The notes under the pieces were generated by a model that was not told the origin of the DNA, ran no database searches, and saw only the letters and a program-made list of their open reading frames with translations. Below are positions 1 through 64,000 of a stretch of DNA of 64,000 nt, one piece after another. The number at the start of each line of letters is the position of its first letter. The first letter of the stretch is position 1. Source of the DNA: Muricea muricata (lineage: Eukaryota > Cnidaria > Anthozoa > Malacalcyonacea > Plexauridae); the NCBI GenBank assembly GCA_963855995.1, contig OY979717.1, forward strand, positions 43,486,107-43,550,106, written 5' to 3'. The position numbers and the translations under genes are program-made.

Positions 1-1
1 T

Positions 2-3000
2 GCTTCGCGTCATCACCGATTTATATTTAGCAAGGGGTATATACCGCACGATTCGCCAGAACGCCCTAACGATAGTAAGGATAAGGACGAAGAAACTAAA
101 ACCGAAGGGAGAACAAATTGTACCATCACTGCGGGATCTCAAATTGCAAACAGGAAACATGTTCTTCTTCAGACAGCGCGCACCATAGCAACCAATGTAG
201 ACGGCTCAAACACGTCAACAGTTCGAATACTATTTGACAGCGGCATTCAAAGATCCTATATTACCGATGATTTAAGACGAAAATTGCGCCTTAACGCGAT
301 TAAAACGGAAACATTGCATTTACACACTTTTGGCGACAACAAACACCAAAGAAAATCCTGTCAAGTATTTGATTTAGTTCTACGCAGCCGTGCTAATGAT
401 GAGACCCAGATTTCCGTCCTTAATTTCCCAGTTATTTGTTCACCCTTGCCAGCCAGTGTTGATATACTGGATTACCCACACATCCGTGAGTTAGATTTAG
501 CCGATTTTGTTGAAGGTCAAGGGTCCCAGCACGACACCATCGATGTTCTAATTTGTTCTGATTACTATTGGAACTTTGTCACCGGAGAAACGGCCCGTGG
601 GGATTCGGGCCCGGTAGCAATCAACAGCGTTTTCGGTTGGATGCTTTCTGGAAAGGTTGAATTAACCAAGAGAAGGGGAGCCAGAGGTGAAACCACGACA
701 CAGAATCTTGTTATTTCCAGCAATGAAGATTTCATTATGAACGACAACAATCAGCGAGATGATCAATTGGTTGAAGAGTTGAAAGGATTTTGGGAACTGG
801 AGACAATAGGAATCAAGGGACCTTCCCAAGTCGATGATTGTACTGCAAATGAAGGGTTTATCGAAGATATCGCATTTGATGGAAAAAATTACGAAGTCGC
901 TCTGCCCTGGAAGGGAGGTCGTTTCCCCGAGCCTGATGGCTATAACACGTTTTACAATTGTCTCCAGTCTCTTCATCGAAAGCTGCGGGCAGACCCGGCA
1001 CTTTTAAAGGAGTACGACAAAATAATTCGCCAACAACTCGAAGGAGGCATTATTGAACAGGTGCGATCTACAAAGCAACCCGCTGAAAGTGGCAACCGAG
1101 TGAACTATTTACCTCATCACCCTGTGATTCGAGGTGACAAGGACACTACGAAGGCTTGTGTCGTGTACGACGGCTCAGCAAAGAATTCGAAGGAAGAAAA
1201 ATCTTTGAACGATTGCCTCGAGATCGGTCCTAATTATACACCGCATGTTTTCGATACCGCATATTTTCGATGGAATTCAATTGGTGTTACCGCTGACATC
1301 GAGAAAGCATTTCTTAGGATTGGCATTAAAAGTTCAGATAGAGATGCGTTACGTTTCTTGTGGTTCGACGATCCAAACGAGTGCCATCCTGAATTGACGG
1401 TGTACCGATTTGAGCGATTGGTATTTGGTTTGAGACCATCCCCGGCTATTCTTGGATTCACAATTTCCCATCACCTAGACCAATATTTGCAGTCTGATTC
1501 AAAGCTCGTGTCGCTTTTAAAGGAATCATTCTACGTCGACGATTTCGTGACGGGCGAGGAAAGCGTAAAGCAATCATTCCACATCTACAAAAGGTCGAAG
1601 GAAATTATGGAAGACGTGGGGTTCAACCTACGCAAGTGGAACACCAATTCACAAGCACTTCGTGACAAAATTGAAGTACATGAACTTTCGCATGAGGCAA
1701 CTACCAACGACAAATCAACTCAAGAACATGTTAGTCATTCAATTGTTCCCGCTCATACTTCCGAAGAAGACGAATCGTACGCGAAATTGACTACTGGAAA
1801 CAATGCGACTGATCCTTCCAACAACAGCGTTGCGGTGCTTGGATCGAACTGGGATACTAAAACTGACGAACTGTTTTTCAATTTCGACAAGTAGAAGGAG
1901 GACGCCTCTGCCGTTCCAGCTACGAAGCGATCGTTTCTCAGGCTTACTGCTAAGATATTCGACCCGTTAGGCTTACTTGCACCCCTCACCATTTCCATGA
2001 AAGTCGTTTTCCAAATTTTATGCACGACCAAGGTTGATTGGGACGAAGCCCTCACCGGCGATTTACTATCGAAGTTCCAGAGTATTATACGAGAGATCTC
2101 ATATCTTCATTCAGTGCGTGTCCCAAGATGTTTCTTTGAGCTGAATTCTAAACCCATCGAAATCGAGCTCCATGATTTCAGCGATGCTTCGTCACAGGCG
2201 TATGCAGCTGTCGTCTATATCCGATCGGTTTACGAGAATGGTGGCGTGAGAGTTCAACTGGTGGCCTGTAAGACAAGAGTCGCCCCGTTGAAGAGACAAT
2301 CTATCCCTCGCCTGGAACTACTTGGAGCCGTTTTACTTGCAAGACTTTGCCATAAAATCACGAAGAAAGTTGGGGAGCTGGTAACAACGTATTGGGTAGA
2401 TTCCATGACAACTCTTTGCTGGATTAGAAACGATAAACATTGGAAACAGTACGTTCAGCACAAGGTTAACGAAGTACGCAAACTGAGCTCCACTTCCGCT
2501 TGGCGCTACTGTCCAGGACCTCAAAATCCAGCAGATTTACCCTCTCGAGGACTAAGCGCGAAAGATCTTGCTGAAAGTGATGTTTGGTGGAACGGTCCCG
2601 AATTTTTGCTCAAATCGCAAAACGAATGGCTATCGGAAAATCCATCCACCGGAAATGGTCACGATGCTGACGAAGAGGCAATCAAATCCCCGCCTAATGT
2701 AACTCACATCATGGTTCATAAGGAAGCGACACGGGTGACGGCGAGAGTGGATGAAATAATGCAAGTCGAGCGATACAGTAGTGTGCATAAACTGTTGAGA
2801 GTTACAGCGAAGGTGTTGTGCTTCATCCGGAAGGTAAAGTCGAAGACTTCCGGACCAACGCGAGAGAAAATGGCCAGCAATGATGTCGATGATTTAAAGG
2901 CAGCCGAAGTGTTATGGATTCAGGCAACCCAAAGAAATAGCTTTCCTGAAGAACTCAAGCTATTGTTCGAATTGGGAACCGACGGCGTGACCAATCCGAA

Positions 3001-3151
3001 GTCCAAAATCAAGCAGTTTGGACTGTATATTGATGACAAAGGCGTGATGCAATCTCGTGGAAAAATTAATGCGTCCTCACTGCCCCCCCCCCCCCCAATA
3101 GCAAGAATCCAATTTTCCTGCCAAGCAAGCATCCGTTTGTGGAACTGCTGA
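2..3151 (+). pseudogene. BEL/Pao pol: protease, RT, RNase H (one internal stop)
   Basis: The frame is open from base 2, with no ATG near 284 (that codon is TTG), so the protein begins upstream of the window. The protease core with a DSG active-site triplet lies around 236-245, followed by the DUF1758/A17 linker. The RT palm has FYVDD at about 1531-1545 as the catalytic YxDD box, and the region is rich in BEL-type landmarks such as LRPSPAILG. A TAG at 1892-1894 interrupts the frame; the same frame resumes at once and continues through an RNase H-like region (HDFSDASSQAY at about 2172). The frame closes at 3151 just after the poly-C run. The stop is most simply a nonsense mutation, because it falls inside a conserved region rather than at a domain boundary. 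Confidence 0.88.
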
Positions 3152-4365
3152 TCCTTCATACCCACAACCAAATTAAGCATAGTGGTGTCAGGGACACTTT
3201 AACCACGTTGAGAGAGAAATTCTGGATTCTACGCGGTCGAGAAGCAATCAAGAAGATCATTCGACACTGCGTTGTCTGCTGTAAATTTGAAGGCGGTCCC
3301 TTTAAATCGCAACCAACCCCAGACCTACCTACGATCCGAGTTTCCAACGATCCGCCATTTACTCATACTGGTTTGGACTTCGCTGGGCCGTTGTTCATTA
3401 AACCTAAGCCAAATGATAGTTATTGTCCCAGCACCAAAGTGTACGTGCTACTTCTGACTTGTGCATCGACGAGAGCTGTTCATCTGGAACTAACTCAGGG
3501 AGTTTGCGTCCAAGACTTCTTGCTTGCGTTCAGAAGGTTCGCTAGTCGTAGAGGGTTGCCAGCTACAATTACATTTGATAACGCGAAGGCTTTTAAGTCA
3601 CCCAGCAAGGAAATTTGCAAAATAATCCGATCACAAGAGGTATGGAGGTTCCTGGTGGACCGACGAGTCAAATGGCAGTTTATTGTTGAACGTGCCCCTT
3701 GGTGGGGCGGCTTCTGGGAGAGGTTGGTACGAAGCGTCAAGAGGCCTTTAAAACGCGTAATTGGTCGCTCAACTCTATCTCACGATGAACTGAACACCCT
3801 ACTGATTGAAATCGAAACGGTCATTAATGCAAGACCCCTTACATATGTTTATGACGACAAAGAGTCGAATTACAAACCATTGACTCCTTCGCATCTCATT
3901 TATGGTCGACGAATCACAAGAAACCCAAACAGTTCACATCACGAAGTTGTAAGCACTAATCGGTCGCTAACGCGACGAGCTCGACACCACAAGCTCTTAC
4001 TGGAGCAATTCATAAAGCAATGGCGGACAGAGTACCTGACCGGTTTATGTGAGCAAACATCTGCGACGGCCAGCGTTAGAGGCTCGGGTTCCTCCAAATC
4101 TGAAGGGGACATTGTAATCGTCAAGGGTGATTCGACCCCAAGGGCGTTTTGGAGACTGGCACGAGTTGAACAATTACTCTCTGGAAAGGACGGCAAGACA
4201 AGATCAGCCATTATTAAGTTAGGACGCGGCAATTCAGGTTCCACAAGGCGACCTATTGAGCTACTAATACCGATCGAAGTAAAGTCAAATTTGTCGGACA
4301 ATTCGCGAACCAAAGAAGAGTTAGCTGGTCAGGAGCATTCAACATCGGATAAAGTAACAGAATGA
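3097..4365 (+). pseudogene. BEL/Pao integrase segment, shifted frame
   Basis: This continues the pol polyprotein in another frame after the 14-C run. An HHCC-like zinc-binding head (HTHNQIKHSG and then CVVCC) precedes the DDE integrase core. The first Asp is in the stretch TGLDFAGPL and the second in ITFDNAKAF. The expected Glu is near WWGGFWERLV, a typical BEL integrase landmark. The C-terminal part is basic and ends at 4365 with TGA. It would be translated as the tail of pol, giving integration of the cDNA in the nucleus. No separate start codon is expected, so the ATG at 3139 is not meaningful. The frame break could be biological or a homopolymer miscall. Confidence 0.87.
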
Positions 4366-4520
4366 AGAAGTCGAAGAACTGCTGCAGTTGTAGGAGAATT
4401 TAAGCGAAGAGATGGAGTATTGCAGTAACAGTAATAGTTTTATAATTAGCCATTCTTCTTAGTAGTATACATTGCGTAAAGTTTATCACTTCATTGATTC
4501 AGTGAATAAACATTGGGGAG

Positions 4521-4787
4521 TGTCGTAATCGGGATATTTTATATGTTTTGTTGACGTTGGAGATTGAGCTCCTTATATTAATTATACTATTAACTTCGAT
4601 GACGTAGGTCAGTCACATGACCTTTAGGGCAAAAACTTGATATATATATATATAGGTGTTGTAATGTAAAAATTTGATTTAGTATTGTCTGTGTGTTTAA
4701 AATATATGGTCAAAGGAGACGAGGTTTGTATGCTTTATAAAATGCATTATTCTTTCAGTTACAGTGAATTAGATACAGGATCATACA
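4521..4787 (+). repeat. Putative 3' LTR of the BEL element with preceding polypurine tract
   Basis: A purine stretch ending GGGGAG (4515-4520) is followed by TGTCGTAATCGGG, a plausible LTR start with terminal TG. A TATATATATATATA run near 4642 and a TATAAA near 4736 could serve as promoter elements. The interval can end at ACA (4785-4787). The 5' LTR is outside the window, so the right boundary is a guess and no target duplication can be checked. Confidence 0.5.
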
Positions 4788-5047
4788 ACTATGGTTAATT
4801 TTTTTACTTGATTGTGGAAAACTATGTGATTTTAGTATAAATTTCCTGGTAACTATTGATTTTCCTGCACTCTGATTTGTCAAGATCCACTGTTTCTGAA
4901 GCGACAGTCACTGGTCAGTGACTATAGCTTTTTGCTTTTTGTCTTTTTTATACAGTAATAAATTTGAAGTGAATTTTTATATTATTATTGCAATGATTAT
5001 TATTTGTAACTGCCTGGAAATTTATACTAAAAGAATTAGTTGCCGAA

Positions 5048-5141
5048 GGCGAGGTGATTACAAGCCTATATTCTCGGAGCCAAAAAGCCTATATTCACTT
5101 CGCCTTCGACTTAGTGAATATAGGCTTGTAATTACCTCGCC
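5048..5141. repeat. Hairpin with 26-bp arms
   Basis: Arms 5048-5073 and 5116-5141 are complementary with a single mismatch. The arms begin GGCGAGGT at the outer edge. The spacer also repeats the words AAGCCTATATTC and CGAAGGCGA, suggesting a miniature fold-back element that suffered a local rearrangement. No target duplication is obvious. Confidence 0.7.
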
Positions 5142-5945
5142 AATTGTTAATTATTGGAATGCCTACCAATTTTACATAAGTATTCAATTTCTACTTACAT
5201 CAATAGAGATGCTGCACCCCCTGAGAGTGGAACCTACTAGGCACCCAACTGAGCAGGGTTGCCAGGTTTCTTGAATAATTAAGGCAAACCATCATTAGTG
5301 CTGTCACAAAAACAAAGAAAACAAAAGGCAAATACAATGAAAAACAAAGAGCATTGTTAAAAGTTTGGCTAATTTATGCATGCAATCTGACAACCCTGCT
5401 ACTGAGCGAAATAAGTTCAAAATTTTTCTGTGTAAACACTTGCGAGGCAGTTGCTACAATAGTATTATGTTTATATAATTTTACCTTGCCAGAGTGGCTC
5501 AAGGAGTAAACACAAGATTATATAAACATGCCTTCAAACTGTGCTGGTTTAATCAAAGGTTTGAAAAAAGCAGGCCAGCCCCCCCCCAAGGAAGAGTTTT
5601 GCACTTTGATAGGGCTTCCCTTTAAATAGAAAATTTCTTATCAAAGAAAGGAACAATGCATTTATCCATAGTATTTAAAATTTTATATCCAGATAACTGT
5701 AAAAGTAAACATTGGATCATTGGCTGCTTTTTTATTTAGTAATATTCATGACAGCAGGTGGGGTCTATTGCCTGTTTTGGAGTGAGTTTATATTAGACAT
5801 TGAGAATGTAATAATTGATAGTTCATTGACATTGAACACATTTTTAGTTTTTTTAATAATTTATTAATATTAAACACTTTTATATAATGCGGAATAAATA
5901 AACATTTATCAAAAGAGACTTTGTATTTTTAAACCTTAATTACAC

Positions 5946-6006
5946 TTAGCCAGCGTGGCAGGCTCTTGGGGGAATAACGGAAAGAAGAGCCTGCCACGCT
6001 GGCTAA
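5946..6006. mobile_element. 61-bp hairpin MITE with direct flanking repeat
   Basis: Perfect 22-bp arms (TTAGCCAGCGTGGCAGGC... at 5946-5967, complement at 5985-6006) enclose a 17-bp loop. The unit is flanked by the 7-bp direct repeat ATTACAC (5939-5945 and 6007-6013), extendable to AATTACAC if one arm base is shared. An exact direct repeat on both sides of a perfect hairpin is the signature of a very short transposed element. An 8-bp target would suggest a hAT-type mobiliser. Confidence 0.75.
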
Positions 6007-7066
6007 ATTACACTGTACAGTAGCATCTGTAGTATACATTTTTAAATGTAGTAATCTTGCATTGCATGTACAAAATTTGTCTGCACAAGTGTCTTTGCCT
6101 GCCTTTGAAGTTTGGGAACCAGGAGCTATGTTCAAAGAAGAAGAAAAGTAGAAAATACATGAAGGTTCAACATTTATGACTTGGTTTTAATGAGATATCA
6201 AATTTTATATTGATTTCATAAATATTGAGATTGCTTGAGATTAACTAAATTTAAACATATATATTTTATGTCAGATCTTGCATGTATAGTTTGCATACCG
6301 AGTCATAAATGTCAAACTCAAATAGCATATATTATTCATACAAAGTAGATTTCATGTCAAATCATCAGTGTTTATCATAGAAAGTTGACAGGGATATGCC
6401 ATGGTTCAACATTTGTGGCCAAAATATTATACCATATCACTTGACAAGTAAAATCAGCAGTGTGACAAAATCAGTAAAATTATTGCAAAATCTGTAAAAA
6501 TTAGAGTAAAATGCTAAAGTACTGTACCATAGGTCTACGTACAGTAGCGTGTTTAAGGATTAACAGGACATAATGGCAGAAAAATCATCTGACGTTAAAC
6601 AGAGTAAATACTAAAGTGGGGAACATGAGAGCACTGTTGCTCTTGAAACAAAGACAAAGTTCATCTTACTATCGGGGTTATCCTTGCTTTTGACTATGAC
6701 CACACTGATTGATTGACATATAGTAGAAAGTGTATAAACTATAATAACACAAATACATTATTAAATTTCATGTAAGTAGTATTATATATACAAAATTATT
6801 TTTGTATATTTTAAATTCCTAAGTTTTAAAGTAAAAACATGGCTGCTGGAGCAATAAGCAGTCACTGCACTGCCACTGGTATTTTCAAATGTGTGTTGTG
6901 GGCTATTAATTATTAATGGTTTGACCTGTCTTCCTCAAAACGACCAAAAGAATCGATCAAATTCAATTGCTATTGTATTAAAGTCAACACCTATGCTTTC
7001 TTACCAATTTAAAAGACAGGAAAGTAATACTTCTACCATTAATTTTTCGAAATGGACATCGGATTC

Positions 7067-7126
7067 TCCTGGTTGATGCGGCAGAACTTCACAAGCTCCT
7101 GGGTGATGCGGCAGAACTTCACAAGC
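7067..7126. repeat. Tandem duplication of 30 bp
   Basis: Two adjacent 30-bp units (7067-7096 and 7097-7126) differ at one base. The shared core is GATGCGGCAGAACTTCACAA. It lies about 0.5 kb upstream of the plus-strand gene beginning near 7.6 kb. No function can be read from it. Confidence 0.85.
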
Positions 7127-7592
7127 ACCGAAATTGTAAAATATAGCCATGCGGTACAAAGTTTATATCATTTTATTCTTCGTATTCAGCCCATAAATGT
7201 ACATCTTTTTACATAAAAATAATCACTTACTATTTACCTTTCAAATTTGAATCCCAGAATGATGATCGGTGGAGCAACTTCGCAAAAATATTTATTTTTG
7301 TACTTTCGAACGGCGTTTTTCCTATGCTTTTGATTGAAAACACGACGGACGACACTTGCCAGAGCAATTTTCGTGGCGCGTGGAATGACGTAGGCGCGGA
7401 GACACAAAAATTGAGGTTATTGAGTGCGAGTTCCCTATCTGTATATATCTTATCTGCGAAGACGGCCTTCAATTTCCGCCATCTTGGCTTCACCTAAAGA
7501 TAAGGCTATTTACCTGAAGGTATCGTTCCAGTCTTTATTGAGTTCACTGGAAACTTCAAGGAGCGAATTGATTGCCAAACAGTAGGTGTCAA

Positions 7593-7928
7593 ATGGCCAT
7601 ATTGCAAATGACCTTTGGATGTTATTTAATATGGCTTTTTCTTTTCGTGTCGCGTTGTGGCAAGTATGGACGACAGTTTAAATCGCAGTTCGATATTGGC
7701 GATGCTGAACTTAGTCAGATTGAAGAGATAGCTGCCGTTCCGAATTTAGACAGCATTAAAAGTTGTTCCTGCCGTGGTGCGTGCATGCGAGAGCGCGGAA
7801 ATAATGCGTGTCCTCGCAAATCTGTCTGGCAATATTGCTCTCGTGCTTGCCATCAAAATGATATTTTCAATACGTGCTGGAATCACAAACAGTACCAAGA
7901 AAGTGACACCGATTCAGAAGAAAGCGAG
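7593..7928 (+). CDS. Cysteine-rich exon, probably of the P2X7-domain gene
   Basis: The frame carries a cluster of cysteines in the pattern CSCRGAC, then CPRKSVWQYCSRAC, then CWNHK (about 7759-7893). This resembles a cysteine-rich zinc-binding module I associate with cnidarian genes that also carry P2X7-type domains. The exon ends in an acidic serine stretch at a GT donor (GAG|GTTTGT, 7928/7929); reading past it meets TAG at once, which favours splicing here. The first in-frame ATG is 7593, but an internal acceptor is also possible, so the 5' end is uncertain. The next recognisable exons are 9104-9226 and 9330-9806, and the intron between contains an inserted MITE. Linking these exons into one gene is inference. 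Confidence 0.5.
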
Positions 7929-8336
7929 GTTTGTAGTTTGTAGGATGTGTAAAGATTCAATAGCATTAGTCACAGAATTTAAATGGCACTTATGGCAGTG
8001 TGTGTTTGATTTGTTTAAATTTGTATTGCCCTATAGTGCCTTCGTCTGGGGTGATCAGAAGCCCCTTTATTATATACGGCCCTCTGGATTCAGGGCTCTG
8101 TTGCTCAAAGCCGAGTTAGTTCCTTTCAATCTCCGCACTGTTGTACTTCAACACTTTCATTTATTTAAAAACTTCATAAACCAAAACTACTATCGATCCA
8201 GTTTATAAATAGGCTGCTTTGAAACTCCATGCCGACTTGCTTCTTTTAGGTCAGCTATTAAATCTGATTTTTCGTCAATTCAAAGGCCTGCTTATGTACT
8301 CAAATGGTGTCATTTGCCAAATTTCACATCCCTGAG

Positions 8337-8782
8337 CATAGAAATTATAAATAACACTAGAGGAGAAATCGAGGGTAAAATGTGGGAGCGCGGCTATTGG
8401 GGGGCAAATTCAAGTCCCGGATGTTCACTCATTCACGATGTCCCAGGCAAAAAAGTCATTTTAGATGAGTTTTTCTGCTCTTTGAAATGTTTTTCCTCGT
8501 AAAAATATTGAAAATATCATTTCAGATTGTCGAAAATAATAAAAACAATTGAAAAAGTACTATTTTGGGCACAAAACCGGCAAAACGACCTCAACAACGA
8601 TGAGAAAAACATTTCATACAGATTTCTGCTGTTGCTAAGGTGGTTGCTAAGGAAGCATTAGCTCAGCCAATCAGCGCCTGGCCCAGCATCCCGGACTTGA
8701 ATTTGCCCCCAAAAAACGCGTTCCCTTTTTTTCAGTGAAAAAGATTACGATGCTTCCTCTAGTGTTATTTATAATCTCTATG
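8337..8782. mobile_element. MITE family A, copy 1 (446 bp)
   Basis: Terminal inverted repeats start CATAGARATTATAAATAACA and continue through CTAG. A second copy with the same ends and shared internal words (GACTTGAATTT, AACGCGTT) lies at 54992-55323. The flanks TCCCTGAG (8329-8336) and TCTCTGAG (8783-8790) match at 7 of 8 positions, which fits an 8-bp target duplication and hence a hAT-type mobiliser. No coding capacity. It sits inside a probable intron of the P2X7-domain gene. Confidence 0.8.
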
Positions 8783-9103
8783 TCTCTGAGCATATAAGTA
8801 GGAGCACTGCAGAATCAAAATGTGGGTTGTGGATGCAAATTAACCAGGCTTTGCATTCATTTAAACATTGCCAGAGTAGTGAGCAAAACATGATTGTATG
8901 GTTTATGGTATCCAAATTCTTATTACAAGACAGAAAATAAGAGTGAAGGGCCAGACTGGTCAGTTGAGGCAAAACCAAGAGGTCGTAGTCAAAGAACTGG
9001 GAGGACAGCTTCACGGGCACGTGCTCGTGGTAGCTCCAGACGAGCAAGCAGAGGGGTGGCAGGAACCGAGGAAAACTAGGAAAGAGCAGGTGGCAGAGGG
9101 TAA

Positions 9104-9226
9104 CGGACAGGGCGTGGGAGAAGACGTGGAAGAGGACGTGGAAGAGAACGTGGAAGAGGACGTGGGAGATTAGTGCAAGAAAACAATGCTGAACAACAGC
9201 TTGTGGCTCACGACCAACAACTCCAG
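9104..9226 (+). CDS. Arg-Gly-repeat exon of the P2X7-domain gene
   Basis: The frame encodes a run of RGRGRGRG-type repeats followed by LVQENNAEQQLVAHDQQLQ and closes on a GT donor (CAG|GTGTGT). It is in phase 0 with the next exon at 9330. RG-rich segments usually bind RNA or are methylated by PRMTs; here it is simply the linker before the zinc domain. In the same frame upstream there are stops at 9077-9079 and 9101-9103, although similar RG-type coding is visible from about 8990. So either another intron ends between 9080 and 9104, or the gene is decayed. Confidence 0.5.
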
Positions 9227-9329
9227 GTGTGTATCATGACAAGTAAATCATTTTGGGTTAATCGAACATGGAACTATGGCTTATCAATGGATTATAATTG
9301 AAATTTGACATTTATGTGTTCAATTTTAG

Positions 9330-9806
9330 AATTTAGTTTCACAGCTAAATATGGAAACCCTACAAAGGCTGGCATTAGAGTTGCTGAGAAGACAGCCAGC
9401 AGCTTTTGCTGATTTGGTTGATGGTCAATTTGTGGAAGGGGAACAACCACCAAATCCTGACGAACCAATGGATCCACCACCACAAGGTGTTCCTGATTGG
9501 TGTTTTTGTGGTAATTGTGTACAGATGCCAACTCAAGAAGACAACAAATGTTGCTGTAGGAGAGTTATGCCATGCATCACATCCAACCCCCTGTTTAACC
9601 AGCTAGTTCTGGATGGCGATGTACTGGACATAGCCATGCGATTTAGGGAAGATGTAATGGTCACCCATCACCCAAGAAACAATGAAAACTTCCGGTATGC
9701 TGCATATCGCCAGGTTGTTTTATGGCAGCATGGTCGTCTGGGCAGAGGCAACAGGGTAGTTGTACCAAGCTGCTGTGTTCTGGCTGTAAGAGCAAGATAC
9801 CCTTAA
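9330..9806 (+). CDS. P2X7-type intracellular zinc domain, terminal exon
   Basis: The exon begins after a TTTTAG acceptor (intron 9227-9329, 103 bp) and ends in TAA at 9804-9806. It encodes an acidic proline-rich linker followed by a cysteine-rich domain: WCFCGNC, KCCCRRVMPC, then YAAYRQVVLWQHGRLGRGNR and a final VVPSCCV...IRYP-like tail. This order matches the C-terminal 'ballast' domain of P2X purinoceptor 7, which in vertebrates holds a dinuclear zinc site. Cnidarians carry many genes with this domain but no channel, and no transmembrane segment precedes it here. The role is unknown; the family assignment is by motif recognition only. Confidence 0.75.
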   Translation, partial: NLVSQLNMETLQRLALELLRRQPAAFADLVDGQFVEGEQPPNPDEPMDPPPQGVPDWCFCGNCVQMPTQEDNKCCCRRVMPCITSNPLFNQLVLDGDVLDIAMRFREDVMVTHHPRNNENFRYAAYRQVVLWQHGRLGRGNRVVVPSCCVLAVRARYP

Positions 9807-9901
9807 CCAAATGGATTGTATATAGGGTTTAGACCAGCTAGGCTTTAACAATCAAACACTAGTATATCAGGTCCACATTTCATTTGAACTTTTTATTATC
9901 C

Positions 9902-10299
9902 AAGATGGGATAGACAATGATCACGTGTGTTCAGTGGAATATAGACTTTCGAGAATAAGTTAGACGACCACGAGGGCCGTAGGCCTGAGTTGGCGTCTAA
10001 CTTTTTCGAGGGAGTTTATATTCCACTGAACACGAGTGATCATTGTCTATCCATCTTAGAACATGATCACACCACAATAAATATGCCCATAAGTTTGATT
10101 CTCGTGGTTTTAAATATACTTCTATTGGTAAGCCGTGTATCTTATTAAAATGATCTATATACAACATACTAATGAGCCTATTGTTCTTCTTTGTTTTACT
10201 ACCTCATCAGTATGCTCCATATAGAATGTGTGGTCTATGGAATATAGACCACTCTCAAATACAACTTTGTGATTGGTCAAGTGGATGTGATCATGTTCT
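9902..10299. repeat. Two abutting inverted-repeat units
   Basis: Unit one (9902-10057) has arms starting AAGATGG(G)ATAGACAATGA that read through TTCAGTGGAATATA on both sides. Unit two (10058-10299) has arms AGAACATGATCACA and its complement, and holds a short internal hairpin TGGTCTAT/ATAGACCA. The units share the words TGATCA and GGAATATAGAC, so they may be related fold-back MITEs. No coding sequence. The surrounding 9807-10842 interval otherwise shows nothing I can name. Confidence 0.65.
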
Positions 10300-10842
10300 A
10301 ATTGTAAATAATTGCTTAAGGTTGGCAGTATTAATAATTTTAACTTTTAACTTTTTAATTCTAACTTTTTTTATTAATAATTAAGACTTTTCATAGCTTT
10401 TGAAATATGAATCTAATTTTATTTTCTAGTCTATTAAGAAGCACAATTTGTGGGAATTAATTTGCATCTACAGAATTTTATTCAGTATTATTTTACAGTA
10501 TTTGCTAAAGCTGCCCATACTAATGATCTGCTACCATTTTAGAACAATAGCAAGGTCATGTTCAGCAAATTGAAAGCAAAAAATACGTTTTTTAAATACC
10601 ATATTTTTCTTTTAATGTCCTGAACATGGCCTGTTTATTCTATTCTTTCATCCTTGCCACACAACCAGCCTATCAAAATATTCCCTATATTTCAAAAATA
10701 TTCCAACCCTCATGTATGTAAAAATGTTCACATGCCGAATTCTTACTAATTCCCTCTCTACTTACTGTACTTCTCTCCAACACTACTCTCATACATCATA
10801 TCGTACTGTATTTATAACATATATTGAAAGGTACATAATGGC

Positions 10843-11903
10843 TCAACTGCCAAACCTTGATTTATGCTGCTGTAAAAGCTCCTCCATTGGAGGCTTTGGA
10901 ACAGCAGCAATGTTTTTGTCAATATTGCGTGGGTCATCAGGTGCTACACTCAGCTTCTGTGCAACTGGGCCAGCTGTGGTTTTTCGTTTTTTAAAAATAG
11001 AACTTATTAGCTCAGGAATATAATTATATTCTTTTGGTTCCATCACCAGCGCAGGAGACCACATCTTTATTCTTTTATTGAAGTGGTATCTGTATCTAGT
11101 ACATTGATAAATATTATCAGAATATAAACACTGACTTTTATGCACTATTTACAGGTACTGTTTAATGATCAAGATAATATACAACATGAAATTGCACTGA
11201 CCTTGCCTTTCCATCAGCTGTTTTTGCAGCTTGTCTGTCTCGGTGCTCATTAAAATCAATTGCTGCCAGCTCATTTCTTAGTTTATATCCAACAAAACTA
11301 TAGAATACAAACAGTGTTATAAAGTAAGCACAGAAATCATATTGTACTTTGAAAGTAATCTGTACTGTAGTGTTTGTCACATTGGCTCATCAAATGTTTA
11401 TAGCATACCTAATGCTGCTGCACTAAAAATTGCCCAGCACTGATGAATAGTCCTTCAACAGGAACTGGTTGAAAGATCAAATGCAATGTCCAATGCAGCA
11501 ACTTTTTACTTTATCACATAACAGAAAAGATATCTTCATGACACTTACGAGTATGAATGACGTTTAGGGCTGTACGTCAACAGGTGACTATAAAAAGACT
11601 CCAGGAATCCTGTATGCCTAAAGTAAGAATTTCAGACAAGACAGTACAATATTGCATAATTACAAAATGACATGTATGTGGCACCTTACTAAGGTTCTGT
11701 GCCCAACACAAACAAAAAATAACATTAACTTTCTGATAATTGCATTACAGTTATTTGTACAACTGTATATCCCTACAACTGTATGACACTAACCTGAAGT
11801 TTGTGTAATAGTGCATTTCATTGAGGAGACGTTTCTGTAGTACAATTTTACGTAAAGCTTCTTGAGCTGATGAGTCCTTGGATAGCCATGGCTTTGCTCT
11901 CTC
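10843..11903 (-). CDS. Four C-terminal exons of a transposase-derived gene family
   Basis: Four minus-strand exons join in phase at canonical GT-AG introns: 11794-11903, 11549-11617, 11202-11297 and 10843-11095 (stop at the low end). The product carries ALRKIVLQKRLLNEMHYYTN, then HTGFLESFYSHLLTYSPKR, then LRNELAAIDFNEHRDRQAAK, then KEYNYIPELI and a tail DDPRNIDKNIAAVPKPP. I recognise this as the C-terminal part of a large protein family shared by fish and cnidarians that looks transposase-derived (ISL2EU/ISL3-like order), but the exact family name is uncertain. All three internal junctions keep the frame (codons split as AG|G, TC|T, AG|A), so these exons look intact. Exons encoding the catalytic middle are not visible. 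Just upstream lies the 28-bp repeat of the 11934-15825 interval, which may have displaced them. Confidence 0.65.
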
Positions 11904-11933
11904 CTACTTAGAGGTCGTTGACAAATAGATTTC

Positions 11934-14900
11934 GTCCACCGATCGCGGACTTGTTCCGCGAGGGGGGAGGGGGTTGGCCTTTGAATCCGCGTTGAAAAAC
12001 AGAATAAGGACGAAACCTGACTTAGTCTTCAATAAAACATCGGTAGTATAAAATCCAATAGATTGTTAGTATGATAGTGTCCTCGAAGCAAAGCACTGAA
12101 AGTATCAACAACAACCATAACACTCCACGCCTATCCATGCCAGAGTACATTGCGTGCATGCGTTAGCTGCTTGCTCATTTTTACTATTTTTCTAATCTTG
12201 CTTTTTAAACCTTCATGAAAAGTCTTTTAAAGTTTTTTTTAATCGTAACGTACTTATACGAACGTAGCTACCGTACTAAAAAAGAGATGCGTATCGTAAA
12301 ATACAACAGCTCCCTGGAGTCAAGTCTAACAACAGCTGGGAAATTTGTTACGCATGCGTCAACTTCAACTTGCGTGGAGTCCACAAACTATTTTCGCGCA
12401 AGATGGCGGGGAATTTCAAAGTCAAAATAATTTTCTGTGTCGTCTTTTTTGGCTTATTTTAAAGTCTATTTTTGCAAGTCCAGAAGAAGGACCTTATTAA
12501 ATCGTATGCGGCAAATATTCAATTTAATTTCTACGTACAATAGAAAAAATATTCTTTCCCAAAGCGCTCTTTTTTGTAGCTGCTATGGCGTTTGACATGC
12601 TAGTCACGGACGAAGTGTCCTTTCTCAAGTTCTTTTTACATGATTAAAAAAAGTCAGCAGATTTTAAATTATACCTAAAAGCACTAATAAGCTAGTTGTC
12701 TACAGGTTACTCAAATAAAAAAAGATTAAGGTATCGTTTTGGCTGTAATAGAATTAGAATGAAGATATTAAAACACTGCAGTTTTCTTTCTTGAAGTATG
12801 TAAGTAATGTATTTATGTATGTATGTATTAGTATTAAACATTTATTAACAACAGAAGGTAAAGGTATCTACAACATACACCAGTTTAGCTTATGCTAGCC
12901 TGCTACTGGTTCTTAGGACATAATTACATACATGATATATAGCAATCCAATGATGCTGGTTAATATAACATTACAAATCCATTAAGCTATAGACCTTCCC
13001 ATTGGAAAGTGAACCTTTTCGGTACTAGACAAGAAAAAAATAGGTTGGGTCTACTCATGTACATTGCAGCTCAGTGGATTAACTAAAGACATTTCATCTT
13101 TTTGCTTAATCAATTAACAGCAGAGCTGTCCATTAAAATACAAAATTTGTTCATGGCCCTGGCCAAATAAAAATTGTATGGCACATTGCAACTCAATGGG
13201 TTGACAACAATGACAAGTGCCTTTGAAAGGAAAACATGTCCAGAACATACATGAATACTTTGTTCTTGGAAACTAAGAAGCTTTACATCAATTATATCAC
13301 TGAATTCACTGGATTTTGCTACCACATCTTGCAATCAGATTCAGGTGGCTGTCATTCCCACAGGAGCCAGGATCTCGACCAAGAAGCTATAGAAGTGTCC
13401 ATTACTTACACAGCATACTGCTAAATAAAATTGTGTAAATATTGCAAAATTAATCAATTCTAGAAGTGCAGGATAACAAAAAATACCCATTTGCAGTAAG
13501 GAACCATCTTAAAAAACTACACAATACAGCCAAAATTAATGTCAGTTGTTTGAAATGTATACTAAACAGTTTGCTTATCATATTCCATGCTAACTTCAAT
13601 GGCAAAATTTGACTTGAAGGGTTATTTTTGCACATGAAACAACCTTGAATTTATTTTTCTGAATTTCTGGAGAATTCAATTGAATGACATTGTTCAGAAA
13701 CATTCAATACTATATGTATACTAATAATTATTAATAAATTGTCAAATTATTTGAATCACTTAAATCCCCTAAAATCATAAAATGATTGTTGACAAATTGT
13801 AAAATCGACTTGTTCAGACTTAATTATATAATTTTTGTGTGTAAATGTGTGTAAAAAATGTACAATGAAAATTTTCAAATAAAATAATAAGTTATATAAT
13901 AAGTTGTGTACAAAAGCTACTGGTGTTCATTGTGTTGGGTAATTGCATTGCATTGGGTAAAGCAAAAATGCAAAACAAATCTTTTTTGTAACGTCAATTT
14001 CATAAAATATTCCTTGTAGACACACAACAGAACAAATTTTTAAATTTTTGTCCAAACAAAAGTTGGGTTCGAAGGAAAATATGTTGCGAGCCTTTACACT
14101 TCAGGGGCCGGTTGTACCAAAGGCGTTTAGCTTAAACGGTGGATAAGTGAAATTTAAAAATCACTTTTACACCTAGCACGGAACCGAAATTATGAGTTTA
14201 ATATAATAAATTTTTAGTTTTATATACAATTGTTCTTCTCAGGCTCAATAACTTCAGCTGGTTTGGTTATACAACATGCAAACTTGTTTTATATTTTTTA
14301 CTTATCCACCGTTTAAGCTAAACGCCTTCGATACAACCGGCCCCAGGTGTAGAATACGGCAGTGATATTCGAACAATTCCCAGAGGAATAAATATGGCGT
14401 CATGGCACCACAAATATACTTGATATAATGCAACAGAATTAAAGCACGTTATAAAGCACGAACTATACAGTTATCTCAAATTAATGCCGGGCAATGTACT
14501 CTAAATCTTCATGTAACTAGTAACAGTTAAATGAAACGCGTGTACAAAGCCGATCGCGTGCGAGGTCAATTTTTATTCCCAGACGCCAACTGTGCACATT
14601 TCGATCAGCCTTAAGTTCTCGCGTTTTTTAGCGAACCAGTCCAATTTTTATGAAGCCTATTAATAACATCTAGAAATCAAGGTTGGCAGGTGGAAAGATA
14701 GGTACTGCAAGTAACTTTTTGGAGGATAAGCTAATTGTGTTGAATATGTGATACTAACCACTACACAACAAGTAGGCTCGAATTCTAATCCAGTCATGAA
14801 CGCATGGAATTTCTGTTGTCTAGCACACAAAATCATTGCAACAAAACTCCATCAGGGAAAGACGTAAACAAAATATAACAGCATACTTGAATTTTACCTA

Positions 14901-15825
14901 CTTTTTGTAGTGTCCTGATCAAAAACCACGCTCCACAATATATTCTTGCCGACCAAGTACCCACAAAGCCAAAAACAATAATGACGCCAATGATCGCGGC
15001 TCTGCATCACGAATTATACCATTTCTGTTCAATCAAAAATTTCTGGAATAGTCTTGAGTGTCCAGGATTTAACTCTGTAAATGCAATTGCCGAAACGACT
15101 TGTCTTCATTCAACAATTTTGTGTCAAATTCCAATTACATTTACAGCGATGTGAATGCAAAAACAGACACAGCCCGCCTGATGGCAAATTTTATTTCAAT
15201 ACAGCCGATTCTTGTCATTAAATGCACGTAATCCATAAGCCTACGTTTTTCTCCTCAAGTGTAAATCGATCATCTTCAGGAACAAACGAAAATAAGAGGG
15301 AAACAAAGCGCTAGAAACTGTCCTGCTAAATCAAAGTGCATGTGGAATACGTTTGTTGCAAAAACACAAGTAGAATGCAATAGCCAGCGATTGTCCTGCG
15401 CAGCGACAACAAATTTCCCAGCTGTTAAGTCTAACTAATTATTCCTACCGCTGCCTATTTGATTGCGGTCATTTGTTTACATTTGTAGCGAAGAGCATGA
15501 CTGCACTTACGAATGGCACGGATTTTATGTTCAAATTCGTCGCTTTTAGTCAAGAAATTTATGACTTTTATTGATAAAAGGTATTTTCTATTTCATAATT
15601 TTACCTCATGTTTTATAAAAATTAATATTTTATATTTGAATATACAAAAAACACAATACTGCAGCAACTGTATTCGCGAGGTTTCTACACTCAATATCGT
15701 ATATTTGTTGTCAACATGGCATTTTTAATACACAATTAACACTTTCATATGTCGGTCCGCGATGAAGCGGGGGGGGGGGGGGAGGGGGTTGACAACTTCG
15801 CGGAACAAGTCCGCGATCGGTGGAC
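11934..15825. mobile_element. 3.9-kb interval bounded by 28-bp GC-rich inverted repeats
   Basis: The 28-bp sequence beginning GTCCACCGATCGCGGACTTG (11934-11961) recurs exactly in reverse complement at 15798-15825. Both repeats are GC-rich in AT-rich surroundings and each is followed inward by a G- or C-rich stretch, including G14 at 15769-15782. The interior has no recognisable transposase; it contains a MITE (14104-14344) and AT-rich DNA with short unconvincing frames. It may be one non-autonomous TIR element or two inverted copies of a small satellite-like unit. It separates the C-terminal exons (to 11903) from a possible N-terminal exon (15947-16214) of the same minus-strand gene. No target duplication was found. 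Confidence 0.55.
14104..14344. mobile_element. 241-bp MITE with GGGGCCGGTTGTA ends
   Basis: Inverted repeats begin GGGGCCGGTTGTA and extend through GGCGTTTAGCTTAAACGGTG on both sides, about 50 bp per arm with few mismatches. The inner part is AT-rich with no coding potential. No clear target duplication. It lies inside the 11934-15825 interval, so it is either nested there or part of the same repeat landscape. Confidence 0.8.
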
Positions 15826-15946
15826 TCACTACACCCACTCACCTGTGCGAGTCTGTCTGTGTCTCCGCTTCTCTACAAAAAATGAATAAATATCGACGAA
15901 ATCTTTCAAATGCTATTCAAGCTCATAAATAATGTAAATATCTTAC

Positions 15947-16214
15947 CTCGAACTCGCAGGATTCCTCGCTGAATTTTGCGCAAAATTATTTAAAAGGACT
16001 TCAGCCAGTTCTTTATCGGTCTTAAATTTGAGATCTTCTTTCAAAGAACGCCACCGCTGAAATTGCTCACACAAACGTATTTTTGTCGAATCTTTTTTGG
16101 CAAGGTACTCCTTGCAAAAAACGTTTTTTCCTCACTAGTTGGTGCGCTAAGAACACTTGATATTTCGTCACGAACTCGTCGAACCGTAGAGGAACAGCCA
16201 GCGCGCTCCTCCAT
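15947..16214 (-). pseudogene. Candidate N-terminal exon with a homopolymer frameshift
   Basis: An ATG at 16212-16214 opens a minus-strand frame (MEERAGCSSTVRRVRDEISS). Near the T6/A6 tracts around 16115-16130 the sensible reading moves to another frame, encoding FCKEYLAKKDSTKIRLCEQF and a charged helix ending at a GT donor (GAG|GTAAGA, 15947/15946). The charged WRSLKEDLKFKTDKELAEVL segment resembles N-terminal exons of the same family as 10843-11903, so it may be the first exon of that gene. A 1-nt change would explain the shift, either biological or an assembly error. I did not recognise a named domain. Confidence 0.4.
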
Positions 16215-16259
16215 GTTGCGGCTAGCTGTGAATAATAATTAGCTACAACTACGTTAATT

Positions 16260-16295
16260 AACATTCCTTTCTGTAGGCCTACAGAAAGGAATGTT
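16260..16295. repeat. Perfect 36-bp palindrome
   Basis: The halves AACATTCCTTTCTGTAGG and its exact complement abut with no loop, centred on AGGCCT. It lies about 45 bp upstream of the ATG at 16214 on the minus strand. It may be a small fold-back insertion or inverted duplication scar; perfect palindromes of this size are also prone to assembly artefacts. Confidence 0.85.
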
Positions 16296-16648
16296 TTGAT
16301 GCGCAGAACAGATGCGCAGAATGGACATGACTTCCACTTTAAATTTCATTGAACATATGTGAGGGACAATTAGAATATGGAATTACAATTAAATATGGAA
16401 CTAAACTCACCAATAGCTAAGAATTCAAGTTGGCAGTTCAGTCTTCGATCACTAAAAACTTAATGGAAAAAATGATTTCGCACAAGTTGATAACAACAAG
16501 ACACAACACAGGAAAGTCGAGCGTTTTCGGTAGGGCTTGCACGAACCATACTTCATGGTCACATGCTCCCGCTTAAAATTCAATAATACCAGGAAAGTAT
16601 TTCTTTGGCTGATATTTTTTTATCCATTTTATCATTTTCCGGAGCTCC

Positions 16649-17056
16649 AATGGACCAATTGCATTATGGACAGAATTTTGAAAAAGTTAAAGTGGGAAAA
16701 TTCATTATTACAGCATTGAAGAGCATCCTAAAATTAGTAAAATTGCAAAGTTTGGTCGCGAAATGTTGTAAAATGAGGAAAATATAGCCCTGCAAAGTTT
16801 GCGAATTTTGTATACTTTTGTATTACGCACTGAAAATTGATACCGTTTTCTCGATGTTGGTATCAATTTTCCGTGCGTAATACAAAAATATACAAAATTT
16901 GCAATCTTCACAGGCTTACATTTTCCACATTTTACAACGTTTCGCAACCAAACTTTGCAATTTTACTAATTTTAGCATGCTCTTCAATGCTGTGGTGATA
17001 AATTTTCCTATTTCGACTTTTTTTCAAAATTTTGCCCATAATGCAATCGGTCCATT
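16649..17056. mobile_element. Fold-back element family B, copy 1 (408 bp)
   Basis: Two arms of about 195 bp are inverted copies around an AT-rich centre near 16845. Ends read AATGGACC...GGTCCATT. Arms share ATTTTGAAAAA, GTAAAATTGCAAAGTTTGG and TTGTATTACGCAC. A second copy of the same length lies at 27812-28219. Such long-arm elements with no coding capacity are classed as fold-back or MITE-like. Target duplication unclear here. Confidence 0.8.
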
Positions 17057-17541
17057 CAAACGAGTCTGCATCCTTCAGGATGTCCTTGGTAATAGGACTT
17101 TGTCAGGATGTCTTTCGCTACAAGTCGAAGACAATAGATGTAAGAAAACATAAAAGACCTTTGGCCCTCGCCAAACCTCTGACCGCAAACCGCAAACTTC
17201 GAATCGTATTTTGAACACAATGTCAGCTCTAGGAAGATGGGGATATTTGGCGTCACGGTGAGAGATTTTTTCAACAAATTTAGTTGACCGTTCTACAAGG
17301 TTTATGTTCTTTAAGACGTAATGAGAGATTTCCGCCAGTTTCGCCAATATATACCAAACCACATTCACATGGAATGCGGTACACACCGGGTTTCTGAAAT
17401 TCATTAACGGTATCCTTATGTGTGCAGAGAGATCGAAACAATTTGTTTTCACTAGAATGGTATAACTGAATGCCAGCTTCTTTTAAAATCCTTTCGATTT
17501 TATGTGAAGCTGAACCAATATACGGTAGACTGACAGAGGAC

Positions 17542-19552
17542 CAGGGGCGGATCTAGGGTGATGCGACCGATGCAAAAGCGTCAGTCAGAATTTGGTGAAA
17601 ATAATTAACATAAATTATTTACTTAATTAGCTGATGCTAATTAATTCTTAGCTACCATTCACAATCTTTTTAAATTTCTATTAATTGCGCTCTAAAATAT
17701 GTATTTTTTCTTACTAATGATCTTTTTCATCATTTTTACGATTATTTTATGAAATTGTACAATTTTTGGCCTCCCTTGAGCCGTAAATAACAGCAAGTCC
17801 GCTAACTCCACTTAATATGTTTATTAACGGATAAAATTTCGCGATTTAAAGATAATTCGGATTCATGACGGGATATTTTTGTCGACATACTTTACGTTAA
17901 ATTCAATCCCTCGGGTAGACCCTGGGCAGACCTTGAGGATCACTTGAGCATACGTCCCGAGTCCTTTGAGCATCAGTCAGCCGCGTTTTGCTATTGTTTT
18001 TCTTGTTGGCAATGGATACAAGTGATGCTCTAAGCACGAAAAAACATTGTGAGTGATGCTGACTGATGCTCGCTGCTGCTTTTGGATAACTGCTGCGTCA
18101 GATTATTTCAGGATTTGCATATTTGCGCGTTCTACGATCGACATCATGGCGGGCGTTATGCAAATGAATTTCGATCTGCGTTCATTGCTTCAAGACGATA
18201 AAAATATCAAAGTTGATGCGGTGAAAAAAGCCACGAAGTGAAAGCACTGTCGCTCATTTCAAAAGGCAAAAATATGGATCCACTTCGAAGTGATAAACAT
18301 GTGAGAGATCTACATGCGGAGCTGTTGATTCCCCAGCACATCACTGGCACATGGAAATTTCAATTTGATGAATTACGTGCATTTAAGTAAGTGTTATGAG
18401 GCATTTAGACTTTACATACAGTGTAATGCTATGAAGACATCAAAATATTATTGTTTCATAAAAGAAGATAAATTCTAAAGTGTATGTTTGACTCTGTATA
18501 TTATCTATAATTTATACTATAAATACAATGTATTTAATTAAATAAAATATTAATATCAGTTTATCACACTCAAAACAGTTGTGACTATAATGCCTTGTAG
18601 TGTTGTACTTTTGTTACAAGAGATATATGGTAGCATTAAATAACTGTATGGATTTTTGGTATATTTGTATAAAAATATAATTTATATTCTTAAATTGATT
18701 ACTGAAATTTGAATGCATCAATTGATTAATTAATTCCTTTATTAGCATACACAAAAACAAAACAACCACACTTCAATAATTCTATGAATAATTGCATATA
18801 ATTTAGAGTATGTTATGCTTACAGCCAAGTGCCAAATACATTTATTAACATATTCTGTACTTATATATTTTGTACAAATTAACTTACATGAAATCGCTGC
18901 TGTTGGAACATTATCTATTATCAATATTTTGCCTCATCTAATCCTGCTGCTGTTGGAACATTATTTACTATCAATATTTTGCCTCCTCTAATCCTGCTGC
19001 TGTTGGAACATTATTTACTATCAGTATTTTGTCTCGTCTAATCCTGCTGCTGTTGGAACATTATTTACTATCAATATTTTGCCTCCTCTAATCCTGCTGC
19101 TGTTGGAACATTATTTACTATCAGTATTTTGCCTCGTCTAATCCTGCTGTTGTTGGAACATTATTTACTATCAATATTTTGCCTCGTCTAATCCTGCTGC
19201 TGTTGGAACATTATTTACTATCAATATTTAGCTATACAATACATTTTTGATATTTTTTCTTTTTTTCCCAATTTTACATCTGAAACTTTTTTCTTTAAAA
19301 AATGTATGTGATTTAGAAACGTGTCTATTTTTATGAAAAATTTTAATAGAAATATAGAAATATTTATAAAAAAGCCTTGATTTTTAACCATCGTTCAGTG
19401 TTAAATATTGCTCTCAAAACGCAGGAAATCACATTTCCAGGACCCTAGATTTCAAAATTTTCTGGGGGGCATGCCCCCGGACCCCCCTGGAAATCTCGCG
19501 CCTTCGGCGCTCGCTTGCGCATCAGTCACAAAAACCGCTAGATCCGCCCCTG
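17542..19552. mobile_element. hAT-like non-autonomous element with exact 8-bp TSD
   Basis: Ends read CAGGGGCGGATCTAGG and, inverted, CTAGATCCGCCCCTG, the consensus type seen in many hAT elements. The target CAGAGGAC is duplicated exactly (17534-17541 and 19553-19560) within the Penelope GIY-YIG/RT fragment, which fixes both borders. No transposase was recognised. Around 18146-18386 two short plus-strand frames (MNFDLRSLLQDDKN; then KHVRDLHAELLIPQHITGTW) end close to a GTAAGT donor, which may be a captured host exon. The right third carries a 50-bp minisatellite. Confidence 0.9.
18896..19229. repeat. 50-bp minisatellite, about 6.7 copies
   Basis: The word GCTGTTGGAACATTAT recurs at exactly 50-bp spacing (TGTTGGAACA at 18901, 18951, 19001, 19051, 19101, 19151, 19201). 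Units differ at a few positions only (CAATATT/CAGTATT, CCTC/CGTC), so expansion is recent. It lies inside the hAT-like element and has no spacer variation that would suggest a CRISPR array. Confidence 0.95.
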
Positions 19553-19868
19553 CAGAGGACTGATATTCGGTCTTTTCCCGTACCTGTTGTCGTGTTTTGA
19601 TAGCATTGTCTATGAATTTCTTAGGATAAACATTCATTTTTAAAACACTTCTCAAATGTTCAAGTTCTCCTTCAATGTTGTCCACCTCACAAATTGTTTT
19701 CGCTCGGTTAATAAGTGTCTTACACACTGAGTTCTTCATGCCATAGGATGGTGAAATGAGTTATAGTGCAGATACCTGTCCGTGTGTATTGGTTTTCTAT
19801 ACACCTTATGTCCTAATGACCCATCTTCCTGAATTAACAGTACAATAATACAATAATATAATAGTAAT

Positions 19869-20450
19869 ATTGTATAATAGTATATATTTGTACTGTTAAT
19901 TCAGGAAGATGGGTCATTAGGACATAAGGTGTATAGAAAACCAACACACACGGACAGATATCTGCACTATAATTCATTTCACCATCCTAGTATAAAGAAC
20001 TCAGTGTGTAAGACACTTATTAACCGAGCGAAAACAACTTGTGAGGTGGACAACATTGAAGGAGAACTTGAACATTTGAGAAGTGTTTTAAAAATGAATG
20101 GTTATCCTAAGAAATTCATAGACAATGCTATGAAAACACGACAACAGGTACGGGAAAAGACCGAATATCAGTCCTCTCTCAGTCTACCGTATATTGGTTC
20201 AGATTCACATAAAATCGAAAGGGTTTTAAAAGCTGGCATTCAGTTATACCATTCTAGTGAAAACAAATTGTTTCAATCTCTCTGCACACATAAGGATACC
20301 GTTAATGAATTTCAGAAACCCGGTGTGTACCGCATTCCATGTGAATGTGGTTTGGTATATATTGGTGAAACTGGCCGAAATCTCTCACGACGTCTTAAAG
20401 AACATAAGACTAACTGCGAGAAAGAACAAACGAAGAAAAGCAATAGAAGC
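19869..20450 (+). pseudogene. Penelope-like element, RT tail plus GIY-YIG, right inverted arm
   Basis: The plus-strand frame reads [20 protein letters not shown], a Penelope-type RT end, then KKFIDNAMKTRQQ, and a GIY-YIG module (YRIPCECGLVYIGETGRNLS, then RRLKEHK). It is the mirror of 17303-19841 and lacks the N-terminal RT. Its 3' part is cut by the start of a Tx1-like LINE near 20451, so the frame runs out of Penelope sequence into LINE 5' sequence (open to 20783). Only the domain identity is solid; the element is truncated at both ends. Confidence 0.82.
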
Positions 20451-20488
20451 AAATCTTTAATCTTATCGTGGTGGACACCCAAGAAGAA

Positions 20489-21688
20489 ATGGAGCAGCAA
20501 GACGAGCGAGTTGGTGTTGGTGCTCCTGGCGTTGGTGTTCCTGGTGGTGGTGCTCCTGGTGTTGGAGCCCTTGGTGTTGGTGTTCCTGGTGTTGATGTTC
20601 CTGGTCTTGGTGTTCCTGGTCTTGGTGTTCCTGATCTTGGTGCCCCTGGTGTGGTTTCAGAGATGGATTTTGCTGCAGCTGCCCGTGTTTCCGGCGTGGG
20701 AGAACAACGAAGTCATCGTTTTCGACCAAATGAGCCGAGGCTTGGGCGTCCCAATACGATTGTCTTACATACTAAGGCATTAAACACGGTGTCGGTTAAG
20801 GACGTTATCGAAGCCGTTATTCGTGTTGTTGATGTTAAGGTAGTCAAGACTGTGCAATCCATGCCACACGATCGCTACCGCGTCACCTTTCGTACCAATG
20901 AGGCTAAGATGAATTTTATATCGCAGCCTTTTACAATCAAAGACGTAGAAATTGGCGTCCAACCGATCGAAAGTCCGATTTTAGACGTCAAAATACTGTA
21001 TGTTCCAAGCGAAGTGCCTAATAAAGTGGTTGCTGAATCTGCTGCTCAATATGGCACAGTCGAAACTATAGCGCGTGAAATGTTGACCGAACAAGGGTTC
21101 CCAATGGTCGAAACTGGGAGTCGGATTGCAAAGATGATGGATATTAAATCCGATATACCACGTAAATTGCGTGTATTCGATTTTCCAGTGGAAATTCGTC
21201 ATAAAGGGCAGCTTCCTCAATGTTTTCGATGCCGTCAATTAGGTCACCGTGCGAATGAGTGCCCAAATGACGTTGTATGTTTTAAATGTGGCATTGTTGG
21301 TCACACACGTGATCAGTGCTTTAAGTGTTTTCGTTGTGGCAAGTTTGGCCATGTTCGGGCAAACTGCCCTGAGTTGCACCCTCCTCAGGAAGTACCTCGT
21401 GAGACAGCTGTGGTAATGGATACCAAGAATGGTGAAACTTCACAGGAAATACGGTCGCAGCCTGAGTCACACAATGAACAGCCACAGTCAATTTCTCAAG
21501 ATACTCCCGAGTCTCAAGACCATTCCCCGCCACATAATTCCTCTACGTCCCGATTTCCTCCTACGTCTCAGTCTCCTCCAGATAATCAAAGTTCACCTGT
21601 GCTATTAGATACCAGTGTGGTTAGTTCTTCCCAAGGTGCCTTGATAACGGAGAAAGGAGAAATGGATCTAGAGTCTGATCCACTATAG
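20489..21688 (+). CDS. LINE ORF1 protein with three zinc knuckles and elastin-like head
   Basis: The frame is open from GTG at 20468, but the first ATG is 20489, chosen as the start. The head (about residues 10-60) is a low-complexity array of GVGVPG, GLGVPG and GVGAPG units, the VPGVG-type repeat of elastin. The middle domain ([13 protein letters not shown]... to [11 protein letters not shown]) looks like the RNA-recognition fold of L1-group ORF1 proteins. Three CCHC knuckles follow: [28 protein letters not shown] and [15 protein letters not shown] Ser/Pro/Gln-rich tail ends at 21688. Role: RNA binding in the retrotransposition particle. The frame is intact, unlike ORF2. Confidence 0.85.
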
Positions 21689-21708
21689 CGGAATCGTGAG
21701 AAAGCAGA

Positions 21709-24700
21709 GTGGACCTTAGTTCAGTCGAAGAAACCTCGAAAGCCCCGGTCGGTGATAACTCCTTATCGGTAATTTCCCTTAACGTTAATGGCATGCGAGA
21801 TCCGAAGCGGCGTCGCCTATTGCTTGATTATTTATCTAAACTTGTGTATGACATTGTACTACTACAAGACACAAGAATTCTCAATAAGCGTGAGTGTTTG
21901 CAATGGTCTGCCGAAAGCCGATGTAAAGGTTTTTGGAGCGTGGGTACGATTTACTGTGGTGGTGTTTGGAATCTTGATTCGCGACCCGGCGAAGTTTGAA
22001 GCCATAAAGTTTGATGTTGACTATGATGGCCGAGTGTGTGTTTGTGACTTGAAATTTAATGGCACACCTTTGCGGATCATTAACGTTTATGTCCCTACGG
22101 CTGGTACTGATCGCTTCGAGTTTTTGTCCAATCTGGATAGATATTTGCTAACCAGTCGCAAAATCATCATGGGTGGAGACTTCAACTTCGTCTTAGACGT
22201 AGTTATGGATCGGTTTGGTAGCAACCCTTCCCATGGGCGCATTGGTAGTCCAGAAATGAAGCGCTTACTATCAAAATATCACCTGGTGGACATTTGGGGT
22301 AAACAACACCGAAAACTGAAAACGTGTACGTGGTCTAACGCAGATCGTTCCATAATGTCTGAACTAGACAAATTTTACATATCTTCCGACTTGGCGGATG
22401 ATCGGGCAGTCTCTGGAATCCACCCGTGCAATTTATCGGATCATGACTTGATTTCTCTTACCTTATTTGATACGGATCATGTAATCACATGGGGAGGGGG
22501 TGTTTGGAAACTCAATACGTCTCTACTTGGTCATGAGAAATTACGTGATGCAATCAAATCCTTTTGGGCGGACTGGTCTGAGTCGAAAGCACTTTTCCAG
22601 AATATTGGGGAGTGGTGGGACGAAGGCAAATCTGAAATGCGAAATATTATCATTGAGTATAGCAAATCTGTTAAGAAAAAATCCAATGAACAGCGAGCTC
22701 ACCTTATGAATCAATTTCCCCGTCTAAGTGGGAAATGCAATTTGTCCCCCGAGGAGTTAGCTCAATTACAGCGAGTGCGTATAGAGCTATGTGATCTTGA
22801 TTGTAAACGATTGGAGGGAGTTAGAATCCGAAGTCGTGTCCGTATTATCCGCAATCGAGAGAAGCCCTTTTCGTTTCTTTTTTCGCCGAGAAAGATCCAA
22901 TGGCTCCAAAAAATTGGTCAGTGCGCTTAAAACCGACTGTGGACGGGTTACGGATTCAGCAGCTATTATGCAAGAGCAAGTACGCTTCTACAAACGGCTA
23001 TATACTTCTCAGCTTCTAGACGATCGTGATCAAGAAGAAGTTCTTAAATTTATTGATCGCCGCCTTCCGAAGAAGAGAAACTATCCTTAGAAACACTTCT
23101 TTCCGAAGAAGAGTGTCTGCACGCTCTCCACGCAATGCCAGCAAACCGCACGCCGGGTAGTGACGGCTTACCCAAAGAGTTTTACGTTTGTTTCTGGGAC
23201 ATCCTCGCGAGTGACTTCGTTGCAATGGCTTCGTTGCAATGGCTAACTATTGTCTAGATAAAGGTAAATTACCTCTCTCACTCCGACGGGCAATCATTAC
23301 TCTGATCTTCAAAAAGGATGACCCTGAAAACCTTAAGAACTGGCGGCCCATCTCGTTGTTGAATGTCGATTATAAATTAATTGCTAAGGTGATCGCTCAA
23401 CGCCTTCGTGTGGTCATGCCGTCTGTTATTCATCCTGACCAAACGTGTGCTGTCCCTAGTAGATCCTCTGACGACAATGCGACACTATTAAGAGACATTT
23501 CGGATTATGTCCATTCGAACAATCTCCAATGTGCCTTCATTGCAATTGATCAGGAAAAGGCTTTCAATTTTGTTGACTGGAAATTTATGCACAAGGTTTT
23601 AGCTCGTATGAACTTTGGTCCTATAATTCGGGGCATCATCCGATGTCTGTACACTCATGTTCAAAGTGCGATACTCAGTAACGGTACTTTATCGGAATTC
23701 TTTGATGTTACGCGAGGAGTGAGACAAGGCTGTCCCCTGTCTCCCCTACTATTTGTGCTTGTTTCAGAATGCTTTGGTGAACTAATTCGGACTTGCAGCG
23801 AAATACGAGGTATCAAAGCTCCCAGGCGGTCGTGAATGCAAGATCAGTCAATACGCCGACGACAACACCTGCTTTGTGACCAATGACTGTGGTTTTCTCA
23901 AGGTACTAGATATATTTGAACAATATGGTCGTGCAAGTGGAGCGAAGCTGAATCGAACAAAGTCAAAAGGTCTCTGGCTTGGTCGGTGGAGGCAGCAGTC
24001 AGACTCTCCTCAAGGATTGATGTGGTCAGATAGCACTATCAAAATTGTTGGCTTTCACTTTGGTGATAAGAGCGCCGCACACAAAACATGGGATACGGGA
24101 GTAGCGAAGTTTTGCTAGGTCTTGTCGGAATGGCAGTCGAGATTCCTGACCCTGCATGGTAAATGCACTCTCCTCCGATCCTTGGCTGCATCATCCATCT
24201 GGCACTTAGTACGGATCTACCCACCCGAGCGAGCCGTCATAGATAGGCTAAAGACGGCGATGTGGAAATTCATTTGGTCCAATAAACCCGAGCTTGTCAG
24301 ACGAGAAGTTTGTATTTCTAATATCGCGTCTGGTGGATCAAATGCCGTCGACATCGAAGTGCAGAGCAAGTGTCTGTTCATGATTCCGCGTGTATTCAAA
24401 TTTCTTGAAGAAACATCGGCCCCGTGGAAAGATTTGATGAGATATTACATTGGTCGATCTATTGGTGCCAACGATAACAGTAAACCTAATTCAGATACTC
24501 CTACTTTTTACAGCATTGTTCTTCGTGCCTTGAAGGAATTCGATGTTGACCTGACGTACGCACAGCCAGCTCGATTTTACTACTCGAAGGCAATTAGTAA
24601 CAGAATTACTCCTGTTCGACCAGCCTGTCAAATCAAGTGGGATCAGCACTTCCGAGGGTTAATTTGGAGTGATATTTGGAGCAGGATTCATTCGGGCTTG

Positions 24701-25207
24701 GAAGATCCAGTCCTACGTGACTTTTACTGGCGAACCGTACATCTCGTACTCAATGTTAATTCTTTGCTCAATACCCGTAATCCCCGGATTGCTGCTACAT
24801 GTTCGCGGTGTAAAAAGCGATGGGAAAATTTGTTGCACGCGCTCGTTAATTGTTCCTTCGTTGCAGCACTATGGCGTTTTGTGCTTGACGTCTGCAACAG
24901 AATTGATCCGTCTATCAAGACACTTTCTGAACGAGTGATTTTATTGGGTGAAACGGGATTGAATACAACTAGTGACCTGACGAGATACATTATTTCAGCT
25001 GCAAAATTCGCCGCCTGGAAGGAAAGGAACTCCCACCAGTTTAACACTGTTATGAAGACCCCGTGTTTGCAATACTTTAAGACATATGTATCGAACAGAT
25101 TGAACTTAGAATTTCTTGATACGGAGAGGACACAATTTCAAACTCTTTGGTGTGTGAATGGAGTCTTAGGGCGAGTTACTGGCAGTAAATTTGTGTGTTT
25201 ATTGTAA
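21709..25207 (+). pseudogene. LINE ORF2: APE endonuclease, RT and C-terminal domain, broken
   Basis: Endonuclease motifs run from SVISLNVNGMRD through MGGDFNF to SDHDLISL. RT motifs include LIFKKDDPENLKNWRP, IDQEKAFNFVDW, RGVRQGCPLSPLLF and YADD (in another frame at about 23850). The C-terminal part (24122-25207) holds a Cys-rich motif CSRCKKRWENLLHALVNC, typical of LINE ORF2 tails. Reading frame changes at about 21.9-22.0, 22.87, 23.09-23.24 and 23.83 kb, and a TAG stands at 24116-24118. The third break coincides with a 14-bp tandem duplication (CTTCGTTGCAATGG twice near 23216-23243). ATG choice is unresolved; 21709 itself is GTG. Confidence 0.85.
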
Positions 25208-25262
25208 ATACGTATTTTTAATAGTACATATTGTGTTGCCCTAAAGGGCTTTTAATAAAAAT

Positions 25263-27251
25263 CGAGAAATCCGAGCTTGAAAAAAATCAGCAGTGGCTAA
25301 ACACTCTTGGACTAATGACCATCGCATAAAATGGAAAGAAGCGTCCATTTTAGCGACTGAAAGTCATAAGTTCTCTTGCAAAATGAGAGAGTCAATTGAA
25401 ATTTAAAAACATAGTACGATAGATCAAGAGGGTAAGCCACTAGACAGTACGTGGCGCGCTCTCTTTACTGTGCAAAATTAGATTTCTCTTTCTTCTTTGC
25501 GCACGCATGTGGGTTTATTAGAACCATTTCGCTACGTTAGAAATTACGTAGCTGATTTAACCGTTTAATTAACTTTTAAATCACGCGAGCATTTAATCAC
25601 GACACTTCATGAATAAAAAAAGGGCGTGTGAATTCGAATAGTCATATTATTATAGCACTGATGAAGATCCGAGCTTACGGATCGAAAGCTCTGCAATAGT
25701 AAATTTACGTGGTGTTTCCACAAAGCTTAACAAGTATATTGTATTCACCATGCAAACGTACAAAAAAACTTAGATATAGTATCACTATCGAAAGACTTCG
25801 GCAACTATTTGCTGAGGAAAAAATAGTTGAAGTATGAGGGTTGAACTATTGATTGAAGAAGAACTCTATCATTGAATTGCAGGAACATGATTGCTGTGTC
25901 AGTGTCGCTCAAAACAGGCGTATTGAGCCAACAATAAGTACAAATACGTATGGTTAATGGCATTGCAATGTTTCAATGCAATGCCATTAACCATACGTAT
26001 TTGTACACATTTAAACGGTTGGCATTAATTTTCATTTTCCGAAAAATATTACAAAGGAAAACTGAACTGACTGAATCAGGACAGCTTTTCATTCGTAAAA
26101 ATGAAAGAGTAAAAGACCTTTTTAGTAAATAACAAAGAGCGTATTGCTATTTCCACGATAGCAGCGTTGGTATCGCTTTCCGCTGTTCCACAGCCGTAAA
26201 GCAAAGGCAACGGGGAACGATTCTGCATCATTTCACTTCTGCGAGAACCTGAGTGCCTAACGATAAGTTGAAGCTGTTCACTGATCACCAAGCAGCCAAA
26301 GAGGCATTTCATGAGTTAATAAACCAATTGCAAATCCGTATTACAACACATGCATAACTTTTTAAACCCGGGTAATAAACCATAAATTGAATAAATAATT
26401 AAGAAATTAAACGTTTTTAGCATTAACCAATGCGTGATTACAACATTTCTTAGTTATAAAAACACAGTGAAAACGGTTTTATCACAAGATTTCATAATTA
26501 TAAACGCAACAGGTGTTATTTTTCCAGGCATCATGCACCAAACTGAATGATCACATACTTACACGCAATAGCCCATTATATTAACACTTATACTTTATTC
26601 ATGACAATATTCAAGTCGTAATTTACGAAATATAGCGAGTGAAAGTTCATGCCATATTACAAACCCGCTGACCACTAACCGTTGTAGAACTAACATTTGC
26701 AGACGTACATGTAGTTGATTTTGAACAAACTATTTCATCTTCAGCGCTATTTTAGTATTTTCCACTTCAAAACTAGTCGACGGACCTAAAATCCGACCTA
26801 CATTAAGGGTTTGCTCCTCGCTCGCTTTCTCATATAAACAACGCATATTAGCTTTTCTTCTACGCCCTTTATACCTATTGCCTTACACATATCTGGTAAT
26901 ATTTTACCTAAGGTATTTACACCAACAGCGCTTTTGGCAAGACCGAAACCTTTTGTCAGAGGCCGAATATAGAATGCATCACATTTCGATCTTGATAAAA
27001 CCAATGTACTTCTTGTAAAGTTTAACAAGACAACTTGCCAAATTTCAACTATTGAAAGTGGAAGTACTGCTTTAAACAATTCACTGCACAAAAACTTCGT
27101 AGGGTAGTTTCAAGCCCAAAGTTGTTATGTCTGAACCTTGTTAAAACCTCAAAGGTTGTTAATAAATGATCGAAAATTGCCGTAAAAACAAACGTTCTCA
27201 TACAATAAACAAAGTTTCTCGTACAAAGCTGTTTGTTATATAGTAAAATAT
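25263..27251. other. Intergenic region between two LINEs
   Basis: No exon was recognised. It contains a perfect-stem hairpin at 25938-26006. The last few hundred bases could include the 5' UTR of the CR1-like LINE, whose first ATG is 27252; the boundary cannot be set from sequence alone. Confidence 0.5.
25938..26006. repeat. Hairpin with 30-bp perfect stem
   Basis: Arms beginning GTACAAATACGTATGGTTAA and its complement pair over 30 bp around a 9-base loop (ATGTTTCAA). It resembles a fold-back insertion. A small-RNA precursor is conceivable, but perfect pairing without bulges argues more for an inverted duplication. Confidence 0.85.
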
Positions 27252-28342
27252 ATGTCAGCCTCAGATAACGATCGCTCTGTGTATGAAAGCAAGAGAAGCG
27301 AAAGAAACAAGCATAAATCTAAGCGACCATTAACTCAAACGGCATACCAAAAACAACATCAACAAAGCAGCGAGAAAAAAACCCAAACAGAAAACGGTGC
27401 TGGTAGTCAAAATGGTCAAAATAACAACTATCGAAAGAAACGAAACGTGGAAATTTGTGGCGACTCGATGACAAAACATCTACAAGCGTACAGAATTGGC
27501 CGTTCAACGAATGAAAGAGTCGTATCAAAGTCGTTCAGTGGAGCAACTTTTAAAAATTTGAAACATTATATTGTTCCTACGTTGGAAAAGAAACCTGATG
27601 AACTTATTTTACACATTGGTACAAATGACTTAAAAGATAGCGCACCTAAAGAAATCGTCAGGGATATTATGGCGCTGAAAGAATTTGTCTCATCTCAGAC
27701 TAAGGTAACTATTTCAGAACTAGTACTAAGAACTAATGATAAAAAGCTTAATGATAAAGTTAAAAATGTTAATGAGTTACTGAAGAAAAGTTGCAATAAT
27801 AATAACTTATCAATGGACCTTTCCCCTTTTACATGAAATTTTGAGAAAATTCAAAATAGGCAAAAATATCGCGACAGATTGAAAGAGAATCCTAAGTTTA
27901 GTAAGATTGCCAAGTTCGGCTGTGAAATGTTGTAAAATGTAAAAAATATAGCCTTGCGAAGTTGGCAAATTTTGTATATATTTGTATTACGGGCGGAAAA
28001 GTGATAATCAGCTGATACTTTTGATTATCATTTTCCTACGCGAAATACAAATGTATACAAAATTTGTCAAATTTGCAAGGCTATATTTTCTACAGTTTAC
28101 AACATTTCACAACCAAACTTCGCAACTTTAGTAAACTTGGAATGCTCTTTCAAGCTATGGTGATATTTTTGCCTATTTCGATTTTTTCAAAATTTTGTCT
28201 GAAAGGGGAAAGATCCATTATCGGGCATGCTGATATTGATGGCCAGTGTATCAATCAATCAGGAGTACATCTCAATAAAAAAGGAACTTCCCTATTTGCA
28301 TTAAGCATTATAAAGCACCTACGTTCTCAAAGTGATTTTTGA
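27252..28342 (+). pseudogene. LINE ORF1, SGNH/GDSL esterase-like, split by a fold-back insertion
   Basis: The ATG at 27252 opens a basic, low-complexity head followed by an SGNH hydrolase core: block I GDSMTKH (catalytic Ser) and block III HIGTNDL. The expected final His block appears after the insertion as GVHLNKKGTSLFA (28268 onward, stop at 28342). The 408-bp element at 27812-28219 separates the two halves. CR1-group ORF1 esterases are thought to act at membranes or on ribonucleoprotein particles. The insertion disables this copy. Confidence 0.8.
27812..28219. mobile_element. Fold-back element family B, copy 2 (408 bp)
   Basis: Ends AATGGACC...GGATCCATT and arms resembling the copy at 16649-17056 (shared GTGAAATGTTGTAAAATGT-like words, an inner TTGTATTACG and a TGATAATC centre). 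A 3-bp ATC is found on both sides, which may be the target duplication. It sits inside the SGNH ORF1 of the CR1-like LINE, so it transposed after that LINE inserted. Confidence 0.82.
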
Positions 28343-28369
28343 TATTTTAAATGCGATTCCAGACCGGGT

Positions 28370-31181
28370 AGATAATATTGGAAATGATAGTAAAATACAA
28401 AATGAGGTAAACAATGTGAAAGGTTTCAAACTGGGTCATCTAAATATTACTTCCCTTCTAAAACATGTTGACGAACTCAGATTGCAATGAACTAATCAAC
28501 CTATAGATATTTTCAGTATAAATGAAACAAGACTAGATGAAAGTATTGATGATGGTCTAATTAATATAAGTGGATGCGAAATTTTACGCAAAGATAGAAA
28601 TCGAATGGGAGGTGGAGTGGCAATCTATTATTGAGACAATTTGAATGTTATAAGCGGAAATGAATTAGTACCTGATTCATTGGAGGCATTTTGTATTGAA
28701 GTTCGTAAACCTAAAAGTAAGCCATTCCTTACAGTAAGTTTGTATCGTCCACCAAACTAAAGATCTCAAATTTTTAATGAAATTGAAATATTAGTCAAAC
28801 ATATGTTTGGATAATGAAGAGAAGGAATTTGTAATATTGGGTGACCTAAACTGTGACCTATCAAGTCGACCGTTGAACCAACAATCGGAAAATTTATTAC
28901 AAATGATTAATTTATATCAGCTATATCAACTTATCAAAGAGCCCACTAGAATAACTCTAACCTCTAAAACTCTAATTGACTTAGTAATAACAAATAAGCC
29001 TGGTAACTATTTAAGGTCAGGAGTAATACACAGTAGAATTAGCGATCATAGCATGGTTTATGCCTGCCGAAAGACCTCCACATCAAACAATATGCATAAA
29101 GTTATTACAACTCGGTCATTAAAAAAATATGATAGCCATAAATTCTGTGAAGATTTGAAGCATCATTTTCAAAACTATAAATTTGACAATACTGACTTTG
29201 GGGAATATGGAAATCTATTTTCAATATTGTTCTTGAGAAGCATGCACCAATGAGATTAGAAAAAGTCAGAAGTGAATATGCACCTTGGCTTACAGGAAAT
29301 CTATAAACGGCCATGTATCATCGTGATTATCTAAGAAAAATGGCTGGTAAGCATAATTCACCGAATTCAATTATGCATGTAAAAGACAAAGAAATAAAGT
29401 TAATAAGAACATTAAAGAGTCTAAATCTGCATATTATAAAGATAATATTACAAATAATAAGGGTAATCCTAGAGAAATGTGGAGATACATTAATCAACTA
29501 ACTGGGAAAAGATCAAAAACAACCAATATTCCGAATATTTAGAATTACAATGGTTCATCTATTGAAGATAAGGAAGCATTGTTAATTTATTCAATAAGTA
29601 TTTTTCTGAAATCGGAAAAACACTATTGGAAAAAATTGAAATCTCCGATTTAAATTATACCAACTTTCTAAAGCAGACTGATGGTAAATTTGAATTTACA
29701 AGTATTACAGTGGAAGAAGTTTTGAGTGAACTGAAAAACTTGAAAGGAAATAAGAGTTCCGGACCGGATAACATTTCGCCAAAATGTCTAAAAGATTCCT
29801 GTTACATTATCGCACCAGTATCAACGATAATATTTAACCAGTCTCTTAAAACAGGAATTTTTCCCAACGACTGGGCTCTGGCTAGAGTTTCACCCATTTT
29901 TAAATCGGGTATAAAAACGGAAATAGGAAATTACAGACCAATATCAGTTCTTTCAGCTGTTTCGAAAGTGTTTGAAAAAATTATCTGTAATCAAATTACT
30001 GGCTATTTTGACCGTAAAAATCTTTTTACTAAATACCAGTCAGGCTTTAGAAAGGGTTACTCAACAATGATTTCGTTATTAAGTGTTACAAATGATGCAA
30101 TAATGTAATATTGATGAAGGGTTAATAAATGGTGTATTATTCCTCGATATAAAAAAATAATTTTGATACAATTAATCACGAGATACTTCTTGCTAAACTA
30201 AAATATTACGGCTTCCAAGAGCAATCTTTATTGTTGATAAAGTCATACCTGAAGGAAAGAAAACAGTTTTGTAAGCTAAATCATAATACATCATCTCTTA
30301 GGAGTATTCACTGCGGTATACCACAAGGTTCAAATCTCGGTCCTCTGTTGTTTTTGATCTACGTTAATTATCTCCCAAACTGCTTATAGGAGTCAGTTCC
30401 CAACATATTCGCTGATGATACTAACATATCTGTGAAGGGAGCCTCGTTAGATCAAATCGGCAATAAATTAAATTCAGAAATTGATAAAGTAAGTAGCTGG
30501 CTTATGGCAAATAAATTGACACTTAATATAACTAAAACCGAGTACATTATAATAGGTTCAAAACATAACCTGGCAAAAATTGAAAAAGACCCGATTATTT
30601 TAATTCGGGAAAATAAAGTACAACGTGTACGAAAAACTAAAAGTTTGGGAGTCATTATTGATGAAAAACTTGATTGGAAAGAGCATGTAGAAGCAATAAG
30701 TAAGAAAGCTTCAAAAAGAATTGGAGCATTACGATTGTGCAAATCATTTGTTCCACTAGATACTTTACAAATCTTGTATAATACACTCATTTTACCCTAT
30801 TTTCATTATTGCTGCCTTGTATGGAACAATCGTTCGATAACGTTGAAAACGAGTTTGCAAAAACTTCAAAACAGGGCAGCAAGGGTCATCACAGGGGATA
30901 GTTATGATATCCGATCAGAACAAGTACTTGGAAAGTTGGGATGGAAAAGCTTAGAAGAAAGGCGCGAAATTAAGTTGACAAAATACATGAGTAAAGTTAT
31001 AGAAGGAGATTGTCCAGAAATACTTTCTAATCTATTTGAAAAATGTAACAATGAAAGACATAATCTAAGAAGTAATGGTAAACTTCTAAGGCTGTCCAAA
31101 CCTAACACAAATTCTATGAAAAGGAGTTTCAGTTACAAAGGAGCAAAGGTCTGGAGTCAGCAAATTAATAAAAATAATTAG
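28370..31181 (+). pseudogene. CR1-like ORF2: APE endonuclease and RT, many stops
   Basis: The endonuclease half (about 28420-29250) is readable across several stops: FSINETRLDES, GGGVAIYY, VSLYRPPN, then VILGDLNCDL and SDHSMVY. The RT part includes GNKSSGPDNISPKCL, NYRPISVLSAVSKVFEKII, YQSGFRKGYST and, after another break, IPQGSNLGPLLFLIYVN and FADDTN (about 30320-30425). The last section (30432-31181) is the intact thumb and tail (LGVIIDEKLDWKEHV, NRAARVITG). Stops and shifts occur throughout, so it is an old copy. Confidence 0.83.
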
Positions 31182-31302
31182 CGTTTCTCATTGTAAATTT
31201 TATTATTGTAAATAATTTCACGGCCCTATGAAAAACAATGTAATATTGATAGGCTACCGTGGTTAAATAAATTTAAATGAAATGAAATGAAATATATATC
31301 CA

Positions 31303-32068
31303 ATAGCAAGCAATTATTATTGCTGCCGCAGCGAGTGAGCAAGGCAGCAATCCTAATTTATATATGGTGGTGAAAATCACGATTTTGCTTTAGCGCATAG
31401 CATGACGGTACCAGTAATGCCGCAGGCTAAAATTAAACCGGCAACCATCTTTCATCTGTTCTCTGTTTCAGCTTTGATTTGCTTTGATTAGCTTTGAAAA
31501 CACCTTGGCTACTGACGATTAGTTCAGCATCCACTTCGACATGAATTGTTGATCATGGCATGCAATTCATACTGTAATTACCAGATGGAACTGGGATTCT
31601 ACATTATCTGTGCAAAACACGGCGTTCTTTCAGTCAGTAATGTATTAGTAAGGTATGCGTATGAATGTATATTAGTAATTACTAACTAATATTATATAAT
31701 AAGAAGCTAATTGCCTAAGAACTCGTTTAACAACTTTGTTTTCAAACAACGTTTAAAAAAATCGAGTGATTCGCAAGGTTTCAAGGAGGATATAGTAATA
31801 AAAGGAATAAAATGTCCGTTTTAAATAATGGAATATTAAGTTGCTGTGAATACCTAGTATTACGATTAGATGCATCCTGACGCTTTATAAATTGGGATGA
31901 AATAAAAGCTGGGACACAACCCGTCATGCATGCACTTGAAAGCCCTGAATTTTTAGCTGAAATTTTTGGTTAAAGTTTTGATTGCAGGTTTTAAGTCCAA
32001 ATATCGTATAAGTCATTTTATGTCTAAACATGGCTCGATTATTTTTATGTTATTTTATACTAAAAATG
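31303..32068. other. Spacer between LINE and Polinton
   Basis: No gene was recognised. A hairpin TTGCTGCC...GGCAGCAA lies at about 31320-31352. The Polinton target duplication AAAATG is 32063-32068. The word ATGGCTCGATTATTTT at about 32030-32045 is nearly repeated just right of the Polinton (54142 on). Confidence 0.6.
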
Positions 32069-32251
32069 AGTAGTATATGATAGGCACTATAGCTCACCCA
32101 ATCTTTTTCCTTTTTTTTCCTTCTCCTTCCTCCTCCTCCCTCCCCATCCTCCTCCCCTTTCCTCCCTCTTCCATCCGCACAAAAAATTCGTTAAAAATTC
32201 TTTTGAAAACGTTCCAAAAGAATTTTCCTAAAGTTTTTTCAACGAGTACGT
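32069..32251. repeat. Polinton left terminal inverted repeat (183 bp)
   Basis: It pairs with 53955-54138 with only a handful of substitutions and 1-base gaps. The outer 30 bp are identical, followed by a pyrimidine-rich tract (about 32101-32172) and ATCCGCACAAAAAATTCGTT. The inner end is at ACGAGTACGT. The low divergence between the repeats contrasts with the many gene lesions, which could mean gene conversion between ends. Confidence 0.97.
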
Positions 32252-32258
32252 TAGAAAT

Positions 32259-32606
32259 TTAATCAATTTCATATTCTGTCTCAATTTCATTCAGTGCGAT
32301 TAAATAATCTGATATATATCCATAACCACCCTGTATGTAATTTGAGTAGTCATTTTCGATTTCTTTGATCCTTTCTAACGTTTCGGAAATAGATGTTACC
32401 CAGCATTCTTTTCCTTCAGACTTTTTTAACATATATTCATTAAAATCTAATAATTCATACTCTTCTTCCAGAATATTTTTCACTTTTTCTTTATCGCTCG
32501 TTTCAAAGAAGAGTTCTTTTAGACTTTTTGTTTGTAACTCTTCTAAGATATCATTTAGGATTTTCTGTCTTTCGTCTTCTATAATTTTTAGTTCTTCTGG
32601 ATTCAT
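32259..32606 (-). CDS. Polinton hypothetical acidic protein, 115 aa
   Basis: An intact frame just inside the left terminal repeat. The product is acidic and helical (EDERQKILNDILEELQTKSL) with no Cys/His cluster and no membrane segment. The ATG follows AATAAAG, like most genes of this element, which supports it being real. It sits 32 bp downstream of the PolB stop. I do not recognise it. Confidence 0.6.
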   Translation of the reverse strand: MNPEELKIIEDERQKILNDILEELQTKSLKELFFETSDKEKVKNILEEEYELLDFNEYMLKKSEGKECWVTSISETLERIKEIENDYSNYIQGGYGYISDYLIALNEIETEYEID

Positions 32607-32638
32607 CTTTATTGGTATATTTTTTTTAAAAGTTCTCT

Positions 32639-33019
32639 TTACGAGTACCCGTAAGGTAACGTTTCGAAGTTATTTTCAACTATTCGCTTATTGTAATTTA
32701 ACGAGAACTTTTTGGTCTGGTCTTTGTTCACGACGTTCTTTGTTTTTGGATCTCTTGTAATGGCTTCTTTTTTATCTATTTGTACGGTTTTCACAGGGTC
32801 TTGTATGATTGAATCCATGACTTCTCTATTGATTTTTTTGCTGTTCTGGTAATTTAGTGTGAACCCTTTTACCTTACAGGCAACCTTACCTTTGTTGGTT
32901 TCGTAGGCGTAGGATTTAGGGCCCGTTCCCCGCCATTTTGTAATATAGTCTCCTGCTAATTCGTCGGTAAGGTCCCCTAGGCTATCACCTGTTTCTATAA
33001 CATTGCCTTCGGGTCTATC
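32639..33019 (-). pseudogene. PolB C-terminal fragment (thumb end)
   Basis: The minus frame reads GDSLGDLTDELAGDY, then GTGPKSYAY, KGKVACKVKGFTLNY, and ends YGYS-stop at 32639-32641. The GxKxYxY and KGFTLN words are the conserved end of Polinton-type protein-primed family B polymerases. It is separated from the rest of the gene by the nested element at 33022-36639. The segment that should precede it, with the KxxxNSxYG and YxDTDS palm motifs, is absent on both sides of the insertion. Confidence 0.88.
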
Positions 33020-33021
33020 TA

Positions 33022-36000
33022 CACTCTAAATCTCCGAGTGTTGTGCCAACACCAAAATCGGTGTAAATTCTTGCCTCCGTTTTTACACCAAAAAAAGTGT
33101 GAATTTACACTTTCGTAAGTGTTAGTTTACTTTAGTAAGTGTATTTTTACACCAAGTTGGTGTAAAGTAGCTTGCCTCAATATTTACACCATAAAAGTGT
33201 AAATTTATACTTGCAGTGTAAATATACACCAGGAGTGTATTTTCACACCAAGTCGGTGTAATACCTGTAACACTAAAAAGGTGTAAATTCACACTGGTGT
33301 AAACATACACCTCTGGGGTGCAACTGTACACCAAGTTGGTGTCACAGTCACAGAAATTTCACCAACTTGGGTTAAACTTGTGGTATGAATATACACCTTG
33401 GAGCATATTTTTACGCCAAGTTAATTTAATCTAGGAGCATTCACATTCAAACAACTTCTCTATGTTAAAAATATATATAATTGAAATATATGGTTAAATA
33501 AAACACTTACATGCAGAAATATTTAAACTGTATACTATATTTTGCCTCTTCCAAAGCAAGCTGCCTTTTCTCTGCCATTCTTATAATTTTGGGGGCCAAC
33601 TGCAGCAAATTGATTTGCAGACTATCTACTAATTACTGTAGAGTTTAAAATACTCTAAATTGTCACATATATTTTCAAGTAACTGTTCAAATACTGCTTA
33701 CTGGAACCCCATATTTTCCAAGGCTGAATACTATTCATAAATCAAAATATCTTGCATCCAATTGTTCAATTAGCCTCGCATCAACTTGCTTTGACTCCTT
33801 CAGACAGGTTTAACCAGGTCTTCCATCATTTGCTGGGAATCTTGCAACCAAGTTTAACCAAAGGTGTTTCCAGGTAGTTATGTATCAAAGCCTGCAAAAG
33901 ATAAGTAACATTATGTTGTCAAGATGATCTAATAGCTATATATTATGCATAACAGAATCATGTGACTTTAGGCACTCAATACAATAATACATGTATTGGG
34001 TAATCATAAATCACCCTTCTGTGCAATTACACTTCAATGCATGTTCGTGCATTTAATTTAAAAAAGGATGATAAATTAATGGAGTGTCAACATTCTTCCT
34101 ACACAATTATCTCATACTAAACAGAATATAATAGAAAGGTTTACATTTTACATTGACAGATTGCTTGGTTAATAGTTTGACAAGTAGCACTTTTTCAAGT
34201 ATTGATGAGTAGAATTGCAGACAAATTGCCATTATATAAAAATCCAGTGTACAAAGCCTTGAAAAATACAGTGTGGCATAAAGGTTTACTGTCACACACA
34301 AGATACCCTGCCATCAAAGTGTAGTTAAGCCAAATTTATATGTAGTTCTAAACTTTTTGACTTCTCCAGCAATAATCGAAATAAATCCTGCATCCACATT
34401 AAGATGTCACAGCTTTTATGATTATTGTGAGTTAATGTTATTCCTTTTCTGCCAGGAATGAACTAAATTAAGCAGTGTAAAGCAAAACATGGTTGGTGTT
34501 TTAAAGGATTCATAACAGAAAAATTTACACTATTTACTTTTACACTTAACAGTGCTAAATATTATATTTTGCCATATTTTTTATGCCAGATAATTTTGCT
34601 CATCAAGGGCAACCCTAATTGCAATCTGCTAAGATGGGTTGTTCCAGAGAAGTTTTCTACTGGTATCTCCTGCAAGGAAGAAATTTTTGCCATCCAGGGA
34701 GGGGTGAGGCATATTAGCATGTATAGATGTAAGTTTGTCCAAGGGGTTTACAGTATGGAGAGATTTATCAGGCAAATTGTTTGTAAATTTGAACCAAAAA
34801 TAAATTGCTTTATGAATGTCCAAGTGAAGGGGGGATTTAAAACCAAGACGTTCTGGGATGGGGAAAATCTTTTCTTGAACAACCCGATACATCCAAATAC
34901 ACTGTATATATTACAATAAGTTATATAAAATAATATTGTGGTGTTTTTCTGAGAACAAGATAGTTGGAGCATTAAAGCTGAGCATAATTTTTACAATGAA
35001 ACAATTTGAATACCAATAAAATAGTTTGAACAATAAAATCAGTCCAAGCACTAGAGTAATTCTGTATGTCAATAAATTATGAATATTACGACAAAGTAGG
35101 AGTTGTGTAAAGGCCGTTAAATTTCCCTCATTAGATATTAGGAAATCAGTTATTGAGTCTACTTCATCCCTTAATGGCCTGATGGCCACATCACAACAAT
35201 ATGATCAGTGGCAATCAGTCAACTTCAATTGATCCAAACACAAGATATAAACAAACACAGGTTAACAAAATCTAGCTAAATGCTACGTATCAAGGAAAAT
35301 AGAGGATGTATTTATTTACAAATACCATCGCGCGAAATTCAAATCATAAAATGCGAGTAATTTAATCTTAAAATGGAATACGTGTTTACATCAACGATGG
35401 AAGGAAGTAAATATTACACGTTAAATTTGCGTTATCAATACAAAAACCAGAACAATATGCTTACCTGAGTTTTATGCCGTCTTTTGTGATGTATGCGGAG
35501 TTATTCCATTGTCTATTTTGGTTAAATACTGTCTTTCTTTGTTGTAGAAAACCAACGATATAAATAACATTTGCAAAATATGTGTTGAAGTGACGCTATC
35601 CCGGTGAGCTTCGCGCGCGCAGTTCTTCCACTGATCTGCGGAAGTAACTGGACATAAATCTACTTGTAGATGTGCAACCACGATCAAACATATTTTAAAA
35701 TCTTTTTGAAACGTTCTCGAAATATTAATTTATTGCAATCTCTGGACTATCAACCTGTAGCCTTTAAAAGGTAGAATATAAACGAGAGAGGATGCTATGA
35801 ATTATGAAACTACATGTGATATAGATTGACGGACTAAAGTCAGTGACAAAGGAAATTTTCGAAAACGTAGACCTTAGAGCCCTGGCACACGACCTTGTCT
35901 TATAAAGCTGACAGTAATTCTAAGCTGCACCCTAGATTAACCTATAATGGTTACAAAGAAACTTTAAGTTTTTTTCCACACTTCTGCCTGCAAACAATTT

Positions 36001-36639
36001 ATTTATAAGTTAGTGTGTCAATCTATATGTCGATTCGTATTTCATTGTTGGCGTCCTTTCTCGTCTACCCGTTTAAGGCTATACAGACTGATAGCTGAAA
36101 GCTTGTAATCGATTAATATTTGAACAAGAGAGTGTTTCGTGTATTTCATGTATATTTCTGATCTGCGGAACGAAAATATTTTCCATTTCAAATCGGGTAT
36201 ATGTAAATATAAAATCTTATTCCCACAAGTCCACAGTTATCAAACTGCAACTAGACAACTCGACGACACAGATTCGATACTTGACAAACTTATTTATAAG
36301 AGATCCATGTGGGCTTTATAAATAACTCCCCGAAATTAACAGTATATGTATAGGTGGAAGTCTAATTTAAAGACAAAGTTGTCATAATCATCTTTACACT
36401 AAAGAAGTGTATTAATACACGTAAATAGTGTTTAGTTACCGGTTTTTGGTGTGAATTTACATCAATTTAGTGTAAATACGGCTTTACACTAAACAAGTGT
36501 TAGAGTAACACAATAAAAGTGTAATAATACACCTGGCAATCTAATTTTACACCTGACAAGTGTAATTAACCAATTTACACCGAAATTGTGTAAACTTACA
36601 CCTATTTGGTGTTCCCTGAACACTTTGAAATTTAGAGTG
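33022..36639. mobile_element. Nested 3.6-kb TIR element with GTGTAAA sub-terminal repeats
   Basis: Ends read CACTCTAAAT and, inverted, ATTTAGAGTG, each flanked by TA (33020-33021, 36640-36641). The first 400 bp and last 270 bp are packed with short direct and inverted repeats of GTGTAAA/TTTACACC, spaced irregularly. The centre (33.45-36.37 kb) is AT-rich with no recognisable transposase; short frames such as 34569-34919 do not resemble one. TA targets fit Tc1/mariner, ISL2EU-like and some other classes, so it is a non-autonomous element of uncertain class. It lies inside the PolB gene. Confidence 0.85.
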
Positions 36640-36641
36640 TA

Positions 36642-39600
36642 TTTTTCCTAGATCAATGTCTAATCGTTCCTTGACGATTCTTTTAAAATCGTCGATTGAT
36701 TTATACGTTCAGTCATCGCCAACTGCGGGTGGTTTTGAATTTTCCATTTTGATGCGCATAAATTCTTTAACATAATCACGAAATAATGTGTCCGTGGTTT
36801 TTTCAAAGTGCCAAACTTCATAGATTTTTGTGATCCTGTATCCTTTTTCAATGGCTTTGTTGATTTCGTTCGTGCACCACGTTCCTGTAATCGCTCGTTC
36901 TTCCTCAGTATGTTCGCATTTCGTCTGTTGTTGTTGTTCGGCACAGGTTCTACATAACGGGAACAGTAACTTTTCGGATTTCCCACACATCGTTCGAACG
37001 GGTAATACCGGGTGGTACAAATTACGAGGTGGGTCTATTTTACATTTGATGAATCCAAACCATTTACTATCGTAACTTATTGGGTTTAAAATCTTTGTCG
37101 GGTGCCCGACAGGGTAGGTTTTAAAACATTGAACCGTTGGGTATAAGCTTACAAAATCGACGTAACGTCCTTTTTCGTTATCTTTGAATTTGTACTTTAG
37201 TTTCGTAACGTTGGTACGTCCCCCGAAAAAAGCATCTCTTGGATTTAGGGGCGTTATTATTTTAACATCGTTTTCTTTTGACCATTTTTTGAAATCGGAG
37301 TTTTTTGTTAGCTCGCATTCGTAGACTTCTATCAAGTTATAACCTAAATCCGTGATTTTCTTATTTTTAATTTTGGTTTTATTTTGGAGCTCCCCCATTT
37401 CCATTTGATTACACGGATTAATTGTATCCTTAGTGTAACATTTTTCACATCCGTGCCAGAGGCAACCCTGGAACTCGTATATTGTATTTGTGGCTTTACA
37501 AAATCCGTCTACTTTTCCAACGGTCGGAATATTATATTCTCCACCGTTCATAGCGTGTTGAATATGTACGTTTTGCGTATCGGAAATCCATTTTAACCAG
37601 TTCATTGAAATTTTACTAAACGTTTCAGTTTTTTCATCATCCTTGATAATACCTATCGTATCTTTTGCCATGAATTTAGAACGATACACATTCACGCAAA
37701 CCGACGCTATTGTTATGTACTGAAGAGGGTCGATATTTGCGATGGTTATAAAATCTTCTCTAAATTTCATCATCGATCTTCGTAAAATGTCAACGTCGGA
37801 TCGACAGTAATCTTCTAATTCTTTTCTAAAGTCAAACATATAATTTTCGTCGATTCTGTCTTGATGCCATTTTAAGAATTTTTTACGATTATCAGACATC
37901 ATTTGGTCAGGACCGTAATATTTTATATCCGGAATTGGTCCTACGTAATCCTGGTTTTCGGGGACGTTAAAGAAATGTGGGAAATATCCTTTTTTCATTT
38001 CGGTAAGTCCAAAAGTTTTTGGAAAATCGGCTAATCTACTTTGGATAAAATTTACACCATCCGTAAATCTTATTTTATAATTTTTTATTTGCATATACAT
38101 AATTTTTGTGCCGTTGTAAATACAAAAGGGTTTAATTCCGTTCTCAACGCAATATTTTAGAATGAATTGTGCGTCGAAACTTTTTGCGTTGTGTGCAATG
38201 AACGTATAATTTTTATGTTTGTCCTGAAACACGAATTTACAAAATTCGTCAATCGTATTAAAAGTCCACTCGGAGCCGTCAAAGTCTTGTACGTTTACGT
38301 AATTGACAATGTGCGTGCCTGTGTTTTGTTGTGTCTCGAAGTCGTAGAACATGTAGTTACGTGTATAAGTCTTGCAACAAAGGCACCTGTCTTTTGGGTT
38401 TAGGTTACCACAACCTATGTCAAATTTACTAGGGTTTTTCATATTTTTTATTTCTCTGTCGGTACAATTTAGGACCTCTTCTATTTCTTCTTTGGTCCAA
38501 TCTACCATATCTTCTATTTCTTCCCTGTTCCAACCAATTGATCGTACGGCTTTAATTAATTGGATTTCGTCTTCACTTTTAGCGGTTTTTGTACTGTGGT
38601 AACTACGGTGGCGTTTGGGAACTTTGTGCAATGACCTCCTTTCGTTTCGACCACTTTCATATAACACTTGTGGTCTTGTAAATTACGATATTCCCCGCAA
38701 TTACTACACTCCGAAAAACCACACCAACGGTTCTTTTACATTTTAGACATTTTTGTATTATGTTACAAATAATATCAGGTTTGTCACCTTTTGATCTATT
38801 CCTTTTATGTTCGTCAAAACATTTTTGACCTAGGAACGTTGCGATTACAATTGTTACACGTTATTTCTGGACCCTTACAATCACTATCGTACCTGAAACA
38901 CGACATACATTTTTTAGGGCATTTGTGCTTGTCACGGTGTGTGTAAGGTTTTTTACATGTGTGACAATAGTAATCCTTACCCAGGAACCCTGGCATACTT
39001 GTGATGACATCGTAGTGATTCTTGTTTTTGTACAAGTAAATTATTTTACCATCTATACTTTCACCTTCTGACGTGTATATGATTTCGTTGAAATAGTCGG
39101 CGTCCACAATATTAATTTGCACGCCTAAGTGTTTTGCGAAGGTATTAATGTCTTCGAGAGTGTTTCCAAAATCGTTAATTTCTACCCCGGCTTTTTCGTG
39201 AAGTTTACGCGCTTCGTCTTCCTGTAGCTTTCGAGAACCGTTAAAACCATTTTTAATCTGGGACTTTGTCCATTTAGACTTATTAATGTTTGCCTGTGCC
39301 GTTACGATTGCACGCGCTAAACATATAGTATCGGCATTTTTAATGCAAATTATACTTTTTTTATCTACAATATTATTCTTATCTATTTTTAAACGACCGG
39401 TACCTCTTGGTACTTTTGTGGATTGAACTTCAACCAGGAGTTCGTTTAGTGGGACGCTTTTGTATTCTACAAATTCTAGTACGGCTTTAATTAATTCGTA
39501 AATGAAATTCCTATCGTTTGTTATTGTTAATAACTTTGTACTGAACGGTTTTGCCCAGGTAGGATGTGACACAATAAGTCGAATTTTGTCACCCGTTACC

Positions 39601-40218
39601 AGTTCACGTTCGTTGATTGTCATATCTAATGCTTTTTGGAACACGTTTACCGGGTCAATTGGGTACTTGTTAATTTTGATGGTATACGAATCAAAGTATG
39701 TTGTGAATTTTGCATTTGAGTTTGATCCGATCTTTATAACTTCAAATGGTGGTCTTATGTTTTTACCTATCTTTTTAAGTTTGTTGTCGAGCTTTCTTCT
39801 GGTATCCCTGAACTTTTTCTTTCCTTTCCATTTTAGGTCGTCTAAAACCTTAGCTTGTCTCTTCTCTTCCTTCTTGATCTCGCGCTCCCACTTTTGTGTT
39901 TCTTTTTTAAGGTGGGCTTGGTTTTCCCTCTTGCGTACAAGCTCTTCCTTCCTGCGCATTTGCTGAAACTTATGCTGTTCCTTTTTGCGCACTTGTTCCA
40001 TTGCTTTCTCTCGTTTTTCCCGTTCCTGTTTGTTTTAATCGTTGAAGTCTTTCTCGTTCTTTCTGCTTGATACGGCGTACTTTTTCTTCTTCTCGCTGTT
40101 TTAACTGGCGTGCTTTCTCTTCTTGTCGGCGGATCTTTTCTTCTTGCTGTTGGATCTTCTTATTTTGTTTCGCAATTATTTTACGGAACTTCTCGTGGAC
40201 GGCATTTGAAATGTTCAT
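36642..40218 (-). pseudogene. polB: Protein-primed family B DNA polymerase (PolB), N-terminal three quarters
   Basis: Start at ATG 40218 after ATAAATAAAGAG. The head (to about 39.8 kb) is a KER/Q-rich coiled coil. An OTU-like region follows (C in DTICLARA, H in NHYDVI) and then CxxC zinc motifs (YYCHTCKKPYTH, CMSCFRYDSDC). The exonuclease motif is YDFET (about 38340), Exo II is FIAHNAKSFDAQF, and palm motif A is DFVSLYP (about 37130). Lesions: a frame change near 40.03 kb, two or more near 38.65-38.81 kb, and an in-frame TGA at 36709-36711, beyond which the frame continues to the nested element. Polymerase motifs B and C are missing. Intact PolB would copy the linear genome from a protein primer. 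Confidence 0.9.
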
Positions 40219-40289
40219 GTTTCTCTTTATTTATAACGCAAAAAATCTCATAATTCAATTGAATTATGAGATTTGAGAAACATGAACAT
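40211..40289. repeat. Fold-back at the PolB start, core a perfect 32-bp palindrome
   Basis: Core 40243-40274 is a perfect palindrome (half: AAATCTCATAATTCAA). Beyond it the word ATGTTCATGTTTCTC (40211 on) is mirrored as GAGAAACATGAACAT. The right side lacks 17 bases of the left arm. The start codon of PolB lies in the left arm, so the duplication copied the first codons backward. This looks like a template-switch inverted duplication followed by a deletion. Confidence 0.85.
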
Positions 40290-40299
40290 AACCGAATGA

Positions 40300-40486
40300 T
40301 CTTCTTCTTTATTAGTATATTTTTTGAAACGTTTTAATAGTTGATTTTTTTTGTAACTCGCCGGGAGTTACCAAAAAAAAACGAATGAATGGCCGTCAAG
40401 TAAGGAAACAGTTGATCTTCTTCTTTATTAGTATATTTTTTGAAACGTTTTAATAGTTCGATTTTTTCGTAACTTTCAAAAGTTAC
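40300..40486. repeat. Duplicated promoter-like block with two terminator-like hairpins
   Basis: The block TCTTCTTTATTAGTATATTT followed by TTGAAACGTTTTAATAGTT occurs twice (about 40300-40342 and 40411-40458). Each copy is followed by a small hairpin: GTAACTC/GAGTTAC (40353-40371) and GTAACTT/AAGTTAC (40469-40486), both beside T- or A-runs. The same block without the duplication precedes genes at 40894 and 42876. The intervening sequence has no gene. Confidence 0.75.
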
Positions 40487-40495
40487 AAAAACTTT

Positions 40496-40894
40496 TTAAT
40501 CATAATCTTCAGGACACAGGTTTTCTGGAAGGTGTTTGTTTACTTTTCCAATCTTGTTGACGTTAAAACAGAGGTAACTGTTTCCGTCGTCTCTTGTAAA
40601 TATGAATCTGGTTTCGAATTCCACTCTGATGTGTGTCAATCCATTGTTTAGTAATTCTTTCTTTTGTTTTTCCGATAAGCATTTTGATTTTAGATAAAGT
40701 GTCTTCTTTTCACCGTTCCCGTATAATGGACTTTTTGTGTTGTGTTTCTTTGCGAGTTGATCTATTTTTGTTTTTACTTCGTCGTCGTTCACTGACACGG
40801 GGATTGAATAACCGTCTCTTATGTTCTTTTCGACTCCCCATGTGATCGTATTTAAAAGTTCAAATTTAACATTTTCAATATCTTTGAAGTTCAT
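40496..40894 (-). CDS. Polinton hypothetical protein, 132 aa
   Basis: Intact frame, ATG preceded by AATAAAGA and the AACTATTAAAACGTTTCAAA box. The product is mixed alpha/beta in composition, soluble, without Cys clusters. The segment ETRFIFTRDDGNSYLCFNVN could be beta strands. It overlaps the upstream ORF by 4 bp (ATGA). I do not recognise it; position next to PolB is the only functional hint. Confidence 0.6.
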   Translation of the reverse strand: MNFKDIENVKFELLNTITWGVEKNIRDGYSIPVSVNDDEVKTKIDQLAKKHNTKSPLYGNGEKKTLYLKSKCLSEKQKKELLNNGLTHIRVEFETRFIFTRDDGNSYLCFNVNKIGKVNKHLPENLCPEDYD

Positions 40895-41079
40895 TCTTTA
40901 TTAGTATAATTTTGAAACGTTTTAATAGTTGGGTTTTTCCTCTTAAATATACCGAATGTCATATCCTTACAGGGTATCGCGGTAATCAGTCCGCGGTTAG
41001 CACGGCATTTCTTTGCGTTAGGGGTGTTAATCGGTTCACTTTCCAGGGTTGGTGTTGTTCCTAGGTATTCGTTATTCAT
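40891..41079 (-). CDS. Small Polinton ORF, 62 aa
   Basis: A short frame (MNNEYLGTTPTLESEPINTP...) whose last dozen codons read through the promoter-like box of the next gene (40896-40932). That suggests the native stop was lost or that the frame is not a real gene. Its upstream context has AAAATAAAAATC before ATG. No recognisable domain. Confidence 0.4.
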   Translation of the reverse strand: MNNEYLGTTPTLESEPINTPNAKKCRANRGLITAIPCKDMTFGIFKRKNPTIKTFQNYTNKE

Positions 41080-41105
41080 GATTTTTATTTTTAATCACTT
41101 TCGAC

Positions 41106-41513
41106 TTAAATTAATTTATATACTCCCCATCCACCGACCAATTCTGCCAGTCCGACCGTGGCGTGTTGATATTCTCTCATTTCGTCGGAAGGTTCGTAGA
41201 AATCCGATTCGTGAGGTTCTCTTGTGAACGTCCTGTTTTCGAAGGTGATTTTTATTAAATTATCCAGCGCTTTGTTCGTCTTGTTGATGTCTGCGTTTGC
41301 ATCGGATAATTGTTGACGTAATAATTGCATTTCGTTCTTTTTTGCGACTTCATTTTCATACCATTTTTCCTTTGCAGCCGTTAATTTTTCCATAGCAAGG
41401 TTGTGTCTTTTCATTTCGTCTTCGTATCCGCTTTTGTCGAGGAATTTGAATAAGAATCCTGCGCCGGCGAAAGCAAACGCATTGAATACTCCTGCTGCTG
41501 CAGTACTTGCCAT
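41106..41513 (-). CDS. Polinton-conserved protein: hydrophobic head plus coiled coil
   Basis: The 135-aa product starts with an Ala/Phe-rich hydrophobic stretch (residues 5-25, VFNAFAFAGAGFLFKFL), then a long charged helix (RHNLAMEKLTAAKEKW... QLLRQQLSDANADINKT), and a tail with PSDEMREY. I recognise this layout (AF-rich head, RHNLAMEKL word, EAMREY-type tail) as a recurrent small protein of cnidarian Polintons, possibly virion membrane-associated. Function unknown. It is followed 7 bp later on the minus strand's upstream side by the 76-aa membrane protein, so they form a compact run. Confidence 0.7.
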   Translation of the reverse strand: MASTAAAGVFNAFAFAGAGFLFKFLDKSGYEDEMKRHNLAMEKLTAAKEKWYENEVAKKNEMQLLRQQLSDANADINKTNKALDNLIKITFENRTFTREPHESDFYEPSDEMREYQHATVGLAELVGGWGVYKLI

Positions 41514-41520
41514 ATTTTAT

Positions 41521-41751
41521 TTATTGACCTTTAGATATCTCTTTCGGGATGTACTCCTTGTCTTGTATCGCCTTAACCAATAACGTTCCTAATCCAACGG
41601 CGACGGCTAGTTTTGCTGCTCCGTTTACAGTTTCTGGAACTCCCAACGGTGTCTTTAAGAATTTCATGCTTGCGTGCGAGACTCCAACGGCACCAGCGGT
41701 AATTACAGCCGCGGTGTAAGCGTTGTTAATCATATCTTTTTGCGAAACCAT
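41521..41751 (-). CDS. Small two-helix membrane protein, 76 aa
   Basis: Two hydrophobic segments (about residues 12-28 AYTAAVITAGAVGVSHA and 44-62 GAAKLAVAVGLGTLLV) separated by a short basic loop, followed by a polar tail DKEYIPKEI. The ATG is preceded by ATAAATAAAGAGTAAAGT. Similar small proteins accompany the coiled-coil protein in other cnidarian Polintons, from memory. Probably a virion or host-membrane component; no enzymatic motif. Confidence 0.65.
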   Translation of the reverse strand: MVSQKDMINNAYTAAVITAGAVGVSHASMKFLKTPLGVPETVNGAAKLAVAVGLGTLLVKAIQDKEYIPKEISKGQ

Positions 41752-41775
41752 ACTTTACTCTTTATTTATATATAC

Positions 41776-41949
41776 TTAATTTTTAAAAGTGCGTAATTTA
41801 CTAACGGTATTTTCCTGAACTTCGTCATTGTTTTGGGTTACGGGTTGTTGGGCGACTTCTTTTTTACTGTTGTTTGTTGTTGCCGTGTAAATGTAATAAC
41901 CGAGACCGGCTGCTCCTGCAAGCAATAGGATTTTCGTTGTGTTGCTCAT
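41776..41949 (-). CDS. 57-aa single-pass membrane peptide
   Basis: A short intact frame, ATG at 41949 and TAA at 41776. The N-terminus is a hydrophobic anchor (KILLLAGAAGLGYYIYTA) followed by a polar Asn/Gln-rich tail ending TFKN. It overlaps the next upstream gene by 4 bp (41946-41949), a tight arrangement that supports both as real. Likely N-in or signal-anchor membrane protein of the virion; the exact role is unknown. Confidence 0.6.
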   Translation of the reverse strand: MSNTTKILLLAGAAGLGYYIYTATTNNSKKEVAQQPVTQNNDEVQENTVSKLRTFKN

Positions 41950-42140
41950 TTCTTCCTTGTTATTTTCACAAGTACTTTCTTCGTGGTGTTCAGGTTCTTT
42001 AGGTTCGTCCCCTGATTCTTTTCTTTTTTTACCATTTTATTAAATGCGGCAAGTTTTTTCCCAGCCTCAATCCTTCTCGGGTCCTTTTCTGGTTTATCGA
42101 CCGTTATTTGGTGCTCAGAATTATTTGATTCTTCGTTCAT
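41946..42140 (-). CDS. Basic 64-aa Polinton protein
   Basis: Start ATG at 42140 after AACAAATA. The product has an acidic, polar head and a strongly basic tail (KKLAAFNKMVKKEKNQ, ending KITRKK). The word DPRRIEAGKKLAAFNK recurs in small proteins of cnidarian Polintons as I recall them. A basic tail of this type could bind DNA in the virion. It is divergent from the plus-strand gene at 42164 across 23 bp. Confidence 0.6.
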   Translation of the reverse strand: MNEESNNSEHQITVDKPEKDPRRIEAGKKLAAFNKMVKKEKNQGTNLKNLNTTKKVLVKITRKK

Positions 42141-42169
42141 TTATTTGTTAATGAATCAAATAAATGAAA
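42141..42169. promoter_or_regulatory. Palindromic divergent start region
   Basis: Two start codons face away from each other (42140 minus, 42164/42170 plus). The sequence CATTTATTTG...CAAATAAATG is an inverted repeat containing both start codons, so each gene has the same CAAATAAATG start context. This symmetric arrangement could drive transcription both ways. Confidence 0.6.
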
Positions 42170-42400
42170 ATGGGATGCTCACAAAGTACTGAAAGAAAAC
42201 TATATAATGAAGACGTTGATATAAAACGTAAATTTATGTTAGGTATCCACATTTCAAAAGGTTCAGAAGGTGTGGAAGGGAATTTTCAAGTCGCATTAGG
42301 GACGACTCGTAAGAAAAAATATGAAATGGTTTCGAACGGACAAGACGTACAAGCACCACCTATTGAAGAAAACATACAGGGTGATTTGGAACCCACTTAG
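42164..42400 (+). CDS. Small protein with MGCSQS myristoylation-type N-terminus
   Basis: ATG at 42164 gives MKMGCSQST; the second ATG at 42170 gives MGCSQSTE. With Gly2, Cys3 and Ser6 the latter matches the N-myristoylation/palmitoylation signal of Src-type and viral matrix proteins, so 42170 is the more attractive start. The 71-77-aa product has no membrane segment and a C-terminal PPIEENIQGDLEPT. It is the only plus-strand gene inside the minus block and overlaps the GIY-YIG gene by 4 bp at its end. A lipid-anchored, membrane-associated role is inference. Confidence 0.6.
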   Translation: MKMGCSQSTERKLYNEDVDIKRKFMLGIHISKGSEGVEGNFQVALGTTRKKKYEMVSNGQDVQAPPIEENIQGDLEPT

Positions 42401-42876
42401 TCTAGGGAATTTAGGTATGAGTAGGAATGATTTAAACTTTCAAAGTGTCTTTTTAAATCTATCTTTTGTCCAAAGGGTTTATCACATACGTTGCAATAAT
42501 ATGTTTTGTTTTGTATGTTACTGCGGTAAAGCTCCCTGTCTGACTGCCTACACCTTTTTTCATAATTATCACTAAGGGGGGAATATGTGTTTAGGTCAGT
42601 ATTTAGTACTTCAACCCATTTTCCCTCGAATTCACGAATTGTATTTTTACCGCACGTAAATGTTAATAGGGGGATTACTTGCCAGTTGTTTACACCTATT
42701 TTTCGCATTTTGGTGTAAAGTTTACTAGTCCTGTTACCTGTTACACAAATTTTATGTTTCCACAACCGCTCCTTTAAGTTCATTGACGTGCTGCCAATAT
42801 ACAAATCCGTTCCATCTTCTTCCTTATCTGTTCGTTTTAAAAGATAGACTGTTCTTAGTTTAATTTCGTTATTCAT
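42397..42876 (-). CDS. GIY-YIG endonuclease-like protein with C2H2 zinc finger
   Basis: The N-terminal module has VYLL (residues 10-13) for the GIY half, DLYIGST (24-30) for YIG, and R37 in KERLWKHK, the usual catalytic arginine position. The C-terminus carries a C2H2 finger (C128, C131, H144, H150). The combination suggests a site-directed DNA nicking enzyme, as in homing or Penelope endonucleases; the finger would bind DNA. ATG at 42876 is preceded by AATAAAGA and the TTGAAACGTTTTAATAGTT box. The frame is intact. A role in recombination or target choice is inference. Confidence 0.75.
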   Translation of the reverse strand: MNNEIKLRTVYLLKRTDKEEDGTDLYIGSTSMNLKERLWKHKICVTGNRTSKLYTKMRKIGVNNWQVIPLLTFTCGKNTIREFEGKWVEVLNTDLNTYSPLSDNYEKRCRQSDRELYRSNIQNKTYYCNVCDKPFGQKIDLKRHFESLNHSYSYLNSLD

Positions 42877-43093
42877 TCTTTATTAATAAAATTTTGAAAC
42901 GTTTTAATAGTTATTTCCTTTTATAACTTACAATAAATTTTTAAGAACCTTTAAGGAAAATTACAAGTAAATTTTTTACTAGTAATTTTATTGATTTCTA
43001 TCTAAGAAATTTTCTAGGTTGTTATAATTTTACTGCTTTTTATCTACAAAATTTTTGAACAAGAATGCAGTAGATTTACAGTAAAAATCCTGT

Positions 43094-43324
43094 TTAAATT
43101 AAAAATTTTGAGATTAATGTCCCACCAGCGGCCGTGATTACCAGTAAAATTAGTTCCGATTCGTTCATTTTAGGTTCGGACCTCACGCTCTTTAATTCCT
43201 TACTTGCAGGACTTGCAGGACCGGTGTTTACGGGGCTTGGTACGCTACTAGGTCTAGTGTTTACGGGACTTGGTTCTTCACTAGGTTCGAAATAATTAAT
43301 CTTATCATTTTTTCCAAATCTCAT
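43094..43324 (-). CDS. Tail-anchored Polinton protein, 76 aa
   Basis: A Pro/Ser-rich polar head with a repeated SPVNTRP/SPVNTGP word, then a C-terminal hydrophobic segment (ELILLVITAAGGTLISKFLI). This is the shape of a tail-anchored membrane protein. Its start overlaps the stop of the upstream 75-aa gene (ATGA, 43321-43324), implying coupled expression. Unrecognised. Confidence 0.6.
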   Translation of the reverse strand: MRFGKNDKINYFEPSEEPSPVNTRPSSVPSPVNTGPASPASKELKSVRSEPKMNESELILLVITAAGGTLISKFLI

Positions 43325-43548
43325 ACCTTTTTCGCTAGCTTTAAAACGTTATTGTAACCGGGTATCATTTTATCGAGAATGATGAGATTGGACGGAATTA
43401 AAATAATCCCTGGAGAAATAACCATATTCAACACAACGTTCGTGTCTTTTATTGCTTTCCTCATATTTGACATCGTTACGGTATGATCGCTTTGAATGAT
43501 CGTATCGCCCACTAATTTCTTAAAGACTTCTTGCGTCTGTAGCGACAT
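43321..43548 (-). CDS. Polinton hypothetical protein, 75 aa
   Basis: Intact frame with ATG at 43548 and a hydrophobic central stretch (NVVLNMVISPGIILIPSNLI). No AATAAA precedes the start, unlike most neighbours. It is followed by the tail-anchored gene with a 4-bp overlap, so both may be translated from one transcript. Function unknown. Confidence 0.5.
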   Translation of the reverse strand: MSLQTQEVFKKLVGDTIIQSDHTVTMSNMRKAIKDTNVVLNMVISPGIILIPSNLIILDKMIPGYNNVLKLAKKV

Positions 43549-43592
43549 TGCACCACGCCCAACAATTGGCCATCGAGTGTTTGCCTGAGAAC

Positions 43593-44537
43593 CTAATACG
43601 CATAGACGAAGCTCTCAATGCTTTCCTGGAATAGTAATTGGCCTGTTTTTGTCAGCCCGTTTGATTTACTAGCAACGAATAATTTATAATCGTCTAAACC
43701 CCTGATAGTTTGTGCGCCGCGTTTCATATACGAAATACCAATTTGCCCCGTATTATTACGGCTCATCACAACCCTCGCGTCTTTAATAGTTCCTCTCGGT
43801 TGTTTCGAAACCCAATAACCTAATTGTTCCCTTCCCGAGTGGAATTCTTTTGCCCATTTGTAAACCACGGGTTTGTTATTTAGGACGGTAGTTTCTATTT
43901 CTTGCGTTATATAATTTGACATTTTACTTGGTTGCCTAATGAATCTTCTCATATGAAAGTAAAGATGATACCTAGCGATGCTCGAAATAATTTTTGGTCC
44001 GTCGTAATTGAAATGTTCTTCGCTTATTCCACACGAATACGTTGCGATGTACGCCGCAAATAACGCTGCCAAGTAAGGATTGTCTTTATAATCGTTCGAA
44101 CTCTCGTTATTCCTTATTTCGAGTTTCGGTAAATTTGCGTCGAAAAACAAATCGTCCGCCACGTAAATTTTAAACGAATTCACGTCTACGTCCGATAAGT
44201 TCTTTACGAACGGTTGAACCGTAACGGCAGTCCCCCAAATTCTCGGTGTCCAGTACAACTCTCCGGAATATAACTCCATGAACGCGTTTGTCGTAATGTC
44301 TAGGAACTGCTCGTCGCGAACCTTAAAGGAAACACTTGTCCCGGTCACATCCCCGCTTTTTGATAGGACTACATTGAAACTAAACATTTCGATGTTAGCG
44401 TTTGGGTATTTTTGTAAAAAATCATCCCGTAAACTTTTTTTTGTCGACCTTAAATTTTCCAACGCCTTGTCGAAATTTTTACCATAGTACTGTCTGTAAG
44501 ATTTTTCGTACTTTTTAAAGTTCTTTTCGAGCGTCAT
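43593..44537 (-). CDS. Polinton-conserved 314-aa protein
   Basis: ATG at 44537 follows TAAATAAAG, and the frame is intact. The product has a helical charged head, then beta-rich words (FKVRDEQFLDITTNAFMELY, VNSFKIYVADDLFFD) and a helical conserved-looking region (PYLAALFAAYIATYSCG, ARYHLYFHMRRFIRQ, KPVVYKWAKEFHSGREQLGY). I recall this protein family as a standard Polinton companion, but without function. No protease triad, Walker motif or zinc site is visible. It lies between the integrase gene and the small membrane genes. Confidence 0.6.
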   Translation of the reverse strand: MTLEKNFKKYEKSYRQYYGKNFDKALENLRSTKKSLRDDFLQKYPNANIEMFSFNVVLSKSGDVTGTSVSFKVRDEQFLDITTNAFMELYSGELYWTPRIWGTAVTVQPFVKNLSDVDVNSFKIYVADDLFFDANLPKLEIRNNESSNDYKDNPYLAALFAAYIATYSCGISEEHFNYDGPKIISSIARYHLYFHMRRFIRQPSKMSNYITQEIETTVLNNKPVVYKWAKEFHSGREQLGYWVSKQPRGTIKDARVVMSRNNTGQIGISYMKRGAQTIRGLDDYKLFVASKSNGLTKTGQLLFQESIESFVYAY

Positions 44538-44582
44538 CTTTATTTAATATCCTTAATATCTTTTATCGGGATCAACGACCGA

Positions 44583-45622
44583 CTATCGTACCCTAACCAT
44601 TTTACCAATGCCATTCCGTCTTTTTTCCCCACTACACACAAGTATTTTCTCCACTCTGTACGTTTCGTCTTTTTTATTTACGATGGATAATTCTTCTTCG
44701 TAAAATTTTCCAACGATTGGCTCTCCTTCGTGGTCCTCTAATTCGTAGACGGTCGGGTCGCCTCTCAAAACTTTTGAAATCGTAAAAATTTCTTCGGTAA
44801 AATTAGCTTCGTATCCTTTTTTAAAAACGTTTTTGTATTTACTTACTCGAACCGTATCCCCTACTCTGAATTTCGGTAAGGAAAGTTTACCAAAACCCGA
44901 ACCGAAAAGTGTAATCCATACTTCGTTTTCGTTTTTACGATTCACGTCTTTCGGTTTCATATGGATGGTCGTGTGTTTCGTATTATTATAATTTCCAACG
45001 AGCTCGTCTAAAACACTAATCCAATTGTAAGTCCCCTTGCTATAAAAATATTTCCACATTGCGGTTTTTAAAGTTCTATTAAACCTTTCGACGATCGTGG
45101 CTTTCTTTTCAGACTTTGTAGAAAAATAATTACACCAACGTTATAAAATTCTTTTCCTTCATCGAATTGAACGAGGTTTGGATATTTTCCAAATCTCCCT
45201 TTAAAATTTTTAAGTAATTTCTTAACGGCTTCCGTCATATTTTTAACGTCTTTCCTGTAAACGGGAATGGTAAACGCGTATCGACTTAGATTTTCAACTG
45301 CTGTTAAAATCCAACGATATCCTTTGTTTTTATTTGCGTATTTCCCCATATCAACCAAATCCATTTGCATTTGATCTGCGAGGTTTTTCACAAAAGTTTT
45401 TCGAAATTTATGTTTTCTAATCACGGGTTTGTATCTCGTGTACGTGTCCTGAGTTATTAACCATTCTTTAACGAGTTTTCGACTTACTTTTAATCCATCC
45501 TCTCTTGCTTTTTGATATAATTTTTCGGCAGATCGATAACCCGTTTCCGGATCGTAATATATATCTCTTAAACCTTGTTCGATAGCGAATTCCTTATCGC
45601 TAATTTCGTTTTGTTTTGGCAT
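44583..45622 (-). pseudogene. Polinton integrase (rve family), one frameshift
   Basis: ATG at 45622 (preceded by GAAATA) opens the N-terminal half, with the first catalytic Asp in QMDLVDMGKY and the second in LVQFDEGKEFYN. The frame then shifts at about 45120-45130 (a T-run), after which the third residue, Glu, appears in TIVERFNRTLK of the other frame. The C-terminal half (to 44583) has an SH3/chromo-like beta module (KFRVGDTVRVSKYKN). Polinton integrases insert the linear genome with a 6-bp stagger, matching the AAAATG duplication. One indel disables this copy, unless it is an assembly error in the T-run. Confidence 0.93.
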
Positions 45623-45657
45623 TTATTTCAAATAATTTGGATGACCCAACGATATAC

Positions 45658-45737
45658 GAAGCTCCGTGAATCACGGAGCTTCATTAAACGTTGTGTGTGG
45701 TACAACATTAATGGAGGGAGCCCTGAATCAGGGCTCC
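45658..45737. terminator. Two strong hairpins between integrase and capsid-associated gene
   Basis: GAAGCTCCGTGAATCACGGAGCTTC (45658-45682, 11-bp stem) and GGAGCCCTGAATCAGGGCTCC (45717-45737, 9-bp stem) share the TGAATCA-type loop. They lie upstream of the integrase start and downstream of the 218-aa gene's stop (45756). They may end transcription or protect RNA ends. Confidence 0.55.
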
Positions 45738-45755
45738 CCCTTAAATCGTTTGGAA

Positions 45756-46412
45756 TCAATTTATATACAATTCGAGTAACAAACTCATATCAACCTTATC
45801 TTCAATGTTCGTATCGACATCAAATAATATCCTGTTAAATTGACCGTTGGTAATTTTAACGCTGCTATTGATACCTTTAAATTGGGTAACCGTGGAATTT
45901 AAAAGCTGATCCGACGGTATCGGAAGCGTGGCTAACGCACAACTCCAGTGACCGTCCGTATCGATATTCCCCACCGTTTTTACGATATTACAATTAATAT
46001 TCACGTACCTGAGACCCTTGTTTACGTCTACTACGCTCGGCGAGGTTTTCCACGTTCCGCTGTTTACGATTTCGTTTTCGGGGAAACCTAATAATTTTCC
46101 AAACTTTTTAAGATTTAAATTTTGCGATTCCGAATAGATTTTACACGTGTTATTGTGTTCGTTAGCTTCCAATTTTATCGATTGCTTCCCGAGTTTTTCC
46201 TCGATCATATCGAATGTCCAGTAACCCTCCTCGAAGGGAACCTTTGTCGTCCCACGCATAACGTGATCGTTTTTATTGGTAATGACGTTTTTGTAATTCC
46301 AATAGACGGCCGCATTTTTTAACGTCATTAAGGACCCCGCAGGTTTTATTATACAAGTGTCGAAACGGAGTTCCTTTTCATTGTTCTCAATGAATACGTT
46401 TATTTTACTCAT
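45756..46412 (-). CDS. Probable minor capsid or fibre-associated protein, 218 aa
   Basis: Intact frame from ATG 46412 (ATAAAGATAA before it). The layout is beta-rich: INVFIENNEKELRFDTCIIK, KNAAVYWNYKNVI, then PFEEGYWTFDMIEEKL and LGFPENEI, ending KVDMSLLLELYIN. The GYWTFDMIE...LGF pattern recurs in cnidarian Polinton proteins that I take to be the minor capsid (penton-type) component, but I cannot verify a single jelly roll. It starts 20 bp from the divergent plus-strand gene at 46433, so both share a promoter region. Confidence 0.5.
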   Translation of the reverse strand: MSKINVFIENNEKELRFDTCIIKPAGSLMTLKNAAVYWNYKNVITNKNDHVMRGTTKVPFEEGYWTFDMIEEKLGKQSIKLEANEHNNTCKIYSESQNLNLKKFGKLLGFPENEIVNSGTWKTSPSVVDVNKGLRYVNINCNIVKTVGNIDTDGHWSCALATLPIPSDQLLNSTVTQFKGINSSVKITNGQFNRILFDVDTNIEDKVDMSLLLELYIN

Positions 46413-46432
46413 TTATCTTTATAAAATAAAAA
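46413..46432. promoter_or_regulatory. 20-bp divergent promoter at the element's turning point
   Basis: Start codons at 46412 (minus) and 46433 (plus) are separated by TTATCTTTATAAAATAAAAA. Nearly all genes left of it run minus and nearly all right of it run plus. Both sides carry the AAATA/AATAA start context. Confidence 0.65.
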
Positions 46433-47644
46433 ATGGAAGATGAAAACATTGAAATGAAGGACCGCGAACGATATGAGGAGGAGCAACGAAGAGTTAACGA
46501 AGAAGAGAAACTAGTTTTTTCGACGACAGGAGACCCGGTGATGAAAGCATTCTCATTATCGACGGTTCGAATCCGGTTTTTACAAGGGTGGATGCCGATA
46601 GACCATCGGCATCCGAAATCCCTAATGTGAGACGTGATGTCGGTGTTATGAGAAGACATATCATTCACGACATGAAACAGTTTTTAAAAAAAGGACTTGG
46701 ACTTACAATTAATAAAGGGGATGGGCCAAATTCGACGAAAATATACGATAAGGTAAGATTTACGACCGACAAGGATAATAAGATAATGGTGCCACGTACA
46801 AAGGTAAAAAAATCTTAATTTTAAAAGATGGGAAACTTATATACTCGGCGGATAAAACGAAAGCACCGCTCGTTAACGAATTTAAGGAATTACTTAAAAG
46901 GGCAGACGCCGAACATCAAAAAACACCAACTCCCATAGCCGAAAAACGTGCCGGAGTCGACCTTCCACAAAACGTCATGAATGACATTATTGGGAATGTG
47001 AACGATTGAATAGCGGAATAGATTCCAGCACGGAAATAACGGCTAACGAGTTAAGAGAATTAAGGGGCACGTTATACGCAAGAGAGGGAGGTGAAGAAAG
47101 AATTAAAGCCTTGGGTATCGAAATGGAACGTTGGAAAAAGGAGTCGGATAAAGCAAAAGCCGAAGGAAAAAATAATAAAGCCTTACTTTACGATGCAATG
47201 AGAAAAGCTGCAGAATTAAAAGCCGATAAAATAAGATTAAAACTTAATCAAAAACCCGTGAGCGAGGAAGTTCTAAGTATGATAGAAGAAGAAACCGATG
47301 TCAACGATTTGACCAGATTAGAAAAATTTAAGAAGTGGGCTAGGGAAAATGTCGTTGGTGTGTCTGCAATCGCAATATCCATAGCAGGAATAGTTACCGC
47401 AGCCGTTATGGGTGCAAGAAGCGCTGTAAAAAAAGGTGGTAAAGCCTTAGGTAAATTCGCTAAGGGTGTTTCAAAAGTATTTAAAAAACTCGGTCCGTTA
47501 TTTTCCGCATTAGGAACGCTCTTATCAAAAATGATTTTGGCAGGCAGTCAGGGACTTTTGTGGTTGTCTCAAAATTTATGGGTTTTGTTCCTAATAATAA
47601 CCTCTATCGTTTACAACGAATATAGAAGAAAAAGAAGAAGATAA
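46433..47644 (+). pseudogene. Polinton-specific protein with C-terminal membrane helix, two frameshifts
   Basis: ATG at 46433 opens an acidic helical head. The coherent product then moves to another frame (about 46590-47000, KLIYSADKTKAPLVNEFKEL), and again to a third section from about 47006 (that codon is TTG, not a start). This section has a long charged helix (GGEERIKALGIEMERWKKES), a hydrophobic stretch (VVGVSAIAISIAGIVTAAVM) and the tail GLLWLSQNLWVLFLIITSIV followed by RRKRRR. This head-helix-membrane plan, with SQNLW near the end, is familiar from other cnidarian Polintons. It may act in virion membrane interaction. Two indels break it. Confidence 0.7.
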
Positions 47645-47648
47645 ATAA

Positions 47649-47978
47649 ATGGATATTGTTAAAATTTTTTCCGTTCAACACGATGCGTTTTTAAACGAAC
47701 TCGTACGATTATTCCCATACAAAATAGAAATACGACTTTTAACCTCTTACGTTGCCACGTTCACACACGAATACTTACTGGAAGAAGGATCAAAACTTTT
47801 GAACGACCAGGTGGAATCATCCATTTCAAACAGGGATGTTGAAGGACTCGTTTACCTAGTTCCAGACAATCACAAATCAACCGTACGATCGCTCGTAAAC
47901 GAATTAACCAACAACAATTTAAAACTCTTATGGGATTGGATTGATTTTTTCATAAAAATATCTAAACTATATAAATAA
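47649..47978 (+). CDS. Polinton hypothetical protein, 109 aa
   Basis: ATG at 47649 follows GATAAATAA, 4 bp after the preceding stop. The product is helical and soluble (HDAFLNELVRLFPYKIEIR, LLWDWIDFFIKISKLYK). No motif recognised. It is placed between the membrane-helix protein and the major capsid gene, so a structural or assembly role is plausible only by context. Confidence 0.6.
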   Translation: MDIVKIFSVQHDAFLNELVRLFPYKIEIRLLTSYVATFTHEYLLEEGSKLLNDQVESSISNRDVEGLVYLVPDNHKSTVRSLVNELTNNNLKLLWDWIDFFIKISKLYK

Positions 47979-47988
47979 AGAGTCAAAT

Positions 47989-49230
47989 ATGCTTACAGAA
48001 AAGAAATTAGGAGAAAGAATGGAAAGCCTCGATCCATAATTTTCAAGATACAAGGATGCGAAGATTATGGGAAAAAGACTTTTTACCGAAGTAACGTTCA
48101 ATCCAAGCGTTATCAACCCTGGGGAATCCGTTTACATTTCAATCCCAACCCTCGGAGCGAATATGTGCCTAGTCCCAGACACCTTTTTCCTAACCGCAAA
48201 GTTCAAGAGCAAAAACACAAAGTCCTGGTTCCTGAATAATCTTGGAAGGCTTTTGGTGAAACAGTTACAAGTTATGGTTGGGAGCCGAGAAGCTTGCTAC
48301 ACGAACGACCAGGAAAGTTTGTATTCCGTATACAAAGATCTGTGGTTACCAGTCGATCGAAGGAACAATATGGTAGACGTGGGTATTATGAACGAAAACA
48401 CCAGAAAACTAATATCAGAAGACGATAGCGCCGATAAATCCGTTGTTGCTGACAAAACCGTTGTCGACGTCTTCGATGGTCGGGTAAGAATTAAACTCGG
48501 AAAAATCCTAAACGATCACGGGTTATACGCACCTCTTGATGCCGGTAACATCATTAAATACAAGTTAATTTTCCCAAAAGCAGACGAAATTATGGTTGCA
48601 CAAAGCAGTCAAAAAGTTGCAGGGTACACGTTAGAAGACGTCAGGTTAGAATACTCATCGATAGAAAATCCCGACGTGTACAACAAAGCCTTGAATAGCT
48701 TTCAGAGTCGAACGCTCGTCTTCGAAGACGTGACTTTCATCGATGAAGAAAGCTGGGGGAAGGACACAACGATCATCAACAAAACAATCAATTTACCGTG
48801 CTCGTCGATGAAACACATCGTAATGCTTTTCAGAAAGAAAACACTTACGGATAGCAAAGAATACGTTTACCCAAAAATCAAGAGAGTGGATGTTACCATC
48901 GAGGGTAACCCAAACTCCGTTTACAGCCAAGGACTGGTCAAATCAAAATTATTCGAGGAAGCAAGAAAAGTTTTCCTAAACTATGAAACAGATACCCTTT
49001 CCCTAACCGACTTCTTCGCAAAAGACAAGTTCGCCCTAGTTATCGAATTGCGGACTTACCCGGATAACGACGTTTCCGGTGACGGAAGAAAGATCCTGAA
49101 CACCCAAAATGGGATCACACTCGGTATCAAAAAGGATAGAACATCAGAAGACATCGTGTGTAATACTTTTGTTGTGTCTGACAGGTATCTAAACTTCGTC
49201 AATATGATGTTCCGAAATCTCGAAATATAA
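47989..49230 (+). pseudogene. mcp: Major capsid protein (double jelly roll), early in-frame stop
   Basis: The likely native ATG is 47989 (preceded by ATAAATAAAGAGTCAAAT). Sixteen codons later an in-frame TAA stands at 48037-48039, and the frame then stays open from there to 49230. An internal ATG at 48067 would give a 387-aa product. The sequence FNPSVINPGESVYISIPTLG, NNLGRLLVKQLQV, DHGLYAPLDAG and the YL/NFVN tail match the Polinton/adintovirus-type double-jelly-roll capsid protein. Loss of about 26 residues would leave both barrels, so the stop may be tolerated through re-initiation. Assembly: trimers forming icosahedral capsids. Confidence 0.9.
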
Positions 49231-49234
49231 ATAA

Positions 49235-49831
49235 ATGAAATTTGAAACACCATTAAATATGATTATCGTCGGGGTGACAGGTTGTGGGAAAACTTACTAC
49301 CTTCTTAAAATGTTAGAAAACGATTACAAAGGTCATTTTGAATACATTTTCCTAATTTGTCCAACGTATTTGTGGAACAAAACGTACCAGGAATGGAAAT
49401 ATAAAGACGATAAAAAATTTTTTCCAATCCCCTGTGACCAAGACGATGTAGAAAATTTTCTAAAATTCGTTACGCACTATTACAAAGACACGAACAGTTT
49501 AATCATTCTCGACGATTGTGCAAGCAGTCAATACGTTCGATCGAGCGAAATCGTAAGACTTGCCTTTTCGGCAAGACATTACGGATTCAGTACAATTATC
49601 ATTACCCAACAATTAACATCGATCACAAAACCGTACAGAACCAACACACAGATCTTGATCACGTTCTACAACCCTGATAAGAACGATATGAAAACGTTAT
49701 TAGAAGAGTCCGTCGATGGTACCGAAGAAGAATACCGTGAAATCAAAGATAGTCTTAAGAAAAACGAATATTCCACGCTCGAAGTGTACCGTCGCTCTCC
49801 CTGGGGACATAGAATTGTGTACTCATCATAA
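49235..49831 (+). CDS. FtsK/HerA-type genome-packaging ATPase, 198 aa
   Basis: ATG at 49235 follows TATAAATAA. Walker A is GVTGCGKT (residues 13-20) and Walker B SLIILDD (88-94). A downstream ITQQLTSI segment fits the sensor region of this family. The length is typical of Polinton and virophage A32-like ATPases. It pumps DNA into preformed capsids. The frame is intact and starts 4 bp after the capsid gene's stop, so they are co-transcribed. Confidence 0.93.
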   Translation: MKFETPLNMIIVGVTGCGKTYYLLKMLENDYKGHFEYIFLICPTYLWNKTYQEWKYKDDKKFFPIPCDQDDVENFLKFVTHYYKDTNSLIILDDCASSQYVRSSEIVRLAFSARHYGFSTIIITQQLTSITKPYRTNTQILITFYNPDKNDMKTLLEESVDGTEEEYREIKDSLKKNEYSTLEVYRRSPWGHRIVYSS

Positions 49832-49837
49832 TAATAA

Positions 49838-50316
49838 ATGAGCTCTGAAAATATTAATTTCCCAGACGTAAACTTTGAAATCCCCGAAGAAACTCCTGGT
49901 GATGACGACTTACGCGAGAAACTTATTTCGTTAGCCGAAAAAGGAAAAATAAACTACTCGCCAAAATATATACAAAAAGCAAACCGAGATGCTTTGGAAA
50001 AAATTAAAATAAAATACGATAGAAAAATTACCGAAAAGTCATCCAAAATGGTTTCGAATTACTCGTTTCCAAACTCTCGGACATACTGGAAAAAACCACC
50101 CTAATCGAAAGTTCGTCCGAATTAAAACAGAAATTAGATGAAAACGAATTGTTTAAAGAAGAATTCACCGAATTGATAAACGATGAATTAATGCCTTACA
50201 TCCCTAAAATCGGATTGGTAAGCGGCGGTGTAACCGTTGTCGAAGAAATAATAAAAAAACGTATGGGAAAACAAGGCGAAATGGGGGAACCTCCTGACGT
50301 CGATCTGGACTCCTAA
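49838..50316 (+). pseudogene. Polinton acidic coiled-coil protein, one frameshift
   Basis: ATG at 49838 after AATAATAA. The head is acidic (FPDVNFEIPEETPGDDDLRE) and the body basic-helical. The frame closes at 50104, but another frame continues the helix (SKLSDILEKTTLIESSSELK, ELMPYIPKIGLVSGGVTVVE) to TAA at 50314-50316. The shift is at about 50045-50065. Seven bases separate it from the ATPase, so it belongs to the late structural run. Unrecognised; a scaffold or core protein is possible. Confidence 0.6.
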
Positions 50317-50322
50317 ATTGTT

Positions 50323-50352
50323 TTTTTCATATACGATTACGTATATGAAAAA
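50323..50352. terminator. Hairpin between convergent genes
   Basis: TTTTTCATATACG-ATTA-CGTATATGAAAAA forms a 13-bp perfect stem with T/A flanks on both sides. It lies between the plus gene ending 50316 and the minus gene ending 50355, as expected for a bidirectional terminator. Confidence 0.7.
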
Positions 50353-50354
50353 AT

Positions 50355-50753
50355 TTAAAGTCCCGGGTAAAGTGGCGGTGCGGACGGTTGTTGATTTTGG
50401 AAATATTCTCTCACCGTCTTCTTCTTTGCAAGCTCAGATTCGACGCCCTTTAATTCACCCTTCCCAGCTTTAGTTTTCTTTTTACCTTCTTTTACCTTCT
50501 TTAACGATTTAATCGTCCCCTTACCCCCCTCCAATACCACAACCAACCCACCAAGCACCGCAAGCACTATTGCGGAAGGGAATACTATGGCCACCGCTAC
50601 ACCACCACCAATAAAAATTAATTTCAATAACGTTTTCCCAACCAACTTTAATTTCTTCCTTCTAGAATTCCCTTTCATTTTCGATAACTCCGTCGTTAAT
50701 TCTTCTTTTAATTCCGTAAGTTCCTCTTCTATGAAATTAATAATTTGATCCAT
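50355..50753 (-). CDS. Membrane protein with overlapping PSAP and PPxY late domains
   Basis: ATG at 50753 after AATAAAG; the frame is intact (132 aa). A helical Glu/Lys head precedes a basic stretch (NSRRKKLKL), then one long hydrophobic region (KLIFIGGGVAVAIVFPSAIV to LGGLVVVLEGG, about residues 43-77), and a Lys-rich region. The final residues are QPSAPPLYPGL: PSAP at 123-126 and PPLY at 126-129, sharing the proline. In retroviruses and other enveloped viruses PSAP recruits TSG101 and PPxY recruits NEDD4-family ligases. Adenovirus protein VI, a membrane-lytic capsid protein, also carries PPxY. A similar entry, traffic or budding role is inference from these motifs. Confidence 0.75.
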   Translation of the reverse strand: MDQIINFIEEELTELKEELTTELSKMKGNSRRKKLKLVGKTLLKLIFIGGGVAVAIVFPSAIVLAVLGGLVVVLEGGKGTIKSLKKVKEGKKKTKAGKGELKGVESELAKKKTVREYFQNQQPSAPPLYPGL

Positions 50754-50772
50754 CTTTATTTATTATAATAAA

Positions 50773-50907
50773 ATGATGGTAGAAAATATATTTGAAATTG
50801 GGGTTTGTGTACTTATTAGCTCTCTTATCGTTTACGGAAAGGATATAATGAAATGGGTCTCAAAACCTCGTGAAACACCAGATATTGACTTGGGCAATAA
50901 TAAATAA
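50773..50907 (+). CDS. 44-aa membrane peptide
   Basis: A tiny intact frame (ATG 50773, TAA 50905-50907) divergent from the late-domain gene by 19 bp. A hydrophobic segment ([14 protein letters not shown]) is followed by a polar tail ending [14 protein letters not shown] precedes the start and TAAATAA follows it, 5 bp before the next gene. Likely a small virion membrane component; unrecognised. Confidence 0.5.
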
Positions 50908-50912
50908 ACAAG

Positions 50913-51176
50913 ATGATACATATTCTAGGTTACGGAATCGGACTATACATTTTAAAAAATATTTTAACAACCAATGGACCACCCGGTCCACAAGGCCCGC
51001 CAGGATTACAAGGAATTAAAGGCGATAGGGGAGACCAAGGATTACAAGGACCACTTGGGCCAAGACGACCCGCCAATTTTAAAGGACTTAGTAAAACGAT
51101 ATTGAACAAGGGGGAACAAAAAAGCGGAAGCGTCCTGGAAAACATAATGGCGAAAAGGTCTACAAATAAACAATGA
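50913..51176 (+). CDS. Membrane-anchored collagen-like protein, 87 aa
   Basis: ATG at 50913. A short hydrophobic head ([17 protein letters not shown]) is followed by Gly-X-Y triplets ([20 protein letters not shown], then GLQGPLGP, about residues 22-50) and a basic tail. This is a short collagen stalk behind a signal anchor. Its stop overlaps the fibre gene's start (ATGA, 51173-51176), implying coupled translation. It may link the trimeric fibre to a membrane or capsid. Collagen-like fibre proteins are known from phages, giant viruses and some Polintons. Confidence 0.75.
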
Positions 51177-52753
51177 GTTTAAACTTTGGTTACTCACCAC
51201 CAGGTTTGGGGAGAATTAAAAAAGATATCAAAATGAACGGTCATAAAATCTTAGACCTTCCATCACCAACGTCGGATTTGGAACCTGTTACGAAAAGTTA
51301 TGCGGACACACATTATTCTAGTGGTGGCGGTGGAGGGCAACGTGGTCCAAAAGGTGACAAAGAAGATACGGGACCACAAGGACCAAAAGGTGATCAAGGA
51401 GATACGGGGTCGCAAGGACCAAAAGGCGACAAAAGTGATACAGGCAACCAAGGACCAAAAGGCAACAAAGGAAATGTAGGTTTACAAGGCCCTAAAGGTA
51501 ACCGAGGACCAAAAGGCGACAAGGGAGATACAGGCGCGCAGGGGCCGAAAGGAGACAAAGGCAACCAAGGTAGTGGTGGTTCTTCAAAAGGTGACAAAGG
51601 AGATACGGGACCGCAAGGGACAAAAGGTGACAAAGAAGATACGGGACCGCAAGGACCAAAAGGTGATCAAGGAGATACGGGACCGCAAGGACCAAAAGGT
51701 GACAAAGGTAATACAGGCGCGCAAGGACCAAAAGGTGATCAAGGAGATACGGGATCACAAGGGTCAAAAGGTGACAAAGGCAATAGAGGCACGCAAGTGT
51801 CAAAAGGTGACAAAGGAGATACAGGCCCACAAGGGTTAAAAGGTGACAAAGGAGACACAGGTAACCAAGGACCAAAAGGCGACAAGGGAGACACAGGCAA
51901 CCAAGGACCAAAAGGTGATCCAGGCTCCGGTGGATTATCCGCTTCTAGTTTTACAATGCAGGGGAACATTGATATGAACAACAACAAAATCACAAACCTC
52001 CCAGATCCAACATTAGCAAACGACCCTATTACAAAACAATACGCTAACCGAGTACACTTAACCGACAGTGGATTTACGATGCAAGACAACATAGGTATGA
52101 ACAACCACGAAATATTAGGTTTAAACCCGGTTCCATCCGTCGATACGGCAGCCGTGTCCAAAAGTTATACCGACACGGCGTATATTAAAAAAGACACCAA
52201 TATTGATATGAACGGCCACCGTATTATCCCTTTAACATCTAGCGAACCGATCACAAAAGGTTTCGTCGAAAGGTATTATTCAGATTATACGAACATTATG
52301 ACGTTTAAAGGGAAGCCCGGTAGCGTTACAATTCTAAGACAAGACAATATGGTCGACTCTCCTGCGAACGGACGTGCTAAGAAAACGTTAGACTTTTCAA
52401 AAGTAGGCAGCAGTTATCGAATAAATTTTTCCGTCCAACCAAAACTCCCAAACGGTGTTTACACTTACGAGATGGGTGTTGTTTTAACGACTTCTAGAGG
52501 ATACGATGTAATGTTGTGGGGCGATTGTGGTGGTTCTGGGTACAATGCGTCAACGAAATATAAGTATTGGAGTTGGAGTTATGAGAATAAGATTGCTCAT
52601 AACGATGTACAGGGTGGGATATTCCATAGAGGTACTGGTAAAAGGGTACGTATTCAAGGTTCGTTTTTGAATCGGGGTACGCGTATTTACGGGCAAGAAA
52701 TTTCGCTTTCGTTAGATTATGAAAATGGGAAAACATACGAATTTGTTCTGTAG
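51173..52753 (+). CDS. Collagen-like trimeric fibre protein with repeated adaptor motif and head
   Basis: The 526-aa frame is intact. After an N-terminal motif ([20 protein letters not shown]) comes a long Gly-X-Y shaft (residues about 57-255; [14 protein letters not shown], nearly all with KGD). Three more copies of the motif follow: [60 protein letters not shown], each ending in a TKxY/SKSY-like anchor. The last 170 residues are a beta-rich head ([34 protein letters not shown]). The MNNxKIxNL...TKxYA motif is that of phage and Polinton fibre adaptors. Role: host-cell or surface attachment, presumably as trimers. Confidence 0.88.
51340..51925 (+). repeat. Coding minisatellite of the collagen shaft
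   Basis: Units of 27 bp (three GXY triplets) such as GGACCAAAAGGTGACAAAGG recur about 20 times with silent and replacement differences. Repeat blocks of 27 and 54 bp are visible, so shaft length should vary between copies. Antisense Leu/Pro-rich frames here are shadows of this repeat. Confidence 0.85.
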
Positions 52754-52905
52754 GATTTGGTGTCAAGAAGTACCGACCACGTTCTTGGTAACTCTATCTA
52801 TTTCGTATTCCAACCTGACAATAACCATACGATGGACTTTACGGACGAAACGTTTTTTTCGTTTAAACGGTTATTGAAACTTTAGGTCCACCAAAAAAAG
52901 TTTTT

Positions 52906-52936
52906 AATTCGTAACGAAAAAAAAACGTTACGAATT
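52906..52936. terminator. Hairpin after the fibre gene
   Basis: AATTCGTAACG and CGTTACGAATT form an 11-bp stem around an A9 loop, 150 bp downstream of the fibre stop. A TTTTTGAAACGTTTTAATAGTT box follows at about 52958-52979, the same box found before minus-strand genes at 40894 and 42876, here ahead of a plus-strand gene. Confidence 0.6.
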
Positions 52937-52998
52937 CCATCCTATTTTATTATATACTTTTTGAAACGTTTTAATAGTTCATTTCCATATAATAAAGA

Positions 52999-53978
52999 AT
53001 GAATATAGACCCAAGACAATTTATTAATTGTAGTCAAACCCGTAAAGAAAAATACGGAATTTTTCATCGCTGTGCGGATTGTAAATACCACTTTTGTTAC
53101 GATGAGACAAAATATTCTCATCCGGACCAATACAAAGACTGTGAACATCTCGTAAAGGATGACATCTTCGGAGACCTCACTTGTCTCCGATGCGGGCTTC
53201 GATTCACTTCGGTCCTCAGTACATGCAAGCATCACCATAAAAAGAGATTTCTTGACTCGACTGATACTCGGATTTTTATTGTTGTGCTGATTGTGATTAC
53301 CACTTCGTCGACGGCGACCCAAAATTCAGACATCCTAGCCAATACGAAAATTGTGAACACACAGATCAAAGGATGGTTGATAACCAACTCGTATGCTTAC
53401 GTTGTGGACTCAGATTTACAGGACCACCTCCCATACCATTTGAACAAGAGGAAAAAACCAAGTGTAAACATACCCGTTTAGAAAATATGTGTGGGACCGT
53501 ATTTTGCACAAATTGTGGTTTAGTTGATGAATACATACCTTATGATGAAACGTGTAAACACCCTCATCTCACAGAAAAGAACGATAACACGTTATGTTCA
53601 AATTGTGGTTTATTCGAAGAATACGAGTCGATAGACGAACTCTGTTTAGACCTTGGTTACCACGCGAGAATACAAGAAAACAAAACTAACCTAAACGAGC
53701 ACTCGAAAGTCAAGGACCTAAGAGAAGCCGCAACAAAGGCCGGTGTTAAACGCGTTACCGTAATGTCTAAAAAACAACTTTGTAAAGTTCTAGGGATAGA
53801 GAGTTCAAATGAAGGTAAGTACATTCTCAAAAACCTAAAAACAGGTAAAGAGCATAGACTCAAAAACCAAAAAGAAATCTCAGACAAGTTTGGTATTTGC
53901 CAAGGATCACTATCGTTCCTTTTGAAAAAAGGAAAAGCCACCGTAAACGGAAACACGTACTCGTTGAAAAAACTTTAG
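52999..53978 (+). pseudogene. Tandem zinc-ribbon protein with C-terminal SAP/HTH-like region, one frameshift
   Basis: ATG at 52999 after AATAAAGA. The N-terminal block has CADCKYHFCYD...CEHLV...CLRCGLRF, which repeats after the break as CADCDYHFVDGDPKF...CEH...CLRCGLRF, so the module is duplicated. More CxxC ribbons follow (CKHTRLENMCGTVFCTNCGL, CKHPHLTE...LCSNCGLFEEY). The C-terminal part holds LREAATKAGVKRVTVMSKKQ, resembling a SAP/Rho-N helix pair, and ILKNLKTGKEHRLKNQKEIS, like a NUMOD/HTH DNA-binding tail. The frame breaks near 53270. It may be a late transcription or DNA-binding factor. Its stop (53976-53978) lies within the terminal repeat. Confidence 0.75.
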
Positions 53979-54138
53979 GGAAATTCCTTTGGAACGTTTT
54001 CAAAAGAATTTTTAACGAATTTTTTGTGCGGATGGAAGGGGGAGGAAAGGGGAGGAGGATGGGGAGGGAGGAGGAGGAAGGAGAAGGAAAAAAAAAAGAA
54101 AAAGATTGGGTGAGCTATAGTGCCTATCATATACTACT
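53955..54138. repeat. Polinton right terminal inverted repeat (184 bp)
   Basis: Mirror of 32069-32251. Its first 24 bases overlap the last codons of the zinc-ribbon gene ending at 53978. The right border is fixed by the AAAATG duplication at 54139-54144. Confidence 0.97.
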
Positions 54139-54144
54139 AAAATG

Positions 54145-55786
54145 GCTCAATTATTTTGGTTTTGCATATCTTTCGACCCTTTCGCTCTGGTTCTATATCG
54201 ATACAAGTTTTATCCCAATATGTAATCACTTTTATTTTGAGAAACTGCGCCCTCATAAAATCCTTCACATGATATATTTTGTAGGCTGGTGGAGGTAAAG
54301 ACATTGCTTCAGCAGCTTATGATGAATATTTATGGCTATTACAAAAAAGAAATAGGTGAGTTAAAAAGGAGAGGAAGGAATTCCTCCCATTTAATTGTAA
54401 CTATCATGTAACTGTCGCATGTAACTTTTTTATCCAGAGCATTAATCGTCAACCAGAAAGTTATTGACAAGTGAATTTCAGTTGAATGAGGATTCCAGGT
54501 AAGCTGACTGACAAATTTTTGAAAATTTTGAAAAACACTCTGCGATTTTAAAGCGTGTTTCTTCTGCCTATTTCAAATCAAATTCAAATTGGATCAATTT
54601 GAAAAGAAATCTTTCTGGCAAAATATGAATATATGAATATGCACACCCCGCCCCCTCCCCATTAACATTCTACCGACGGCACTGTTCATTGACAGAGTGA
54701 AGTATCCGATTATACAGAGGGGGAGAGAGTAGGGGAGATGTAGAGTTGAGGTGAGGGAGAGTACAGGGAGGTGTTAGGAAATGAGTGGAGTGGCGGGACT
54801 AGACAGCACAGTGCAGCGGAGTATTCTACTAGCAGAGTAATAATTTCTTTTGTCTCAATTGCAGAAACTTCGAAGGAGTTTAGAAAGAGATAGCCGAATT
54901 CAGGAAAGCATTTAAACTGTGGTTGAGGTTAGGGAAATATTTCGAAATAAAACACCAATACATAAAATTGCAGTCGAGTTGTCGTTTGTCCCATAGAGAT
55001 TATAAATAACACTAGAGAGGGCATCGTGCCGTTTTTCCGGGCAAAAAGGGAACGCGTTTTTTGGGGGGAAAATTCAAGTCGCGGATGAAAAGCCGAGCGC
55101 TCATTGGCTAGACTGATGACTGTTCTTTAACATTTTCGGTGAAATAAGTGATATTTTTCGGTTAAAATCATTTAAAAATGAAAAAAATCAGTCTTTTTTT
55201 GCTTTAGACATCATGAAGGAGTGAACGTCCGGGACTTGAATTTACCCTCCAATAGTCGCTCAGTGCGCATTCCCTAATCTTGAGCTCGATGCCCCCCCCC
55301 TAGTGTTATTGATAATCTCTATGGTTTCCTCTGCACGGTGCGCGAGAAAAACACTTCGTCAAAAATACCATGCTTCTTTCGGCAGCCAGCAATCATAGCT
55401 ACACAAAAAACACTCTAATGAAAATATTATTTTACTGACGTTTTTCTGTCGCTTACTGATCGTTTTGTTACAAATTGTTTGTTGTTCTAATGAGAAAGTA
55501 CGAGAACTAAAGTATTCAACCCCCACCCCCTGTGTTAGTTGCGTCGCAATGAAAATCAATTTGCCTCCGCAAAATATCTTAAAAAATGAATGAATTCAGA
55601 GATTTTAAAAATTTTGTCTTTTTTTCCATTTTAAACTATGCCATATGGTCACTTTATCCCCGATCAATAGTTACGTAAATTACATTCTACCATTAAAAAT
55701 ATACATTGTTAACAATAATATAATTATTTATCACAAAATTTATAAATGAATCATTGGTTGTTCCATTTTTGGTAAATGAAAGCTAA
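54145..55786. other. Intergenic region right of the Polinton
   Basis: No gene was recognised. It contains a purine-rich stretch (about 54716-54790) and MITE family A copy 2 at 54992-55323. The sequence from 54142 resembles the left target flank at about 32030. Confidence 0.55.
54992..55323. mobile_element. MITE family A, copy 2 (332 bp)
   Basis: Same ends as copy 1 (CATAGAGATTATAAATAACA, complement TGTTATTGATAATCTCTATG) and shared inner words GGAACGCGTTTTTTGGGG and GGGACTTGAATTT. It is shorter by an internal deletion. The flanks GTTTGTCC and GTTTCCTC agree at 5 of 8 positions, a weaker target duplication than copy 1. Confidence 0.8.
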
Positions 55787-57301
55787 TCAATGTCGTGAAA
55801 CAAAGTAAGTCAACATTTTAAATTTCGCGTCAGCTTTTTCAAATTTCAGCGACGCCTTCGATGAATGCAATCGACAATTATCACTTTCATTTTTGCAATT
55901 ATTTTTATCGCTGCAAAAATTAAAAACATCACAAGACTTATCTCGTAGACACTTACTCTTGCAGGATTTCACATCAACCGTACTGTTACTCGTAGGGCGG
56001 GCTTTTGTTGAAACACGAAGATCTTCCACAACAAAATCAGTTTTTCCGTCATTAATCTTTGTTGGAAATATTATAATTTTGGAATTTTTTACTTTCGAAA
56101 GAGGATGCTTCTGATTTGCTTCTCCACTATAAAAATAGCAATTGCTGAATTTGTAAGCTATAGACAAACAATGACGATTTTCAAAACATCTGGATATGCA
56201 AGATGTCTCCGTATCAGTTTCAAACGTCGAGATAAAATTCTCCAGGTAGTAATTCTTGATCGTGATGCCAACGGACACTGTTTCTTCACAAGTATTAACA
56301 GTACCGGAATGTAGCAGCTGTTGACAGTACAATTTTTCAACCCCAAGCAACTTTTTTTTCAAGAAATTATAGTTTATCCCTGTGCCAGCCATAAAGACAT
56401 TTGTGAATAAACTCGAGATAGGTTCAATTTCATAAGACGTCGGGACGGGATTTTCTTTGACTGTGGACGCCCAGTACGTGGCATCTCCGTCTTTGGGCGG
56501 AGCTGCCCCAACAGTTATTGTCGTTGTTTCAACCTCTTTGTTAAATTCCGAAGCCGCCTTTCTTTCACTTTGGTCTAAGGTAAAGCCTCCACTCACACTG
56601 ACTAAGCCGGAATAGCTTGCCTGTGCTGAAACACTTATCTCTCTAGAAGACGCTGTTTTGTATGAATTTGAAGTCATACTGTACTGTTTCATGAAGCGAG
56701 CTCCAAACACTACACTTGTTGGGAAATGCGTCCCATAATACTTTACAAATTTCAGTAAGTTAGCTGTTGAATAGTTTCCTTCTAACGATTTCGCCCATCG
56801 GTAAAAGCCCGGGTGCAATGGCGGAGGTTGCGTTAAATCAATTTTACTAAAATAGTAAGAACATTTTGCTGACGAAGTGATATATACTTTCTCTCCAGAA
56901 GAAACTTCGGACGAAGTTTGCTTATAACTTGAACTAGCTGAGAAACTGAATGCACCAAATCCACCACTAGCTGAGACTGAGGTAGAGAGAGACTTGTGTA
57001 GCTCAAAAGTATTTTGTATGACCGTTGAAGCAAATGATGTAACACAAGATACATCAGGGATCACAAGAACACCTTTAGGAACATTGTAACGACAGTCACT
57101 GGTGTGTTTATTCTCGCTGTAATCAGCAGCAAAAATTTGATGAGTGAAACCAGGATCATGTCCATTAGAATTAGGGTAACCTTTTATGATGTCGTAACCA
57201 AGCAAGGCGTAATCCAGGTCAGGAAAGGTATTTCTAAAATTTGGATTTTGGTTCTGGTTTTCACACTGTCGTATTGTTTTGGTTCCTATGGAATGTTGCA
57301 A
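55787..57301 (-). CDS. MACPF pore-forming domain protein with C-terminal PAN/apple-like repeats
   Basis: The 504-codon frame is intact to TGA at the low end. Its first codon at 57301 is TTG and an in-frame stop lies just upstream, so the true start and signal peptide are probably on an upstream exon. The MACPF core spans about residues 25-330, with the family signature YYGTHFPTSVVFG at 188-200 and amphipathic GGFGAFSFSASSSY near 113. The C-terminal part carries two Cys-rich PAN/apple-like modules (CISRCFENRHCLSIAY and CKSKCLRDKSCDVFNFC). Cnidarians use such proteins as venom toxins, in egg or immune defence. It could be a toxin-like or an immune effector gene; sequence alone cannot decide. 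Confidence 0.85.
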   Translation of the reverse strand: MQHSIGTKTIRQCENQNQNPNFRNTFPDLDYALLGYDIIKGYPNSNGHDPGFTHQIFAADYSENKHTSDCRYNVPKGVLVIPDVSCVTSFASTVIQNTFELHKSLSTSVSASGGFGAFSFSASSSYKQTSSEVSSGEKVYITSSAKCSYYFSKIDLTQPPPLHPGFYRWAKSLEGNYSTANLLKFVKYYGTHFPTSVVFGARFMKQYSMTSNSYKTASSREISVSAQASYSGLVSVSGGFTLDQSERKAASEFNKEVETTTITVGAAPPKDGDATYWASTVKENPVPTSYEIEPISSLFTNVFMAGTGINYNFLKKKLLGVEKLYCQQLLHSGTVNTCEETVSVGITIKNYYLENFISTFETDTETSCISRCFENRHCLSIAYKFSNCYFYSGEANQKHPLSKVKNSKIIIFPTKINDGKTDFVVEDLRVSTKARPTSNSTVDVKSCKSKCLRDKSCDVFNFCSDKNNCKNESDNCRLHSSKASLKFEKADAKFKMLTYFVSRH

Positions 57302-57544
57302 ATATCATTCAGTATGGTTAGCACAAGTTATCGTTATGAACATGCTTTTTATAAAAAGACCATGTTTTTTTGGATGTCATGGATAAATGCTTTCATCATA
57401 TGAAGCCACATAAATTTTGTTAAAATTTGTGCTGTGAAGATGAACAGACAAAAATAAATTTGAATAACCGTACTTTGACTGCGCAATGCTGCCAAATCTT
57501 AACAAATTATAACAATTATTATTTCTTAGCTAAATATTATTACT

Positions 57545-58191
57545 GAAATAATAATAATAATAATAATAATAATGGTTTATCAACAGTTCCACAGAGTGGC
57601 TCTTCCCTGTTATCATATTTACATGAAGTTACATAAAGAGAAATATTTCATGAATGTTAAAATCTTATAGCATTAAGACATATATTCCTAATTAAAATCT
57701 AAATCTAAAATCTAATATAATGTTGCGGACTAAGATTATTGTCGATCTTTAGCTTTGTTCAAGAGATAGTTCTTAGTATCTTTGCTAAATCTAGTAAAAG
57801 TGTCACAATTTTTTATTTCATTAGGTAATTTATTATACAGTTTGGAGGCTGTATCCTGAAAAGTTCCTTTAATTCGAGGAATTTTTAGGTTACTAGAATG
57901 ACTAGATCTTAAGTTTCTCGCTTGTTTGTTTAGTTCCAAGCTCACGTATGAGGGCCAAGATGAATCGTATAGCGCTTTGTATGTCGTTTTTAGGATGTGC
58001 CATTCTCTACGTTCTTGAATTGGGAGCCAGCCTAATTTAATGGTATCTTTTAATGTTGCGTAGTGTCCTATGACAAAACTTGCAGCTGCAAGTAGAGATT
58101 TGGCAAGCCGCCTAAGTAAGCCGATACTAGATACTATTTGAAGTAGACTGGATAACGAAAACACATTATTTGGGGAACAGTAAAAGCACAA
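57545..58191 (-). mobile_element. CR1-like LINE fragment, RT tail and simple-repeat end
   Basis: Minus-strand frame 57736-58191 encodes the C-terminal part of a CR1-like ORF2 (AAASFVIGHYATLKDTIKLG, IQERREWHILKTTYKALY, IKGTFQDTASKLYNKLPNEI). The 3' end on the minus strand leads into an (AAT)n microsatellite at about 57547-57573, consistent with the simple-repeat tail of such elements. The fragment is heavily 5'-truncated. It follows the MACPF gene with about 250 bp between. Confidence 0.82.
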
Positions 58192-60017
58192 CCTATTATA
58201 GCTTTTACAAATGATTTCAGAACTAAAAGTTTAAAATCTTTTCATCCGTTCGTTATAACTTACCGAAGTGCATATGAAGAACAGACTTTTCATTTTCAGT
58301 TTTCAGCTGCCTAAAAACAGTAAGAACATGTATATTACTTATAATTAATGAAAATAGTGAATAAAATGACATGCAATGTACAATCGGGCTTTTCCGCAAA
58401 ATTGCAGGTGTAAATTTCTCACAACAGAAAATGAGTGATACAAATTTCATTTTATATATTTACTGTATATATATTTTTTTATTTTTTATTTCATTTATAT
58501 AATTTTATATGTATCTGCGAATGCAGACGCATTGCTATCGTGAACGTACCGTGTCACTAGCCAATCAGTGACGGGTTTATTTGTTACTTAGTGTTGAGTC
58601 AATTAGCGATTTATTTAGCTTACGTCGGTCCGCATCAACCTGCGAACAGACATAGCTTTCCTGTCAGCCACTCAAGCTATTTCCTATATCTATATGCTGT
58701 CACTGATTGGGTTACTGACTCACTGCTAGCTATATATGTTTGTACTGTATTCTAGAAGTAGAACTGTATTCACTATTCAGCCTTGCTGAATTTTTAAAAG
58801 TTAATTTTTATGGATACTTTTCGCAAATCGCATATGCATTGTAAATTAGCCAACGACATAGCCGTGCTGTGGCACATTAAATAGACACAGCACCATCATT
58901 TTCTTCATTTTATATATAGTTTCGACTCAAAAGGCATTGCACTAAAATAACGGACAGGGGAAATGGTCAAAAAGTTTTATTTTTCCAATCTTAGTTTATT
59001 AATTACCTATTATTTAAAGAAACACCGCTCCAGATCAAATAGGAAAGAATCACTGCAGCTGTTATAACTAACACAGCCAGAAGACATTTCATGTATCTTT
59101 TCCACAGCTAAAAAATACATGCATCGTTATTTTATTGATATGATAAGGACATAAAAAAATAAAGATGGAGTGGTGCATTTAAAGAATCTTATGCAGGCAA
59201 TGTTTCAGGTTGGTTGTTAACTCACAAGTCCAATAAACCTATTAATTCTATAAAAAGGACACAAAAAACTTCTACATAAAACAGTAAGTGCAGTGAAACA
59301 TTCAGATCATGACTGTATGGATGACGCTACTGTCATAGAATAAGAAATGAATAGACTGACGACATCTTGAGTAGGAATTTTTGAAATTTTAAAGCCGCGC
59401 ATGTCACATTACGCATCCATTACCATGATGGCAGTCAGTCAATTGCATTCTCTCGCCAGGAACGCTGTACTAGCTGGTCGCAGACAGTAAACTGTACAAA
59501 CCTGCATAAAAATAGAGCTTCACATTGCAATGCTGAGTCAACCTACTGTCTATTCTCTATACTGTGCTACTGTGAGAAGGGTTTATTGTCAATAGGTATC
59601 TGAAATTATTATACTTTCTCATTATTACCTATACTAACAATGTTAATGTAAAAATTTCTTCAATTTGATTGCCTGAGAGCAATTCATCAAATACAATGTC
59701 AAAAAAGAAATTCTTCAAGTGGTAGACAAATTTCGAAAAAAATGTGTGCTGTTTTCATGCTCAAGGAGGAAACGTGGGGGTGTGCATAATGGTAACGGAT
59801 GCGTAATGTGACATAGCATGCATAAAATAGCATGCATCCCTCTCCTTATTTAGGTTTTTTACCTGAAATTTATTTTTGTGTTGGCAGCCCGAGGCGATTT
59901 CCGATCTTTTGTTAAGCAAGCAATTGTCTTTTTCCTCCAAAATACTAATTTTTCCTCCAAATATAAATTACATCTATTAGATTCTCCCGTGTAAGAAATA
60001 GATTTTTTTATTATTGA
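58192..60017. other. Intergenic region with one MITE
   Basis: No exon was recognised in 1.8 kb. The only structured feature found is the inverted-repeat element at 59401-59814. Confidence 0.55.
59401..59814. mobile_element. 414-bp MITE with ATGTCACATTACGCATCC ends
   Basis: The 30-bp ends (59401-59430 and, inverted, 59785-59814) differ at two positions. The interior is non-coding. No convincing target duplication was seen, so its class is open. Confidence 0.75.
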
Positions 60018-60350
60018 CTATTTCATGGTGAAATCTGTTTTGTTTTGTTTTAAGTGCCAGACTTGTTTCGAAAGTTCCGTTTCGTTTGAATATTTTTTAA
60101 TGTGAAAGATGTATGGAATATAATTCCTGTACCGCTCTTTAAATGTGTTTGAAGTCATGCCAATGTAGTGCTTTGCGTCCTGTGTGTTGTTTATGATGAC
60201 GGTTGCTTTGTCAACAATGTCGTTACTCATATACTTGTTCTGCAGTGGGCATGCGCGTGTGCTCGTACAGTTACACTTGTCTGTCTGTGATTGGCGTTTC
60301 CTGATTATGCGTGTGTTGTGGCTTGTGATAATTGATCTAACGTTACTCAT
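60018..60350 (-). pseudogene. Penelope-like GIY-YIG endonuclease fragment
   Basis: The 110-aa frame has CNCTSTRACPLQNKYMSNDI, a Cys-rich Penelope linker, then DAKHYIGMTSNTFKERYRNY (YIG and the Arg of the second motif) and ETELSKQVWHLKQNK. This is the C-terminal module of a different Penelope clade from the copies at 17.3-20.4 kb. RT sequence is not visible upstream, so it is a truncated remnant. Confidence 0.8.
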
Positions 60351-60581
60351 GCAACTGTAACTGACCTTAACTGTGTTCCTATTGAAAATATTATGTAACT
60401 TGTGGCCCTAGGAAATTGCGTGTCTACAAGATTGAGGAAACTGCGTGCAACGTTCGTCTTGACGTTCTTACTGAATGGGGGGTTGAACCAAATGATCTTG
60501 CGTTGACAATGTCAGTTCCTGCTTTGTTTATGCATCTCTTGTGGCATGTATTCAAGCTTGCGGCTGGTGTATGTATATATA

Positions 60582-61384
60582 CAGGGTGTATCAAAAAAAA
60601 CGGAGCCCATCTTTTGTGTTAAATTATTTCTAAATTACTGAAGCTTATAGCACAATTTTGGACTTATTTTAAACCACGTTCTTTTCTCTTTCGAACAAGC
60701 TGTAATTCGTATTTTTACTCCCAATAACGTATGTGCTGTGACAAATTTAGTAAAAGCTATCGACTTGAGATGCCCTCCAATTATGCAAATTCACTATGTC
60801 TTTCATGGTCGCCAGTTAAATTTTTAACTTTTTCGCTTATTACATAAATAATATTTCTGTTAAACTTAATAAAACTTGTTATAAAGGTTTACAGAAGATA
60901 ATGGACCGTTAACGTGCACTACAAACGGATAGTTCAAGCTTGTATCGACATGAATATTGACATTATGCAATTTCGACAACATTGTGCACGCGCGGATAAA
61001 CAAAACGCTAATTTCGATCATTATTTTGGCATAAGTCTCAGGTTTTTGTTAAAGTCAACGGTCTGTTATCTTCTGTTAAGCTTTATAACAAGTTTTATTA
61101 AGTTTAACAGAAATACCATTTATGTAATAAGCGAAAAAATTAAAAATTTAACTGGCGACCATGAAAGACATAGTGAATTTGAATAATTGGAGGGCATCTC
61201 AAATCGATAGTTTTTACTAAATTTGTCATAGCACATACGTTACTGAAAGTAAAAATACGAATTACGGCTTGTTCGAAAGAGAAAAGAACGTGGTTTAAAA
61301 CAAGTCCAAAATTGTGCTATAAGCTTCAGTAATTTTGAAATAATTAGACACAAAAGATGGGCTCCGTTTTTTTTATACACCCTG
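60582..61384. mobile_element. TA-flanked 803-bp fold-back element (mariner-like ends)
   Basis: Ends CAGGGTGTATCAAAAAAAAC and its near complement are flanked by TA (60580-60581, 61385-61386). Arms of about 330 bp pair almost throughout; the unpaired centre is only about 60930-61040. CAGGGTG ends with a TA target fit Tc1/mariner-type MITEs. It lies in a stretch of TATA microsatellite. No coding capacity survives. Confidence 0.85.
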
Positions 61385-61779
61385 TATATATATATATATA
61401 TATATTATAATATATTCTGGGGCTATTAAAAAACGTCGTTTAAGTCGCGAAACCGTACATCTAATGAACATTGCGAAGAGTCCTTAATAAATATTTTGCA
61501 TAGTGCCATCAAAACCACATAGTGCTTTGTCAAGGACGTGCACCCATTGTTTGCTATATACCTTTATATGAAGTAATCACTATTTACCTTCACTTTCATG
61601 AAATGGTCGCCTTTTCTATTTTGAGCCAACGTGTCCAAACTTTCTCTAAGTTGGATATTTTGTTGTACCTTTACAAAAAGAACATGAAATTGCAGGTTGG
61701 TAAGGAATGCTTGGGTAACTAAATGATCCACCTAAAATCATCGTGTTGTTGTGATATCGTATTCTGTTATTTATGTACA

Positions 61780-61905
61780 CAAGGTGTATAAAAAAAGTGC
61801 AACCTTGGTTCGAATAGAAATTTAAACATAGCCAAACATACCCATTTGGCAAACAATATACCGTTTGATCATCAAAGCTGGATTGCGCTTTTTTTATACA
61901 CCCTG
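61780..61905. mobile_element. 126-bp MITE related by its ends to the 60.6-kb element
   Basis: Ends CAAGGTGTATAAAAAAAGTG and, inverted, CAGGGTGTATAAAAAAAGCG. The first ten or so bases resemble those of 60582-61384, suggesting the same mobiliser. The right side is followed by TATATA; the left is GTACA. Too short to encode anything. Confidence 0.75.
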
Positions 61906-62412
61906 TATATAATACCGGCGTGTATATAATAAAATAAATGGACTCCATAGCCTGTGCTGTGCACTTGATATGGACTACATGGCCTGTGCACAGCACTTGT
62001 TTAAAGTCGAAATATTTGCTGCCGAGCGCCAGCGAGGCAGCACACTATTCTTGCACGTTTTGGTTTCTCCAGAGTCCACTCGACCGAGTCTTTCGCGCGA
62101 TCTACGTATTGTCGAGATCTCGATCTTGTGTCTGTCTGTATGTTTGTCGTAATTCCAGGGGCATAATTAAGCTTCCGGGATGTTTGTTAAACGAGGGGGG
62201 CGGCCACAAGCAAGATTTTGTATTGCGCACGTATCGCCCGAGCGCTATTGCAGCGTGTAGCGTGCTCTCAAGAAGACAAGGATTTTCACGGATGCAATTT
62301 ATTAGTTTTACGCGAACAAATTCAGGTAAGTATGGCTCTATTTCTTTCAACGAATATACATCAAGGCGATAATCTTTTTAGTGTTTAATCTAGAGGCAAG
62401 CAATGTGCTTTT

Positions 62413-63315
62413 ATGAGTTTGTCGGCAGTTTTAACTGCCCAAAATATACCACTGATCGATTGGTCACAAGAAACATTAGATAATGTCTTACTACAAGGAG
62501 ACAAAATGTACTTGCACGCTTTGGATAATGGCTTTTTTGACTTAGAATCTGGTGTGGAATTATTATCTGGGGATAACTTACCTAACGTTGTCAGTATTTC
62601 AAGTTGTACGAGCATGTTTTCTTTTACAACAGCTGTGTTAGAGCCGATTGATGCACAAAACCAAAATGATTTGCCCAATGTGGTAGAGCCCTTTGAAGCA
62701 CCAAATAACACTCAACTACCCATTGTGGTAGAGCCCATTGAGGCACAAAACAAATATGATCTGCCCATTGTGGTAGAGCCCATTGAGGCACAAAACAAAT
62801 ATGATCTGCCTATTGTGGTAGAGCCCAGTGAAGCACAAAACAAAAATGATTTGCCCATTGTGGTAGAGCCCATTATAACATTCAACTACCCATTGTGGCA
62901 GAGCCCATTGAGGCACAAAGCAAAAGAATAAAGCACAATTCTGTGCCTGATGAGACTAAGAATGAAAACCAAATTTGGTTTATAAATTATGAAAAAGAGC
63001 TTCAAGGACTTGTTATAACTAACCAGGAAATTTGAGTTGCAATACTATGACATCCACACAGCACTATTAAATGTGTTTTTAAATAATAGTTATCAGTACA
63101 GTATTTTGATATCAGAAGGCTATATGATGGCCTTGATAAAGCAATCAAGTTGTTTATTTGACTCGCATGCCAGAGACTCTAGTGGCATGCCTGATCCTAA
63201 TGGCACTGCTGTCGTCATGAAATTTACTAATATTCTAGAAATAGAGCAATATTTGTATTCTCTTTCAATAACATTATACATGCCAATTTATTTGAAATTG
63301 TACCTTTACAATTAA
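62413..63315 (+). pseudogene. C76 peptidase-like domain of a Helitron-associated gene, frame-broken
   Basis: ATG at 62413 opens a domain with IDWSQETLDNVLLQGDKMYL and, after a 45-bp repeat region, IHTALLNVFLNNSY, ISEGYMMALIK and FDSHARD...GTAVVMKF in another frame (63037-63315). This order resembles the herpesvirus-tegument-type C76 deubiquitinating peptidase, with the second-half Asp-His in FDSHARD. In cnidarians such domains occur at the N-terminus of large Helitron-type proteins, from memory. Frames change at about 62880 and 63030. The catalytic Cys is not certain. The 45-bp repeats encode DLPIVVEPIEAQNKY. Confidence 0.55.
62660..62925 (+). repeat. 45-bp coding repeats, five to six units
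   Basis: The word CCCATTGTGGTAGAGCCCAT recurs at 45-bp steps and encodes PIVVEPIEAQ. Units in the middle are nearly identical, the outer ones less so, and the frame break at about 62880 falls inside the array, consistent with slippage. Confidence 0.85.
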
Positions 63316-63317
63316 GC

Positions 63318-63977
63318 ATGTGTAAAACTCCTGAGCAAAAAAGTAAGCATCTAAAAGACCACCAGTATGGCCAGAAAAAGAGACTGTCAGTAGAAACTGA
63401 AGCTGATAAACAGGCTAGACTTAAGAAAGTTAGTGAGTATAATAAAAGAAAGCAATCACTGGAAACTGACAGAGAGAGGCAAATCAGACTACAAAAATTA
63501 AGTGAGTCTATTAAACAGAAGCGCACGGAGGAGACTGACAGTGAACGTCAAATAAGACTTCAAAAGGATAGTGAGTCTAAGAAAAGAAAGAGGTCAGACG
63601 AAACTGACACAAACAGACAAATGAGACTTGAAAAAGACAGACTTTATAAAAAACAAAAGCGTACAAAAAGTGTCTTACAGGCCCATCGTGAAGTTGTAAA
63701 TCAAGAGGTTTATTTAATCTTCCGTATAGGAATTGAGTTCGACACTGGAGTTCGATTGCTACAGTTGTTTACCCAGTCATTCACGCCGTTCGCAAGTCAG
63801 TCGCTCCAATACAAGCAACCTGAGAAATGTTTATCATACTATTCCGATATAAATATTATTCATAAACATTTAAAAGCATTCTATTTTTTGAAAGAAAGCA
63901 CAATGTATACAACAGAGAACAAATATGCTGTGAACAGGGTCTGGTTGTCACTTCCGGTTTCGGCCGAATTTGGGTGA
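63318..63977 (+). pseudogene. KR-rich repeat region of the Helitron-associated gene, then unrelated sequence
   Basis: The frame encodes repeated basic units (RLQKDSESKKRKRSDETD and variants, each about 22 residues) to about 63670, the typical segment between the peptidase-like part and the Rep/helicase part in Helitron-type proteins I recall. From about 63675 the reading (AHREVVNQEVYLIFRIG...) no longer looks like that family, so the gene is probably truncated or interrupted here. The Rep and helicase domains are not in the window. Confidence 0.5.
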
Positions 63978-64000
63978 AAATAGTAAACTTTGTGCAGCGA

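Follow-up and report, generated by a model that had tools for sequence, protein, structure and literature searches.

A predicted membrane hairpin protein with overlapping late-domain motifs in a Muricea muricata Polinton, a possible recruiter of ESCRT and ALIX

We describe an intact 132-aa gene in a bounded Polinton of Muricea muricata, whose product is a predicted membrane hairpin protein that ends in overlapping motifs of the TSG101, NEDD4 and ALIX types. Judged from the sequences of the family, this tail has likely been selected as a cassette recruiting ESCRT and ALIX. The reading that we favour for the whole protein is that it is probably a membrane-anchored ESCRT/ALIX recruiter of a Polinton virus, acting in nonlytic, (quasi-)enveloped exit, and we lean slightly towards exit or envelopment as the use of the tail itself. 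More tentatively, the hairpin with its fused tail could be an old and widely kept gene of animal Polintons that have an infectious phase and ESCRT-wrapped capsids. Transposons of this kind may have left cells as membrane-wrapped particles. Polintons are usually viewed as naked-capsid viruses or as transposons; the proposal, if true, would account for their passage between cells and between species although they have no obvious envelope gene.

In the window (the whole stretch of 64,000 nucleotides that was analysed), the gene and its parts are as follows:

50355..50753, minus strand: ORF, the 132-aa gene for a predicted membrane hairpin protein with a late-domain tail
50376..50387, minus strand: PSAP, TSG101-type late domain, residues 123-126 (P[ST]AP in 174/194 relatives)
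50367..50378, minus strand: PPLY, PPxY late domain, residues 126-129 (PPxY in 90/194 relatives)
50358..50372, minus strand: LYPGL, YPxnL motif of ALIX type at the very C-terminus, residues 128-132 (YPx1-3[LI] in 174/194 relatives)
50532..50621, minus strand: uncharged residues 45-74, a membrane segment kinked at FPS (58-60), from sequence and models

The ORF runs intact over 132 codons from ATG to TAA and its product ends in QPSAPPLYPGL, as had been claimed in a sequence-only reading of this DNA. That reading had also placed a proline common to PSAP and PPxY at the C-terminus, and Pro126 indeed belongs to both PSAP and PPLY. However, it had counted these two late domains only. A third, the ALIX-binding YPxL, is matched by the final five residues, LYPGL. 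Three late-domain motifs are thus packed into ten residues, and among the relatives the third is kept as widely as P[ST]AP. The tail holds P[ST]AP, PPxY and YPxnL, any of which in an accessible region is a mark of viral late-domain proteins, and it is coil in the low-confidence models. YPDL is described as a binding epitope for ALIX-family proteins across eukaryotes in parts of PMC2397435, and a title cited there gives the motif as YPXL/I. When the last 25 residues of the window's protein were shuffled, P[ST]AP arose in 0.38% of the shuffles, PPxY in 3.8% and YPx1-3[LI] in 9.9%, and the three together in 0/200,000. Moreover, the motifs are rare in the stop-to-stop stretches of at least 60 codons in the six frames of the window: elsewhere in these we found one P[ST]AP (its stretch is 63 codons long), no second PPxY, and two instances of [LIFV]YPx1-3[LI] with no stop crossed, at 48865 and 19611.

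The gene had been ascribed to a Polinton, and it does lie within a bounded element of 22,070 bp, whose main features are these:

32069..32251, plus strand: left terminal inverted repeat, 97% identical to the right copy over 184 columns
53955..54138, minus strand: right terminal inverted repeat, pairing with the left one (183/184-bp repeats)
32063-32068, plus strand (left), and 54139-54144 (right): target-site duplication AAAATG, 6 bp
36709..38667, minus strand: part of DNA polymerase B (Pfam PF03175, E 1.5e-39)
45068..45622, minus strand: integrase core, rve (Pfam PF00665, E 1.9e-8)
49235..49831, plus strand: packaging ATPase of the Pox_A32 family, A32-type (Pfam PF04665, E 2.7e-15)

A 6-bp target-site duplication is the rule for Polinton/Maverick elements. 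Here it flanks terminal repeats, and the element holds PolB, an rve integrase and an A32-type ATPase. Since the repeats and the duplication bound a stretch that contains PolB and the integrase, we regard the element as a bounded Polinton. Several ORFs make up the PolB and integrase regions, which are apparently broken; the piece at 38814-40001 has no Pfam match, and 44583-45059, in another frame and likewise without a Pfam match, is a possible continuation of the integrase. Two ORFs, 48067-49230 (387 aa) and 45756-46412 (218 aa), are candidates for jelly-roll capsid proteins by position and look only. Neither gave a match in Pfam or PHROGs, and the 387-aa ORF had no match among PDB sequences. 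No fusion glycoprotein was seen by eye among the element's ORFs, and scans of IMG/VR with the 132-aa family, the 387-aa ORF and PolB returned no relative. A search of viral-contig DNA for the pattern P[ST]APP[LIMF]YPx[LF], with serine as TCN codons only, gave three matches, all of which we took as chance: two lay in stretches between stops that were 22 and 37 residues long, and the third in one of 233 residues, 181 residues before the stop, at a locus where ORFs overlap on both strands.

The family was collected from a single-sequence search (57 proteins), a search with a profile of 30 sequences (the best 120 of 122 matches) and one with a profile led by distant clades (the best 120 of 332 proteins with E no higher than 1). 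Among the matches listed there were 215 distinct proteins, including the window's own. Before counting, 21 of the 215 were left out that had no helix before the tail or a stop within 8 residues after it. The genomic context of the gene, by comparison, is that of the window's copy, seen in its element. In the remaining 194 proteins, P[ST]AP and YPx1-3[LI] were each found in 174 (YPx1-3L in 165) and PPxY in 90. P[ST]AP and YPxn[LI] occurred together in 162/194 and all three motifs in 73/194. At least one motif was present in 190/194, the four with none being P0045, P0102, P0103 and P0120. The sequence-only reading had proposed, as a check, that PSAP and PPxY be looked for in homologues, and at least one of the two is kept in 182/194, across clades with 32-44% body identity. 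The pattern was similar in reduced sets: five representatives at less than 50% body identity had P[ST]AP in 5/5, YPxL in 5/5 and PPxY in 4/5; 20 representatives at 70% identity had P[ST]AP in 16, YPxn[LI] in 14 and PPxY in 14; and the first 122 matches alone gave 84/101, 82/101 and 64/101 for P[ST]AP, YPxn[LI] and PPxY, respectively.

Every sequence was then given to the nearest of six references, the reference bodies of different clades being 32-44% identical. Clade 1, the window's own (n=43), had P[ST]AP in 35, PPxY in 40 and YPxn[LI] in 34; clade 2 (n=14) had them in 14, 9 and 14; clade 3 (n=33) in 31, 33 and 33; and clade 4, the largest (n=104), in 94, 8 and 93. Thus, the TSG101- and ALIX-type motifs are constant across the family and PPxY is variable, being best kept in the window's own clade. 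Since the largest clade has mostly lost PPxY, TSG101/ALIX function would be the more constant part family-wide. Against a strict ALIX reading, the strict form LYPxL is found in only 16/43 clade 1 members, compared to 34/43 for YPxn[LI]. A second YPx[LI] stands within the first 14 residues (e.g., MTYPNL, MRYPEL) in 85/104 members of clade 4; this N-terminal motif was found in 0/43, 0/14 and 0/33 members of clades 1, 2 and 3. P0068, P0072 and P0127 are clade 4 relatives, and P0127 represents 159 member sequences. Three clade 1/clade 3 pairs have longest contigs of equal size (P0013/P0096, 553,834; P0011/P0178, 1,454,967; P0020/P0213, 1,233,674), and because of these equal sizes the two lineages probably share genomes, which is what one would expect of mobile-element families.

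We then compared the tails with what composition alone would give, by shuffling, within each of the 194 proteins, the final 25 residues in 300 rounds. The shuffled means were 0.65 for P[ST]AP, 5.97 for PPxY and 16.07 for YPxn[LI], compared to 173, 89 and 173 observed; for P[ST]AP together with YPxn[LI] the mean was 0.06, compared to 161 observed. The motifs are therefore kept among relatives beyond chance, within the bounds set by kinship and retrieval: the sequences are related, so that the motif counts are not independent, and retrieval needs exact 5-residue words, so that words in the tail could favour proteins that keep it, although the searches also brought in 21 copies that lack the tail region. 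On a tree built from the body only (173/194 sequences), the motif states changed 15 times for P[ST]AP, 10 times for PPxY and 10 times for YPxL. Body columns had a median of 14 parsimony changes each, so that the body is conserved as well. Within the motifs, there were 3 changes at the last P of PSAP and 6 at the P after Y, and 11 at the first P, 14 at S/T, 16 at the residue before Y, 12 at the last L and 23 at the free x. A and Y had zero, but both are the anchors of that count. Of the motif positions, only A, P, Y and the P after Y stand out over the body. Three further alignments, with 30, 39 and 103 members, had A125 and Y129 invariant and P123 and P126 at least 90% conserved; these alignments are no independent test, because their rows were picked by hand and each holds at least one motif.

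The variation that the tails do show was informative. Among 169 anchored tails, the second position of P[ST]AP was S in 98 and T in 62, the x of YPxL varied (D, N, G, S, E or P), and there was a P after Y in 160/169 and an L or I before Y in 160/169. With S/T and L/I exchanged and x left free, this is the pattern that a binding motif predicts. The spacing from P[ST]AP to YP was 2 residues in 134/162 tails and 1, 3, 4, 5 or 6 residues in 28/162.

These positions bear on an alternative in which the protein is a non-virion trafficking adaptor, LITAF-like, that rides or redirects endosomal sorting through PSAP, PPxY and YxxPhi, for example to remove host surface proteins. The host protein LITAF carries PSAP and PPSY together near its N-terminus, and SAPPSYY, found in 7/104 clade 4 tails, resembles the LITAF sequence. 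To our knowledge, however, YxxPhi requires neither a P after Y nor an L or I before it, both of which are present here in 160/169 tails as they are in ALIX motifs; nor, as far as we know, is the P[ST]AP part needed for AP-2 sorting. Still, YPxL also fits the YxxPhi signals of clathrin adaptors, YP[GDNES][LI] being the form met here, and the YPDL of EIAV binds AP-2 (mu2) besides ALIX, as described in parts of PMC2803184. We consider an adaptor role unlikely.

The variability of PPxY bears on a second alternative, an entry-side use like that of adenovirus protein VI. Adenovirus VI has membrane activity. It is an internal capsid protein of a DNA virus, as the 132-aa protein might be, and its PPxY serves entry-side trafficking (PMC2841620); its abstract mentions no P[ST]AP/LYPxL pair. 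Hypothetical "membrane-active capsid core" ("Macc") proteins have been described in adintoviruses and their kin; they are virus-encoded and some have predicted holin-like hydrophobic domains, as does the 132-aa protein in being hydrophobic, but "Macc" is a polyphyletic label (parts of PMC11071296). The sequence-only reading had drawn the comparison with VI through PPxY, which is the best-kept motif in the window's own clade (40/43) but mostly lost in the largest (8/104), making VI the weaker analogue; across clades 1 to 4 the motif is kept in 40/43, 9/14, 33/33 and 8/104. Overall PPxY is found in 90/194 relatives, compared to 174/194 each for P[ST]AP and YPxn[LI], and a viral fold search with the first, low-confidence model gave no match (best E 6.6). 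We therefore set aside a VI homologue as the leading view, since PPxY is the motif least kept family-wide and no tie by sequence or fold was found with Pfam or in the viral fold search, and we judge a VI-like role to be improbable. A 212-aa ORF at 47006-47644, which by eye is lysine rich with an amphipathic-looking stretch and a hydrophobic segment near its C-terminus, looks a better VI-like candidate than the 132-aa protein.

That the tail is functionless, its proline richness passed on by descent and its motif matches a product of composition, is very improbable: the sequences are homologous and the body is also conserved, but shuffles that keep composition almost never give P[ST]AP (mean 0.65 of 194), the motifs persist at 32-44% body identity and through changes in spacing, and clade 4 bears the N-terminal YPx[LI] as well.

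For the body of the protein, we used the 175 members with a length of 125 residues or more. Their longest run free of D, E, K and R had a median length of 37 residues (19 to 48), an FP lay inside it in 172/175 members, and its flanks were net positive on the N side in 175/175 and on the C side in 174/175. The net positive charge on both flanks points to a common side of the membrane for the two ends. Thus, the one long hydrophobic region of the sequence-only reading is present as the uncharged residues 45-74, but rather than a single span we infer a hairpin of two short helices broken at FP, with both ends on the same side. AlphaFold models from 30 and 103 sequences were of low confidence (pLDDT 64 and 65, pTM 0.23 and 0.30); in both, the helices were interrupted near residue 58 and the tail was coil from 121 on, including the last 12 residues. 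Pfam gave no match above cut-off for the 132-aa protein. The weak hits were ATP-synthase I chain (E 0.008) and DUF6353 (E 0.03), both below the curated cut-offs, and we rejected these, together with PDB matches at E 0.03 and 0.3, as hydrophobic/helical noise; P0016 and P0020 bear DUF6353 as a precomputed label. Names assigned to relatives ("membrane protein YsdA," "phosphopantothenate synthetase") are mutually inconsistent and were disregarded.

In the exit reading that we favour, a charged N-terminal helix would be followed by two short membrane helices joined at the conserved FP kink, then by a helix rich in lysine and, last, by an ESCRT-recruiting disordered tail, with both protein ends probably cytosolic. 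P[ST]AP would bind TSG101 (ESCRT-I) and LYPxL would bind ALIX, and in some clades PPxY would engage NEDD4-family ligases. The protein would mark the membrane patch where Polinton capsids get wrapped, and release would take place without lysis, by budding or inside vesicles (quasi-envelopment). PTAP and YPDL bind ESCRT-I and ALIX directly, PPxY acts via ubiquitin ligases, and PTAP and PPxY are synergistic, according to parts of PMC2958808; an optional PPxY would therefore make sense.

Several known systems resemble parts of this proposal. One is the late domain of Ebola virus VP40, an overlapping PTAPPEY in which P[ST]AP and PPxY share one proline as they do in PSAPPLY, and most ebolaviruses have YPx(n)L/I elsewhere in the VP40 N-terminus (parts of PMC6357148). 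The presence of all three kinds of motif in one viral protein is thus already known from VP40 and is not new here. VP40, however, is a matrix protein, belongs to an enveloped RNA virus and carries the tandem within its N-terminal domain, whereas here the motifs form the C-terminal end of a predicted membrane hairpin encoded by a double-stranded DNA element, with the ALIX-type motif fused on. The ALIX site of EIAV Gag p9 is LYPDL, the sequence found in 72/104 clade 4 tails, and the window's LYPGL likewise fits YPxL; p9 differs in belonging to a retroviral Gag, and the relevant passages assign PTAP, as a further late domain, to HIV-1 p6 and not to p9 (PMC2803184). Hepatitis A virus, icosahedral and conventionally non-enveloped, exits via ALIX/HD-PTP, and its nonlytic vesicle exit through ESCRT-associated Bro1 proteins is the kind of route proposed here, but its pX signal is an extension on a capsid protein and works by way of a YxxL motif and Bro1 domains (parts of PMC9410543). 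Since this virus leaves in vesicles by an ESCRT-associated route, no encoded fusion glycoprotein would be needed. A putative fusogen of a nematode Polinton/Maverick (Widen et al., as reported in passages of PMC10680173) is a further sign that some animal Polintons resemble enveloped viruses in how they handle membranes, but it is separate from the 132-aa protein.

The 2024 survey that named the "Macc" class uses neither "late domain" nor "PPxY" in its main text; "transmembrane," "envelope" and "budding" are absent from the Polinton capsid paper PMC4028283; and none of six sought terms is used in PMC11071308. Within the PMC open subset, "polinton" and "ESCRT" occurred together only in unrelated contexts in the texts retrieved. 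Three overlapping late-domain motifs, kept over deep divergence, allow peptide-binding and release assays to address whether animal Polintons produce particles and by which route these would leave cells, and the tail-bearing gene could serve as a marker for Polintons with a possible extracellular phase.

Finally, we considered the surroundings of the gene:

50323..50353: strong inverted repeat that separates the ends of two ORFs running towards each other; terminator-like, from RNA folding
50754..50772: 19-bp gap from the minus-strand ATG to the plus-strand ATG at 50773, with one non-AT base

As had been claimed, the gene stands on the opposite strand to its neighbours, a minus-strand gene between plus-strand ORFs. 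It is preceded by the packaging ATPase, an ORF of 88 aa and a short ORF whose end at 50316 faces the 3' end of the gene; next come a 44-aa ORF, hydrophobic at its N-terminus, and collagen-like ORFs. The latter are two collagen-repeat ORFs at 50913-52753 (Pfam PF01391, E 9e-6, just under the cut-off, and 1.1e-24), the larger of which has a non-collagen, fibre-like C-terminal part. At the right terminal repeat, the ORF at 53373-53978 has TFIIB-type zinc ribbons (PF08271, E 1.5e-8) and is a possible transcription factor of the element. Just outside the element, an ORF with MACPF and PAN domains (55787-57301; PF01823, E 4.6e-31) is probably a host gene. The inverted repeat at 50323-50353 forms a stem around ATTA with a T-run and an A-run on either side. 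The RNA of 50300-50370 folds with an MFE of -22.1 kcal/mol (z -4.7), and 0/200 shuffles folded as well, so that the repeat looks like a two-way terminator. The gap at 50754-50772 contains a perfect 14-bp AT palindrome and is a possible promoter common to both divergent genes, which would then have very short leaders.
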